Source of the DNA: an uncultured Lachnospiraceae bacterium
Lineage (GTDB): Bacteria > Bacillota > Clostridia > Lachnospirales > Lachnospiraceae
DNA length: 42,344 nucleotides
Direction: 5' to 3'
Assembly: GCA_902761225.1 (NCBI GenBank)
Contig: CACWJQ010000020.1
Span: forward strand, 1 to 42,344
Shown: positions 1 to 42,344 of the stretch, piece by piece
How the letters are laid out: every line of letters begins with the position of its first letter
Position numbering within the stretch: the first letter of the stretch is position 1
Made by a program: the position numbers and the translations under genes
The notes under the pieces: generated by a model
The model's input: the letters and a program-made list of their open reading frames with translations, nothing else
Told to the model about the DNA's origin: nothing
The model's database searches: none

Positions 1-948
1 GGATCCTCCGAAGATTGCTCAGTAGTGATCGAGGTGGATGAAGATGAAGATGTGACAATTCTTCTGGATAGTGTAAGTCTTGACAGTAAGACATCTGCCC
101 CGGGATATGTTGCTTCTGCCGGTATGGTCAATCTGGTCCTCGTTGGAGATTCCACGTTAACGAATGGCGGCAGCTTTGATGATGCTGAAGATGAAAAAAC
201 AGATGCGGTCATATATTCGAAGAGTGATCTGGTGATCTCCGGAAACGGAAGTCTGACCATAACATCACCTGCAGGAAAAGGCATTGTATCTAAGGATAGT
301 CTTTCTATATATGGCGGAGTACTGAATATCACGGCTTCCGATGATGGTATAAATGTGAATGATGAACTGGTTATCTCTGGAGGAACTTTTACGATAGAAG
401 CAGGTGATGACGGTATTCATGCTGATATGTCGATACAGATCGACGGAGGTACCATCAGTATTAATGCTGCCGAGGGCTTTGAAGCTACAAGCATAGTCAT
501 TAATGATGGTAATATCAGCATAAATGCTTCGGATGATGGTATCAATGCCGCACAGAAGGTAGATGACATTGATGTCAGAGTAGAGATAAACGGCGGCAGC
601 ATCACAATAGTAATGGGGCAGGGTGATACCGACGGTATCGATTCCAACGGTGATCTGATCATTAACGGCGGGATGATCAGTATAACAGGACAGTCGTCAT
701 GTGATTACGACGGAAAGGCTGAATTAAACGGAGGCACTCTGATAGTAAATGGTGAAGAGGTTGATGAGATACCCAATCAGTTTATGGGTGGAGCACTCGG
801 TGGCATGGGTGGCTTTGGAGGAGGATTCCAGAGTGATGGCAGTTTTCCTGAACAGCCTGAAGGCGGCTTTGGCCAGGGCGGAGGCTTCGGTCAGGGTGGT
901 GGATTTAACCAGGGTGGAGGCTTTGGTCAGGGCGGAATGAGACCGTGA
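1..948 (+). CDS. Beta-helix carbohydrate-binding domain protein (PF14262/Cthe_2159-like), 5' end outside window
   Basis: The frame is open from base 1, so the N-terminus and any signal peptide lie outside the window. The visible ~315 residues repeat a beta-strand/turn pattern in which motifs such as ISGG, INGG and DDGI recur about every 15-25 residues. This is typical of the right-handed beta-helix family PF14262 (formerly DUF4353). Its characterised member, Cthe_2159, binds cellulose and acidic sugars. The last ~60 residues form a low-complexity tail of Gly-Gly-Phe-Gly-Gln type repeats ending in GGMRP, perhaps a flexible or wall-interacting segment (inference). Stop is TGA at 946-948. In related Lachnospiraceae such proteins often sit near CotH and VTC-domain genes, which would lie upstream and cannot be seen. 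A role on the cell surface binding pectic polymers would suit the hexuronate genes further along, but that link is inference. Confidence 0.75.
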   Translation, partial: GSSEDCSVVIEVDEDEDVTILLDSVSLDSKTSAPGYVASAGMVNLVLVGDSTLTNGGSFDDAEDEKTDAVIYSKSDLVISGNGSLTITSPAGKGIVSKDSLSIYGGVLNITASDDGINVNDELVISGGTFTIEAGDDGIHADMSIQIDGGTISINAAEGFEATSIVINDGNISINASDDGINAAQKVDDIDVRVEINGGSITIVMGQGDTDGIDSNGDLIINGGMISITGQSSCDYDGKAELNGGTLIVNGEEVDEIPNQFMGGALGGMGGFGGGFQSDGSFPEQPEGGFGQGGGFGQGGGFNQGGGFGQGGMRP

Positions 949-1064
949 CATGATTAAAATATCGTACTAACACCAATGGTTTTATGAGATAATGAACAGG
1001 TGGAGCAGTGAAAAGTTCATTGCTCTGCCTGAATTGTTACTTTTCAGAAAGGAGCAGTGCCGAT

Positions 1065-1742
1065 ATGAGGGTACTTCTTGCGGAAGACGAAAAGTCAATG
1101 TCCAGAGCCCTGACCGTTATTCTTACCAGGAATAATTATTCCGTTGATGCGGTATATAACGGACAGGATGCACTTGATTATATAACCGGCGGAGATTACG
1201 ATCTGGCAATACTTGACGTGATGATGCCCGGGCTTGACGGATTCGAGGTGCTCAAGCGCATCAGGGCGAAGGGTATACAGATACCGGTAATGATGCTCAC
1301 CGCAAAATCCCAGGTGGATGATAAGGTCGAAGGGCTTGATCTGGGAGCAAACGATTATCTTACCAAGCCTTTTGACGGCAAGGAACTCCTTGCAAGGCTC
1401 CGGGCCATGACCAGAAAGAATACTCCCGCCGAAGGCAATGAACTGAAATTCGGAAACATAACTCTTAACAGAGCCAGCTTTGAACTGTCATCGCCTGCAG
1501 GCAGTGTAAAACTGTCATCCAAGGAGTTTCAGATGATGGAATACCTTATGTCAAATCCGGGGATGCTTATAACCACCGAAAGATTTTTTGATAAGATATG
1601 GGGATTGGATTTTGAAGGCGACAGCAGCATCGTATGGACCAATCTTTCATACCTCCGTAAGAAACTCATCCAGATAGGTGCCAATGTCAGGATCAAGGCC
1701 GCTAGAAACGCCGGATATAGTCTGGAAACTTTTGAACAGTGA
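1065..1742 (+). CDS. OmpR/PhoB-family response regulator
   Basis: A 225-residue two-component response regulator. The receiver domain covers residues 1-115: acidic pocket E7/D8, phospho-acceptor D51 in the LDVMMPG motif, switch T79 and conserved K101 in TKPF. A winged-helix DNA-binding domain follows (about 127-222), with SSKEFQMMEYLM and an SSIVWTNLSYLRKKL recognition-helix region. The start at 1065 is chosen because the family begins exactly at MRVLLAEDE and GGAG lies 10 bases upstream; an in-frame ATG at 1008 would add an unrelated N-terminus. The histidine kinase gene follows after 18 bases, so the two are probably co-transcribed. Target genes are not known; the beta-helix protein immediately upstream is an obvious candidate by position only. 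Confidence 0.9.
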   Translation: MRVLLAEDEKSMSRALTVILTRNNYSVDAVYNGQDALDYITGGDYDLAILDVMMPGLDGFEVLKRIRAKGIQIPVMMLTAKSQVDDKVEGLDLGANDYLTKPFDGKELLARLRAMTRKNTPAEGNELKFGNITLNRASFELSSPAGSVKLSSKEFQMMEYLMSNPGMLITTERFFDKIWGLDFEGDSSIVWTNLSYLRKKLIQIGANVRIKAARNAGYSLETFEQ

Positions 1743-1760
1743 ACATTATAAGAGCAGGAT

Positions 1761-3014
1761 ATGATAAGAAGACTTCGTTTAAAATTCATAATGACCGCAT
1801 TTTTGGCCGTTCTGGCTGTTCTCGTTGTACTCGTAGGCGGGATCAATGTCAGTAACTATGTCAATGTTGTCAGAGATTCGGACAAGGTGCTGGGGATGCT
1901 TGCCGACAATGACGGGAGATTTCCGGACAGAATGACCAGGCCCGGCAATGAGGATCCTGCACAGGACAGGCCTCCGGAAGAAAGACGCGGGGAGCGCATA
2001 GATTCTCCCGAGTTAGCTTTTGAAACAAGATATTTTACCGTAAGGTATGATGCTGACGGGAATGTCATTTCGGCTGATACGGAAAAAGTATCGGCTGTTT
2101 CCGAAGATAAGGCGATCGAACTTGCAGGAAGAGTATCTGATCCTGAGGGCTTCATCGGAGAATACAGATATATGTGTACGTACACCTCTGATGGGGAAAG
2201 GCTGATCATATTCTGTGACAGAGGAGTAAGTCTTGCTAATTTCAGAAGTTTCAGGAACAGCAGTATACTTTTGTCCCTGCTGACACTGCTGATCGTAGGG
2301 ATAGTTATATTTTTGGTATCCGGACTGGCGGTAAGACCTGTTGCGGAAGCATATGATAAGCAGAAGAGGTTTATATCGGATGCGGGTCATGAGATAAAAA
2401 CTCCGCTTGCCGTTATCAAGGCAGATACGGAGGTCCTCGGAATGGAGATGGGAGAGGATAACGAATGGCTGTCGGATATTTCAAAACAGACCGACAGGCT
2501 GACCGAACTGACTAATGACCTTATAGCTCTTTCCAAAATGGAAGAAGGAAGCGCTGCGCTGATCATGGAGGAAACCGATGTTTCGGCCCTGGCTGCGGAT
2601 GCTGTGGATTCCGTAAAGGCTTTGGCCATGATACAGAATAAGGAATTGACATCCGGGATTGAGGACGGAGTAAGGATAACATGTGACAGAAAGTCTGTTT
2701 ATGAGCTTATGAGCATTCTGCTTGACAATGCTGTCAAGTATTGCCCGGAGGGTGGAAAGATCGGATTTTCTCTGACATCCGCCGGAAAGAAGGTGCATAT
2801 CAGTGTAACAAATGATACAGATGAAGTGATCGAAGGTGAGGCACTTGATCATATTTTTGACAGATTCTACAGGACTGATTCATCCAGAAATTCGGAGACG
2901 GGAGGATTTGGTATAGGTCTTTCGATGGCACTTGCCATAACCGAAGCTCATCACGGCCGGATCTCAGCAACTTCGGAAGGTATCAGAAGTATTACTTTTA
3001 CGGCGGTGATATAA
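1761..3014 (+). CDS. Sensor histidine kinase
   Basis: A 417-residue membrane histidine kinase, partner of the response regulator just upstream. It has a membrane segment at about 9-30, an extracytoplasmic region at about 31-168 containing an acidic, Pro/Arg-rich stretch (50-85), and a second membrane segment at about 169-190. The HisKA helix has the phospho-accepting H210 in the motif DAGHEIKTPL. The HATPase domain follows, with N-box LLDNAVKYCPEGG, F-box FDRFYR and G-box GFGIGLSMA. The length and layout match small OmpR-system kinases with a short sensor loop. No HAMP domain is evident, so the signal would pass almost directly from TM2 to the dimerisation helix. The signal is unknown. Confidence 0.9.
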   Translation: MIRRLRLKFIMTAFLAVLAVLVVLVGGINVSNYVNVVRDSDKVLGMLADNDGRFPDRMTRPGNEDPAQDRPPEERRGERIDSPELAFETRYFTVRYDADGNVISADTEKVSAVSEDKAIELAGRVSDPEGFIGEYRYMCTYTSDGERLIIFCDRGVSLANFRSFRNSSILLSLLTLLIVGIVIFLVSGLAVRPVAEAYDKQKRFISDAGHEIKTPLAVIKADTEVLGMEMGEDNEWLSDISKQTDRLTELTNDLIALSKMEEGSAALIMEETDVSALAADAVDSVKALAMIQNKELTSGIEDGVRITCDRKSVYELMSILLDNAVKYCPEGGKIGFSLTSAGKKVHISVTNDTDEVIEGEALDHIFDRFYRTDSSRNSETGGFGIGLSMALAITEAHHGRISATSEGIRSITFTAVI

Positions 3015-3053
3015 AAAGTGATCCGAGGCATGAAGAAATATTCCCGGTCCGGG

Positions 3054-5213
3054 TCAGAGATTACCCATAAGAAAATCCTTAAGTATTCCCACACTTTCAC
3101 GGATCATGTTGTTGGGAAGATAGAGTCGTACAGACCTTGCGGGTATTCCGTATATATCGGAGTATCCGCATTTTTTTGCGATGGCAAGCGCCCTGAAGAT
3201 ATGGAACTCGCTTGAAACGATCCCGACACGGCTGTCAGTTAATTCAGGATAAAGCGCAGAGCTGAACTGCAGGTTTTCGGATGTGTTGGTGGACTGATCC
3301 TCCATCAGGATCCTGCTTTCATCTATACCTTTTGCTACGAGGTAATCCTTCATGACCGATGCCTCGCTTGCGGGTTCGTTGGATCCCTGTCCGCCCGAGA
3401 CTATTATGATGGTATCGGGATTGGAAGATGCATATTCATATGCTTTCTGGAGCCGCAATGCTGTTACTACTGCGGGACCTGTCGGCTTTACCTGGGATCC
3501 GAGAACTATGACATAATCAAGATCTGCAGGTGCATTGTCTCTGAAGCCGGAGATGACCATACACTGTGTTATGATCAAAAAAATCATTCCTGCGGAAAAG
3601 CATGAGATGAAGAATATTTTCAGGGATTTTTTCATGCGGATAAATAATCCCTTCCGGTATGCAATGGCAAAGGCAAAAAGGAATATTCCGCCTGCGAGCC
3701 AGACCGTGTAGAACAGCGATCCCGATCTTACCAGCATTATAGTTATGCCGTAGAGAATGCACATGACTCCCATGATGAACAGAAGGATGCAGAATACGGT
3801 TTTTCCGGCCCTGTTTCCTTCTTTTTTCTGTTCTGATGCAGAGATGCGTTCGAGGGTTCTTGCATGGTTGAATATTATAAGGAAGATGACTGAAATAGCC
3901 GAGCTGATCCCCCAGGATATCGGATAAGATGCCATGAGCACAGTCATTGAGCCCGTGATCCTGAAAGCGGTGAGCATCCACAGTATCCTTATGCCGCACA
4001 CTCCGAAGACACTTATTGCCATGGGCGCTATGGCATTTCCCATTCCGCGGAGGGCTGCGGAGCATACCTCTATCAGAATGAAGGTGAAGTAGAAGATGGC
4101 GAAGAACTTCAGCATATAGGCTGCAATGCCGAGTACGATCTCATCCTCTGTGAAGAATCTCAGGACAAAGGGACCAATCGTAAGGAGTCCCGCCTGGACA
4201 AGAAGAGTCTGTATCGTTTCGTATATTCCGCCCTTGATAACGCTCTTTTTTACCCTGTCCATATTGCCCTTACCGAAGTTCTGCGCAACAAAGGTGGAGA
4301 TGGTTATACCCATTGACTGGGTCATCATCCAATAGATCTGGTCTGTTTTGCCTGTCGCCACCCATGCAGCAACGGTATCGGTTCCGAATCCGTTTACCGC
4401 AACCTGGATTATGAGATTGGATGCGGTGTATGTAAGGGAGTGTACCGTTGATGGTATTCCTATCATCAGTATTCGCTTCAGATAGAAGGAATGGATCCGT
4501 ATCTTTCTGATAAAGAGTCTGTAGCAATCGTCGGCTTTGATCAGAACATATACCGTCATTACCGCACTTAAGGCCTGGGACAGGATCGTGGCGAGAGCAA
4601 CACCGAATACGCCAAGCCCCAGCCACAGTACGAGAAGAAGATCGAGTATTATGTTGGTGACGGATGAGATGATCAGGAAATACAAAGGGCGTTTGGAATC
4701 ACCGATCGCACGCAGAATGCCGGCCCCCATGTTGTAGATGAGATTGGGGATCATGCCGGCCATGTATATCTGAAGATATATTACGGAACCTTCGAGGGAC
4801 TCGGGTGTTGTTTTCATTCCGACGAGCATTGCCCTTGTACAGGGGATTCCGATGGCTGTTATCAGAATTCCGAGCAGTATCGCAAATGCCATTCCGGTAT
4901 GGACCGATCTGGAGACATCTTCCTTCTTGCCCGCACCGTAATACTGGCCGATTATTACCGTGGCGCCGGATGACAGGGATGTCAGTCCTCCGACAAAGAC
5001 GTTCACCAGGATTGCGGCGGAACCTCCCACTGCTGCAAGAGCTTCTTTGCCAACAAAGCGACCGACTATTACCGAATCGGCAGTGTTATATAGCAGCTGG
5101 AAAAATGTACCGAACATAAGGGGAAGAAAGAACTTTATCATTTCCTTCCCTATATTGCCCTCGGTTATGGGATTTATATGAGATGTTTCTTTTTTGGTGA
5201 TCTCTGAACTCAT
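3054..5213 (-). CDS. MATE-family transporter fused to a DUF218/YdcF (SanA/ElyC-like) domain
   Basis: A continuous 719-residue frame with two recognisable parts. Residues about 20-450 are a complete MATE transporter of the MOP superfamily: 12 hydrophobic segments, an N-terminal FFLPLMFGTFFQLLYNTADS signature and a second half beginning near RILMIGIPST. MATE proteins normally end near 450 residues. Here a short charged linker (451-470) leads into three further membrane segments (about 472-495, 502-520, 531-556) and a DUF218 domain (about 565-700), with DYVIVLGSQ, TALRLQKAYEY, IIIVSGGQGSNE and the ENTxEN-like STNTSEN motif. DUF218 proteins such as SanA and ElyC are linked to cell-envelope integrity and carrier-lipid use. 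Start is ATG with AAGGA about 12 bases upstream. There is no stop or frame change between the halves. The function of the joined protein is unknown; export of an envelope precursor is speculation. Confidence 0.85.
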   Translation of the reverse strand: MSSEITKKETSHINPITEGNIGKEMIKFFLPLMFGTFFQLLYNTADSVIVGRFVGKEALAAVGGSAAILVNVFVGGLTSLSSGATVIIGQYYGAGKKEDVSRSVHTGMAFAILLGILITAIGIPCTRAMLVGMKTTPESLEGSVIYLQIYMAGMIPNLIYNMGAGILRAIGDSKRPLYFLIISSVTNIILDLLLVLWLGLGVFGVALATILSQALSAVMTVYVLIKADDCYRLFIRKIRIHSFYLKRILMIGIPSTVHSLTYTASNLIIQVAVNGFGTDTVAAWVATGKTDQIYWMMTQSMGITISTFVAQNFGKGNMDRVKKSVIKGGIYETIQTLLVQAGLLTIGPFVLRFFTEDEIVLGIAAYMLKFFAIFYFTFILIEVCSAALRGMGNAIAPMAISVFGVCGIRILWMLTAFRITGSMTVLMASYPISWGISSAISVIFLIIFNHARTLERISASEQKKEGNRAGKTVFCILLFIMGVMCILYGITIMLVRSGSLFYTVWLAGGIFLFAFAIAYRKGLFIRMKKSLKIFFISCFSAGMIFLIITQCMVISGFRDNAPADLDYVIVLGSQVKPTGPAVVTALRLQKAYEYASSNPDTIIIVSGGQGSNEPASEASVMKDYLVAKGIDESRILMEDQSTNTSENLQFSSALYPELTDSRVGIVSSEFHIFRALAIAKKCGYSDIYGIPARSVRLYLPNNMIRESVGILKDFLMGNL

Positions 5214-5424
5214 TTCTAAGGTCCTTATAAATTAAGTCATTTAATAAATCATCATAGTACCGCGGGCTGAAATTGTCGACAAAAATATCGGAGTACCTCT
5301 GCAGGGCGGACTGGGATACATAATTTAAAATGGATAAGCCGGGACGGGGATGTTATATTTATGTATGTGGGTATTTTCAGGTTCCTGCAAAACTGAACAA
5401 GCAAAAGTAACAGGAGGAGAAGAG

Positions 5425-6108
5425 ATGGGATTATTTGATAAGGCAATGAGCCGTGCGGATGACAGTCTGAATACGACCGGACAGGGCGGTGCCGGAGCAA
5501 ACGGACCGGATCCGGCCTGGACACAGGACAGGACCATAGTACTTTCCGGGGCGCCGGAGAATCTGGAGGAACTGAAGGCAGCGGTCGATGTGACCGATCC
5601 GGGATCGGTTGCAGCTTACTGGGTATACAGTGTATTCTGCCTGACTGCAGATTATGATATAGGAATGAACATGATGAAATACCTTTTTGCCGATCTCGAA
5701 CCCTACGGAAGAGGCTTTACCGAGGGCGGCATGTCCGGCAAGGCAGGATGGGATACATATTTTAATGAAAGACTTAAGGATGATGATTACAGATGGCTGC
5801 CCAGGGCTTATTTTGCCGGGGCTGTCGCATCTAACGGATTTCATCCCGAGATGCCCCTGACAGTAAATCTTCATTACAATAAGCCTAATACCGAAAGCAT
5901 TAACGAACAGTGCTTAAAGCAGCTTGGAAGATTATGCGTGGTGTATTACGTGGAAAGCAATGCCGGCGGGAATAAAGTAAATCTGGAACTGGTCAGATTT
6001 GACGGAAGCGACAGATTCTATGTTACCAAGGGTACTGCTTCAACAGGGCTGTTCTACGATCAGCGTTCCGCACTCACAGCAGAGGCAAGAGCGAAACTGT
6101 GGGACTGA
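5425..6108 (+). CDS. Conserved protein of unknown function
   Basis: A 227-residue soluble protein with no signal peptide or membrane segment. The start at 5425 follows a strong AGGAGG seven bases upstream; an in-frame ATG at 5350 has no comparable site. The N-terminus has a Gly/Asn/Pro-rich stretch (about residues 18-32). A folded domain follows, with the motifs AYWVYSVFCLTADYDIGMNMM, WLPRAYFAGA, PLTVNLHYN and KLGRLCVVYYV-like strands, ending in RAKLWD. Lachnospiraceae carry many related proteins annotated only as hypothetical; it may belong to the DUF6935 group, but I am not certain. It stands alone between divergent MATE/DUF218 and co-directional ptb-buk, so the neighbourhood does not suggest a role. 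Confidence 0.7.
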   Translation: MGLFDKAMSRADDSLNTTGQGGAGANGPDPAWTQDRTIVLSGAPENLEELKAAVDVTDPGSVAAYWVYSVFCLTADYDIGMNMMKYLFADLEPYGRGFTEGGMSGKAGWDTYFNERLKDDDYRWLPRAYFAGAVASNGFHPEMPLTVNLHYNKPNTESINEQCLKQLGRLCVVYYVESNAGGNKVNLELVRFDGSDRFYVTKGTASTGLFYDQRSALTAEARAKLWD

Positions 6109-6321
6109 TCTGTGCTGAAATATGTCTGCAGCAGGCACGGGCATCTTCGTCATGACAGCTGCTGTGAATGCGCCGCGGATGTGGCTGCGGCGGCATCATG
6201 CTGCTTCTGAGTCCCTGACATGGCGGTATTGTATTTGAAATACCCTCGTGCTATTATTTTATGCGGTGTTTTTGGGCAGATAAGTATCTGTTTTAACTAT
6301 AATTTATTAAGGAGAATCGTA

Positions 6322-7248
6322 ATGAGTAAGAATTTTGCGGATCTGCTTTCACAGGTCAAGAACCTTGACAAGCAGAAGTTGGCTGTTGCTGTGGCTCAGG
6401 ATGCACCTGTGCTCGAGGCTGTAAGAGAGGCACACAGAATGGGCATTATCGATGCCATTCTCGTAGGTGATGAGGATCAGATCCGTGCTATCGGAAAAGA
6501 ACTCGACATGAGACTCGATGAGTATGAGATAGTCGATGTCAAGGATCCTACCGAGGCTGCACTCAAGGCAGTAAGCTTTGTTCACGAAGGCAAGGCTGAT
6601 ATGTATATGAAGGGACTTGTTGATACCAAGACCTTCCTCAAGAGCGTTCTTGACAAGGAAGTAGGTCTTCGTACCGGAAAGCCTCTCTCTCATGTCTGCG
6701 TATTCGAACTTCCCGGAATAGACAGACTTCTGTTCCTTACTGACGTTGCATTCATGCCTTATCCCACACTTGAGGACAAGGTTGCCATCATCGATTACAC
6801 CGTTGAAGTTGCCAATGCATGCGGAGTTGAGAATCCCAAGGTTGCTCCTCTTACCGCTGTTGAGGTTGTCAATCCTAAGATGCCTGAGACCGTTGAGGCA
6901 GATGAACTTCGTAAGATGAACGAGGAGGGCAAGATCAAGGGATGTATCGTTGACGGACCTCTTTCACTCGATATCGCTCTTTACGAGGAAGCAGCAAAGG
7001 AGAAGAAGGCAACTGACCGTCCCTGCGCAGCATCTGCAGACATCCTTCTCTTCCCCAATATCCATGCAGGAAACCTCGTATATAAGTCGATCGTTCACAT
7101 GGTACCCGGCGCAAAGAACGGTAATATCCTTACCGGAACCAAGGCTCCCGTTATCCTCACTTCCAGATCGGACACCAAGGAAGTCAAGGTTAACTCCATT
7201 GCCCTTGCAGCAGTCGTATCAGATCAGATGAAGAAAATGAATAAATAA
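6322..7248 (+). CDS. ptb: Phosphate butyryltransferase
   Basis: A 308-residue cytosolic enzyme that exchanges the CoA of butyryl-CoA for phosphate, giving butyryl phosphate for butyrate kinase. The length and sequence match the phosphate acetyl/butyryltransferase family: the N-terminal half contains ADMYMKGLVDTKTFLKSVL, followed by VCVFELPG and LLFLTDVAFMPYPTLEDK, and the C-terminal half has GPLSLDIALYEEAA and LLFPNIHAGNLVYKSIVH. The start at 6322 (MSKNFADLL) has AAGGAG nine bases upstream; an earlier in-frame ATG at 6220 would add 34 residues foreign to the family. buk starts 10 bases after the stop, so the pair forms an operon for the kinase route of butyrate formation, which yields ATP. 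The codon use (many CTC, GTT and AAG) suggests high expression. Confidence 0.95.
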   Translation: MSKNFADLLSQVKNLDKQKLAVAVAQDAPVLEAVREAHRMGIIDAILVGDEDQIRAIGKELDMRLDEYEIVDVKDPTEAALKAVSFVHEGKADMYMKGLVDTKTFLKSVLDKEVGLRTGKPLSHVCVFELPGIDRLLFLTDVAFMPYPTLEDKVAIIDYTVEVANACGVENPKVAPLTAVEVVNPKMPETVEADELRKMNEEGKIKGCIVDGPLSLDIALYEEAAKEKKATDRPCAASADILLFPNIHAGNLVYKSIVHMVPGAKNGNILTGTKAPVILTSRSDTKEVKVNSIALAAVVSDQMKKMNK

Positions 7249-7258
7249 GGAGAATAAC

Positions 7259-8329
7259 ATGGCACTAAAGAGTCTTATTATCAATCCCGGTTCCACCTCA
7301 ACCAAGGTAGGTATCTTTGAGGATGAGACCTGCGTAATGGACGAGACCCTCCGTCATTCAACAGAGGAGATCTCACAGTATCCTTCCATCATCGCCCAGA
7401 AGGATTTCAGAAAGAACATCATTCTTGATTTCCTTAAGAACAGCAATATCGATGTTAACTCATTTGATTTCATCGTAGGAAGAGGCGGACTCCTTAAGCC
7501 CATCCCCGGCGGAACCTACGAAGTTACTGATGCAGTCATCAAGGACCTTGAGATCGGCGTTCAGGGACAGCATGCAAGTAACCTTGGCGGTATCCTTGCT
7601 AAGGAGATCGCTGACGGCATCGGCAAGAAGGCATTCATCGTTGATCCCGTTGTTGTAGATGAGCTCTGCGATGTTGCACGTATCTCAGGTATGCCCGAGT
7701 GTCCCAGAACCTCCATCTTCCATCCTCTTAACCAGAAGGCAGTTGCAAGACGCTATGCCAAGTCTGTAGGAAAGAAGTACGAGGATCTCAGACTTGTTGT
7801 TGCTCACCTCGGCGGCGGTGTTTCCGTCGGTGCTCACGAGTATGGCAAGATCATCGATGTCTACAGCGCATTCGAAGGAGACGGTGCTCTTTCACCCGAA
7901 AGATGCGGCGGACTTCCCACCGGAAAGCTCATCAGACTCTGCTACTCAGGAAAGTATTCAGAGGCTGAGATGCTCAAGAAGGCAACAGGCCAGGGCGGCT
8001 TCAATGCATATCTTGGAACCAATGATGCAAGAGAAGTAATGAAGAGAATGGACGAAGGCGATGAGCAGGCTAAGATCGTAATGGAAGCATTTATCTTCCA
8101 GGTCTGCAAGGATATCGGAGCAGAATCAACTGTTCTCAAGGGACAGGTAGACCAAATAATCATCACCGGCGGTATCGCTTATAACGAGAGAGTTACAAGT
8201 GCAATGAAGGAGAGAGTAAGCCACATTGCTCCCGTAACCGTTTATCCCGGAGAGGATGAGCTTCTTGCTCTTGCACAGGGCGGACTCAGAGTCATGAACG
8301 GCGAAGAGGAAGCTAAGGTTTATGCATAA
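7259..8329 (+). CDS. buk: Butyrate kinase
   Basis: A 356-residue member of the ASKHA acetate/butyrate kinase family. It transfers phosphate from butyryl phosphate to ADP. Diagnostic segments are the N-terminal phosphate-binding INPGSTSTKVGIFED, VGRGGLLKPIPGG, the ARISGMPECPRTSIFHPLNQ region, the adenosine motif VVAHLGGGVSVGAH, and the C-terminal IIITGGIAYNERV. The length is typical for Buk (about 355) and shorter than acetate kinase (about 400), which supports butyrate over acetate as substrate. AAGGAG lies seven bases before the ATG. The gene is followed by a strong bidirectional terminator. Together with ptb it indicates that this organism can make butyrate by the kinase route rather than solely by a CoA-transferase. 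Confidence 0.95.
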   Translation: MALKSLIINPGSTSTKVGIFEDETCVMDETLRHSTEEISQYPSIIAQKDFRKNIILDFLKNSNIDVNSFDFIVGRGGLLKPIPGGTYEVTDAVIKDLEIGVQGQHASNLGGILAKEIADGIGKKAFIVDPVVVDELCDVARISGMPECPRTSIFHPLNQKAVARRYAKSVGKKYEDLRLVVAHLGGGVSVGAHEYGKIIDVYSAFEGDGALSPERCGGLPTGKLIRLCYSGKYSEAEMLKKATGQGGFNAYLGTNDAREVMKRMDEGDEQAKIVMEAFIFQVCKDIGAESTVLKGQVDQIIITGGIAYNERVTSAMKERVSHIAPVTVYPGEDELLALAQGGLRVMNGEEEAKVYA

Positions 8330-8365
8330 ATATCAGTCTTCGGAATGATCAGATATAAGCAATAT

Positions 8366-8394
8366 AAAAGGCAGGTCATTACGACCTGCCTTTT
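8366..8394. terminator. Bidirectional intrinsic terminator between buk and the lipoprotein gene
   Basis: An 8-bp perfect GC-rich stem (GGCAGGTC / GACCTGCC, five-base loop) is flanked by A4 on the left and T4 on the right. It can therefore stop transcription from buk rightward and from the convergent region leftward. The stem is identical in sequence to the terminator at 14884-14913. Confidence 0.85.
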
Positions 8395-8403
8395 GCCTGC
8401 CTA

Positions 8404-10437
8404 TCATCTTTCTGCAAGAGACCCTCTGTTAAACAATTCGACGTAATAGATATTGAACTCTATATATCCTGCAGCATAAGGTCCCATCTCATAGGGAGTA
8501 TAATAGTAGACGATACCATCGTCGGTAAACTCTATGCAGGTCTCCTGCAGTGATGCTTGGTTATAAGCATCTTTATATAACTGATCCATATCTTCGGTTG
8601 CATAATATGGAGGATAGTCACCGTAGCTCTCATAGTCTTCCACGGTTTTCTCAGCGATCAGGGTTTTGAATTCTTCCTCCGTTCCGGTATAGAAATCTGT
8701 AAAGAATAATTCTTCACCTGTCTCAAGATCGAAGAGATACTGATTTCTCATGGGCATTCCGTGAGCACCTCCGCCGTACCAGTATCCGCTCATATTTACA
8801 GCCAGGTATCTGTCATCAATGATGTTTACTTTTGATACATTATAATCTTCGGTTACGCGGTACCATGAGGGATGTTCCTGATGATCTTCACAGGGTGAAT
8901 CATAAACATCGCCGTCACCTTCCATGCCTGAACTTATGAAGGCCTGTGCTTTCTCGCTCAGGGCATCATTGATCTTATCTGCATATGATGAATACTCATC
9001 ATCAAGTACGAAGAATTCGGTATACTTTTGATGAAGAGCTGTTCCGCAGTCTTCACAGCCGGCTTCTGCAGAGTAATGATCAACTGTTCCGTAATTGAAG
9101 ATATCCACCTTTCCGGAAGAATATCCTGTATCCTGCAGATCTGCTCTGCCGTTTGTGATATCGGCACTCATCCATCTGATCTCACCGTCTATAAGATCTA
9201 TGGTATAGACCCTGCCTCCGAACACCTTGAACTCCTCAATTCCCGGTGATGATATGCCGGATCCGGGGATGGTCTGTGCCTCATACAGATCAGTGGTCTC
9301 GCCGTTCATATAGTTATATTCACATACATGATTGATATTTATCCCGTATTCATCACAGGTCTGATAGTAGTAATAGTACTTCCATCCGTCCCTTCCAAGG
9401 AATCCCGCAGCAGGCCACTCTTCGGTAAGCTGATAACTGACAGCAGACTCTACATCGAAGATATAAAGTGACGTTGTTCCCTTCTCGTAAGCGCTCTGCT
9501 GGTAGATAAAACAGTCGGGTCCGTAATACTGAAGATAGGCACCATCGATGGTATCGTGGATCTTTAATATCTTACCCTTTGCATTGATGATGTAATAACC
9601 GTCGGTTCCCGAACCATAGATAAATCCGCATTCATCCAGGGTCCTCTTGAAGGATACCGGATCTGAAGTATATAAGCATGCACCGGTTATCCTCATACCG
9701 GCATCGTTTGCAGCCTGTATCACATCATCGATCCCTGTTTCCTGCGAGACAAATGAATCCGTCCCTTCATCATAAGTAAAACAGCTTTCAGCCATTCCGA
9801 GATAATCGCCGTTATCATCATAACCGAGAGAGTAATCGATATATATGCATCCGTTATAGTAATCGCAGGTTGAGGAGAAGGAAGCAGAAGGTCCTTCCCA
9901 GACGGGATAAAGCTTATGTTCATCCTCGCTTATTGCGTATACGATGCGTCTGTATCCACTATTATCATCGGAAAGTCTGTAATCAGAAAAGAATATAAAA
10001 CCGTCTCCTTCGCAGATGGCCTGGCTTCTGATATATTCTGCATCACTGCCGAGAATGGAGGATTCGGTTTCGTTATAAACACGGTACAAATGCAGATCGG
10101 ATTCCGGGATGTTCTCCGCCAGCTCCCTGCGGCTGATCTCATTTACAAGATTTCCGCCTGCATCCACCAGATAGATGATATCTGAAGAGTGTCTGCGTGA
10201 CAGAAGAAGAGTTTCCGCAGAGGATACGTTTTCTGCAGGTTCAACATTTTCGCTGTTTTCATCCTCATCATCTTCATCATCATCTTTGTCATCATCACGG
10301 TCCCTGTCGTCATCATCCGAGTCTTCGATCTCCTCATCTTCAGGGACGTTTCCTGAAGGCATGCTGCATCCCGCGATCACACAGAATGCAAGACAGAGTA
10401 CCAAAAGCTTTTTAAGAAGTGCTGCATATTTTTTCAT
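8404..10437 (-). CDS. Large lipoprotein with acidic linker and C-terminal DUF3298/RsiV-like domain
   Basis: A 677-residue predicted lipoprotein. The start at 10437 gives a classic signal peptide (MKKYAALLKKLLVLCLAF) with lipobox VIAGC, making C24 the lipidated residue; GGGAAGA lies six bases upstream. A further in-frame ATG at 10506 would destroy the signal. Residues about 30-65 are almost entirely Asp/Glu/Arg/Lys, a highly charged spacer. A long central region of repeated Tyr-rich beta-type segments (about 75-470) resembles propeller or DUF5050-type repeats, although I cannot assign it firmly. The C-terminal ~190 residues match DUF3298 (RsiV-like), with YWYGGGAHGMPMRNQYLFDL and YTPYEMGPYAAGYIEF. 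In RsiV this fold binds lysozyme; in other proteins it accompanies PdaC-type deacetylases. The ligand here is unknown. It is likely exposed on the outer face of the membrane. Confidence 0.7.
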   Translation of the reverse strand: MKKYAALLKKLLVLCLAFCVIAGCSMPSGNVPEDEEIEDSDDDDRDRDDDKDDDEDDEDENSENVEPAENVSSAETLLLSRRHSSDIIYLVDAGGNLVNEISRRELAENIPESDLHLYRVYNETESSILGSDAEYIRSQAICEGDGFIFFSDYRLSDDNSGYRRIVYAISEDEHKLYPVWEGPSASFSSTCDYYNGCIYIDYSLGYDDNGDYLGMAESCFTYDEGTDSFVSQETGIDDVIQAANDAGMRITGACLYTSDPVSFKRTLDECGFIYGSGTDGYYIINAKGKILKIHDTIDGAYLQYYGPDCFIYQQSAYEKGTTSLYIFDVESAVSYQLTEEWPAAGFLGRDGWKYYYYYQTCDEYGININHVCEYNYMNGETTDLYEAQTIPGSGISSPGIEEFKVFGGRVYTIDLIDGEIRWMSADITNGRADLQDTGYSSGKVDIFNYGTVDHYSAEAGCEDCGTALHQKYTEFFVLDDEYSSYADKINDALSEKAQAFISSGMEGDGDVYDSPCEDHQEHPSWYRVTEDYNVSKVNIIDDRYLAVNMSGYWYGGGAHGMPMRNQYLFDLETGEELFFTDFYTGTEEEFKTLIAEKTVEDYESYGDYPPYYATEDMDQLYKDAYNQASLQETCIEFTDDGIVYYYTPYEMGPYAAGYIEFNIYYVELFNRGSLAER

Positions 10438-10465
10438 GATTCTTCCCTCGTAGAAAAATATTTTA

Positions 10466-10486
10466 CCCCGGAGGGTTACTCCGGGG
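10466..10486 (-). terminator. Intrinsic terminator after the plsC-like gene
   Basis: A perfect 8-bp stem CCCCGGAG / CTCCGGGG with a five-base loop is followed on the minus strand by an A/T-rich tail (TAAAATATTTTT). It lies in the 58-base gap between the acyltransferase and lipoprotein genes, so the two are probably separate transcripts or only partly coupled. Confidence 0.75.
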
Positions 10487-10495
10487 GACGTTGTT

Positions 10496-11248
10496 TCATG
10501 TATCACCGATAGGGTTAGGTGCTTTCTTACCCTTCGCGATCATCACTTCATTGATCTTCTTCATTATCTGAAGCTTGACATAATCGGATATCTCCTTGGA
10601 CTTCATGTCCTTGTAATCCTCATAGTAGAGGGGCTCGAGATAGTGAACCTGAGTTGTTATCTTTTTAAGAATATTGATACCGAATGCTCTGTAGGAATCG
10701 ACAAGTGCCACCGGTACTATGGGGCTTTTAGCCATCATCGCGGCTTTGAACGCACCGGGGAGGAATTCCTGAACCCTGTTTCTGTTGTGGTAATAACCGC
10801 CTTCGGGGAAAATAATGTATATCCTTCCGGCTCTGACTTCATCTGAAACAGCCTTGATGCTCTTGACCTGGGATCTCAGATCCGATTTGTTGAGTCTGCA
10901 GCCGTCGAGGATATCTACCATCTCATCCGCAAGAGGCATCTTGGATCTGACCTCATCCATTACAACGGTACATGGTCTTTCGTGTGAATACATGATGCCG
11001 AGGGTGTCGAATTTACCCTGGTGGTTCGGGAACATTACATATCCTCCTTCTTTGGGAAGATTCTCTGTTCCGTAGTACTTGGTCCTGATCCTGCCGTTCT
11101 TCATGCACTGGATCATCATTCTCTTGATGAATGCATATCTTTCCTCGATGGGGAAGGAATCCTTGTGCTTCAGGATGTACCTGGCTTTGATCAGAAAGTA
11201 TATGATCCATGGGATAGAAACAAATACGGTCAAATAAAATCTAAGCAT
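10496..11248 (-). CDS. plsC: 1-acyl-sn-glycerol-3-phosphate acyltransferase (PlsC family)
   Basis: A 250-residue membrane-associated acyltransferase. An N-terminal hydrophobic segment (about 2-22) precedes the LPLAT domain. Motif I is NHQGKFD (the HX4D catalytic pair). Motif III is FPEGGYY, and the following region contains GAFKAAMMAKSPIVPVALV. PlsC transfers the second acyl chain to lysophosphatidate in phospholipid synthesis; some family members act on other lysolipids, so the exact substrate is inferred. The start at 11248 (MLRFYL) is favoured because GGGAG lies five bases upstream; an in-frame start at 11287 would add a Gly-rich stretch out of keeping with the family. It is transcribed divergently from the HAD gene. 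Confidence 0.8.
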   Translation of the reverse strand: MLRFYLTVFVSIPWIIYFLIKARYILKHKDSFPIEERYAFIKRMMIQCMKNGRIRTKYYGTENLPKEGGYVMFPNHQGKFDTLGIMYSHERPCTVVMDEVRSKMPLADEMVDILDGCRLNKSDLRSQVKSIKAVSDEVRAGRIYIIFPEGGYYHNRNRVQEFLPGAFKAAMMAKSPIVPVALVDSYRAFGINILKKITTQVHYLEPLYYEDYKDMKSKEISDYVKLQIMKKINEVMIAKGKKAPNPIGDT

Positions 11249-11320
11249 TTTACTCCCGGCGCCGCCCGTGCAGCCTGATCCCCTCAAGGCTGCCAGTCAA
11301 AAAGCGTCCCTCTCGAAAAG

Positions 11321-11349
11321 TTGACGATATATATCGAAAATAATACAAT
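11321..11349 (+). promoter_or_regulatory. Sigma-70-type promoter for the HAD/EPS operon
   Basis: TTGACG and TACAAT are separated by exactly 17 bases, 46 bases upstream of the HAD gene start. This is a near-consensus housekeeping promoter and the only one seen before the four-gene operon. Confidence 0.75.
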
Positions 11350-11394
11350 AAATCGAAATGATTATACATTTTAGGAAATAGTTTTACAAACCTT

Positions 11395-12045
11395 ATGATA
11401 AAAGCAGTAATATTCGATCTGGACGGAACAATCCTGGATACGGAAAAATACTATAAGATATGCTGGCCGAAAGCCTGTGCACACTTTGGCTTCGAACTGA
11501 CTGAAGACATGTATCTGCAGCTGAGAAGCCTTGGAAGACCCTTTGTATATGATAAGTTCCGTGAATGGTTCGGAGATTCCTTTAACTATGATGAAGTCCG
11601 CTCTTACAGGAAGGTCATCTACGAGGAGCTTATTAAGGAAAAGGGCATACAGGTCAAGCCGGGTGCTGCGGAGACTCTCAGGCAGCTGAAGGAAAAAGGC
11701 ATACTGAGAGCGGTGGCAACCGCAACCGATATGGAGAGAACTCTGAGATATCTCGGGTCCCTCGGACTTGCGGATTCTTTTGACAGGATATGCTCTGCGG
11801 CAGACTGTAAATTCGGAAAGCCGGCTCCCGATGTGTATGAAACGGCCGTAAGGCAGCTGGGGCTTTCTGCCGATGAATGCATGGCGGTAGAGGATGCTCC
11901 AAACGGTGTGCTGTCCGCGAGCAGGGCGGGACTTAAGGTAGTGCTCATACCTGATATGAGAGGATCGGAACCCGAAGTCGAGCATCTGTGTTATGCGAAG
12001 ATAACGGGACTTAATGAACTTATGAAAGTGGTGTCAAATGGGTGA
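11395..12045 (+). CDS. HAD-superfamily phosphatase, beta-phosphoglucomutase-like
   Basis: A 216-residue HAD hydrolase with a helical C1 cap. Motif I is FDLDGTILDTE (nucleophile D8, acid D10), motif II the Thr in ATATD, motif III K in GKPAPDVYE, and motif IV VEDAPNG. This matches the phosphoglycolate phosphatase/beta-phosphoglucomutase group. Whether it is a phosphatase or a mutase cannot be told from sequence alone. The ribosome binding site is weak (AGGAAATAG some 15 bases upstream), but the motif register fixes the start. The stop overlaps the next start by eight bases, so translation is coupled to the YczE-like gene. In this operon it might act on a sugar phosphate feeding surface polysaccharide; that is inference. 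Confidence 0.85.
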   Translation: MIKAVIFDLDGTILDTEKYYKICWPKACAHFGFELTEDMYLQLRSLGRPFVYDKFREWFGDSFNYDEVRSYRKVIYEELIKEKGIQVKPGAAETLRQLKEKGILRAVATATDMERTLRYLGSLGLADSFDRICSAADCKFGKPAPDVYETAVRQLGLSADECMAVEDAPNGVLSASRAGLKVVLIPDMRGSEPEVEHLCYAKITGLNELMKVVSNG

Positions 12046-12721
12046 AAAATGGTACCGGACCTGGGCCGGATATGACAGATTTAAGACAGACAGAAAAGAA
12101 TTCTTTTCCAATCTTGTGATGGTCGTGGTTGCTGTGCTGTGCATGGGAATATCTCTTTCGTTCCTGCTTGAAACAGATCTCGGAACCGATCCTTATACAT
12201 TCATGAATGTCAGCATAACCGGTAAGATCCATTGGACTCTCGGCAACTGGCAGCTTTTATTTAACACGCTGATGCTTATTATAGTTATCCTGATCACAAA
12301 GCTGAAGCTCATCGGACCGGGATCGATAGCCAACATGGTACTTATCGGCTATACGGTAGATCTGTGCAGATGGATACTTCACAGGGTTACTCCCGACGGA
12401 TTCTTTATGGGACCGGTTGCGAGACCTGTAACATTTATCATCAGCCTTTTTGCATTTCTTGTAAGTGCGGCGGTATATATGAATTCGCGCATGGGACTTT
12501 CTCCCTACGACGGACTTGGCTATATCATATGTACCTCTACAAAGAAGCTTCCTTTCTTCCTTCTCAGGATATTATTTGATTCTGCCGCTGTTCTTATAGG
12601 CATTATCTTCGGGATGCTTCCCAATATCGGAACCATACTGATGGCTCTCTTCCTTGGCCCCGTGATCACATGGATCGGAAAACTGATGGAAAAGTATATT
12701 TTCAAAAAATCGGAGAGATGA
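12038..12721 (+). CDS. YczE/YitT-like integral membrane protein
   Basis: A 227-residue protein with five or six hydrophobic segments (about 24-45, 68-90, 95-112, 128-150, 170-190, 193-215). The pattern of short conserved loops, LGTDPYTFMNVSI near residue 50 and MGLSPYDGLGYI near 155, is typical of the YczE/YyaS membrane family. Its transport or signalling role is not established. The gene overlaps the end of the HAD gene by eight bases, and its stop lies one base before the ATG of the co-polymerase gene, so it is an integral member of the operon. It could move a small precursor for the polysaccharide genes downstream, but nothing in the sequence shows this. Confidence 0.75.
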   Translation: MGEKWYRTWAGYDRFKTDRKEFFSNLVMVVVAVLCMGISLSFLLETDLGTDPYTFMNVSITGKIHWTLGNWQLLFNTLMLIIVILITKLKLIGPGSIANMVLIGYTVDLCRWILHRVTPDGFFMGPVARPVTFIISLFAFLVSAAVYMNSRMGLSPYDGLGYIICTSTKKLPFFLLRILFDSAAVLIGIIFGMLPNIGTILMALFLGPVITWIGKLMEKYIFKKSER

Positions 12722-12722
12722 T

Positions 12723-13778
12723 ATGAAGCTTTGGGAAATGAGATACGGTGAAGAGCCTGTTAACGGAAGACTCTTCCTGCTCAGATTCATGAGAAAGATA
12801 CATATAGTGATCATGGCCGCACTGATCGGAGCAGTTCTGGTCTGTGGCATACATTTACTGTACAGGCTTTCCGGTGAGAAGATGTATATCGCAGAGACAG
12901 ATGTGCATCTTGAGTATATCCCTGAAGCCGGATCCAATCAGCTTATCTACTATAATGAATACACCTGGAAGCAGATGTCGAAGGACAGCGCGATCATCGA
13001 TGAGATCATTAAGGCTGATCCATCACTCGATCCTTCGGTTGTAAGAGAAGCATTCGTTGCAACTCTGAAATCCGATGTCAAGATCCTCACTCTTCAGGTT
13101 ACATGCAATGATCCGGATATGTGCATGAAGATAACTGATGCGGCAGTAGCCGGTATCACATCCTATGCGGAAAGCCTTCCCGAGATACTTACCGTGAGCG
13201 TTGTGGGAAAGGCATCAGAAGCGGTTCCCATCCCCACTGACGTACGCGCGGTCCGTGCACTGATACTCGGTGCGATAATAGGTCTGTTCATATCATGTCT
13301 TTATGTATCCGTTACCATCCTTTCAGATGACAGGATCCTTCTTCCCGAAGTCATTGAAAAGAGATACATGCTTCCCGCAGCCGGCACACTCACTTCAGCC
13401 AATCTTGATGAGTCACTTGCCGATCTGGCAGGAGATGAAGGCTTTATCATGGCATCGACACTAAATGACACAGATGTCACAAAGGTGATCGACTCACTCA
13501 AAAAGTCCGGTGCAAAGCCTGAAGGAAAAGCTATCGATCTTTCCGATACCGATAAAAAGGGACTTGCAGAGGAAGTTAAATCTGCCGGCAAGCCCATTGT
13601 ATATGTATTCTCTTCACGTATGTCACCAAGGGCTGATGAAAGAGCACTGTCCTTCCTCAGCAAGTATGAAAAAGAACCCATGTGCGCAATACTTGCCGAT
13701 TCGGATGATGCCCTTGTAAAGGCATACTACATGGGTAAAAGATCAAGATTTGCACAGGATGCTTCAAATAAGAAATGA
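12723..13778 (+). CDS. Wzz-like polysaccharide co-polymerase with degenerate C-terminal domain
   Basis: A 351-residue membrane protein with the layout of chain-length determinants. It has TM1 at about 28-47, an extracytoplasmic alpha/beta region (48-165), a Pro-containing segment VPIPTDVR just before TM2 (178-199), and the cytosolic sequence SDDRILLPEVIEKRYMLPAAGTL, the usual junction to a tyrosine-kinase domain. The following ~130 residues have an alternating strand/helix pattern resembling a BY-kinase Rossmann fold but show no Walker A (GxxxxGKT/S) and no Tyr-rich tail, so kinase activity is unlikely. Such proteins set polymer length together with a Wzy-type polymerase, and the next gene encodes one, overlapping by four bases (ATGA). 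Confidence 0.75.
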   Translation: MKLWEMRYGEEPVNGRLFLLRFMRKIHIVIMAALIGAVLVCGIHLLYRLSGEKMYIAETDVHLEYIPEAGSNQLIYYNEYTWKQMSKDSAIIDEIIKADPSLDPSVVREAFVATLKSDVKILTLQVTCNDPDMCMKITDAAVAGITSYAESLPEILTVSVVGKASEAVPIPTDVRAVRALILGAIIGLFISCLYVSVTILSDDRILLPEVIEKRYMLPAAGTLTSANLDESLADLAGDEGFIMASTLNDTDVTKVIDSLKKSGAKPEGKAIDLSDTDKKGLAEEVKSAGKPIVYVFSSRMSPRADERALSFLSKYEKEPMCAILADSDDALVKAYYMGKRSRFAQDASNKK

Positions 13779-14875
13779 TCACATACGGACTTTTTCTGTA
13801 CCTCATACTTACTGCATCTGTGGTGTTTATCGGATCCGGCATTGATACGGTAAGAGGAAGGGCTGCAGATCTTACAACTCCATACACATCAGGCCTGACT
13901 GTAAGGAACCGTATCCTTGCGGCCGCAGTTTTCGTGCTGCTTTCAGGAGTGTCTGTATGCAGGATCGCTGTAGGCAATGATTACTGGGTATACCGTGATA
14001 ACTTCAATCTTATAGCTCAGGACAGGTATGTCAGTTATGAACCGGGTTTCAGATACATCGTTAAGATACTGCAGTGGTTCTTAAGGTATGATGATTATCT
14101 TCCGATATTCGCATTCTTTTCACTGATAACCGTAGCTCTTATGGTCAAGAGCATATATGATCAGAGCGAATGGTTCGTATTTTCGCTTTTCATATTCATG
14201 ACTGCAGGTTACTATTTCGGAAGCCTGAACAATGTCAGATACTACCTTGCACTTTCCGCAGCGATGTATTCTATTAAGCATGTGATGAATAAGGATTATA
14301 TTAAGTTCTTCGCAGTGATAATCGCGGCAGCGTTTTTCCACAAATCGGTACTGATAGTCATCCCATTATATCTGCTTGCCACGGTGAACTGGAACTGGAT
14401 AGGACATTTTCTGATAAGCCTTTTTTCGGCATCACTCATTTTTCTTCCGGGACTTTACCGCAGGATCATATTCCTTTTTTATCCGTTCTATGAAGGCTCC
14501 ATGTTTGATACGGGTGCAACAAGCATCACCAATATTGCCAAGGCGGCTGCGGTTTTTATCTTCGCACTCATTTACCGCAGGAAGGTATTTGATGATCCGA
14601 AGCTTAAATTCGGATTCTACTGCAACCTCTGGGCGCTGCTGCTTTATTCCTTCTGCTCGTTCATGCCCGAGATATCCCGTATCGGTTTTTATCTCAATAT
14701 AACGAATATCTTCTTCATCCCTTCGCTGCTTCTCAGGATAGAAGATAAGAAGACCAGAAATATATGGACAGCGGTTATAGGTCTGGCGTTCCTCGCATTC
14801 TTCGCGCTGTTCCTGAGGAGTGCCTATAACACTGACATCAGGATACTTCCGTATTACAACTGGATATTCCAGTAA
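13775..14875 (+). CDS. EpsG-family (Wzy-like) polysaccharide polymerase
   Basis: A 366-residue polytopic membrane protein with about ten hydrophobic segments. The loop after TM2 carries RIAVGNDYWVYRDNF, the (R)xxxGxDYxxY signature of EpsG/Wzy polymerases, followed by SYEPGFRYIVKIL and a second conserved stretch, LNNVRYYLALSAAMY, with AAAFFHKSVLIVIPLY. These proteins join polymer repeat units on the outer membrane leaflet side. The start overlaps the co-polymerase stop (ATGA), so production of the two partners is coupled. No flippase or glycosyltransferase gene lies beside it, so repeat units must come from another locus, or the protein has a different role. A bidirectional terminator follows. 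Confidence 0.85.
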   Translation: MITYGLFLYLILTASVVFIGSGIDTVRGRAADLTTPYTSGLTVRNRILAAAVFVLLSGVSVCRIAVGNDYWVYRDNFNLIAQDRYVSYEPGFRYIVKILQWFLRYDDYLPIFAFFSLITVALMVKSIYDQSEWFVFSLFIFMTAGYYFGSLNNVRYYLALSAAMYSIKHVMNKDYIKFFAVIIAAAFFHKSVLIVIPLYLLATVNWNWIGHFLISLFSASLIFLPGLYRRIIFLFYPFYEGSMFDTGATSITNIAKAAAVFIFALIYRRKVFDDPKLKFGFYCNLWALLLYSFCSFMPEISRIGFYLNITNIFFIPSLLLRIEDKKTRNIWTAVIGLAFLAFFALFLRSAYNTDIRILPYYNWIFQ

Positions 14876-14883
14876 GGAATAAT

Positions 14884-14913
14884 AAAAAGGCAGGTCATGG
14901 CGACCTGCCTTTT
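14884..14913. terminator. Bidirectional intrinsic terminator between epsG-like gene and uxaC
   Basis: An 8-bp perfect stem GGCAGGTC / GACCTGCC with a five-base loop, preceded by A5 and followed by T4, serves the convergent genes on both sides. The stem is the same as at 8366-8394; only the loop bases differ (ATGGC versus ATTAC). Confidence 0.85.
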
Positions 14914-14924
14914 ACTATGTCTGT

Positions 14925-16349
14925 TTATCTCTTCTTGTCTTCGAGAGGGAACTTGAAGTATCTTACGGCATTGTAGTAGGAGATGCCTTCTACTATTTCA
15001 CCCAGGATCTTGTAATCTTCGGGGAACTCGCCCTTGTCCACCCATCCGCCGAGGATGTTGCAGAGGATCCTTCTGAAGTATTCATGGCGTGTATAGCTGA
15101 GGAAGGATCTTGAGTCTGTGAGCATTCCCACGAATCCGGAAAGATTTCCGAGGCTTGCAAGGGATTTGATCTGGTCGGTCATTCCCTTGATGTGATCGTT
15201 GAACCACCATGCGCTTCCCTGCTGGATCTTCGCAACTGCGGTGGAGTCCTGGAAGCATCCGAGGATCGTTCCGATGTACTCATTATCTGCGGGATTCAGT
15301 GAGTAGAGGATGGTTCTGGGAAGCTTTCCTTCCTTCTCAAGAGAATCAAGGAAATCGGCACACTGACTTGAAGGGGTATTGTTGTTGATGCAGTCATATC
15401 CGGTGTCGGGGCCGAGCTTTTCGTACATGCGTGTATTGTTGTCTCTCTTGCATCCGTAGTGGAGCTGCATTGCCCAGTCAAGTCTTACATATTCTCCTGC
15501 AACATAATTCATGAATGCAGTCTTGAACTTGTACTCATCATCCTTTGTGAGAGGGATATTGTTGAGTCTCTTTAAGAAGATAGCTTCAACCTCATCCTCT
15601 GTAGCGGGAACGTACATCACGAATTCAAGGGCATGGTCGGAGATGACACATCCCTGCTCTTTGAAGAATTCCATTCTCTTTGTAAGTGCCTGACACAGAT
15701 GTCCGAAGGTCTTGATCTCTGCCATCTCTGAAACTGCTGCCAGCTTTTTGAGATAATCCTTATAGTCGGGCTTTTCGATGTTCATGGCCTTGTCGGGACG
15801 CCATGCAGGGAGAACCTTCACGTCGAAGGAAGCGTCCTCTCTGATCTGCTTATGCCAGCAGAGGTCATCTACGGGATCATCGGTGGTGCAGATAAGTGTG
15901 ACACCGCTGTTTTTGATGATGCCTCTTGCACTCATTGAGGGGTCTGCCAGCTTCTTATTGCACAGCTCCCATACTTCCTCTGCGGTATCCTCACAGAGAT
16001 GTCCGTGATAACCGAAGTATCTCTGAAGCTCAAGATGGCTCCAGTGATAGAGGGGATTTCCTATTGCTTTTCCGAGGCACTTTGCCCACATGACGAACTT
16101 GTCATGGTCGGAAGCATCACCGGTGATGTACTTTTCCTCGACACCGCAGCTTCTCATGAAGCGCCACTTGTAATGATCTCCTCCGAGCCACACCTGTGCG
16201 ATGTTATCGAACTTGCGGTCCTCTGCGATCTCCTTGGGAGAGATGTGGCAGTGATAGTCAAGGATCGGAGTCTTCTCCGCATAGTCATGGAAAAGCTTTG
16301 ACGCGGGAGCAGAGTCCAGTAAAAATTCTTCATCCATAAAAGGTTTCAT
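14925..16349 (-). CDS. uxaC: Glucuronate/galacturonate isomerase
   Basis: A 474-residue amidohydrolase-fold enzyme that interconverts D-glucuronate with D-fructuronate and D-galacturonate with D-tagaturonate, the first cytosolic step of hexuronate catabolism. The family signature DYHCHISPKEIAEDRKF appears at about 31-47 and includes the metal-site HxH. Further hallmarks are VWLGGDHYKWRFMRSCGV, TTDDPVDDL, AMQLHYGCKRDNN and GMLTDSRSFLSYTRHEYFRR. The length equals the usual ~470. AAGGAGG lies eight bases before the ATG. It is the second gene of a leftward unit headed by the LacI-type regulator (50-base gap), transcribed away from uxaB-uxaA, which supply the following steps of the galacturonate branch. 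Confidence 0.95.
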   Translation of the reverse strand: MKPFMDEEFLLDSAPASKLFHDYAEKTPILDYHCHISPKEIAEDRKFDNIAQVWLGGDHYKWRFMRSCGVEEKYITGDASDHDKFVMWAKCLGKAIGNPLYHWSHLELQRYFGYHGHLCEDTAEEVWELCNKKLADPSMSARGIIKNSGVTLICTTDDPVDDLCWHKQIREDASFDVKVLPAWRPDKAMNIEKPDYKDYLKKLAAVSEMAEIKTFGHLCQALTKRMEFFKEQGCVISDHALEFVMYVPATEDEVEAIFLKRLNNIPLTKDDEYKFKTAFMNYVAGEYVRLDWAMQLHYGCKRDNNTRMYEKLGPDTGYDCINNNTPSSQCADFLDSLEKEGKLPRTILYSLNPADNEYIGTILGCFQDSTAVAKIQQGSAWWFNDHIKGMTDQIKSLASLGNLSGFVGMLTDSRSFLSYTRHEYFRRILCNILGGWVDKGEFPEDYKILGEIVEGISYYNAVRYFKFPLEDKKR

Positions 16350-16399
16350 TTTGTAAGGCCTCCTTTATCTGTACGGGTTTTTCCCGAATGATTCATATA

Positions 16400-17431
16400 T
16401 CAGTCTCTTCTGAGTGTGGTTCCTCTTACGATAAGATCTCCGCTGAAGACGGTCTTCTTGGGCATCTCTTCATCACCGAGAACTCCCATGAGAGTAGCGG
16501 TGAGCTTCTGGCAGAGGGTTTCAAGCTTGTTGTCTATGGATGTGAGCTCCGGATTGGAACATGTGGCAAGCATTGAATTATTATATCCTATCACGGAGAA
16601 CTCTTCAGGGATACTGTAACCCTTGGAGAGAGCATACTTTACGGCACTGAGTGCGAGGGTGTCATCTGCGGCAAGTACAGCGCTGAACTTAAGTCCCGAG
16701 GATGCAGTCTTTTCAAGCTGTGCGGACATTCCGTGGACATCTTCCCTGGTTCCCTCGAAAAACTGAAGCTGACGCTCCACAACATTTAATCCGGCATCCT
16801 TCATCGCATCGCGGAAGCCTCTTTCCTTGAGTGTTCCTGAATAGGAAAGTGAGTTATAGAAGTAAAGTATGTCCTTGAAGCCTGTAGCGATAAGCTCTTC
16901 GGTTGCCTTGTACATACTCTTGTAATCATCGGAGCTTACACAGTAGATGTTCTGCCCCTCCAGCTCCGCGTTCAGGAGCATGACGGGTACCTTCTCGGCA
17001 GCATTCAGTATGTACTTATTGTCACATGCATCGGGATATACGAAGTTCGAACCTACAAATATGATGCCATCCACCTTCTTGCTGATCAGCAGGTCCACGG
17101 CAGCTTTCTTGTCCTTGAGAGCATAACCGGTGCAGCAGAGCAGTGAGTCATACCCGCTGGCTCTGAGTTCTTCCTCAAAATAGTAGATTGCCTTCGCAAG
17201 ATACAGGTCCGAAGAGTCTGCGGCAAGAATACCGATGGTTTTCATGGTGTTCAGACCGAGTCCGCGTGCAAATGCATTGGGAGTGTACCCGGTATCCTTA
17301 ATGGCGTTCAGGACCTTTTTCTTGGTAGCTTCGCTTACATTGCTGGAATTGTTGAGTACTCTGGAAACAGTGGCGATGGATACCCCGGCCTGCTCCGAGA
17401 TATCGTAAATGGTAACAGAATGTTCTTTCAC
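16400..17431 (-). CDS. LacI/GalR-family transcriptional regulator of the hexuronate divergon
   Basis: A 343-residue repressor. The N-terminal HTH (about 6-25, TIYDISEQAGVSIATVSRVL) with hinge helix (about 48-58) is canonical. The rest is a periplasmic-binding-protein-like effector domain running from IGILAADSSDLY to the C-terminal LIVRGTTLRR. The start codon is GTG; GGAGGGG sits close upstream, and the nearest ATG (near 17446) is in another frame. It is transcribed leftward with uxaC and divergently from uxaB. A 14-bp LacI-type palindrome lies just downstream of its own -10 box and a second lies at the uxaB start point, so repression of both units, relieved by a hexuronate intermediate, is the simple reading (inference). 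The effector is unknown. Confidence 0.9.
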   Translation of the reverse strand: MKEHSVTIYDISEQAGVSIATVSRVLNNSSNVSEATKKKVLNAIKDTGYTPNAFARGLGLNTMKTIGILAADSSDLYLAKAIYYFEEELRASGYDSLLCCTGYALKDKKAAVDLLISKKVDGIIFVGSNFVYPDACDNKYILNAAEKVPVMLLNAELEGQNIYCVSSDDYKSMYKATEELIATGFKDILYFYNSLSYSGTLKERGFRDAMKDAGLNVVERQLQFFEGTREDVHGMSAQLEKTASSGLKFSAVLAADDTLALSAVKYALSKGYSIPEEFSVIGYNNSMLATCSNPELTSIDNKLETLCQKLTATLMGVLGDEEMPKKTVFSGDLIVRGTTLRRD

Positions 17432-17459
17432 GACCCCTCCGAAAACATAATGAAAACGC

Positions 17460-17473
17460 TGAAAGCGGTTACA
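17460..17473. promoter_or_regulatory. LacI/CcpA-type operator at the regulator promoter
   Basis: TGAAAGCGGTTACA fits the LacI-family/cre consensus TGWAANCGNTNWCA at every fixed position. It starts six bases after the -10 box of the leftward promoter, covering the expected start point. A partly overlapping copy, TGAAAACGCTGAAA (17451-17464), matches 12 of 14 positions. It could be bound by the adjacent LacI-type regulator (autoregulation) or by CcpA. Confidence 0.6.
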
Positions 17474-17479
17474 GATGAA

Positions 17480-17508
17480 ATTATATAAAAGTATGAAAAT
17501 GAATGCAA
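17480..17508 (-). promoter_or_regulatory. Promoter for the lacI-type regulator and uxaC
   Basis: On the minus strand, TTGCAT (17508-17503), a 17-base spacer and a perfect TATAAT (17485-17480) lie about 50 bases ahead of the GTG start. Confidence 0.7.
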
Positions 17509-17538
17509 GTGTTTCATGGAAAATAATTCATAAGACTA

Positions 17539-17567
17539 TTGACGATGGGCATTTTTGATAGTATTAT
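17539..17567 (+). promoter_or_regulatory. Promoter for uxaB-uxaA
   Basis: TTGACG and TATTAT are separated by 17 bases. The predicted start is near 17574, giving a leader of about 100 bases before uxaB, whose GGAGG lies at 17662-17666. Confidence 0.75.
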
Positions 17568-17571
17568 CACT

Positions 17572-17587
17572 ATGTAAGGGCTTACAT
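17572..17587. promoter_or_regulatory. Operator palindrome at the uxaB transcription start
   Basis: ATGTAAG-GG-CTTACAT is a perfect 7-bp inverted repeat around a two-base centre. It begins four bases after the -10 box, so a bound repressor would cover +1. The core TGTAAGGGCTTACA differs at one central base from the LacI-family form TGTAAGCGCTTACA, which points to the neighbouring regulator. Confidence 0.65.
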
Positions 17588-17606
17588 CAAATAAGGCTGT
17601 TTTTTA

Positions 17607-17620
17607 CGTAAGCACTTTCT
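17607..17620. promoter_or_regulatory. Possible auxiliary operator in the uxaB leader
   Basis: CGTAAGCACTTTCT matches the LacI-family form TGTAAGCGCTTTCA at 11 of 14 positions. It is centred 34 bases downstream of the operator at 17572-17587. A second site for looping or cooperative binding is possible, but the match is weak. Confidence 0.3.
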
Positions 17621-17677
17621 GAAAATCTTCGACATTCTATTTCTTTTTTGTAAAAAAATATTGGAGGACATCCGGTA

Positions 17678-19138
17678 ATGGAAACACTTAATCGAGTTAA
17701 AACAGGTAAAAAGTCCCGCCCGGTCAGGGTGGTACAGTTCGGCGAAGGTAATTTCCTCCGTGCATTCGTTGATTATATGATAGATATCGCCAATGAACAG
17801 GGAACCTTTGACGGCGATATCGTCCTCATCAAACCCATTGAATTCGGCAATCTCGATAATTTCCGTGCCCAGGAATGCCAGTATACGGTATCTCTCCGCG
17901 GCAATGTGAACGGAGAGGGCAGGAAGATCAACCGCATCGTTACCAGCGTTGACAGGGCTGTGGATGCGATCTCCGAGTATGATGATTATATGAAGCTTGC
18001 TGAGATCGATACACTTCGTTTTGTTGTATCCAACACCACGGAAGCAGGCATTGTATATGTTCCGGAAGACAGATTTGAGATGACGCCTCCCTCCAGCTTC
18101 CCCGGAAAGCTCACCAAGTTCCTCTATCACAGATTCGAGACATTCGGCGGAGCTGCCGACAAGGGACTTGTAATGCTGCCGGTCGAGCTTATCGACGATA
18201 ACGGAATGCATCTTAAGGAGTGTGTCCTTAAGCAGATAGATAACTGGGGACTTTCCGCAGAGTTTAAGAAGTGGGTTGAGGATGCCTGCGTCTTTACCCA
18301 GACGCTGGTGGACAGGATCGTCACCGGATATCCCAAGGCTCACGAGCAGCAGGAGTGGGAGGAACTTGGCTACGAGGACCGCATCATGGTAACCGGCGAA
18401 CCCTTCGCACTCTGGGTCATCGAATCCGATAAGGATATAAGCAAAGAATTCGATCTTCCAGGCGCCGGACTTCCCGTTGTATTTACGAAGGATCATCATC
18501 CCTACAAGCAGAGAAAGGTAAGGATCTTAAACGGAGCACATACCTCCTTCGTGCTGATGGCTTATCTCATGGGTAAGGACATCGTCCGCGATTCCATGAA
18601 TGATGATGACATCAGAAACTTTATGAATAAGACCATTTATGAAGAGGTTATCCCTACCCTTACACTTCCCGAGGATGATCTGAAGTCCTTTGCTTCAGAG
18701 GTAGTGAACCGCTTCAACAATCCCTTTGTGGATCATGCGCTTCTTGCAATATCCCTCAACTCTGTTTCGAAGTGGAGAGCACGCTGCCTTCCTTCGTTCC
18801 TGGGATATGTTGAAAAGTTCGGAAAGCTTCCCGCTCATCTTACATTTTCCATTGCGGCTCTTATCGAGTTCTACCATGGAACCGAGATCGTTGACGGAGT
18901 TCTTAAGGGAAGCAGGGACGGACAGCCCTACGATATCAAGGACGATGCGGCTGTACTTGAATTCTTCGCAGCCAATTCCGAAAAGGAGCCTTCCGAGCTT
19001 GTTAAGGCATATCTTTCCAGAGAGGATTTCCACGGACAGGATCTTAACAAAGTTCCCGGACTTACAGAGGCGGTCGCGGCATATGTTGCAGATATCAGGG
19101 AAAACGGCATGAGAAATGCCATGGAGAAGATAGGATAA
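17678..19138 (+). CDS. uxaB: Tagaturonate reductase (altronate oxidoreductase)
   Basis: A 486-residue NAD-dependent polyol dehydrogenase of the mannitol-dehydrogenase superfamily that reduces D-tagaturonate to D-altronate. The N-terminal nucleotide-binding region has VVQFGEGNFLRAFVDYMID (GxGxFxRA). Residues 280-288, KVRILNGAH, hold the catalytic Lys-Asn-His set of the family. The C-terminal helical domain includes LLAISLNSVSKWRARCLPS. Its length and central residues separate it from mannitol dehydrogenase and resemble UxaB. GGAGG lies 11 bases before the ATG. It is the first gene of the rightward unit, and uxaA follows after only six bases. With UxaC it performs the middle step of galacturonate breakdown. 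Confidence 0.93.
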   Translation: METLNRVKTGKKSRPVRVVQFGEGNFLRAFVDYMIDIANEQGTFDGDIVLIKPIEFGNLDNFRAQECQYTVSLRGNVNGEGRKINRIVTSVDRAVDAISEYDDYMKLAEIDTLRFVVSNTTEAGIVYVPEDRFEMTPPSSFPGKLTKFLYHRFETFGGAADKGLVMLPVELIDDNGMHLKECVLKQIDNWGLSAEFKKWVEDACVFTQTLVDRIVTGYPKAHEQQEWEELGYEDRIMVTGEPFALWVIESDKDISKEFDLPGAGLPVVFTKDHHPYKQRKVRILNGAHTSFVLMAYLMGKDIVRDSMNDDDIRNFMNKTIYEEVIPTLTLPEDDLKSFASEVVNRFNNPFVDHALLAISLNSVSKWRARCLPSFLGYVEKFGKLPAHLTFSIAALIEFYHGTEIVDGVLKGSRDGQPYDIKDDAAVLEFFAANSEKEPSELVKAYLSREDFHGQDLNKVPGLTEAVAAYVADIRENGMRNAMEKIG

Positions 19139-19144
19139 CAGATC

Positions 19145-20635
19145 ATGCAGCAGTTTATCAGGATAAATGAATCGGATAATGTAGCTGTAGCACTGACTAC
19201 GCTTGAGAAAGATTTCTCCCTTTCTTTTGAACAGGACGACCAGCCTGTTCAGACCCTTGAGGAAATCCCTGCAGGCCACAAGGTGGCTCTGCGGGATATC
19301 CGGGAGGGTGAGGATATCATCAAGTACGGTTACCGTATAGGTATCGCCGTTAAGGATATCCCCGCGGGAAGCTGGGTTCACACCCACAATATCCGCACCG
19401 GATTGGGAGAGCTTCTTGAATATAAATACGAACCTGTACCTGCCCGGACTATGAAGGGCATTACCAGCACCTTTAAAGGATTCCTGAGGGATGACGGAAG
19501 CGTCGGAGTGAGAAATGAGGTCTGGATCATCCCTACTGTAGGATGCGTCGGCAAGGTTGCAGAGGCTATTGCCAACATGTCCAGGAAGTACCTTAAGGGC
19601 AGCGTATCCGATGTCATCGCATTCAACCACCCTTACGGCTGTTCGCAGATGGGCGACGATCAGGAGAATACCAGAAAAATCCTGTGTGACCTGATAAAGC
19701 ATCCCAATGCCGGAGGTGTTCTGGTGCTGAGCCTCGGATGTGAAAACAGTAACCTGGATGTACTGAAGCCCATGCTCGGTGATGTGGACGAAAACAGGGT
19801 AAAGTTCCTTGTCTGTCAGGAATCTGAGGACGAGATAGCTGACGGCGCTGCCATGGTTAAAAAACTCATCGAGTATGCAGGCGGCGATGAGAGACAGGAC
19901 GTACCTGTTTCAAAGCTGGTCATCGGACTTAAATGCGGAGGTTCTGACGGCCTCTCGGGCATCACTGCAAATCCTCTTGTGGGAAGATTTTCCGACAGGC
20001 TCGTCTCAAAGGGAGGAACCACGATCCTTACGGAGGTTCCGGAGATGTTCGGAGCGGAGACAATCCTTATGAACAGATGCAAGGATGAAGCACTGTTCGA
20101 TAAGACGGTATGTCTCATCAATGATTTCAAGAATTATTACAAGGCTAACGGTCAGACTATATACGAGAATCCTTCCCCGGGAAACAAGAAGGGCGGGATC
20201 TCAACACTTGAAGATAAATCACTTGGCTGTACTCAGAAATCCGGTTCTTCACCGGTGCGAGGGGTATTAAAGTACGGAGAGAGAGTGGTTTGTCCGGGGC
20301 TTAACCTCCTTTCTGCCCCGGGCAACGACCTCGTCGCCGCAACTGCCCTTGCTGCTTCGGGAGCCCAGATAGTACTCTTTACTACCGGAAGAGGAACTCC
20401 CTTCGCATCGCCGGTGCCTACGCTGAAGATCTCAACCAATTCGGCTCTGGCAGGACACAAGAAGACCTGGATCGATTTTAATGCCGGAATCCTTACGGAG
20501 GACGGCCATACATGGGAAGAGGCAACGGATGATCTTTACGATCTCGTTCTGGAGGTTGCCGAGGGCAGAAAGGTAAAGTCCGAGGAAGCCGGATTCCACG
20601 ATATGGCGATATTCAAAACCGGCGTAACCCTGTAA
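19145..20635 (+). CDS. uxaA: Altronate dehydratase
   Basis: A 496-residue iron-dependent dehydratase that converts D-altronate to 2-keto-3-deoxygluconate. The N-terminal SAF-type domain (about 1-85, ending AGSWVHTHNIRTGL) is joined to the large UxaA/GarD domain, with GFLRDDGSVGVRNEVWIIPTV, AFNHPYGCSQMGDD, LGCENSNL, GLKCGGSDGLSGITANP and LLSAPGNDLVAATALAASGAQIVLFTTGRG. The full two-domain length (about 495) is typical. It follows uxaB by six bases and must be co-transcribed. The product would next require KdgK and KdgA, which are not in this window. The 226-bp inverted-repeat element lies 26 bases after the stop. Confidence 0.95.
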   Translation: MQQFIRINESDNVAVALTTLEKDFSLSFEQDDQPVQTLEEIPAGHKVALRDIREGEDIIKYGYRIGIAVKDIPAGSWVHTHNIRTGLGELLEYKYEPVPARTMKGITSTFKGFLRDDGSVGVRNEVWIIPTVGCVGKVAEAIANMSRKYLKGSVSDVIAFNHPYGCSQMGDDQENTRKILCDLIKHPNAGGVLVLSLGCENSNLDVLKPMLGDVDENRVKFLVCQESEDEIADGAAMVKKLIEYAGGDERQDVPVSKLVIGLKCGGSDGLSGITANPLVGRFSDRLVSKGGTTILTEVPEMFGAETILMNRCKDEALFDKTVCLINDFKNYYKANGQTIYENPSPGNKKGGISTLEDKSLGCTQKSGSSPVRGVLKYGERVVCPGLNLLSAPGNDLVAATALAASGAQIVLFTTGRGTPFASPVPTLKISTNSALAGHKKTWIDFNAGILTEDGHTWEEATDDLYDLVLEVAEGRKVKSEEAGFHDMAIFKTGVTL

Positions 20636-20661
20636 TGTTTTATAAAGAGTAAGCAGATGTT

Positions 20662-20887
20662 GTGTCCCGCATCATGTTTTTTATTTTATCTCATGGTCGC
20701 TGCGCTAAGCAGTTCTAATGAATGCATGTAGTGTTCAGAAGCTTTCGTGTCGCTGTCAAAGATACATCCCTGTATCTGTGACAGCTCGCCTCGCCATCCG
20801 GGCTCGGCGCCACTGGTGAACGGATGCATTCATAAGAACCGCTAAGCTCGCTTTAAATCGATAAAATAAAAACATGATGCGGGACAC
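20662..20887. repeat. 226-bp non-coding palindromic element with 28-bp terminal inverted repeats (MITE-like or structured RNA)
   Basis: The element begins GTGTCCCGCATCATG and ends with its exact complement. The terminal arms (20662-20690 and 20860-20887) pair over 28 bp with a single bulged T. After a ~10-base unpaired stretch, inner arms (20702-20727 with 20824-20850) pair again, including a perfect 10-bp ATGAATGCAT and GTTCT/AGAAC. The apex holds a hairpin of two 7-bp stems with a TCCC loop (20752-20785) and a GC-rich segment with a possible CGCC/GGCG stem (20787-20809). The element is flanked on both sides by GTT, a possible 3-bp target duplication. No open frame of note lies inside. It fills most of the gap between uxaA and the isomerase gene. 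I do not recognise it as a known Rfam-type RNA. A non-autonomous mobile element or a large regulatory RNA are the two main readings. Confidence 0.7.
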
Positions 20888-20888
20888 G

Positions 20889-20918
20889 TTTCATATGTTT
20901 CTGTTTTTGATATACAAT
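20889..20918 (+). promoter_or_regulatory. Possible promoter for the isomerase/epimerase gene
   Basis: TACAAT (20913-20918) is a good -10 box, but the best -35, TTTCAT with an 18-base spacer, is weak. It lies immediately outside the right end of the inverted-repeat element. Confidence 0.35.
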
Positions 20919-21045
20919 ATTACGTGGAGTAAATAGGATGATAAGTCGGGATGGAAGGGTAATCCCGAACATTCTGACACAGACTTTTTGCATACAGACA
21001 GACGATCAGTGTGTCGCAGACACAGAAGGAACAGAGGGCAATGAT

Positions 21046-21879
21046 ATGCAGCTTGGCATAAGACTTCACGATACAGAGAATCTTCCCTTTGAAGAGAGGA
21101 TAGCGGCGGTTCATGAGATGGGATATAAATGCGGTCATCTGGCACTGTCCAAGATACCGGGACTGCCCGCTGCTCCAGAGGCCCTGACTCCAGGATATGC
21201 AATGTATCTGAGGAGAGTATTTGAGAAGAATGATGTGGACGTGGCGGTTCTTGGATGCTATCTGAACCTTGCCGATCCCGATGAGGACAGGCTTAAGGCT
21301 ATCAGGGGGAAGTATGAAGCGAGCATAAGGTTTGCTTCACTCCTTGGCGCGGGAATGGTCGGGACAGAGACCGGAGCTCCGAATTCGGAATATAAGAGCT
21401 GCCCGGAATGCAGGTCCGAGGAGGCCCTTGAATCATTTATCAGGGAACTGAAGAGTGTGGTAAGGATTGCTGAAAACTTCGGGGTTATGTTCGCCATAGA
21501 GCCTGTTGCAAAGCATATAGTATGGAACGCGGACCGTGCGAGGATAGTTCTCGATGAGGTGGCTTCCCCGAACCTGGGCATCATATTCGATCCCGTAAAT
21601 CTTCTGGATGAGAGTAATTATCAGAACAGGGATGAGATATTTGCACATACCATCGAGGTGCTTGGAGACGATATCATCATGCTCCATCTCAAGGATTTCG
21701 TACCGGGGGAAGGCGGTCTTAAATCTGTTGGATGCGGCCTCGGAGAGATGGATTATACCCGGATCCTTAAGTTCATTAAGGAAAAGAAGCCTTATATCCA
21801 TGCAACACTGGAAAATACCACGCCTGCAGACCACGCATCCTGCAGGGACAGGATCCTTGGCATATATGAAAGATCCTGA
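21046..21879 (+). CDS. Sugar phosphate isomerase/epimerase (AP-endonuclease-2-like TIM barrel)
   Basis: A 277-residue TIM-barrel protein of the xylose-isomerase-like superfamily. It has the expected order of metal-site segments: MFAIEPVAKHIVWN (Glu), GIIFDPVNLLDESN (Asp), MLHLKDF (His) and HATLENTTP (Glu). The start at 21046 is preferred because MQLGIRLHD is the normal first strand and GAGGG is eight bases upstream. A longer in-frame start at 20938 also has a GGAG site but would add 36 residues of non-barrel sequence. Substrate cannot be read from sequence. The gene stands after uxaA in the same direction, separated by the inverted-repeat element, so a part in hexuronate or related sugar metabolism is possible but unproven. 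Confidence 0.75.
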   Translation: MQLGIRLHDTENLPFEERIAAVHEMGYKCGHLALSKIPGLPAAPEALTPGYAMYLRRVFEKNDVDVAVLGCYLNLADPDEDRLKAIRGKYEASIRFASLLGAGMVGTETGAPNSEYKSCPECRSEEALESFIRELKSVVRIAENFGVMFAIEPVAKHIVWNADRARIVLDEVASPNLGIIFDPVNLLDESNYQNRDEIFAHTIEVLGDDIIMLHLKDFVPGEGGLKSVGCGLGEMDYTRILKFIKEKKPYIHATLENTTPADHASCRDRILGIYERS

Positions 21880-21913
21880 GTCCGCAGAGATACTGTAAAA
21901 TTATTCCTGTTCA

Positions 21914-21942
21914 TTGAAAGAGAACCTTATATCTGATAAAAT
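21914..21942 (+). promoter_or_regulatory. Promoter for secA
   Basis: TTGAAA, a 17-base spacer and TAAAAT preceded by TG (an extended -10) lie 28 bases upstream of the secA ATG. Confidence 0.7.
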
Positions 21943-21969
21943 AGTCGGATGTGAGGTAAAAGACATATT

Positions 21970-24546
21970 ATGAAACTGACAGAAAAAATTTTCGGAACTC
22001 ATTCCGATCGCGAACTTAAAAAGATCAATCCCATAGTGGATAAGATCGAAAGCTTAAGACCCGAGATGCAGGCTCTTTCCGATGAGGAGCTTAGGAAAAA
22101 GACTCCCTGGTTCAAGGAACGCCTTGAGAAGGGTGAGACCCTTGATGATATTCTTCCGGAGGCTTTTGCCGTTGTAAGAGAAGCGGCGAAGAGATCCATC
22201 GGCATAGAGCACTTCAGGGTTCAGCTTATCGGCGGTATCGTTCTTCATCAGGGAAGGATCGCCGAGATGAGAACCGGTGAAGGTAAGACGCTGGTATCCA
22301 CCTGCCCCGCATATCTTAATGCACTTGCGGGAAAGGGTGTACATATCGTCACGGTCAATGATTATCTGGCAAGCCGTGATGCCGAATGGATGGGACAGGT
22401 TCACAGATTCCTCGGTCTTACCGTAGGATGTGTGCTCAATTCCATGACCTCTGAAGAGAGACAGGAAGCATATAACTGTGACATCACCTATGTTACGAAT
22501 AACGAGCTTGGCTTTGATTACCTCAGGGATAATATGGCCATATACAAGAAACAGCTCGTTTTGAGGGATCTCTATTACTGTATCATCGACGAGGTCGACT
22601 CCGTTCTTATCGATGAAGCGAGAACCCCTCTGATCATTTCCGGACAGAGCGGAAAATCCACCGCACTCTATGAGATGTGCGATCTTCTTGCAAGACAGCT
22701 GAAGCGCGGCGATGATGTCAAGGAACTTTCCAAGATGGATGCTATCATGGGTATCACTCAGGAAGAGACCGGCGACTTTGTTGTCAATGAAAAGGACAAG
22801 ATCGTCAACCTGACAGAAGCCGGAACCGCCCGCGTGGAGCAGTTCTTCCATATCCAGAATCTTTCCGATCCCGAGAATACCGAGATCAATCACAATATCA
22901 TCCTCGCTCTCAGAGCGCATAACCTTATGTTCAGGGACCAGGATTATGTTGTTAAGGATGATGAGATCCTTATCGTAGACGAATTCACCGGACGTATCAT
23001 GCCCGGAAGAAGATTCTCCGATGGTCTCCATCAGGCTATCGAGGCTAAGGAGCACGTTAAGGTTAAGCGCGAGTCCAGGACTCTCGCCACCATTACTTTC
23101 CAGAATTTCTTCAACCTTTTTGAAAAGAAAGCAGGTATGACCGGTACCGCTCTTACGGAAGAGGCCGAGTTCAGAGAGATATACGGAATGGATGTTATCA
23201 CCATTCCTACCAATAAGCCTGTCATCAGAAAAGACCTTCAGGATGCGGTCTATAAGACCAAGAAGGAGAAGCTTAATGCGATCCTCAAGGCTACCCAGGA
23301 AGCGCATGCAACCGGACAGCCCATCCTCATCGGCACCATCAATATCGATGCCAGTGAAGAGCTCAGCAGGATGTTCACAAAAGCGGGCATCAAGCATGAG
23401 GTCCTCAATGCGAAGTTCCATGAGCGCGAGGCGGAGATCGTTGCACAGGCAGGTATCCATGGACATGTTACCATTGCAACCAACATGGCAGGTCGTGGTA
23501 CCGATATCAAACTTGATGAGGAAGCACTTGCAGCAGGCGGACTTAAGATAATAGGAACAGAGCGCCATGAATCAAGGCGTATCGATAACCAGCTCCGCGG
23601 ACGTTCCGGACGTCAGGGAGATCCCGGTGAGTCCAAGTTCTATATCTCTCTCGAAGATGATCTCATGAGACTCTTCGGTTCGGAGAGACTTATCTCCATG
23701 TTCAATACGCTTGGAATTCCCGAAGGACAGGAAATCGAGCACAAGGCTCTCACCGGTGCGATCGAATCCGCACAGAAGAGGATAGAGTCCAATAACTTCG
23801 GTATCCGTAAGAATCTCCTCGAGTATGACAAGGTCATGAGTGAGCAGAGGGAGATCATTTATGAAGAAAGACGCAAGGTTCTCGACGGTGAGAGCATGCG
23901 TGACTATGTCTATAAGATGATCACCGATATCGTTGAGAGATGCGTTGATACATGCATTAACGATGATGTATCATCCGATAACTGGGATTTTACGGAGCTT
24001 AATGAACTTCTTCTTCCCATCATTCCCCTTGAGCCCATTACCAGAGAGAGGATGAGCAAGCTTAAGAAGAACAGCATCAAGCAGACTCTCAAGGAAGAGG
24101 CAGTCAAGCTCTATGAGACCAAGGAAGCCGAGTTCCCTGAGGCTGAGCAGATAAGAGAAGTTGAGAGAGTAATTCTCCTTCGTACCATCGATCGTAAGTG
24201 GATGTCACATATCGATGACATGGCAATCATGGAGCAGGGTGCGGGACTTGCATCCTACGGTCAGAAGGATCCTCTCATCGAATACAGAAACCAGGGCTAT
24301 GCAATGTTTGACGAACTCATCCAGAATATCCAGGAAGAGACCGTCAAGATGCTTATGCATATCAAGGTTGAACAGAAGGTTGAGCGTGAACAGGTGGCCA
24401 AGGTTACGGGAACCAACAAGGATGATTCCGGCCCCAGAGCTCCCAAGACCAGAAGCGCCCAGAAGGTATATCCCAACGATCCCTGCCCCTGCGGAAGCGG
24501 CAAGAAGTTCAAGGCCTGCCACGGACGTCCGGGAATGAAGCTCTGA
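21970..24546 (+). CDS. secA: Preprotein translocase ATPase SecA
   Basis: An 858-residue motor of the Sec export pathway that works with SecYEG at the membrane. Residues 101-107 (RTGEGKT) form Walker A. The DEAD-type segment [21 protein letters not shown] follows, then the preprotein cross-linking domain, the helicase half with [14 protein letters not shown] and [12 protein letters not shown], and the helical scaffold/wing region. The C-terminus carries the SEC-C zinc motif [14 protein letters not shown] (C839, C841, C850, H851), which binds SecB or ribosomes in other bacteria. Length is normal for a clostridial SecA1. The ribosome binding site is distant (GAGG 13 bases upstream). prfB follows after about 100 bases, the common order in Clostridia. 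Confidence 0.97.
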
Positions 24547-24648
24547 CATCTCTCTAAGCACCGGTGCGGCGGTCTGTAAGATCTGCACATGCATACAGCT
24601 ATGGCCGGGTGTACGAAATACACCGTGTTTAGAAAGAGAGTGTGAAAA

Positions 24649-25788
24649 ATGGTAGAACTTGATCAGATAAAGCAGGAGATCCTGTCATACAGAGAGCCTC
24701 TTGCAGAAGTAAAAGAATCCCTTGATCTTGAGAATAAGTCAAGAAAAATAGAAGAACTTGAGAGGGAAATGGAGGCTCCCGGATTCTGGGATGATCCCGA
24801 GAAGGCGAATGCCAAGATGAAATCCCTCAAGAATATGAAGGATACCAGGGATCTGGTAAAGAGCCTCGAGACCGGTATCGATGATGTGCTTACTCTTGTG
24901 GAGATGGGCAATGAGGAAGAAGATGAATCCCTCATTCCCGAAGCAAGGGAAGAGCTGGACAGTTTTGTTTCCAAGTTTGAAGAGCTCAGACTTTCCACCC
25001 TTCTATCGGCAGAGTATGACGATTCGGATGCTATTGTGGAACTCAATGCCGGAGCCGGCGGAACAGAGAGCTGTGACTGGTGCGGAATGCTTTTCCGTAT
25101 GTATTCCAAGTGGGCTGATAAGAAGGGACTTAAGATCGAAGTCCTGGATCAGCTCGACGGAGATGAGGCCGGCATTAAGTCCGTATCCTTCCAGGTTAGC
25201 GGAGACAATGCGTACGGATATCTCAAGAGCGAGAAGGGTGTTCACAGACTTGTAAGGATCTCTCCCTTCAATGCGCAGGCAAAGCGACAGACTTCATTTG
25301 TCAGCTGCATGGTAATGCCTGTCATACCCCAGAATAATGACATAGTGATAGAGGATAAGGATCTTCGTATCGATACTTATCGAAGCAGCGGTGCCGGCGG
25401 TCAGCATATCAACAAGACCTCCTCCGCAATCCGTATCACTCATATTCCTACCGGAATTGTTGTTACCTGTCAGAATGAGAGAAGCCAGTTCCAGAATAAG
25501 GACAAGGCATTTGAAATGCTCCGTGCAAAACTCTTCGAACTGAAAATGGAGGAGGAAGAGGCTAAGAGCAAGGGTATCGCAGGTGAGATCAAGGATATCG
25601 CCTGGGGTAACCAGATAAGAAGCTATTTCCTTCAGCCTTATACCATGGTCACCGATAAGAGGACCGGATATAAGACATCCGATGCGCTCGGAGTCCTCGA
25701 CGGAAAGCTCGACCAGTTCATAGTAAGCTATCTGAAGTGGAAGAGCACCGGCGGCGCCGAAGTCGGTGGCGATGAAGAGGATATTTGA
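24649..25788 (+). CDS. prfB: Peptide chain release factor 2
   Basis: A 379-residue class I release factor that terminates at UGA and UAA. The recognition tripeptide is SPF (205-207), which marks RF2 (RF1 has PxT), and the peptidyl-hydrolysis motif GGQ is at 250-252 in SSGAGGQHINKTSSAIRI. Most bacterial prfB genes carry an in-frame UGA near codon 26 that requires a +1 frameshift. Here the equivalent position reads CTT-GAT-CTT (LDL, 24721-24729), so the gene is read straight through and lacks that autoregulation. The gene follows secA, with GAGAG before the ATG. The ~100-base gap upstream contains a small GTGTA/TACAC hairpin (24609-24623) of unknown significance. Confidence 0.96.
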   Translation: MVELDQIKQEILSYREPLAEVKESLDLENKSRKIEELEREMEAPGFWDDPEKANAKMKSLKNMKDTRDLVKSLETGIDDVLTLVEMGNEEEDESLIPEAREELDSFVSKFEELRLSTLLSAEYDDSDAIVELNAGAGGTESCDWCGMLFRMYSKWADKKGLKIEVLDQLDGDEAGIKSVSFQVSGDNAYGYLKSEKGVHRLVRISPFNAQAKRQTSFVSCMVMPVIPQNNDIVIEDKDLRIDTYRSSGAGGQHINKTSSAIRITHIPTGIVVTCQNERSQFQNKDKAFEMLRAKLFELKMEEEEAKSKGIAGEIKDIAWGNQIRSYFLQPYTMVTDKRTGYKTSDALGVLDGKLDQFIVSYLKWKSTGGAEVGGDEEDI

Positions 25789-25836
25789 TCTCATGGATTT
25801 GTTTTTTCCTTGCATTCACCTTGGAGGGTGGTACCC

Positions 25837-26943
25837 ATGACCAAAATACAGACTTCCAAGCTCAGACCGGGAATGATCGTTGGCAATGACGTTCTTAATT
25901 ATGATAACAAGACGATCATCGCAAAGGGGACCAAGCTTTCGCAGACCCTTATCACCAGACTTGAGCTGTATGGAATATTGAGCATATACGTGGATGAGAC
26001 GGCTGAGCAGCCGGTTCCGGAAAATACCGGCATGCCTGCGGACAGCATCCCTGATGACGATTATGAACCTTCGCATTTTGAGAAGATCCGTGAGACCGAA
26101 ATGTTCAGGGAGTTTCAGGCCGACTATGAAGAGGGCAGGAAATCTCTTGAGTTCACCGTCAGTGAGATGGTCGACAAGAATGTTGAGATAGATCCGATAC
26201 TTCTTCTTGAAAAACCTCTCGATATGATCGCCAAGGCAGGATCGAGAGTTTCGGTCATCGATATGCTCCATGCAATGAGAGGCTTCGATGATTCCACATT
26301 CGCACATTGCATGAATGTATCGCTCCTTAATTACGTCGTAGCCGGCTGGCTGAGGTGGAACAAGGCAGACCAGGAAATGGCCATGATGTGCGGCATCCTT
26401 TTTGATATAGGTAAGATGAAGGTGCCCAGAGACATACTCAACAAGACCACTCCCCTTACTCCTGATGAGATGAAGGAGGTAAGACGTCACGCCGAGTACG
26501 GATACCAGATACTCAGGGATAAGCACCTTCCCGATCATATAAAGTCAACCGCGATCATGCATCATGAGAGATATGGAGGGGACGGTTATCCTCTTAAGCT
26601 TTCAGGCGACAGACTCGATGTTTTTGCAAGACTTACAGCGGTTACCGATGTGTATGATGCCATGACCAGTGCCAGGGTATACAGAGCTCCTCTTTGTCCC
26701 TTCAGGGCAGTTGAGGTGTTCGAGGATGAGGGACTTGAAAGATACGATCCCGATATCATCATGACATTCCTTAAGAATGTTACCTATACATACATTCAGA
26801 ATTCCTGCAGGCTTTCGGATGGAAGAAAGGGTGTCGTCATAATGCAGAACCCGGGCGTGTATTCCAGGCCGGTGGTCAAATGCGGAAATGATTTTGTTGA
26901 TCTTAACAAACAGAGAGATCTCAGAATTGAAGAGGTATTTTAA
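25837..26943 (+). CDS. HD-GYP domain protein with substituted HD dyad
   Basis: A 368-residue protein. The N-terminal ~55 residues (LRPGMIVGNDVLNYDNKTIIAKG) are the small beta-domain often found before HD-GYP modules, followed by an acidic linker (55-85). The HD-GYP domain runs from H157 (AHCMNVSLLNYVV) through KMKVPRDILNK, RRHAEYGYQIL, AIMHHERYGGDGYP (GYP 250-252) and VTDVYDAMTSARVYR. HD-GYP enzymes hydrolyse cyclic di-GMP, but the defining His-Asp pair is Phe-Asp here (F189-D190 in ILFDIGK), losing one metal ligand. Activity is doubtful; it may act as a binding or scaffold protein. Start 25837 has GGAGG nine bases upstream; an in-frame ATG at 25810 lacks one. A convergent terminator follows. 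Confidence 0.85.
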   Translation: MTKIQTSKLRPGMIVGNDVLNYDNKTIIAKGTKLSQTLITRLELYGILSIYVDETAEQPVPENTGMPADSIPDDDYEPSHFEKIRETEMFREFQADYEEGRKSLEFTVSEMVDKNVEIDPILLLEKPLDMIAKAGSRVSVIDMLHAMRGFDDSTFAHCMNVSLLNYVVAGWLRWNKADQEMAMMCGILFDIGKMKVPRDILNKTTPLTPDEMKEVRRHAEYGYQILRDKHLPDHIKSTAIMHHERYGGDGYPLKLSGDRLDVFARLTAVTDVYDAMTSARVYRAPLCPFRAVEVFEDEGLERYDPDIIMTFLKNVTYTYIQNSCRLSDGRKGVVIMQNPGVYSRPVVKCGNDFVDLNKQRDLRIEEVF

Positions 26944-26947
26944 AAGA

Positions 26948-26970
26948 AGCTCCCCGAGAGGGGAGCTTTT
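26948..26970. terminator. Bidirectional intrinsic terminator
   Basis: The stem AGCTCCCC / GGGGAGCT (8 bp) has a GAGA loop, with A-rich sequence to the left and T4 to the right. It serves the HD-GYP gene and the convergent DUF975 gene, whose stop codon (26970-26972) touches its edge. Confidence 0.85.
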
Positions 26971-27764
26971 CAAATGCGTTCATCTATCGGAATGTAGTGT
27001 CCGGGGTTCATCAGATTCAGGAAGAAGAGTGCCTGGCTTTCCGATACTATCGGATATACCCACAGCATTCCTATTCCCATGGAAAGAACGCCGAGAAGGA
27101 CCATCGGGATGAACCTTAGGTCCAGAGCAAGAAGCCTTGCCCTGTGCCCGTACATTTTCTTTCTGGTCAGGTGAAGTATCCTTGAGGCTGTAAGTTTCGG
27201 AAAATCAAGAAGAAGGAAATATGCCATTCCATATGTCAGGTGCATGTAGAATCCGATGGCTATCGATGGAATGAGGAAAGCACATGCAATGGTGATGTAT
27301 CTGGAATCCGATGTGATCATATACATCTCTGAGAACATATTGAAGGGTATTGACAGGATGATGGTGGGAAACAGGAGAAAAGCCGATATCTTGAACACTT
27401 TGGAGGCCTCGCCCCTGAATCCTGCAAAAATATCCGCGGGCTGTGCATCACGTCCGGTAGAGATGTTCAGATAATAAAGATCTATGCCGAAGGTGAACAT
27501 GCCTGACAGGATGTTGAGAAATGAAATGATCAGTGTCGAGATCAGAGCATAGACCATATCCGCGGCTATGCTTATCCGTACCCCCGAGAAAATGGGGAGC
27601 CTTGAGATCATTGTGGTGAATATGCTGCCTGAATAGGATATGAGATATATCCAGATCATGTATGAAAGGGTCATCATAACGGCACCGCCGTAGCGCCCTG
27701 CCATGGCATTTATCGATTGTTGCTTAAGTTCTTTTGATGAACGGTAATCAGACTTGCCTGTCAA
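26970..27764 (-). CDS. DUF975-family integral membrane protein
   Basis: A 264-residue polytopic protein with about six hydrophobic segments. The N-terminus SSKELKQQSINAMAGRYGGAV, the central FTFGIDLYYLNISTGRDAQPADIFAGF and the C-terminal YPIVSESQALFFLNL match the DUF975 family, whose biochemical role is unknown. The start is TTG at 27764, with AAGGA about eight bases upstream inside the end of the preceding gene; the two reading frames overlap by 17 bases, so translation is likely coupled. It is the last of three leftward genes and ends in a bidirectional terminator. The TTG choice rests on the ribosome binding site and on family similarity beginning just after it. Confidence 0.8.
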   Translation of the reverse strand: MTGKSDYRSSKELKQQSINAMAGRYGGAVMMTLSYMIWIYLISYSGSIFTTMISRLPIFSGVRISIAADMVYALISTLIISFLNILSGMFTFGIDLYYLNISTGRDAQPADIFAGFRGEASKVFKISAFLLFPTIILSIPFNMFSEMYMITSDSRYITIACAFLIPSIAIGFYMHLTYGMAYFLLLDFPKLTASRILHLTRKKMYGHRARLLALDLRFIPMVLLGVLSMGIGMLWVYPIVSESQALFFLNLMNPGHYIPIDERI

Positions 27765-28239
27765 AATTCATTCCTTCTGTAGCCAGTCTGTCAGCACTTT
27801 TTCTGCCGGCCTGGTACGGATTTTTTTCATTGGGATACTTGATCCTGGTAGATGTGGTCCCGCCCGAGATATATGAACGTCCGCATTCGGGACAAATGGC
27901 TGTGTGGATCGAAACAGACGCCTGAAGGACCTTGCCTCCCTTTTCGGAAGCCTTGGAATAAGCATTTGAAACATGCTCCTGCTCGTGGGCACGCACCCTG
28001 CTTCCGGCCTCTGAAGGAGAAATATGCTGTGCGGACTTAAAGGATACGTTCTCGTCGGAACCGTCCTTATACTTTCTCTCTTTGCATGCCTGACATTCCG
28101 CTTTGTTGACGCGGCCGGGATGACCTGTCCGGAGAGCGGATTCCTCCATGGGAGTAACGGAGGGGCCTGCTATCCTTCTGACCTGACTTTCACTGTAACC
28201 CGGTATTCTGTTTGCAACCGCACCGATAGACAGATCCAT
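27748..28239 (-). CDS. HEXXH-containing putative zinc-dependent protein, SprA-like
   Basis: A 163-residue protein without a signal peptide. It contains a pair CQAC (CxxC) followed by RKYKDGSDENVSFK, then VRAHEQEHVSNAY, a HEXXH zincin-type motif, and a second CxxC in AICPECGRSYISGG. The two cysteine pairs could form a zinc ribbon, and the HEXXH could be a peptidase site. This combination resembles the small SprA-related putative metalloproteases found in many bacteria. Activity has not been shown for this type as far as I know. AAGGAGG lies six bases before the ATG. It is the middle gene of the leftward group, overlapping the DUF975 gene. Confidence 0.7.
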   Translation of the reverse strand: MDLSIGAVANRIPGYSESQVRRIAGPSVTPMEESALRTGHPGRVNKAECQACKERKYKDGSDENVSFKSAQHISPSEAGSRVRAHEQEHVSNAYSKASEKGGKVLQASVSIHTAICPECGRSYISGGTTSTRIKYPNEKNPYQAGRKSADRLATEGMNFDRQV

Positions 28240-28275
28240 AGGCGTCCTCCTTTCCGCGTTATATCACAGACTTTT

Positions 28276-28641
28276 CTACTGCTGCAGGAAAATGGGATAT
28301 TCGGGCATCTCCATTCCGTATCTTGCATACATCTGTCTGACCTGCTCTATTACCGAAGGATCGGTCAGCACCATGTATATCGCATATGCGGAAATGAGAC
28401 ATCCTGCAACGATCCCGATGATCGAAAATATCAATCCAAGTATTGCCGGGGCGTTCAGCGGGTTATTGCCTTTTTTGCTCAGTCTGGAAAAAAGGATCCC
28501 GAGAGCGCCTGTGGGTATGGACAAAACTCCTGTGCAGAGCAGAAGGAGTGATAATATTCCCGATACCAGGGAAGCAGTTTCGAATGAATGTCTTCCCCTG
28601 TCAGGGTTATAGCTGTTGTAAGACGAAGTATTCTGATCCAT
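28276..28641 (-). CDS. Small DUF4190-like membrane protein
   Basis: A 121-residue protein with a hydrophilic Asn/Ser/Tyr-rich N-terminus (1-20) and two membrane segments (about 23-50 and 63-92) in the DUF4190 pattern: ASLVSGILSLLL, GALGILFSRLSKKGN, APAILGLIFSIIGIVAG. A short C-terminal tail contains a Tyr/Met-rich stretch (YARYGMEMPEYPIF). Such proteins are widespread in Firmicutes and of unknown function. It is the first of three leftward genes, 36 bases ahead of the HEXXH protein, and is divergent from the ribU transcript. Confidence 0.75.
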   Translation of the reverse strand: MDQNTSSYNSYNPDRGRHSFETASLVSGILSLLLLCTGVLSIPTGALGILFSRLSKKGNNPLNAPAILGLIFSIIGIVAGCLISAYAIYMVLTDPSVIEQVRQMYARYGMEMPEYPIFLQQ

Positions 28642-28691
28642 TTTCTGATTTCTTCTATAGTTATCTAAAATTTATCATTATTCCGAAACTA

Positions 28692-28720
28692 TTGCAATAT
28701 CCGCGGGTCTGTAATACAAT
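28692..28720 (+). promoter_or_regulatory. Promoter for the FMN riboswitch-ribU transcript
   Basis: TTGCAA, a 17-base spacer and TACAAT lie about 45 bases upstream of the riboswitch aptamer. Confidence 0.65.
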
Positions 28721-28764
28721 GCAACATGTGTTTCGGTATAAAGCAGCTGCACCGGAACCATTTA

Positions 28765-28926
28765 TATCTTCAGGGCAGGGTGAGATTCCCTACTGGCGGT
28801 GATTGAGAAGTGTGCATGCAGGCACTTTACTCTGAAGTCCGCGAACCCGTATAAACGGGCCGAATCGGTGAGATCCCGGTACCAACGGTGAAGGGCCAGA
28901 GGTCCTAAAGTCCGGATGAAAGAAGA
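28765..28926 (+). promoter_or_regulatory. FMN riboswitch (RFN element)
   Basis: The conserved RFN blocks are all present in order: the opening CTTCAGGGCAGGGTGA, TTCCCTACTGGCGGT, AGTCCGCGAACC, CGAATCGGTGAGATCCCGGT, ACCAACGGT and the closing AGTCCGGATGAAAGAAG. The variable hairpin lies between GATTGAGAAG and CTGAAGTCC. FMN binding would let the terminator just downstream form and stop transcription before ribU, so that riboflavin uptake is reduced when FMN is plentiful. Confidence 0.97.
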
Positions 28927-28945
28927 AAGAACGGCTTATTAGGCG

Positions 28946-28982
28946 TGCCCTGGACATTTACCCATGTCCGGGGCATTTTTCT
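28946..28982 (+). terminator. Riboswitch expression-platform terminator
   Basis: The stem TGCCCTGGACAT / ATGTCCGGGGCA, with one T-G wobble and a short loop, is followed by TTTTTCTTTC. It lies between the RFN element and ribU, as expected for transcriptional attenuation. Confidence 0.9.
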
Positions 28983-29019
28983 TTCTTCCTAAACAATCAA
29001 TCTTCAGGAGGAAAAGAGT

Positions 29020-29685
29020 ATGAAGAAAAAAGGATTTACCCCAGGTTTTATCGCAGTTATCGCAATGTTCACGGCACTTGCCTATGTCTCTGTGATCATC
29101 GCAAAGCCCATTCCCAATGTCGCAGGTTTCCTGAGCTATGAACCCAAGGATGCCATAATCGTCATTGCGGGACTTCTTATCAGTCCCCTTGCAAGTGCGC
29201 TGATCTCTCTGCTGGTCTCATTCATCGAGATGATCACCATCAGTACAACGGGCCCTTACGGACTTATCATGAATGTTCTCTCCACATGTGCATTTGCTGT
29301 TCCTGCAGCGTGGATCTATCACAAGAACAGGACCAAAAAGGGTGCGGTCATCGGACTTGCAACAGGTGTCATCTGCATGGTCATCTGCATGCTCCTTTGG
29401 AACTACATCATCACTCCCCTTTACATGAAGGTGGACAGATCCGTTGTGGCAGGCATGATGCTCTCGGTTTTCCTTCCCTTTAATCTGATAAAGGGAGGTA
29501 TCAATGCGGGGATAACCCTTCTTCTGTACAAGCCGATAGTATCCGCTCTCCGCTCGGCAAAGCTCGTTGAAGCCTCGCCTGCAGGAAGCGAAAAGGGAAA
29601 GTTCAGCGTAGGTTTCTTTGTTTTTTCGCTGGCTGTTCTTGCAACATTTGTGCTTGCATTCCTGGCACTTGTGGGAGTACTGTAA
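29020..29685 (+). CDS. ribU: Riboflavin ECF transporter substrate-binding subunit RibU
   Basis: A 221-residue S component of an energy-coupling-factor transporter, with six predicted membrane helices. The characteristic segment FLSYEPKDAIIVIAG (37-51) is followed by TTGPYGLIMNVLSTCAF and NLIKGGINAGITLLLYKP, all typical of RibU. It captures riboflavin and works with the shared EcfA/A'/T module encoded elsewhere. AGGAGG lies about 10 bases before the ATG. Control by the FMN riboswitch directly upstream strongly supports riboflavin as substrate. A strong terminator follows, so ribU is a single-gene transcript. Confidence 0.95.
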   Translation: MKKKGFTPGFIAVIAMFTALAYVSVIIAKPIPNVAGFLSYEPKDAIIVIAGLLISPLASALISLLVSFIEMITISTTGPYGLIMNVLSTCAFAVPAAWIYHKNRTKKGAVIGLATGVICMVICMLLWNYIITPLYMKVDRSVVAGMMLSVFLPFNLIKGGINAGITLLLYKPIVSALRSAKLVEASPAGSEKGKFSVGFFVFSLAVLATFVLAFLALVGVL

Positions 29686-29721
29686 AGAGCGCATACAACA
29701 GATGTAAAAATATGGATCCGG

Positions 29722-29767
29722 GCAATGTGCGAAAAGGGGCAGATCCCCCGCCGCACATTGCTTTTTT
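29722..29767 (+). terminator. Intrinsic terminator after ribU
   Basis: A 10-bp perfect stem GCAATGTGCG / CGCACATTGC encloses a GGGG/CCCC inner pair and is followed by T6. Confidence 0.88.
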
Positions 29768-29855
29768 AGTGCTTTTATTATAAAATAAAGTGATATTGTG
29801 TGTGGATTTTGCCCATTTTTAGAAAACGGTATTTTGGGCACGAGAGATAAGTAAA

Positions 29856-30332
29856 ATGGTTGAATGCGATGTTAAGATCGGTGCGGCCGATCTGTATGAT
29901 TACAATCTTAAATATACCTACGGCAAGATCATCAACATTATTGCTGAGATAGTAGGACTTGCCGCAATAGTGTACGGAGTTTACACGGCTAATTATCCCT
30001 TAGCCGTCATCGGTTTTATGGTGGTGGTCTACCTTCCGGTGACACTGTGGATAAGAAGCGCCCAGACGGCTGCGCTTTTGCCCGCCTTCAAGAAGCCGCT
30101 TCATTACCTCCTTGATGAGAACGGACTTACCGTTTCCCAGGGGGATGAGACTCAGACCGTAAGCTGGGACAACTGTCTCAAGGCTGTATCCACCTCGAGG
30201 AGCATACTTCTTTTTACATCAAAGACAAGTGCCACGATCTTTCCGAGGGCACAGCTTGGGGATAAGACAGCGCTGGTGATACAGTGTATTTCCAGCAACA
30301 TGTCTCCTGACAGGGTGAACATCAAATGCTGA
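29856..30332 (+). CDS. YcxB-like membrane protein
   Basis: A 158-residue protein with two central membrane segments (about 26-46 and 48-66) and a C-terminal YcxB-like domain: LLDENGLTVSQGDETQTVSWDN followed by SRSILLFTSKTSATIFPRAQLGD. The family is widespread in Firmicutes and of unknown function. A purine stretch (GAGAGATAAG) precedes the ATG. Its stop overlaps the tsaE start by seven bases (ATGCTGA), so it heads the long housekeeping run that follows, and translation is probably coupled to tsaE. Confidence 0.75.
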   Translation: MVECDVKIGAADLYDYNLKYTYGKIINIIAEIVGLAAIVYGVYTANYPLAVIGFMVVVYLPVTLWIRSAQTAALLPAFKKPLHYLLDENGLTVSQGDETQTVSWDNCLKAVSTSRSILLFTSKTSATIFPRAQLGDKTALVIQCISSNMSPDRVNIKC

Positions 30333-30772
30333 ACGCATCATCAAAAAGAGTATATGAGACCGCTTCGGAGGAAGAGACCTTCGAGATCGGAAGACAGTTC
30401 GGTCTTGCGGCACAGGCGGGAAGTGTTTTTGCACTTGAAGGAGATCTCGGAGCTGGGAAGACAGTGTTTGCAAAGGGATTTGCTGCAGGTCTTGGCATTA
30501 CCGAAGTCATAAGCAGTCCGACCTTTACCATACTTCAGATCTATGACAGCGGAAGGCTTGAACTGTACCACTATGATGCGTACAGGATAGAGGATCCCTC
30601 TGAGATGGAAGAGATCGGTTATACTGATTATTTTTACGGAGAAGGAACCTGTCTTGTGGAGTGGCCCGGCAACATAGCGGAGTATTTTCCGGATCATTAC
30701 ACGAAGATAAGCATTGAGAAGGACCTTGAAAAGGGATTCGACCACAGAAGGATAACGGTCACTGAGATATGA
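30326..30772 (+). CDS. tsaE: tRNA t6A biosynthesis ATPase TsaE
   Basis: A 148-residue P-loop protein. Walker A is GDLGAGKT (39-46), followed by SSPTFTILQIYDSG and the ELYHYDAYRIEDPSEMEEIGY segment, with EWPGNIAEYFP near the C-terminus. TsaE drives turnover of the TsaB-TsaD complex that places threonylcarbamoyl on A37 of ANN-decoding tRNAs. It overlaps both neighbours (seven bases with the ycxB-like gene, four with tsaB). tsaD lies four genes downstream, so most of the pathway is in one run; tsaC is not present here. Confidence 0.95.
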   Translation: MLNASSKRVYETASEEETFEIGRQFGLAAQAGSVFALEGDLGAGKTVFAKGFAAGLGITEVISSPTFTILQIYDSGRLELYHYDAYRIEDPSEMEEIGYTDYFYGEGTCLVEWPGNIAEYFPDHYTKISIEKDLEKGFDHRRITVTEI

Positions 30773-31497
30773 AGATATTAGCGATAGACTCATCGGGACT
30801 TGTAGCAAGCGCAGCTATATGGGAAGGTGCCTCGGCATCCGTCACAGGCACCATACTTGCAACAGCTTCCACCGATTATAAAAAGACACATTCACAGACG
30901 CTCCTGCCGATGATAGACAGGATCTGCAAGGATACGGATTCTGATCCGAAGAGCTTTGATGCGGTGGTGGTGGCTGCCGGCCCCGGATCCTTTACCGGAC
31001 TCAGGATCGGATCTGCAACTGCCAAGGCGATCGCCATGGCTGCGGATATACCCATAGTCGAGATTCCCACTCTTGAGGGACTTGCCTTCAATCTCTGGGG
31101 AGCAGGCAGGGCGGTATGTCCGATGATGGACGCAAGAAGGAACCAGGTATACAGCGGACTCTACGGCTTCGAAGATGATGAACTTATCACCTACAGGGAT
31201 CAGGAGGCACTTGCACTGGAGGATATGCTTTCCTTTATCAACGATCTCGGGAGAGATGTGATATTCCTCGGAGACGGTGCTGATGCATATCATGAGAGGA
31301 TATGTGAGGGAACAAAGGTTAAGTATTCTTTTGCGCCTGCGCATTTGAACAGACAGAATGCGGCGTCGCTGGCTGCCGTGGGAGCCAGGATGTATGGAGC
31401 GGGCAGATACGTAAATGCCGATGATCACAGTCCGGTCTACCTGAGAGTATCCCAGGCTGAGCGGGAAGGCACTAAGAATTTTGATCTGGTAGGCTGA
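30769..31497 (+). CDS. tsaB: tRNA t6A biosynthesis protein TsaB
   Basis: A 242-residue ASKHA-fold protein, the non-catalytic partner of TsaD. It starts MKILAIDSSG and carries the signature VVAAGPGSFTGLRIGSATAK (about 65-84) and MDARRNQVYSGLY (about 117-129). The C-terminal half lacks the ligand set of TsaD, as expected for TsaB. The start overlaps the tsaE stop (ATGA). The rimI gene follows after 13 bases, the common tsaE-tsaB-rimI order of Firmicutes. Confidence 0.95.
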   Translation: MKILAIDSSGLVASAAIWEGASASVTGTILATASTDYKKTHSQTLLPMIDRICKDTDSDPKSFDAVVVAAGPGSFTGLRIGSATAKAIAMAADIPIVEIPTLEGLAFNLWGAGRAVCPMMDARRNQVYSGLYGFEDDELITYRDQEALALEDMLSFINDLGRDVIFLGDGADAYHERICEGTKVKYSFAPAHLNRQNAASLAAVGARMYGAGRYVNADDHSPVYLRVSQAEREGTKNFDLVG

Positions 31498-31510
31498 CGG
31501 AAAGAATGAT

Positions 31511-31981
31511 ATGAGCGAGATAAAGAATCTTGTAATAAGGCATATGGAGGTCAGCGATATCGCTCCTCTTGCAAATATTGAGAAACAGTGTTTTTCCAGG
31601 CCTTGGTCTGCGGGAGACTTCGGGCATCTGATAGATAAGTCCGATGCATATTATCTTGTTGCGGAGATAACGGATGAACGCGGATTCAGAAGGATCGTCG
31701 GAACCGCCGGAATGAGGATCGTGTGCGGCGAGGGCGATATCGACAATGTTGCAGTGCTCCCGGAATTCAGGAATCGCGGCATTGCCGGCGCACTGATAGA
31801 CGGACTGCTGAAGGCCGGAAGAGAAAAGGGCATTGAAGAATACACTCTCGAGGTCAGAGTGTCCAATGCACCCGCCATAAGGGTTTATGAAAGGGCAGGA
31901 TTTGTAAGCGAGGGAATACGCCCCGGTTTCTACGAGGATCCGAAAGAGGATGCCAATATAATGTGGATCCGGAAGCAATAG
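31511..31981 (+). CDS. rimI: Ribosomal protein S18-alanine N-acetyltransferase
   Basis: A 156-residue GNAT acetyltransferase. It shows the RimI N-terminal stretch NIEKQCFSRPWSAGDF, the acetyl-CoA loop VLPEFRNRGIAGALIDGLL (motif A, R/QxxGxG/A type), and the C-terminal LEVRVSNAPAIRVYERAGF with EDAN-like ending. RimI modifies the N-terminus of ribosomal protein S18 in other bacteria. Its position between tsaB and tsaD is the usual one. Here an RNase Z gene and an unknown gene lie between it and tsaD. Confidence 0.93.
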   Translation: MSEIKNLVIRHMEVSDIAPLANIEKQCFSRPWSAGDFGHLIDKSDAYYLVAEITDERGFRRIVGTAGMRIVCGEGDIDNVAVLPEFRNRGIAGALIDGLLKAGREKGIEEYTLEVRVSNAPAIRVYERAGFVSEGIRPGFYEDPKEDANIMWIRKQ

Positions 31982-32012
31982 ATGATAAGAGATTATATAC
32001 CGGAGATTTTGA

Positions 32013-32921
32013 ATGGTTGATGTAACACTGCTTGGCACGGGAGGAATGATGCCGCTCCCATACAGATGGCTGACTTCACTTATGGTCAGATATAACGGCA
32101 GTTCTCTTCTGATCGACTGCGGTGAGGGAACACAGATCGCCATGAGGGAGAGGGGCTGGAGTCCCAATCCCATAGACGTTATCTGCTTTACCCATTATCA
32201 CGCCGATCACATAAGCGGTCTTCCCGGGCTTCTCCTGGATATGGCCAATTCCGACAGGACTGCTCCCGTTACCATAATAGGCCCAAGAGGACTTGAGAGA
32301 GTGGTATCCGGACTGAGGGTAATAGCACCGGAGCTTCCGTTTGAAGTGGTCCTTAAGGAGTTTTCCGGAAATGAAGAAACCTTTGAAATGTTCGGATACA
32401 GACTTAAGGCTTTCAGGGTAAATCACAGCATCACATGCTATGGATATACCTTTGAGATAGACAGGGCAGGACGTTTTGATAAGACCGCTGCAGAGCAGAA
32501 GAATATTCCTCTTCAGTTCTGGAGCAGGCTTCAAAAGGGAGAAATCATAACGGACGGCGATGTGACATATGAACCGTCGATGGTTATGGGCCCTGACAGA
32601 AAAGGCATCAAGATAATCTACTGTACTGATACGAGACCTGTTCCCGTTATCACAGAAAATGCAGCCGGAAGTGACCTGTGCATTCTTGAGGGAATGTATG
32701 GAGATGAGGAAGAGGCTGCCAAGGCGCTTAAGAAGAAGCATATGACAATGCAGGAGGCTGCACAGATTGCGGCTGATGCGGATGTGGCAGAGCTGTGGCT
32801 CACACATTTTTCACCTTCCATGGGAAGGGCGGACAGATATGCCAATGCCGTTAAGAACATATTTCCAAGAACGGTCATACCTAAGGATGGGGAGACCATG
32901 GAACTGAACTTTGAAGAATGA
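32013..32921 (+). CDS. rnz: Ribonuclease Z (MBL-fold tRNA 3' processing endonuclease)
   Basis: A 302-residue metallo-beta-lactamase-fold nuclease. The zinc motif HYHADH (61-66) follows LLIDCGEGTQIAMRERGW and VICFTHYH. Further ligands lie in FRVNHSITCYGYTFE and near YCTDTRPV and LTHFSP. RNase Z removes the 3' trailer of tRNA precursors. This suits its place among tRNA-modification genes, and the serine tRNA at 41981-42066 has no encoded CCA. The separation from rimI is 31 bases. A looser role of MBL enzymes cannot be excluded, but the motif order is that of RNase Z/BN. Confidence 0.88.
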   Translation: MVDVTLLGTGGMMPLPYRWLTSLMVRYNGSSLLIDCGEGTQIAMRERGWSPNPIDVICFTHYHADHISGLPGLLLDMANSDRTAPVTIIGPRGLERVVSGLRVIAPELPFEVVLKEFSGNEETFEMFGYRLKAFRVNHSITCYGYTFEIDRAGRFDKTAAEQKNIPLQFWSRLQKGEIITDGDVTYEPSMVMGPDRKGIKIIYCTDTRPVPVITENAAGSDLCILEGMYGDEEEAAKALKKKHMTMQEAAQIAADADVAELWLTHFSPSMGRADRYANAVKNIFPRTVIPKDGETMELNFEE

Positions 32922-32956
32922 TAGTTTATGATCGCTGATCACCAGGGAAGGAACCC

Positions 32957-33577
32957 ATGAAGCCCGGACAAATCAGAGCGACAATCATAATATTGATCCT
33001 TGTATTCGGAATGGTGGGGTATTACTCATACCTGACCGGAAGGGCAAGGGATGTAGTCAGGGAGCCTGAGATGACACCTGTCGAAAAGGTGCTGTCCAGA
33101 AATCTTTCCGGCGACTATCCGCCGACTCCCAAAGAGGTGATGAAGTACTACAACGACATCATGCTCTGTTATTACCAGGATGATGTTACGGATGAGGAGA
33201 TAGATTCTCTTGGCATCAGGGCAAGGGAACTGTTCGACCCCGATCTTCAGGCGATCAATGAAGTCGGAACATATCTGGTAAGGCTCCATTCGGATATCAG
33301 TGAGTATAAGGAAGCCGGACGCAAGATCACTAATCCGTCGGTGGCGTCTTCCGCCAATGTGGATTATTACGATCGTGACGGATTCCACTTTGCAAGGCTT
33401 CTGTGTACATATAACATCAGCGAAGGCGGAAACAGTTATACCTTACGTCTTGTATATCTGCTGAGAAAGGATCCTGCCGACAAGAGATGGAAGATCTACG
33501 GATGGGATCTTTTGGAGAACGTCGATCTTACGGGTGAAGGAGCATCGGACCATGCCGAAGAGGCACAGGTCAAATGA
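32957..33577 (+). CDS. Membrane-anchored protein of unknown function (possibly DUF6715 family)
   Basis: A 206-residue protein with one N-terminal membrane helix (about 8-27, ATIIILILVFGMVGYYSYL) and an extracytoplasmic domain that begins EPEMTPVEKVLSRNL. It is rich in Tyr/Asp and contains TPKEVMKYYNDIMLCYY and RLVYLLRKDPADKRWKIYGW, a pattern like small mixed alpha/beta (NTF2-like) domains. It resembles Lachnospiraceae proteins listed as DUF6715, but I am not sure of the family number. It sits between rnz and tsaD (10-base gap to tsaD), so it is co-transcribed with them. AGGGAAGG lies about eight bases before the ATG. Confidence 0.65.
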   Translation: MKPGQIRATIIILILVFGMVGYYSYLTGRARDVVREPEMTPVEKVLSRNLSGDYPPTPKEVMKYYNDIMLCYYQDDVTDEEIDSLGIRARELFDPDLQAINEVGTYLVRLHSDISEYKEAGRKITNPSVASSANVDYYDRDGFHFARLLCTYNISEGGNSYTLRLVYLLRKDPADKRWKIYGWDLLENVDLTGEGASDHAEEAQVK

Positions 33578-33587
33578 TTAATAAGTC

Positions 33588-34652
33588 ATGAGTATTGATT
33601 TTTCTGAAAATAAGGATCTTCTGGTCCTGGGAATAGAGAGCTCCTGTGATGAGACTGCGGCCTCTGTTATCAGGGGATGCAGGGAGGTTCTGTCGAATGT
33701 CATTTATTCGCAGATAGATCTGCATACCATATACGGAGGTGTCGTTCCGGAGATCGCATCAAGGGGGCATATAGAGAAGATAAACACAGTAGTGAAGCAG
33801 GCTCTGTCGGAAGCAGGTAAGGAGCTCGGGGATATGGATGCCATCGCAGTGACGTACGGCCCGGGACTGGTGGGAGCTCTGCTTGTGGGAGTGGCTCATG
33901 CCAAGGCCCTTGGATGGGCAGCAGGCGTACCTGTTGTGGGTGTCAACCATATAGAGGGACATATCTGCGCGAACTTCATAGATAATCCTGTGCTGGAACC
34001 TCCATTCATGTGTCTTGTGGCATCCGGAGGACATTCACATCTTGTTAATGTTAAGGATTACGGAGAATATGAGATCATCGCAAGGACCAGGGATGATGCC
34101 GCAGGCGAAGCCTTTGACAAGGTTGCAAGAGCGATAGGACTTGGATATCCCGGCGGCCCCAAGATAGACAGGGAAGCCCTCAAGGGTGATCCTGATGCGA
34201 TAGAATTTCCCAGAGCAAGAGTCAGGGAGAATGAATATGACTTTTCATTCAGCGGTCTTAAGTCGGCTGTTCTTAACTATCTCAACTCCTGCAGGATGAA
34301 GGGGGAGGAGATAAACACGGCTGATGTTGCCGCTTCATTCCAGAAGGCGGTGGTGGACACACTTGTCGGACACAGCATGCAGGCTGCAAGTGACAGAGGT
34401 GTCAGAAAGTTCGCCATAGCCGGAGGCGTTGCATCCAATACCTCTCTCAGAAAAGCACTGGAGGAAGAATGTGCAAAGCGCGGTATGGAATTTTTCAGAC
34501 CGCAGCCGGTATATTGTACAGACAACGGAGCAATGATAGGTGTTGCGGGATCTTATGAGTATCTGCTCGGATACAGGAGCGGTCTGGATCTTAATGCGGT
34601 GCCGAATCTTGCCATCGGTGACAGGAAGGGTGTCTTTAAGGATGAAGCGTAA
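33588..34652 (+). CDS. tsaD: tRNA N6-threonylcarbamoyladenosine transferase TsaD
   Basis: A 354-residue ASKHA enzyme that transfers threonylcarbamoyl from TC-AMP to A37 of tRNA. Signatures: [16 protein letters not shown] at the N-terminus, [17 protein letters not shown], the metal-binding NHIEGH (H121, H125), [14 protein letters not shown], and the C-terminal [14 protein letters not shown] with [12 protein letters not shown]. Length is normal. The stop overlaps ispD by 11 bases. With tsaE and tsaB upstream it forms the TsaBDE set. Confidence 0.96.
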
Positions 34653-35414
34653 AAGGAACGCCCTTATCCTTCTGGCCGGAGGAAGAGGGAGCAGAATGGG
34701 ATCCGATATCCCGAAACAGTTCATGATGCTCGGCGGAATGCCGTTGATCAGACATTCTCTGGAGACTGTACAGAGTTCGGCTCTGATCGATGAATGCATT
34801 CTGGTATCGGGGAAGGAAGATATTCCGGCAATAAGGGACATCGTGGACAGAGGCGGTTACGACAAGGTATCCCTGATAGTTCCGGGAGGAGCTGAGAGGT
34901 ATCTGTCTGTTGTGAACGGCTGTGAAGCACTGATCGAGAAGTATGAAGGCTGTGAAGCCTTTGAAGGGATGCCGGAGATCATACTCGTTCATGACGGAGC
35001 CAGGCCCTTTGTTGACGATGGTATTATAAGCAGATGCCTTGAAGGGGTAAGGGTGACCGGCGGGTGTGTAGCGGCTGTACCCAGTAAGGACACTGTGAAG
35101 ATTGCTGATAAAGACGGTATTGTTACGGATGAGCCTGTGAGGAGCAGTGTGTGGTGCATGCAGACACCCCAGGTATTTGCTCTTCCTGTGATAAGGGCAG
35201 CGTGCGAAGCTGTCAGGAATGCCGGATGCAGTGATGATCCGGAAATGAAGACTGCGCTCTCCGGTATAACGGATGACGCAAGGATGGTTAGTCTATTTAC
35301 CGACACGAAGATAAAACTGGTCATGGGAAGTTATGAGAATAAAAAATTACTACTCCCGAAGACATTACAGTCGCGGAGAAAATACTGGAGGCTAAAATTG
35401 GACATATCTCTTAA
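34642..35414 (+). CDS. ispD: 2-C-methyl-D-erythritol 4-phosphate cytidylyltransferase, with apparent one-base frameshift near the 3' end
   Basis: IspD makes CDP-methylerythritol in the MEP isoprenoid pathway. The N-terminal NTP-binding motif [28 protein letters not shown] and the TPQVF segment are clear. The frame from 34642 is intact to GSYEN (35340). It then runs through an A6 tract (35341-35346) into nonsense and onward, without a stop, into tex. Shifting by one base at this tract restores the family ending [19 protein letters not shown] with its own stop TAA at 35412-35414. One more A would make a normal gene of about 257 residues. The coordinates given assume that restored end. Possibilities are a sequencing error, a recent mutation, or slippage at A6. 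The start lies inside the tsaD end, with GGAAGG about 11 bases upstream. Confidence 0.85.
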
Positions 35415-37782
35415 GATCGCAGAAGAATTACAGATCAAAAGATCACAGGTCGATGCTGCGGTCGGCCTTATCGATGAAGGAAACACAATCCCCTTTATCG
35501 CAAGATACAGAAAGGAAGTTACCGGATCGCTCAATGATGAACAGCTCAGAACTCTTCATGAGAGACTTGTATATCTGAGGAACCTCGAAGAAAAGAAAGC
35601 ATCCTATATAGCATCCATTGATGAACAGGGCAAACTCACCGACGAACTTAAGGCTAAGATAGAAGCTGCCGAAAAGCTTGTTACACTTGAAGACCTCTAC
35701 AGACCCTACAAGCAGAAGAAAAAGACCAGAGCATCAGCCGCAAAGGCAAGAGGACTCGAACCTTTGGCAGAATATATTCTTCTTCAGAACGCAGGATCAC
35801 CTGTTGAGGATGAAGCTGCAAAATATGTCACCGGTGTCATAAAACCTGAGAATGATACCAAGGAAGCTGCGGTCAAAGCCTCCGAGAAGGAAGTTCCTGA
35901 TGCCGCTGCGGCAATCGCCGGAGCATGCGATATCATTGCTGAAAGGATCTCCGATGATGCGGAGAACAGAAGCTTTATAAGAGAACTGACCGTATCTGAG
36001 GGACTGATCGTATCAACAGCCAAGGATCCCCAGGCAGATTCGGTTTATACCAACTACTATGACTACTCTGAGCCTGTGAGCAAGGTTGCGGGGCACAGAG
36101 TATTGGCACTTAACAGGGGCGAGGCTGAGAAGGTTCTGTCCGTTTCGGTACAGGCACCTGCAGAGAACGCTGTCGGATATCTCGAAAAGAAGATCATCAC
36201 ATCCGACAATCCCTACACAACACCTCTTCTTAAGAATACCATCAGGGATGCATATGACAGACTGATCGCACCTGCGGTCGAGAGGGATATAAGAAGTGAT
36301 CTGACATCGAGAGCGGAGGACGGAGCTATCGATGTATTCGGCAAGAACTTAAAGCAGCTGCTCATGCAGCCTCCCATCGCCGGATGTACCGTACTTGGAT
36401 GGGACCCTGCATTCAGGACAGGCTGCAAGCTTGCAGTTGTGGATCCTACCGGCAAGGTACTTGACACCATCGTCATCTATCCCACCGAACCTCAGAACAA
36501 GGTAGAAGAATCCAAGAAGATAGTTAAGGCTCTTATAAAGAAGTACGGCATCAATCTGATCTCCGTTGGTAACGGTACGGCATCCAGAGAATCTGAAGCG
36601 ATAATAGCTGAGATGATCAGTGAGATCCCTGAAGCTCATGTGCAGTACGTTATAACCAACGAAGCGGGAGCGTCTGTATATTCTGCCAGTGCACTTGCCA
36701 CTGAGGAGTTCCCTAACTTTGATGTGGGACAGAGAAGTGCCACATCAATAGCAAGGAGAGTACAGGATCCTCTTGCTGAGCTTGTTAAGATAGATCCCCA
36801 GTCCATAGGAGTCGGACAGTATCAGCATGACTGTGACCAGAAGAAACTTTCAGAGACTCTGGGCGGTGTGGTGGAGGATGCCGTTAACAGCGTCGGCGTG
36901 GATCTTAATACGGCGTCTGCAGCTCTTCTTAAGTATGTATCCGGTGTATCCGCAGCGCTTGCCAAGAACATAGTTGCATACAGGGAAGAAAACGGAAGAT
37001 TCGAATCCAGGGCACAGCTTAAGAAGGTTCCGAAGCTTGGACCCAAGGCTTTCGAGCAGTGTGCGGGCTTCCTCAGGATAAACGGAGGAAAGGATCCCCT
37101 CGATCAGACTTCGGTACACCCGGAGAGCTACGATGCTGCAAGAAAGCTTCTTGATAAGATGGGCTGTGAGATAAGGGATGAGAAGGCTATCAAGGCATAT
37201 GAGATGACTGCGGATAAAGTGAAGCTTTCCGAAGAACTCGGTATCGGAGAGATCACTCTTACGGACATATTCCACGAACTTGAAAAGCCCGGAAGGGATC
37301 CCAGAGAGGATATGCCCAAGCCCGTACTCAGAAGTGATGTTCTGGATATCAAGGATCTTAAGCCCGGAATGGTGCTGAAGGGTACCGTAAGAAATGTCAT
37401 CGACTTCGGTGCGTTTGTTGATATCGGAGTCCATCAGGACGGACTGGTACATATCTCGAGAATGACCGACCGCTATATCAAGCATCCTCTCGAGGTTGTT
37501 TCCGTCGGAGATATAGTTGAAGTTAAGGTTGTCGATGTGGATGTGGCAAAGCAGAGGATCTCGCTTTCCATGCGACTTGATGACGACGGAAGCGGAGAGA
37601 AGAAGACTCCCGGTGCAGGTGTTCCGGCAAAGGATAAGCCCATGCGCAGAGATGACAGACCCCGCAGGGACAATAATGACAGGCAGGGAAGAAACGGTAA
37701 CAGATCCGCAGGCTCCGGAGCAAAGGAAGAGTTTGCACCCGGAACCATCGGATATATTCTTGCTCACCAGAAAAAGAGATGA
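35398..37782 (+). CDS. tex: Tex-family RNA-binding protein (S1 domain)
   Basis: A 794-residue protein starting at TTG (35398), where GGAGG lies six bases upstream and the sequence becomes Tex-like at [20 protein letters not shown]. Domain order: N-terminal helical region with FIARYRKEVTGSL, YqgF/RNase H-like domain with LGWDPAFRTGCKLAVVDPTG, helix-hairpin-helix domain with VGVDLNTASAALLKYVSG, and a C-terminal S1 domain with GTVRNVIDFGAFVDIG and DGLVHISRM. A basic Arg/Asp/Asn/Gly-rich tail follows (about residues 735-780), an addition to the usual ~720-residue family length. Tex binds nucleic acid and affects transcription and RNA turnover. As sequenced, the frame is open upstream into ispD; I treat that as a consequence of the ispD frameshift. 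Confidence 0.92.
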   Translation: MDISLKIAEELQIKRSQVDAAVGLIDEGNTIPFIARYRKEVTGSLNDEQLRTLHERLVYLRNLEEKKASYIASIDEQGKLTDELKAKIEAAEKLVTLEDLYRPYKQKKKTRASAAKARGLEPLAEYILLQNAGSPVEDEAAKYVTGVIKPENDTKEAAVKASEKEVPDAAAAIAGACDIIAERISDDAENRSFIRELTVSEGLIVSTAKDPQADSVYTNYYDYSEPVSKVAGHRVLALNRGEAEKVLSVSVQAPAENAVGYLEKKIITSDNPYTTPLLKNTIRDAYDRLIAPAVERDIRSDLTSRAEDGAIDVFGKNLKQLLMQPPIAGCTVLGWDPAFRTGCKLAVVDPTGKVLDTIVIYPTEPQNKVEESKKIVKALIKKYGINLISVGNGTASRESEAIIAEMISEIPEAHVQYVITNEAGASVYSASALATEEFPNFDVGQRSATSIARRVQDPLAELVKIDPQSIGVGQYQHDCDQKKLSETLGGVVEDAVNSVGVDLNTASAALLKYVSGVSAALAKNIVAYREENGRFESRAQLKKVPKLGPKAFEQCAGFLRINGGKDPLDQTSVHPESYDAARKLLDKMGCEIRDEKAIKAYEMTADKVKLSEELGIGEITLTDIFHELEKPGRDPREDMPKPVLRSDVLDIKDLKPGMVLKGTVRNVIDFGAFVDIGVHQDGLVHISRMTDRYIKHPLEVVSVGDIVEVKVVDVDVAKQRISLSMRLDDDGSGEKKTPGAGVPAKDKPMRRDDRPRRDNNDRQGRNGNRSAGSGAKEEFAPGTIGYILAHQKKR

Positions 37783-37808
37783 TCTTAATATTTTAACGGA
37801 AGTGCGAT

Positions 37809-38966
37809 ATGAAGAAGCTTAAGGAATTACTCGAAAAAAACTGGTTTGCTTATACATTTGCCGCATGTGTCGGAGTCGTGCTGTATGTGCTCCTGACACA
37901 TATGACAGGCATAGGTAATTTTTTCTCGGCGTTCAGGGATGTGATTTCTCCGGTGATATGCGGAGCTGTGATGGCATATCTTATGAATCCTCTGTGCAAT
38001 TATTTTGAGAGGAAGCTTTTTCATAAGGTAAAAAAGGACAAGCTCAGACATTCCCTTGCGGTCATTACAACGGTTGTGCTGGTCCTGATCGCCATAGCAC
38101 TTTTGTTTATCGCGCTTGTACCTTCGCTGGTACAGAGTGCGTCCCTGCTGTTTTCAAATGTGCCTACCTATCTTGATAATCTCGAGAGTAATCTTGATAA
38201 GATGTCGTTGACACTTGAAAAGTTCGGAATTGATACGAATCAGATCGAGTCCACCATTGATAAGTCACTTTCGGATCTGTTTAAGGTCATACCGGAGAAC
38301 ATCGGTACCATCCTCAGTACTTCCGTGAGTGTGGGAAGCAGTCTTTTCAATCTGGTGATAGGCTTTATCCTTGCCATCTATTTCCTGTCCGGCAAGGAGG
38401 GATTCAGATCGGGATTCCGTCGTATGCGTCATGCCTTTATGACTGACAGAGCGTATAAGACACATACTGCATTTTGGAAAAAGTGTCACGAGATACTTAT
38501 AAGGTATATCGGATTTGATATGCTGGACGGTATTATTGTGGGAGTGATAAATGCCATTTTCATGGTTATAGCAAGGATGCCTTATGTATCTCTGATATCG
38601 GTTGTTGTGGGTGTCACAAATCTTGTTCCCACATTCGGACCTGTTATCGGTGCGGTCATAGGAGCCTTTATCCTTGTGCTGGTCAATCCCATGCAGGCAC
38701 TTATATTCCTGATATTCACAATGGTGCTCCAGCTTATTGACGGATATATCCTCAAGCCCAAAATGTTTGGAGGTTCACTCGGGGTACCCGCTGCGTGGAT
38801 CCTTATATCCATTGTGGTAGGCGGCAAGCTTTTCGGTATCCCCGGCATTGTTCTCGGCATTCCCTTTGCTGCCATTATCTCTTTTGTGTATGAGGAACTG
38901 GTGATGCCGATGCTGCTTAAGCATAAAGCAAAGCGGGAGCAGCGGGAGCTGGAAGAGAAGGAATGA
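37809..38966 (+). CDS. AI-2E-family permease
   Basis: A 385-residue membrane protein of the AI-2E (PerM/YtvI/TqsA) family. It has two N-terminal helices, the conserved VICGAVMAYLMNPLCNYFE, a third helix, a long soluble stretch (about 110-185) with coiled-coil-like heptads, and then the C-terminal helices with GFDMLDGIIVGVINAI, VTNLVPTFGPVIGAVIGA and PKMFGGSLGVPAAW. Members carry sodium/proton exchange or autoinducer-2 export activity in different species, so the substrate here is unknown. The C-terminal tail is very charged (KAKREQRELEEKE). It follows tex by 26 bases and precedes the acyltransferase by six, so it belongs to the same run. Confidence 0.88.
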   Translation: MKKLKELLEKNWFAYTFAACVGVVLYVLLTHMTGIGNFFSAFRDVISPVICGAVMAYLMNPLCNYFERKLFHKVKKDKLRHSLAVITTVVLVLIAIALLFIALVPSLVQSASLLFSNVPTYLDNLESNLDKMSLTLEKFGIDTNQIESTIDKSLSDLFKVIPENIGTILSTSVSVGSSLFNLVIGFILAIYFLSGKEGFRSGFRRMRHAFMTDRAYKTHTAFWKKCHEILIRYIGFDMLDGIIVGVINAIFMVIARMPYVSLISVVVGVTNLVPTFGPVIGAVIGAFILVLVNPMQALIFLIFTMVLQLIDGYILKPKMFGGSLGVPAAWILISIVVGGKLFGIPGIVLGIPFAAIISFVYEELVMPMLLKHKAKREQRELEEKE

Positions 38967-38972
38967 TATAGT

Positions 38973-40148
38973 ATGGTGCTGTTTGTATATCCTCTGCTCA
39001 TATTGATGGTATGGCGCGGAAGCAGGATGTATATGGGTGGCGTGTGGAACGAGGATGCCTTTTCCCTTGAGCAGATGAAAGCTGTCCAGGGTTTTACGGC
39101 TGTGTGCATAATGCTTCACCATATAGGCCAGCAGACATGCGCACCGTGGCTGGATCCGGAGATCATTTCTCCGGGACTTGAAGTCTTCGTTCCCATCGGG
39201 TTCTACATGGTGGGGATCTTTCTGTTCTGCTCGGGATATGGTCTTTATGTAAGCTATAAGAACAAGAAGGATTATCTTAACGGATTTATCGTACGCAGGA
39301 TACTTCCCGTTGTCTTCTCGGGATATGTCGTGACATTGATCTTTCTGATCGTCAGGATATTGCTGGGCGAGGATATGGGCGGCGGCAGACTTTTCTGGTA
39401 TCTGAGCTGCGCTAAGCTCTGTAACCCGAATGGCTGGTTTGTGCTGATAATTCCGATATTTTACTTAGCGTTTTATCTTGCATTCCGCTTCTGCAAAAAG
39501 GAAAGGAATGCGGTATTGGCAGTCCTTGCATTCACTGTTTTCTATCAGCTGCTCGGAACGTCGATAGATCACAATGACTGGTGGATGAGAGGAGAGTGGT
39601 GGTACAATTCCATTCACTTTTTTGTCATAGGGATAATCTTTGCACGCCATAAAGACCGGATCACGGAACATTTGAAGAAACATTTTGTACTGTATCTGAT
39701 CCTGTCATTTGTACTGATATTTGTGCTGTACGGAGTGAGCGAGCTCTGCAGAAATGTCATATCATACTATGGAGAAAACTGGGGGGATCCCCACACCATA
39801 CTCAGAAGAAGGATCACACTGTTTTCGGAAATGTGCGCTTCCTTTGCCTTTGTGTTTTTTGTGTTCCACCTTGGACTGAAGGTGAAGATCGGCAACAGAT
39901 TTCTGAAGTTCATGGGCAGTCTGACTCTTGAATTTTACCTGATACACGGATTGTATGTGGGACTTTTCGGAAGGTCTTTTGACGGACTTAAAAGCCTTTA
40001 TCACATAGATAATGTGTTTGTTTATGTGATCGTTGTCTTTGCACTTGGCGTGCCGAGCGCATTTGTTCTGAGCAGGCTCAGGATGCTTGTTTTCGGAAAG
40101 AGAAGCTTTGCACGGGAGCATCCGGAACATAAGAGATTACAGAAGTGA
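38973..40148 (+). CDS. Membrane-bound acyltransferase-3 family protein (OafA/YrhL-like)
   Basis: A 391-residue polytopic protein with about ten membrane helices. The first loop carries FTAVCIMLHHIGQQ (the conserved HH pair near 46-47 of this family). YMVGIFLFCSGYGLYVSYK, FIVRRILPVVFSGYV and FMGSLTLEFYLIHGLYVGLF near the C-terminus are further hallmarks. Family members O-acylate cell-surface sugars or other extracytoplasmic substrates. There is no linked glycan cluster here to point to the acceptor. AAGGA lies 10 bases before the ATG, and the gap to the AI-2E-type gene is six bases. Confidence 0.82.
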   Translation: MVLFVYPLLILMVWRGSRMYMGGVWNEDAFSLEQMKAVQGFTAVCIMLHHIGQQTCAPWLDPEIISPGLEVFVPIGFYMVGIFLFCSGYGLYVSYKNKKDYLNGFIVRRILPVVFSGYVVTLIFLIVRILLGEDMGGGRLFWYLSCAKLCNPNGWFVLIIPIFYLAFYLAFRFCKKERNAVLAVLAFTVFYQLLGTSIDHNDWWMRGEWWYNSIHFFVIGIIFARHKDRITEHLKKHFVLYLILSFVLIFVLYGVSELCRNVISYYGENWGDPHTILRRRITLFSEMCASFAFVFFVFHLGLKVKIGNRFLKFMGSLTLEFYLIHGLYVGLFGRSFDGLKSLYHIDNVFVYVIVVFALGVPSAFVLSRLRMLVFGKRSFAREHPEHKRLQK

Positions 40149-40210
40149 TCACGCGGCACGCTGTAAGTGAACTCATTGTTCAGGGTGTAAATAGATAGAA
40201 GGATATAGAG

Positions 40211-41836
40211 ATGTATTATTCTGCTATAGGTATACTTGCATTACTGGTCCTGGTGATAGAGAACCTGGACATTCTGCTCGGACTCGATGTGGGCTTTGAT
40301 AAGCCTGCCTGGAAAGTATACAGAAAATTCCTGTTCTCAATTCTTGTGTACTATATCACGGATATTCTGTGGGGAATCCTGGAGGCTCTCAAGATCCCTG
40401 TACTTCTTTTTGCCGATACGTCGCTGTACTTCATCGCCATGGCAGTCGGCATTCTTTTATGGACCAAGTACGTTGTTACTTATCTTGATGAGAAAGATAC
40501 ATTCGGCAATTTCCTTGTACACGCAGGCAGGATCCTTGCTGCGTGTGTTACGGTGATCTCGCTTGTAAATATTTTTGCACCTGTACTTTTTACTGTTGAT
40601 GATGAGTGCGTATATACGCCGCTTCCCATCAGGTATGCGATACTTATAGTGCAGATCGTGCTGCTGTTTCTTATCTCGATCCACGCACTGCAGATCATTC
40701 TTGCAAAGAAGGCATCCGGTGACAGAGTGAAGAGATACAGGGCTACGGCATATTTCGGACTGATCATGTCAACGTTCCTTATTGCTCAGGTCTGGCTGCC
40801 TTACCTTCCGATGTACTGTATTGCGTACCTGCTTGGAACCTGCCTTCTCCGTGCCTTTGTCGTAAGGATGGAGAAGGAAGAATACAGGCTTGAAAATGCG
40901 GAAATGAAGAGGATAAGACAGGAAGAACTTCTTAAGGAGGAACATACTGCCTACAGACGTATCAGTGCACTTGCCGGTGATTTCCTCTGTGTGTATATAG
41001 TGGATCCTGAGTCGGGGGATTACCGTGAATTCAATTCTGCTGATGAATTCAAAAGCTATGATCTTGCAACAAAGGGAACGGATTTCTTCAACACCACAAT
41101 GAAATATGCGAAGAACATAGTGTGTGCCGAGGATTGGGACAAATTCTCGTCCATGTTCTCACGTGAGGCGGTGCTTGACGAAATTGAAAAAGTAGGAATA
41201 TACCTGCTTGAATACAGGATCATCTTACAGGACAGGCCTAACTATGTGCAGCTTAAAGCGGCCATTCTTGATGAGGAGGATGAGCATCGCCTTATCGTCG
41301 GTATCAATGATGTGGATGCACTTGTAAGGCGTGAAGAGGATTATGCTGCCAGACTTGCCAATGCGCAGAGCATGGCTAATATCGATGCACTTACAGGTGT
41401 AAAAAACAGACATGCATATCTCGAAGCCGAAGAAAGGCTTAATGAGCTCATAAATGATGGAGACATAAGCGAGTTTGCCATTGTTATCCTTGATGTGAAC
41501 GATCTCAAAAAAGTAAATGATACTCTGGGACATCAGGCGGGAGATAAGCACCTTCGAGGTGCCTGCAAGATCATATGCGATACATTTAAAAGAAGCCCTG
41601 TATTCCGCATAGGCGGCGATGAATTTGCCGTCATTGTAAGAGGAGAGGACTACGAAAGGGTAGACCGTCTGGTAAGCGACATTGATGATCAGAACAGGAA
41701 AGCCGTTATAAATGGCGGAGTAGTGGTAGCCTGTGGCATGTCAAAGTTTGAGGGTGATGACAGCGTGACAGCGGTGTTCAGACGCGCTGACAGGAATATG
41801 TATGACAACAAGGTCTCACTGAAATCAGGTCAGTAA
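40211..41836 (+). CDS. Membrane diguanylate cyclase (GGDEF), without inhibitory I-site
   Basis: A 541-residue signalling protein. The N-terminal ~215 residues form about seven membrane helices. A short coiled coil (about 220-250, MEKEEYRLENAEMKRIRQEE) leads to a PAS-like region (about 255-380) and then the GGDEF domain from DALTGVKNRHAY onward, with IVILDVNDLKKVNDTLGHQAGD and the intact catalytic GGDEF at 468-472. The product-inhibition site RxxD, normally seven to four residues before the motif, is not present (sequence there is FKRSPVFRIGGDEF). The enzyme would make cyclic di-GMP without I-site feedback. AAGGA precedes the ATG by nine bases. A weak hairpin and a T7 run (41844-41850) just after the stop may terminate the transcript. 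Confidence 0.92.
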   Translation: MYYSAIGILALLVLVIENLDILLGLDVGFDKPAWKVYRKFLFSILVYYITDILWGILEALKIPVLLFADTSLYFIAMAVGILLWTKYVVTYLDEKDTFGNFLVHAGRILAACVTVISLVNIFAPVLFTVDDECVYTPLPIRYAILIVQIVLLFLISIHALQIILAKKASGDRVKRYRATAYFGLIMSTFLIAQVWLPYLPMYCIAYLLGTCLLRAFVVRMEKEEYRLENAEMKRIRQEELLKEEHTAYRRISALAGDFLCVYIVDPESGDYREFNSADEFKSYDLATKGTDFFNTTMKYAKNIVCAEDWDKFSSMFSREAVLDEIEKVGIYLLEYRIILQDRPNYVQLKAAILDEEDEHRLIVGINDVDALVRREEDYAARLANAQSMANIDALTGVKNRHAYLEAEERLNELINDGDISEFAIVILDVNDLKKVNDTLGHQAGDKHLRGACKIICDTFKRSPVFRIGGDEFAVIVRGEDYERVDRLVSDIDDQNRKAVINGGVVVACGMSKFEGDDSVTAVFRRADRNMYDNKVSLKSGQ

Positions 41837-41900
41837 ATCTGAGTTTTTTTCGGTTTATCTTCGGCATACAAAATCTTGAAAAATTTTCTCAAAAATTGTG

Positions 41901-41929
41901 TTGACGAGAGCGGATGATTTTGATAATAT
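41901..41929 (+). promoter_or_regulatory. Promoter for the serine tRNA pair
   Basis: TTGACG, a 17-base spacer and TAATAT, extended by the overlapping TATAAT at 41927-41932, lie about 50 bases upstream of the first tRNA. Confidence 0.7.
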
Positions 41930-41980
41930 AATCGTTGCCGCTGTGCTGGCGCTTTTATTTTTTTGTGCTGAATACAGCCT

Positions 41981-42066
41981 GGAGAGGTATCGAAGCGGTC
42001 ATAACGAGGCGGTCTTGAAAACCGTTTGTCCGAAAGGGCGCGTGGGTTCGAATCCCACCCTCTCCG
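41981..42066 (+). tRNA. tRNA-Ser (UGA anticodon)
   Basis: An 86-base class II tRNA. The acceptor stem is GGAGAGG / CCTCTCC with discriminator G, the anticodon loop is CTTGAAA (anticodon TGA at 42016-42018), there is a long variable arm (TTTGTCCGAAAGGGCGC), and the T-arm is GTGGGTTCGAATCCCAC. CCA is not encoded, so it must be added after 3' processing. Confidence 0.96.
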
Positions 42067-42137
42067 CTCAGACTTTTTAAGACAAAGTCTTATGACGAAC
42101 TTCATACTTGCTTTTGAATCAAGCATGTAAGTACTCT

Positions 42138-42226
42138 GGAGAAGTACTCAAGTGGTTGAAGAGACACCCCTGGAAAGGGTGCAGGTCGTTAATAGCGGCG
42201 CGAGGGTTCAAATCCCTCCTTCTCCG
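42138..42226 (+). tRNA. tRNA-Ser (GGA anticodon)
   Basis: An 89-base class II tRNA. The acceptor stem is GGAGAAG / CTTCTCC with discriminator G, the anticodon loop is CTGGAAA (anticodon GGA at 42172-42174), there is an extended variable arm (GCAGGTCGTTAATAGCGGC), and the T-arm is GAGGGTTCAAATCCCTC. CCA is not encoded. It lies 71 bases after the first serine tRNA and is probably on the same transcript. Confidence 0.96.
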
Positions 42227-42344
42227 TCAGGACGATGAGTCCTACAGTTCCTTGATAATTCAATACTAATGCATCCCTGAACAATTCCTATTTAACCGGC
42301 GAAAACCGGTATAGAAATTTTCAGAAGATGGTCGATGAGAAATC

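Follow-up and report, generated by a model that had tools for sequence, protein, structure and literature searches.

TwoAYGGAY RNA with an extended outer helix in a Lachnospiraceae genome: a candidate CsrA decoy beside FliW

Introduction

Known CsrA decoys have many binding sites rather than two. CsrB/CsrC and RsmX/Y/Z of Gammaproteobacteria show GGA in hairpin loops and occur in hosts that have CsrA.

TwoAYGGAY RNA (Rfam RF01731) was published as early as 2010, and the passages considered here report no tested function for it. The discovery paper, in the passages on this family, marked it as probably an RNA, probably not cis-regulatory and probably not a riboswitch (PMC2864571), while the Rfam entry gives its type as Cis-reg and its function as unknown. 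Binding of CsrA was proposed on motif matches alone in a later paper, whose passages on the family also describe the external stem of the model used at that time as poorly conserved (PMC4333381). The passages on TwoAYGGAY in PMC2864571, PMC4333381, PMC11701678, PMC11661157 and PMC7657543 report no binding or expression test. Further, our literature search covered open-access papers without their supplements, and, judged by title, none of the matches listed apart from PMC4333381 dealt with a clostridial RNA that binds CsrA.

The locus described here is like the published family in that it spans the full 168-position model above the cutoff and has two terminal GGA loops. It differs in that an outer helix of approximately 28 bp is added, its genome shows one copy, and the AY flanks of the loops are partial. 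It resembles CsrB/CsrC and RsmX/Y/Z in the GGA of its hairpin loops and in a host that has CsrA. Unlike these RNAs, it has two sites only, placed on a long rod, has no promoter or terminator that we could see, is dispersed in copies among relatives and has FliW in its host; no homology is claimed. With REP/REPIN elements and MITEs, it shares a short intergenic palindrome, species-variable sites and several copies per genome in relatives. It departs from these in arms that vary but still pair, in mostly conserved loops, in an asymmetry that follows the RNA strand and in the lack of a linked Y1 transposase. The present analysis adds to the family the longer helix, the RNA-selected strand, the gain of sites and the association with csrA.

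Results

The palindrome is a TwoAYGGAY RNA

The element lies at 20662-20887 of the window (the whole stretch of 42,344 nucleotides that was analysed), between uxaA on its left (19145-20635, plus strand; D-galactarate/altronate dehydratase domains) and a xylose-isomerase-like TIM-barrel gene on its right (20938-21879, plus strand). When the whole window was searched with cmscan, the minus strand at 20694-20857 matched RF01731 with 77.8 bits (gathering score, 43; E 1.2e-11). The palindrome is a member of the known Rfam family TwoAYGGAY, an identification that is ordinary in itself, and this copy is antisense to both flanking genes. Its features are as follows.

20694..20857, minus strand: TwoAYGGAY RNA core, Rfam RF01731 model positions 1-168 (cmscan and alignment)
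20860..20887, minus strand: outer helix 5' arm, beyond the Rfam model, equal to the right terminal repeat (inverted repeats, fold, compensatory change in genus copies)
20662..20690, minus strand: outer helix 3' arm, equal to the left terminal repeat (arm pairing, compensatory change, fold)
20824..20847, minus strand: inner helix 5' arm (inverted repeats, fold, covariation of helix 3)
20704..20727, minus strand: inner helix 3' arm (inverted repeats, fold, covariation of helix 3)
20787..20809, minus strand: terminal hairpin 1 with GGA loop, CCCGGAUGG (fold; GGA in loop 1 of genus copies)
20752..20785, minus strand: terminal hairpin 2 with GGA loop (inverted repeats, fold; GGA in loop 2 of genus copies)
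20764..20775, minus strand: CsrA-consensus match AUACAGGGAUGU (12/12 to RUACARGGAUGU)

The geometry that a sequence-only reading had described was recovered. The 28-bp terminal inverted repeats consist of 20662-20686/20863-20887 (92% identical) and 20678-20690/20860-20872 (100%), and the single bulge arises because the second segment pairs in a register shifted by one base. The inner repeats (20704-20727/20824-20847, 88%), the apical hairpin at 20752-20785 (arms 20752-20766/20771-20785, 93%), the GTT at both outer borders and the absence of a U-run exit were likewise borne out. Further, the proposed long branched hairpin agreed with the predicted fold: the 227-nt minus strand reached -113.3 kcal/mol, whereas 200 shuffles gave -56.9 (sd 4.5; z -12.6), and a 251-nt stretch around the element gave z -12.8 on the minus and -9.3 on the plus strand. 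What had been read as terminal repeats forms an outer helix that extends past the Rfam model. The two loops read CCGGAU and AGGGAU, with GGA present in both and the flanking AY of AYGGAY partly kept.

Elsewhere in the window we noted an FMN riboswitch (RF00050; 28762-28931, plus strand, 86.1 bits) and, at the window end, two tRNA genes (41981-42066 and 42138-42226, both plus strand).

Copies in the genus

The homologues that the sequence-only reading had suggested looking for in relatives were found: the genus holds 65 copies, the window's included, in 17 of 31 genomes, and 63 of them score over the family cutoff. Up to nine copies were found in one genome. The window's own genome gave a different result: the second copy that had been looked for did not appear, and both BLAST and the covariance model returned one copy only from this assembly, which is 93% complete and in 106 contigs, so that further copies may be missed. 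Nucleotide searches of plasmids and phages with the element gave no match. The genes beside the genus copies, named from their translations, were varied and mostly housekeeping-looking.

Nine close pairs of copies were observed at approximately five sites, with starts 283-415 bp apart, all of them head to head (minus, then plus); these are at G002:C7 (L055), G015:C14 (L051, L052), G026:C11 (L054), G001:C1 (L056), G016:C180 (L053), G018:C23 (L057) and G012:C249 (L058). Outside the genus, one genome of the class sample (G221) has a tandem pair of weak TwoAYGGAY matches.

The outer helix is conserved in pairing

For all 65 copies, we reverse-complemented one side and aligned it with the 60 nt of the opposite side. 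The median score was 27 for a copy's own arms and 8 for arms taken from different copies (n=319), and a score of at least 20 was reached by 59/65 own-arm pairs but by only 4/319 of the others. Own arms pair, and arms drawn from different copies do not; what is conserved in the stem is its pairing, not its letters. From the core, the stem extends over a median of 32 nt.

Compensatory change, which had been named as worth looking for, was then evident in an alignment of 29 copies chosen from the 65, the window copy among them. Double changes were present at 44 of 61 pairs, a count as high as this occurring in 0/500 shuffles, and 94.8% of cells were paired compared with only 35-45% in slid registers. 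The two outer helices contributed 26/28 pairs with double compensatory changes. In a class-wide sample, 12 of 14 loci from seven families had at least 17 Watson-Crick arm pairs by raw count; the two with fewer were L113 and L115. The structure of RF01731 is extended here by a helix left out of the Rfam model.

Arms and cores behaved differently between copies. Where the cores of two copies were at least 92% identical, their arms were 91% identical at the same site (8 pairs) and 69% identical otherwise (21 pairs; shuffled, 43%); two or three of these 21 are probably ungrouped same-site pairs (arsR, ppk and perhaps G003/G019), and setting them apart would make the gap wider. Thus, cores remain similar across sites at which the arms have diverged strongly. 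Three explanations would each fit this contrast: copies may homogenise their cores, arms may be renewed when a copy inserts, or the core may have few positions that are free to vary.

Strand asymmetry points to selection on minus-strand RNA

Under selection on an RNA, G-U is tolerated in the strand that is transcribed; on the opposite strand, this change appears as A-C. The 38-nt arms of the 65 copies contained 77 G-U pairs, 19 A-C and 67 other mismatches, where the arm composition predicts a G-U/A-C ratio of 1.16 (excess, p 9e-8). Counted per copy, G-U prevailed in 37 and A-C in nine of the 65. The asymmetry points to selection on the minus-strand RNA, and it also held where the upstream gene has the opposite orientation (20 vs 6, p 0.018). 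A mutation bias linked to transcription could be an alternative source of the asymmetry and would still imply that this strand is transcribed. The G-U excess over the 65 copies lends indirect support to the view that an RNA is made from the minus strand of the element. An own promoter and terminator, as expected of a decoy RNA, were rarely seen among the copies: a sigma-70-like promoter lay upstream of 1/65 (1.9% in shuffles, no enrichment), with none seen for the window copy on the minus strand, and a T-run at the exit was present in 3/65.

GGA loops and the CsrA consensus

GGA was present in loop 1 of 60/65 copies, in loop 2 of 58/65, in both of 54/65 and in at least one of 64/65, whereas 17% of other 13-nt windows in the cores contained it. 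Eleven copies lack GGA in at least one loop; seven of these are all seven copies of one genome (G004), each of which lost one or more, and this genome has csrA. One of its copies, scoring 80.8 bits, has GGA in neither loop. The 12 losses are ten CGA and two UGA.

The CsrA consensus obtained by SELEX is given as RUACARGGAUGU in the passages of a review that treat it (PMC7652899), and loop 2 of the window copy, AUACAGGGAUGU, agrees with it at 12/12 positions. A score of at least 10 was reached by loop 2 in 18/65 copies compared with 0/751 other stretches. Loop 1 has the GGA, with no excess over background in the 65 copies when scored against the full consensus. The SELEX work, according to the same passages, also suggested that very stable hairpins may bind CsrA less well (PMC7652899), and hairpin 2 of the window copy is a stable hairpin.

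Association with csrA and fliW

The host genome carries csrA, encoding a CsrA of 72 aa, on contig C32, where it adjoins fliW. Since csrA is nearly universal in the genus (27/31 genomes) and therefore discriminates nothing there, we used a class sample of 393 genomes. RNA was detected in 35/393 of these (26 over the family cutoff) by a search with stricter filters in which at most seven candidates were scored per genome, so that both presence and copy number may be underestimated; csrA was present in 135/393. It occurred in 33/35 genomes with the RNA and in 102/358 without (odds ratio 41, p 8e-15, related genomes not being independent), and in 25/26 against 110/367 when only matches over the family cutoff were counted. 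Two genomes, G185 and G309, have the RNA without csrA and also without fliW; two other genomes of each of their genera have both genes, which makes assembly gaps likely. The motif-based guess about CsrA is thereby turned into an association across 393 genomes. Further, fliW was present in 136/393, nearly the same genomes as csrA, and the association may therefore reflect motility: with fliW as a control, csrA was not separable from motility genes in this sample.

Copies are gained at new sites

Sites lacking the element, which the sequence-only reading had suggested looking for, were found in all nine genus species that keep the uxaA-isomerase pair (L119-L127), which are too diverged to define the exact unit. 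In each, the aligned parts of uxaA and the isomerase gene lie fewer than 100 nt apart, leaving no room for the element. That all nine species lack the window copy at this site indicates that copies are gained by some route, and the best reading of the element is a dispersed structured RNA gained in the window's lineage.

The arsR site is also variable. It contains the element in G015 and G016 and a short terminator-like hairpin without the element in G001 and G018; in G026, a short hairpin lies next to the left gene, but the right flank is rearranged. At this site, the terminator hairpins flanking the element are mutual inverted copies, loops included, in both G015 (L052, approximately 2040-2570) and G016 (L053, approximately 10665-11200); they match within a site and differ between the two genomes.

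At the ends of the arms, 3/65 copies including the window's (GTT) have a direct repeat of 3 nt, where the 1.2% seen in controls gives approximately 0.8 expected, and 8/65 have one of 2 nt, compared with 5% in controls. Y1 transposase was present in 4/17 genus genomes with the RNA and 5/14 without, showing no association, and none was found in the host genome. A GGGACGGTTCT-like motif, presumably REP-like, was seen in inverted orientation outside the stem of some copies and was not seen at the window copy.

Discussion

We lean towards the reading that the palindrome is a minus-strand TwoAYGGAY structured RNA which may act as a CsrA decoy beside FliW, a role suggested by its motifs and genomic company. 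The sequence-only reading had left the choice between a MITE-like element and a large structured RNA. Its structured-RNA half is right, because the Rfam family match is joined by very strong compensatory change, while the MITE half finds little support: the arms are unshared, a target duplication is not clear, the own genome shows one copy and Y1 transposases are not linked.

In a MITE or another non-autonomous transposon, the 28-bp arms would be terminal inverted repeats. Such an origin, which we consider improbable, would fit the absence of the element from the uxaA-isomerase site in the nine species, the several copies in some genomes, the filled and empty sites that differ among close relatives as at arsR, and outer repeats that share GGGACGGTTCT outside the stem around several copies of G015, G016, G001 and G026. 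However, terminal repeats common to the copies are missing, as the median scores of 8 and 27 indicate; the 3-nt edge repeats are at most a weak excess; one copy was found in the own genome; Y1 transposase, the only transposase family compared, is not linked; and neither compensatory change nor the G-U bias is expected of transposon ends. The classification of the family as Cis-reg in Rfam raises another reading, a cis-acting structure in the 3' UTR, or a terminator, by which the upstream gene's transcript is stabilised or ended. In its favour, 43 of the 63 copies that have an upstream ORF of at least 100 aa share their strand with the nearest such ORF, but this bias becomes 27 to 15 (p 0.09) when copies are collapsed to 43 site groups. 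The T-run is rare at the exit, both window neighbours are on the opposite strand, the neighbouring genes of copies vary, and the passages of the discovery paper on this family mark it as probably not cis-regulatory (PMC2864571). We hold a cis-acting role to be unlikely. The U-run that follows the stem of an intrinsic terminator is absent in the window copy and occurs in 3/65 copies overall.

Pairing of the arms could also arise in DNA that has no RNA function, if template switching between arms during replication kept the palindrome perfect, a mechanism that has been published for RNA stems in the passages we cite (PMC8794818). Mirror symmetry continues past the stem in 14/65 copies (score of at least 14 beyond 45 nt) compared with 0.4% of 256 controls, and the terminator loops of the arsR site differ between two species yet match between arms. 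Close same-site copies behave otherwise. Ten overlapping comparisons in six groups gave 28 one-sided changes to G-U, six other one-sided changes and eight kept double changes, and these G-U steps weaken template switching as the main source of arm pairing. In seven more diverged same-site comparisons, G-U steps were no longer dominant, and broken and double changes outnumbered them, as template switching would allow. The excess of G-U over A-C of 4 to 1 and the mostly conserved GGA loops also argue against it, and we regard it as very improbable as the full explanation. Template switching may account for the longer mirror symmetry past the stem.

As a CsrA decoy, the minus-strand RNA would form a rod of approximately 225 nt, with an outer helix of approximately 28 bp and an inner helix of approximately 24 bp, ending in two small hairpins that show GGA in their loops. 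The two GGA hairpins, approximately 30 nt apart, would together engage both RNA-binding faces of one CsrA dimer; the rod would shield the RNA and display its loops. A stable RNA of this kind would draw CsrA away from the mRNAs that it targets, alongside FliW as the protein antagonist, and its copies would arrive at new intergenic sites by some route. We judge the chances of this mechanism to be evenly balanced.

More tentatively, dispersed and still spreading two-site rod RNAs of FliW-bearing Clostridia may be CsrA decoys that act with FliW, in which case a protein and an RNA would jointly set CsrA. Joint action of FliW and small RNAs on CsrA in any species remains to be determined, according to the passages of a review that address it (PMC7652899). 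A decoy role would matter since control of CsrA by an RNA has yet to be established in this bacterial group. If it is true, CsrA decoy RNAs would exist outside Gammaproteobacteria, alongside FliW, a coexistence that the same passages call open (PMC7652899).
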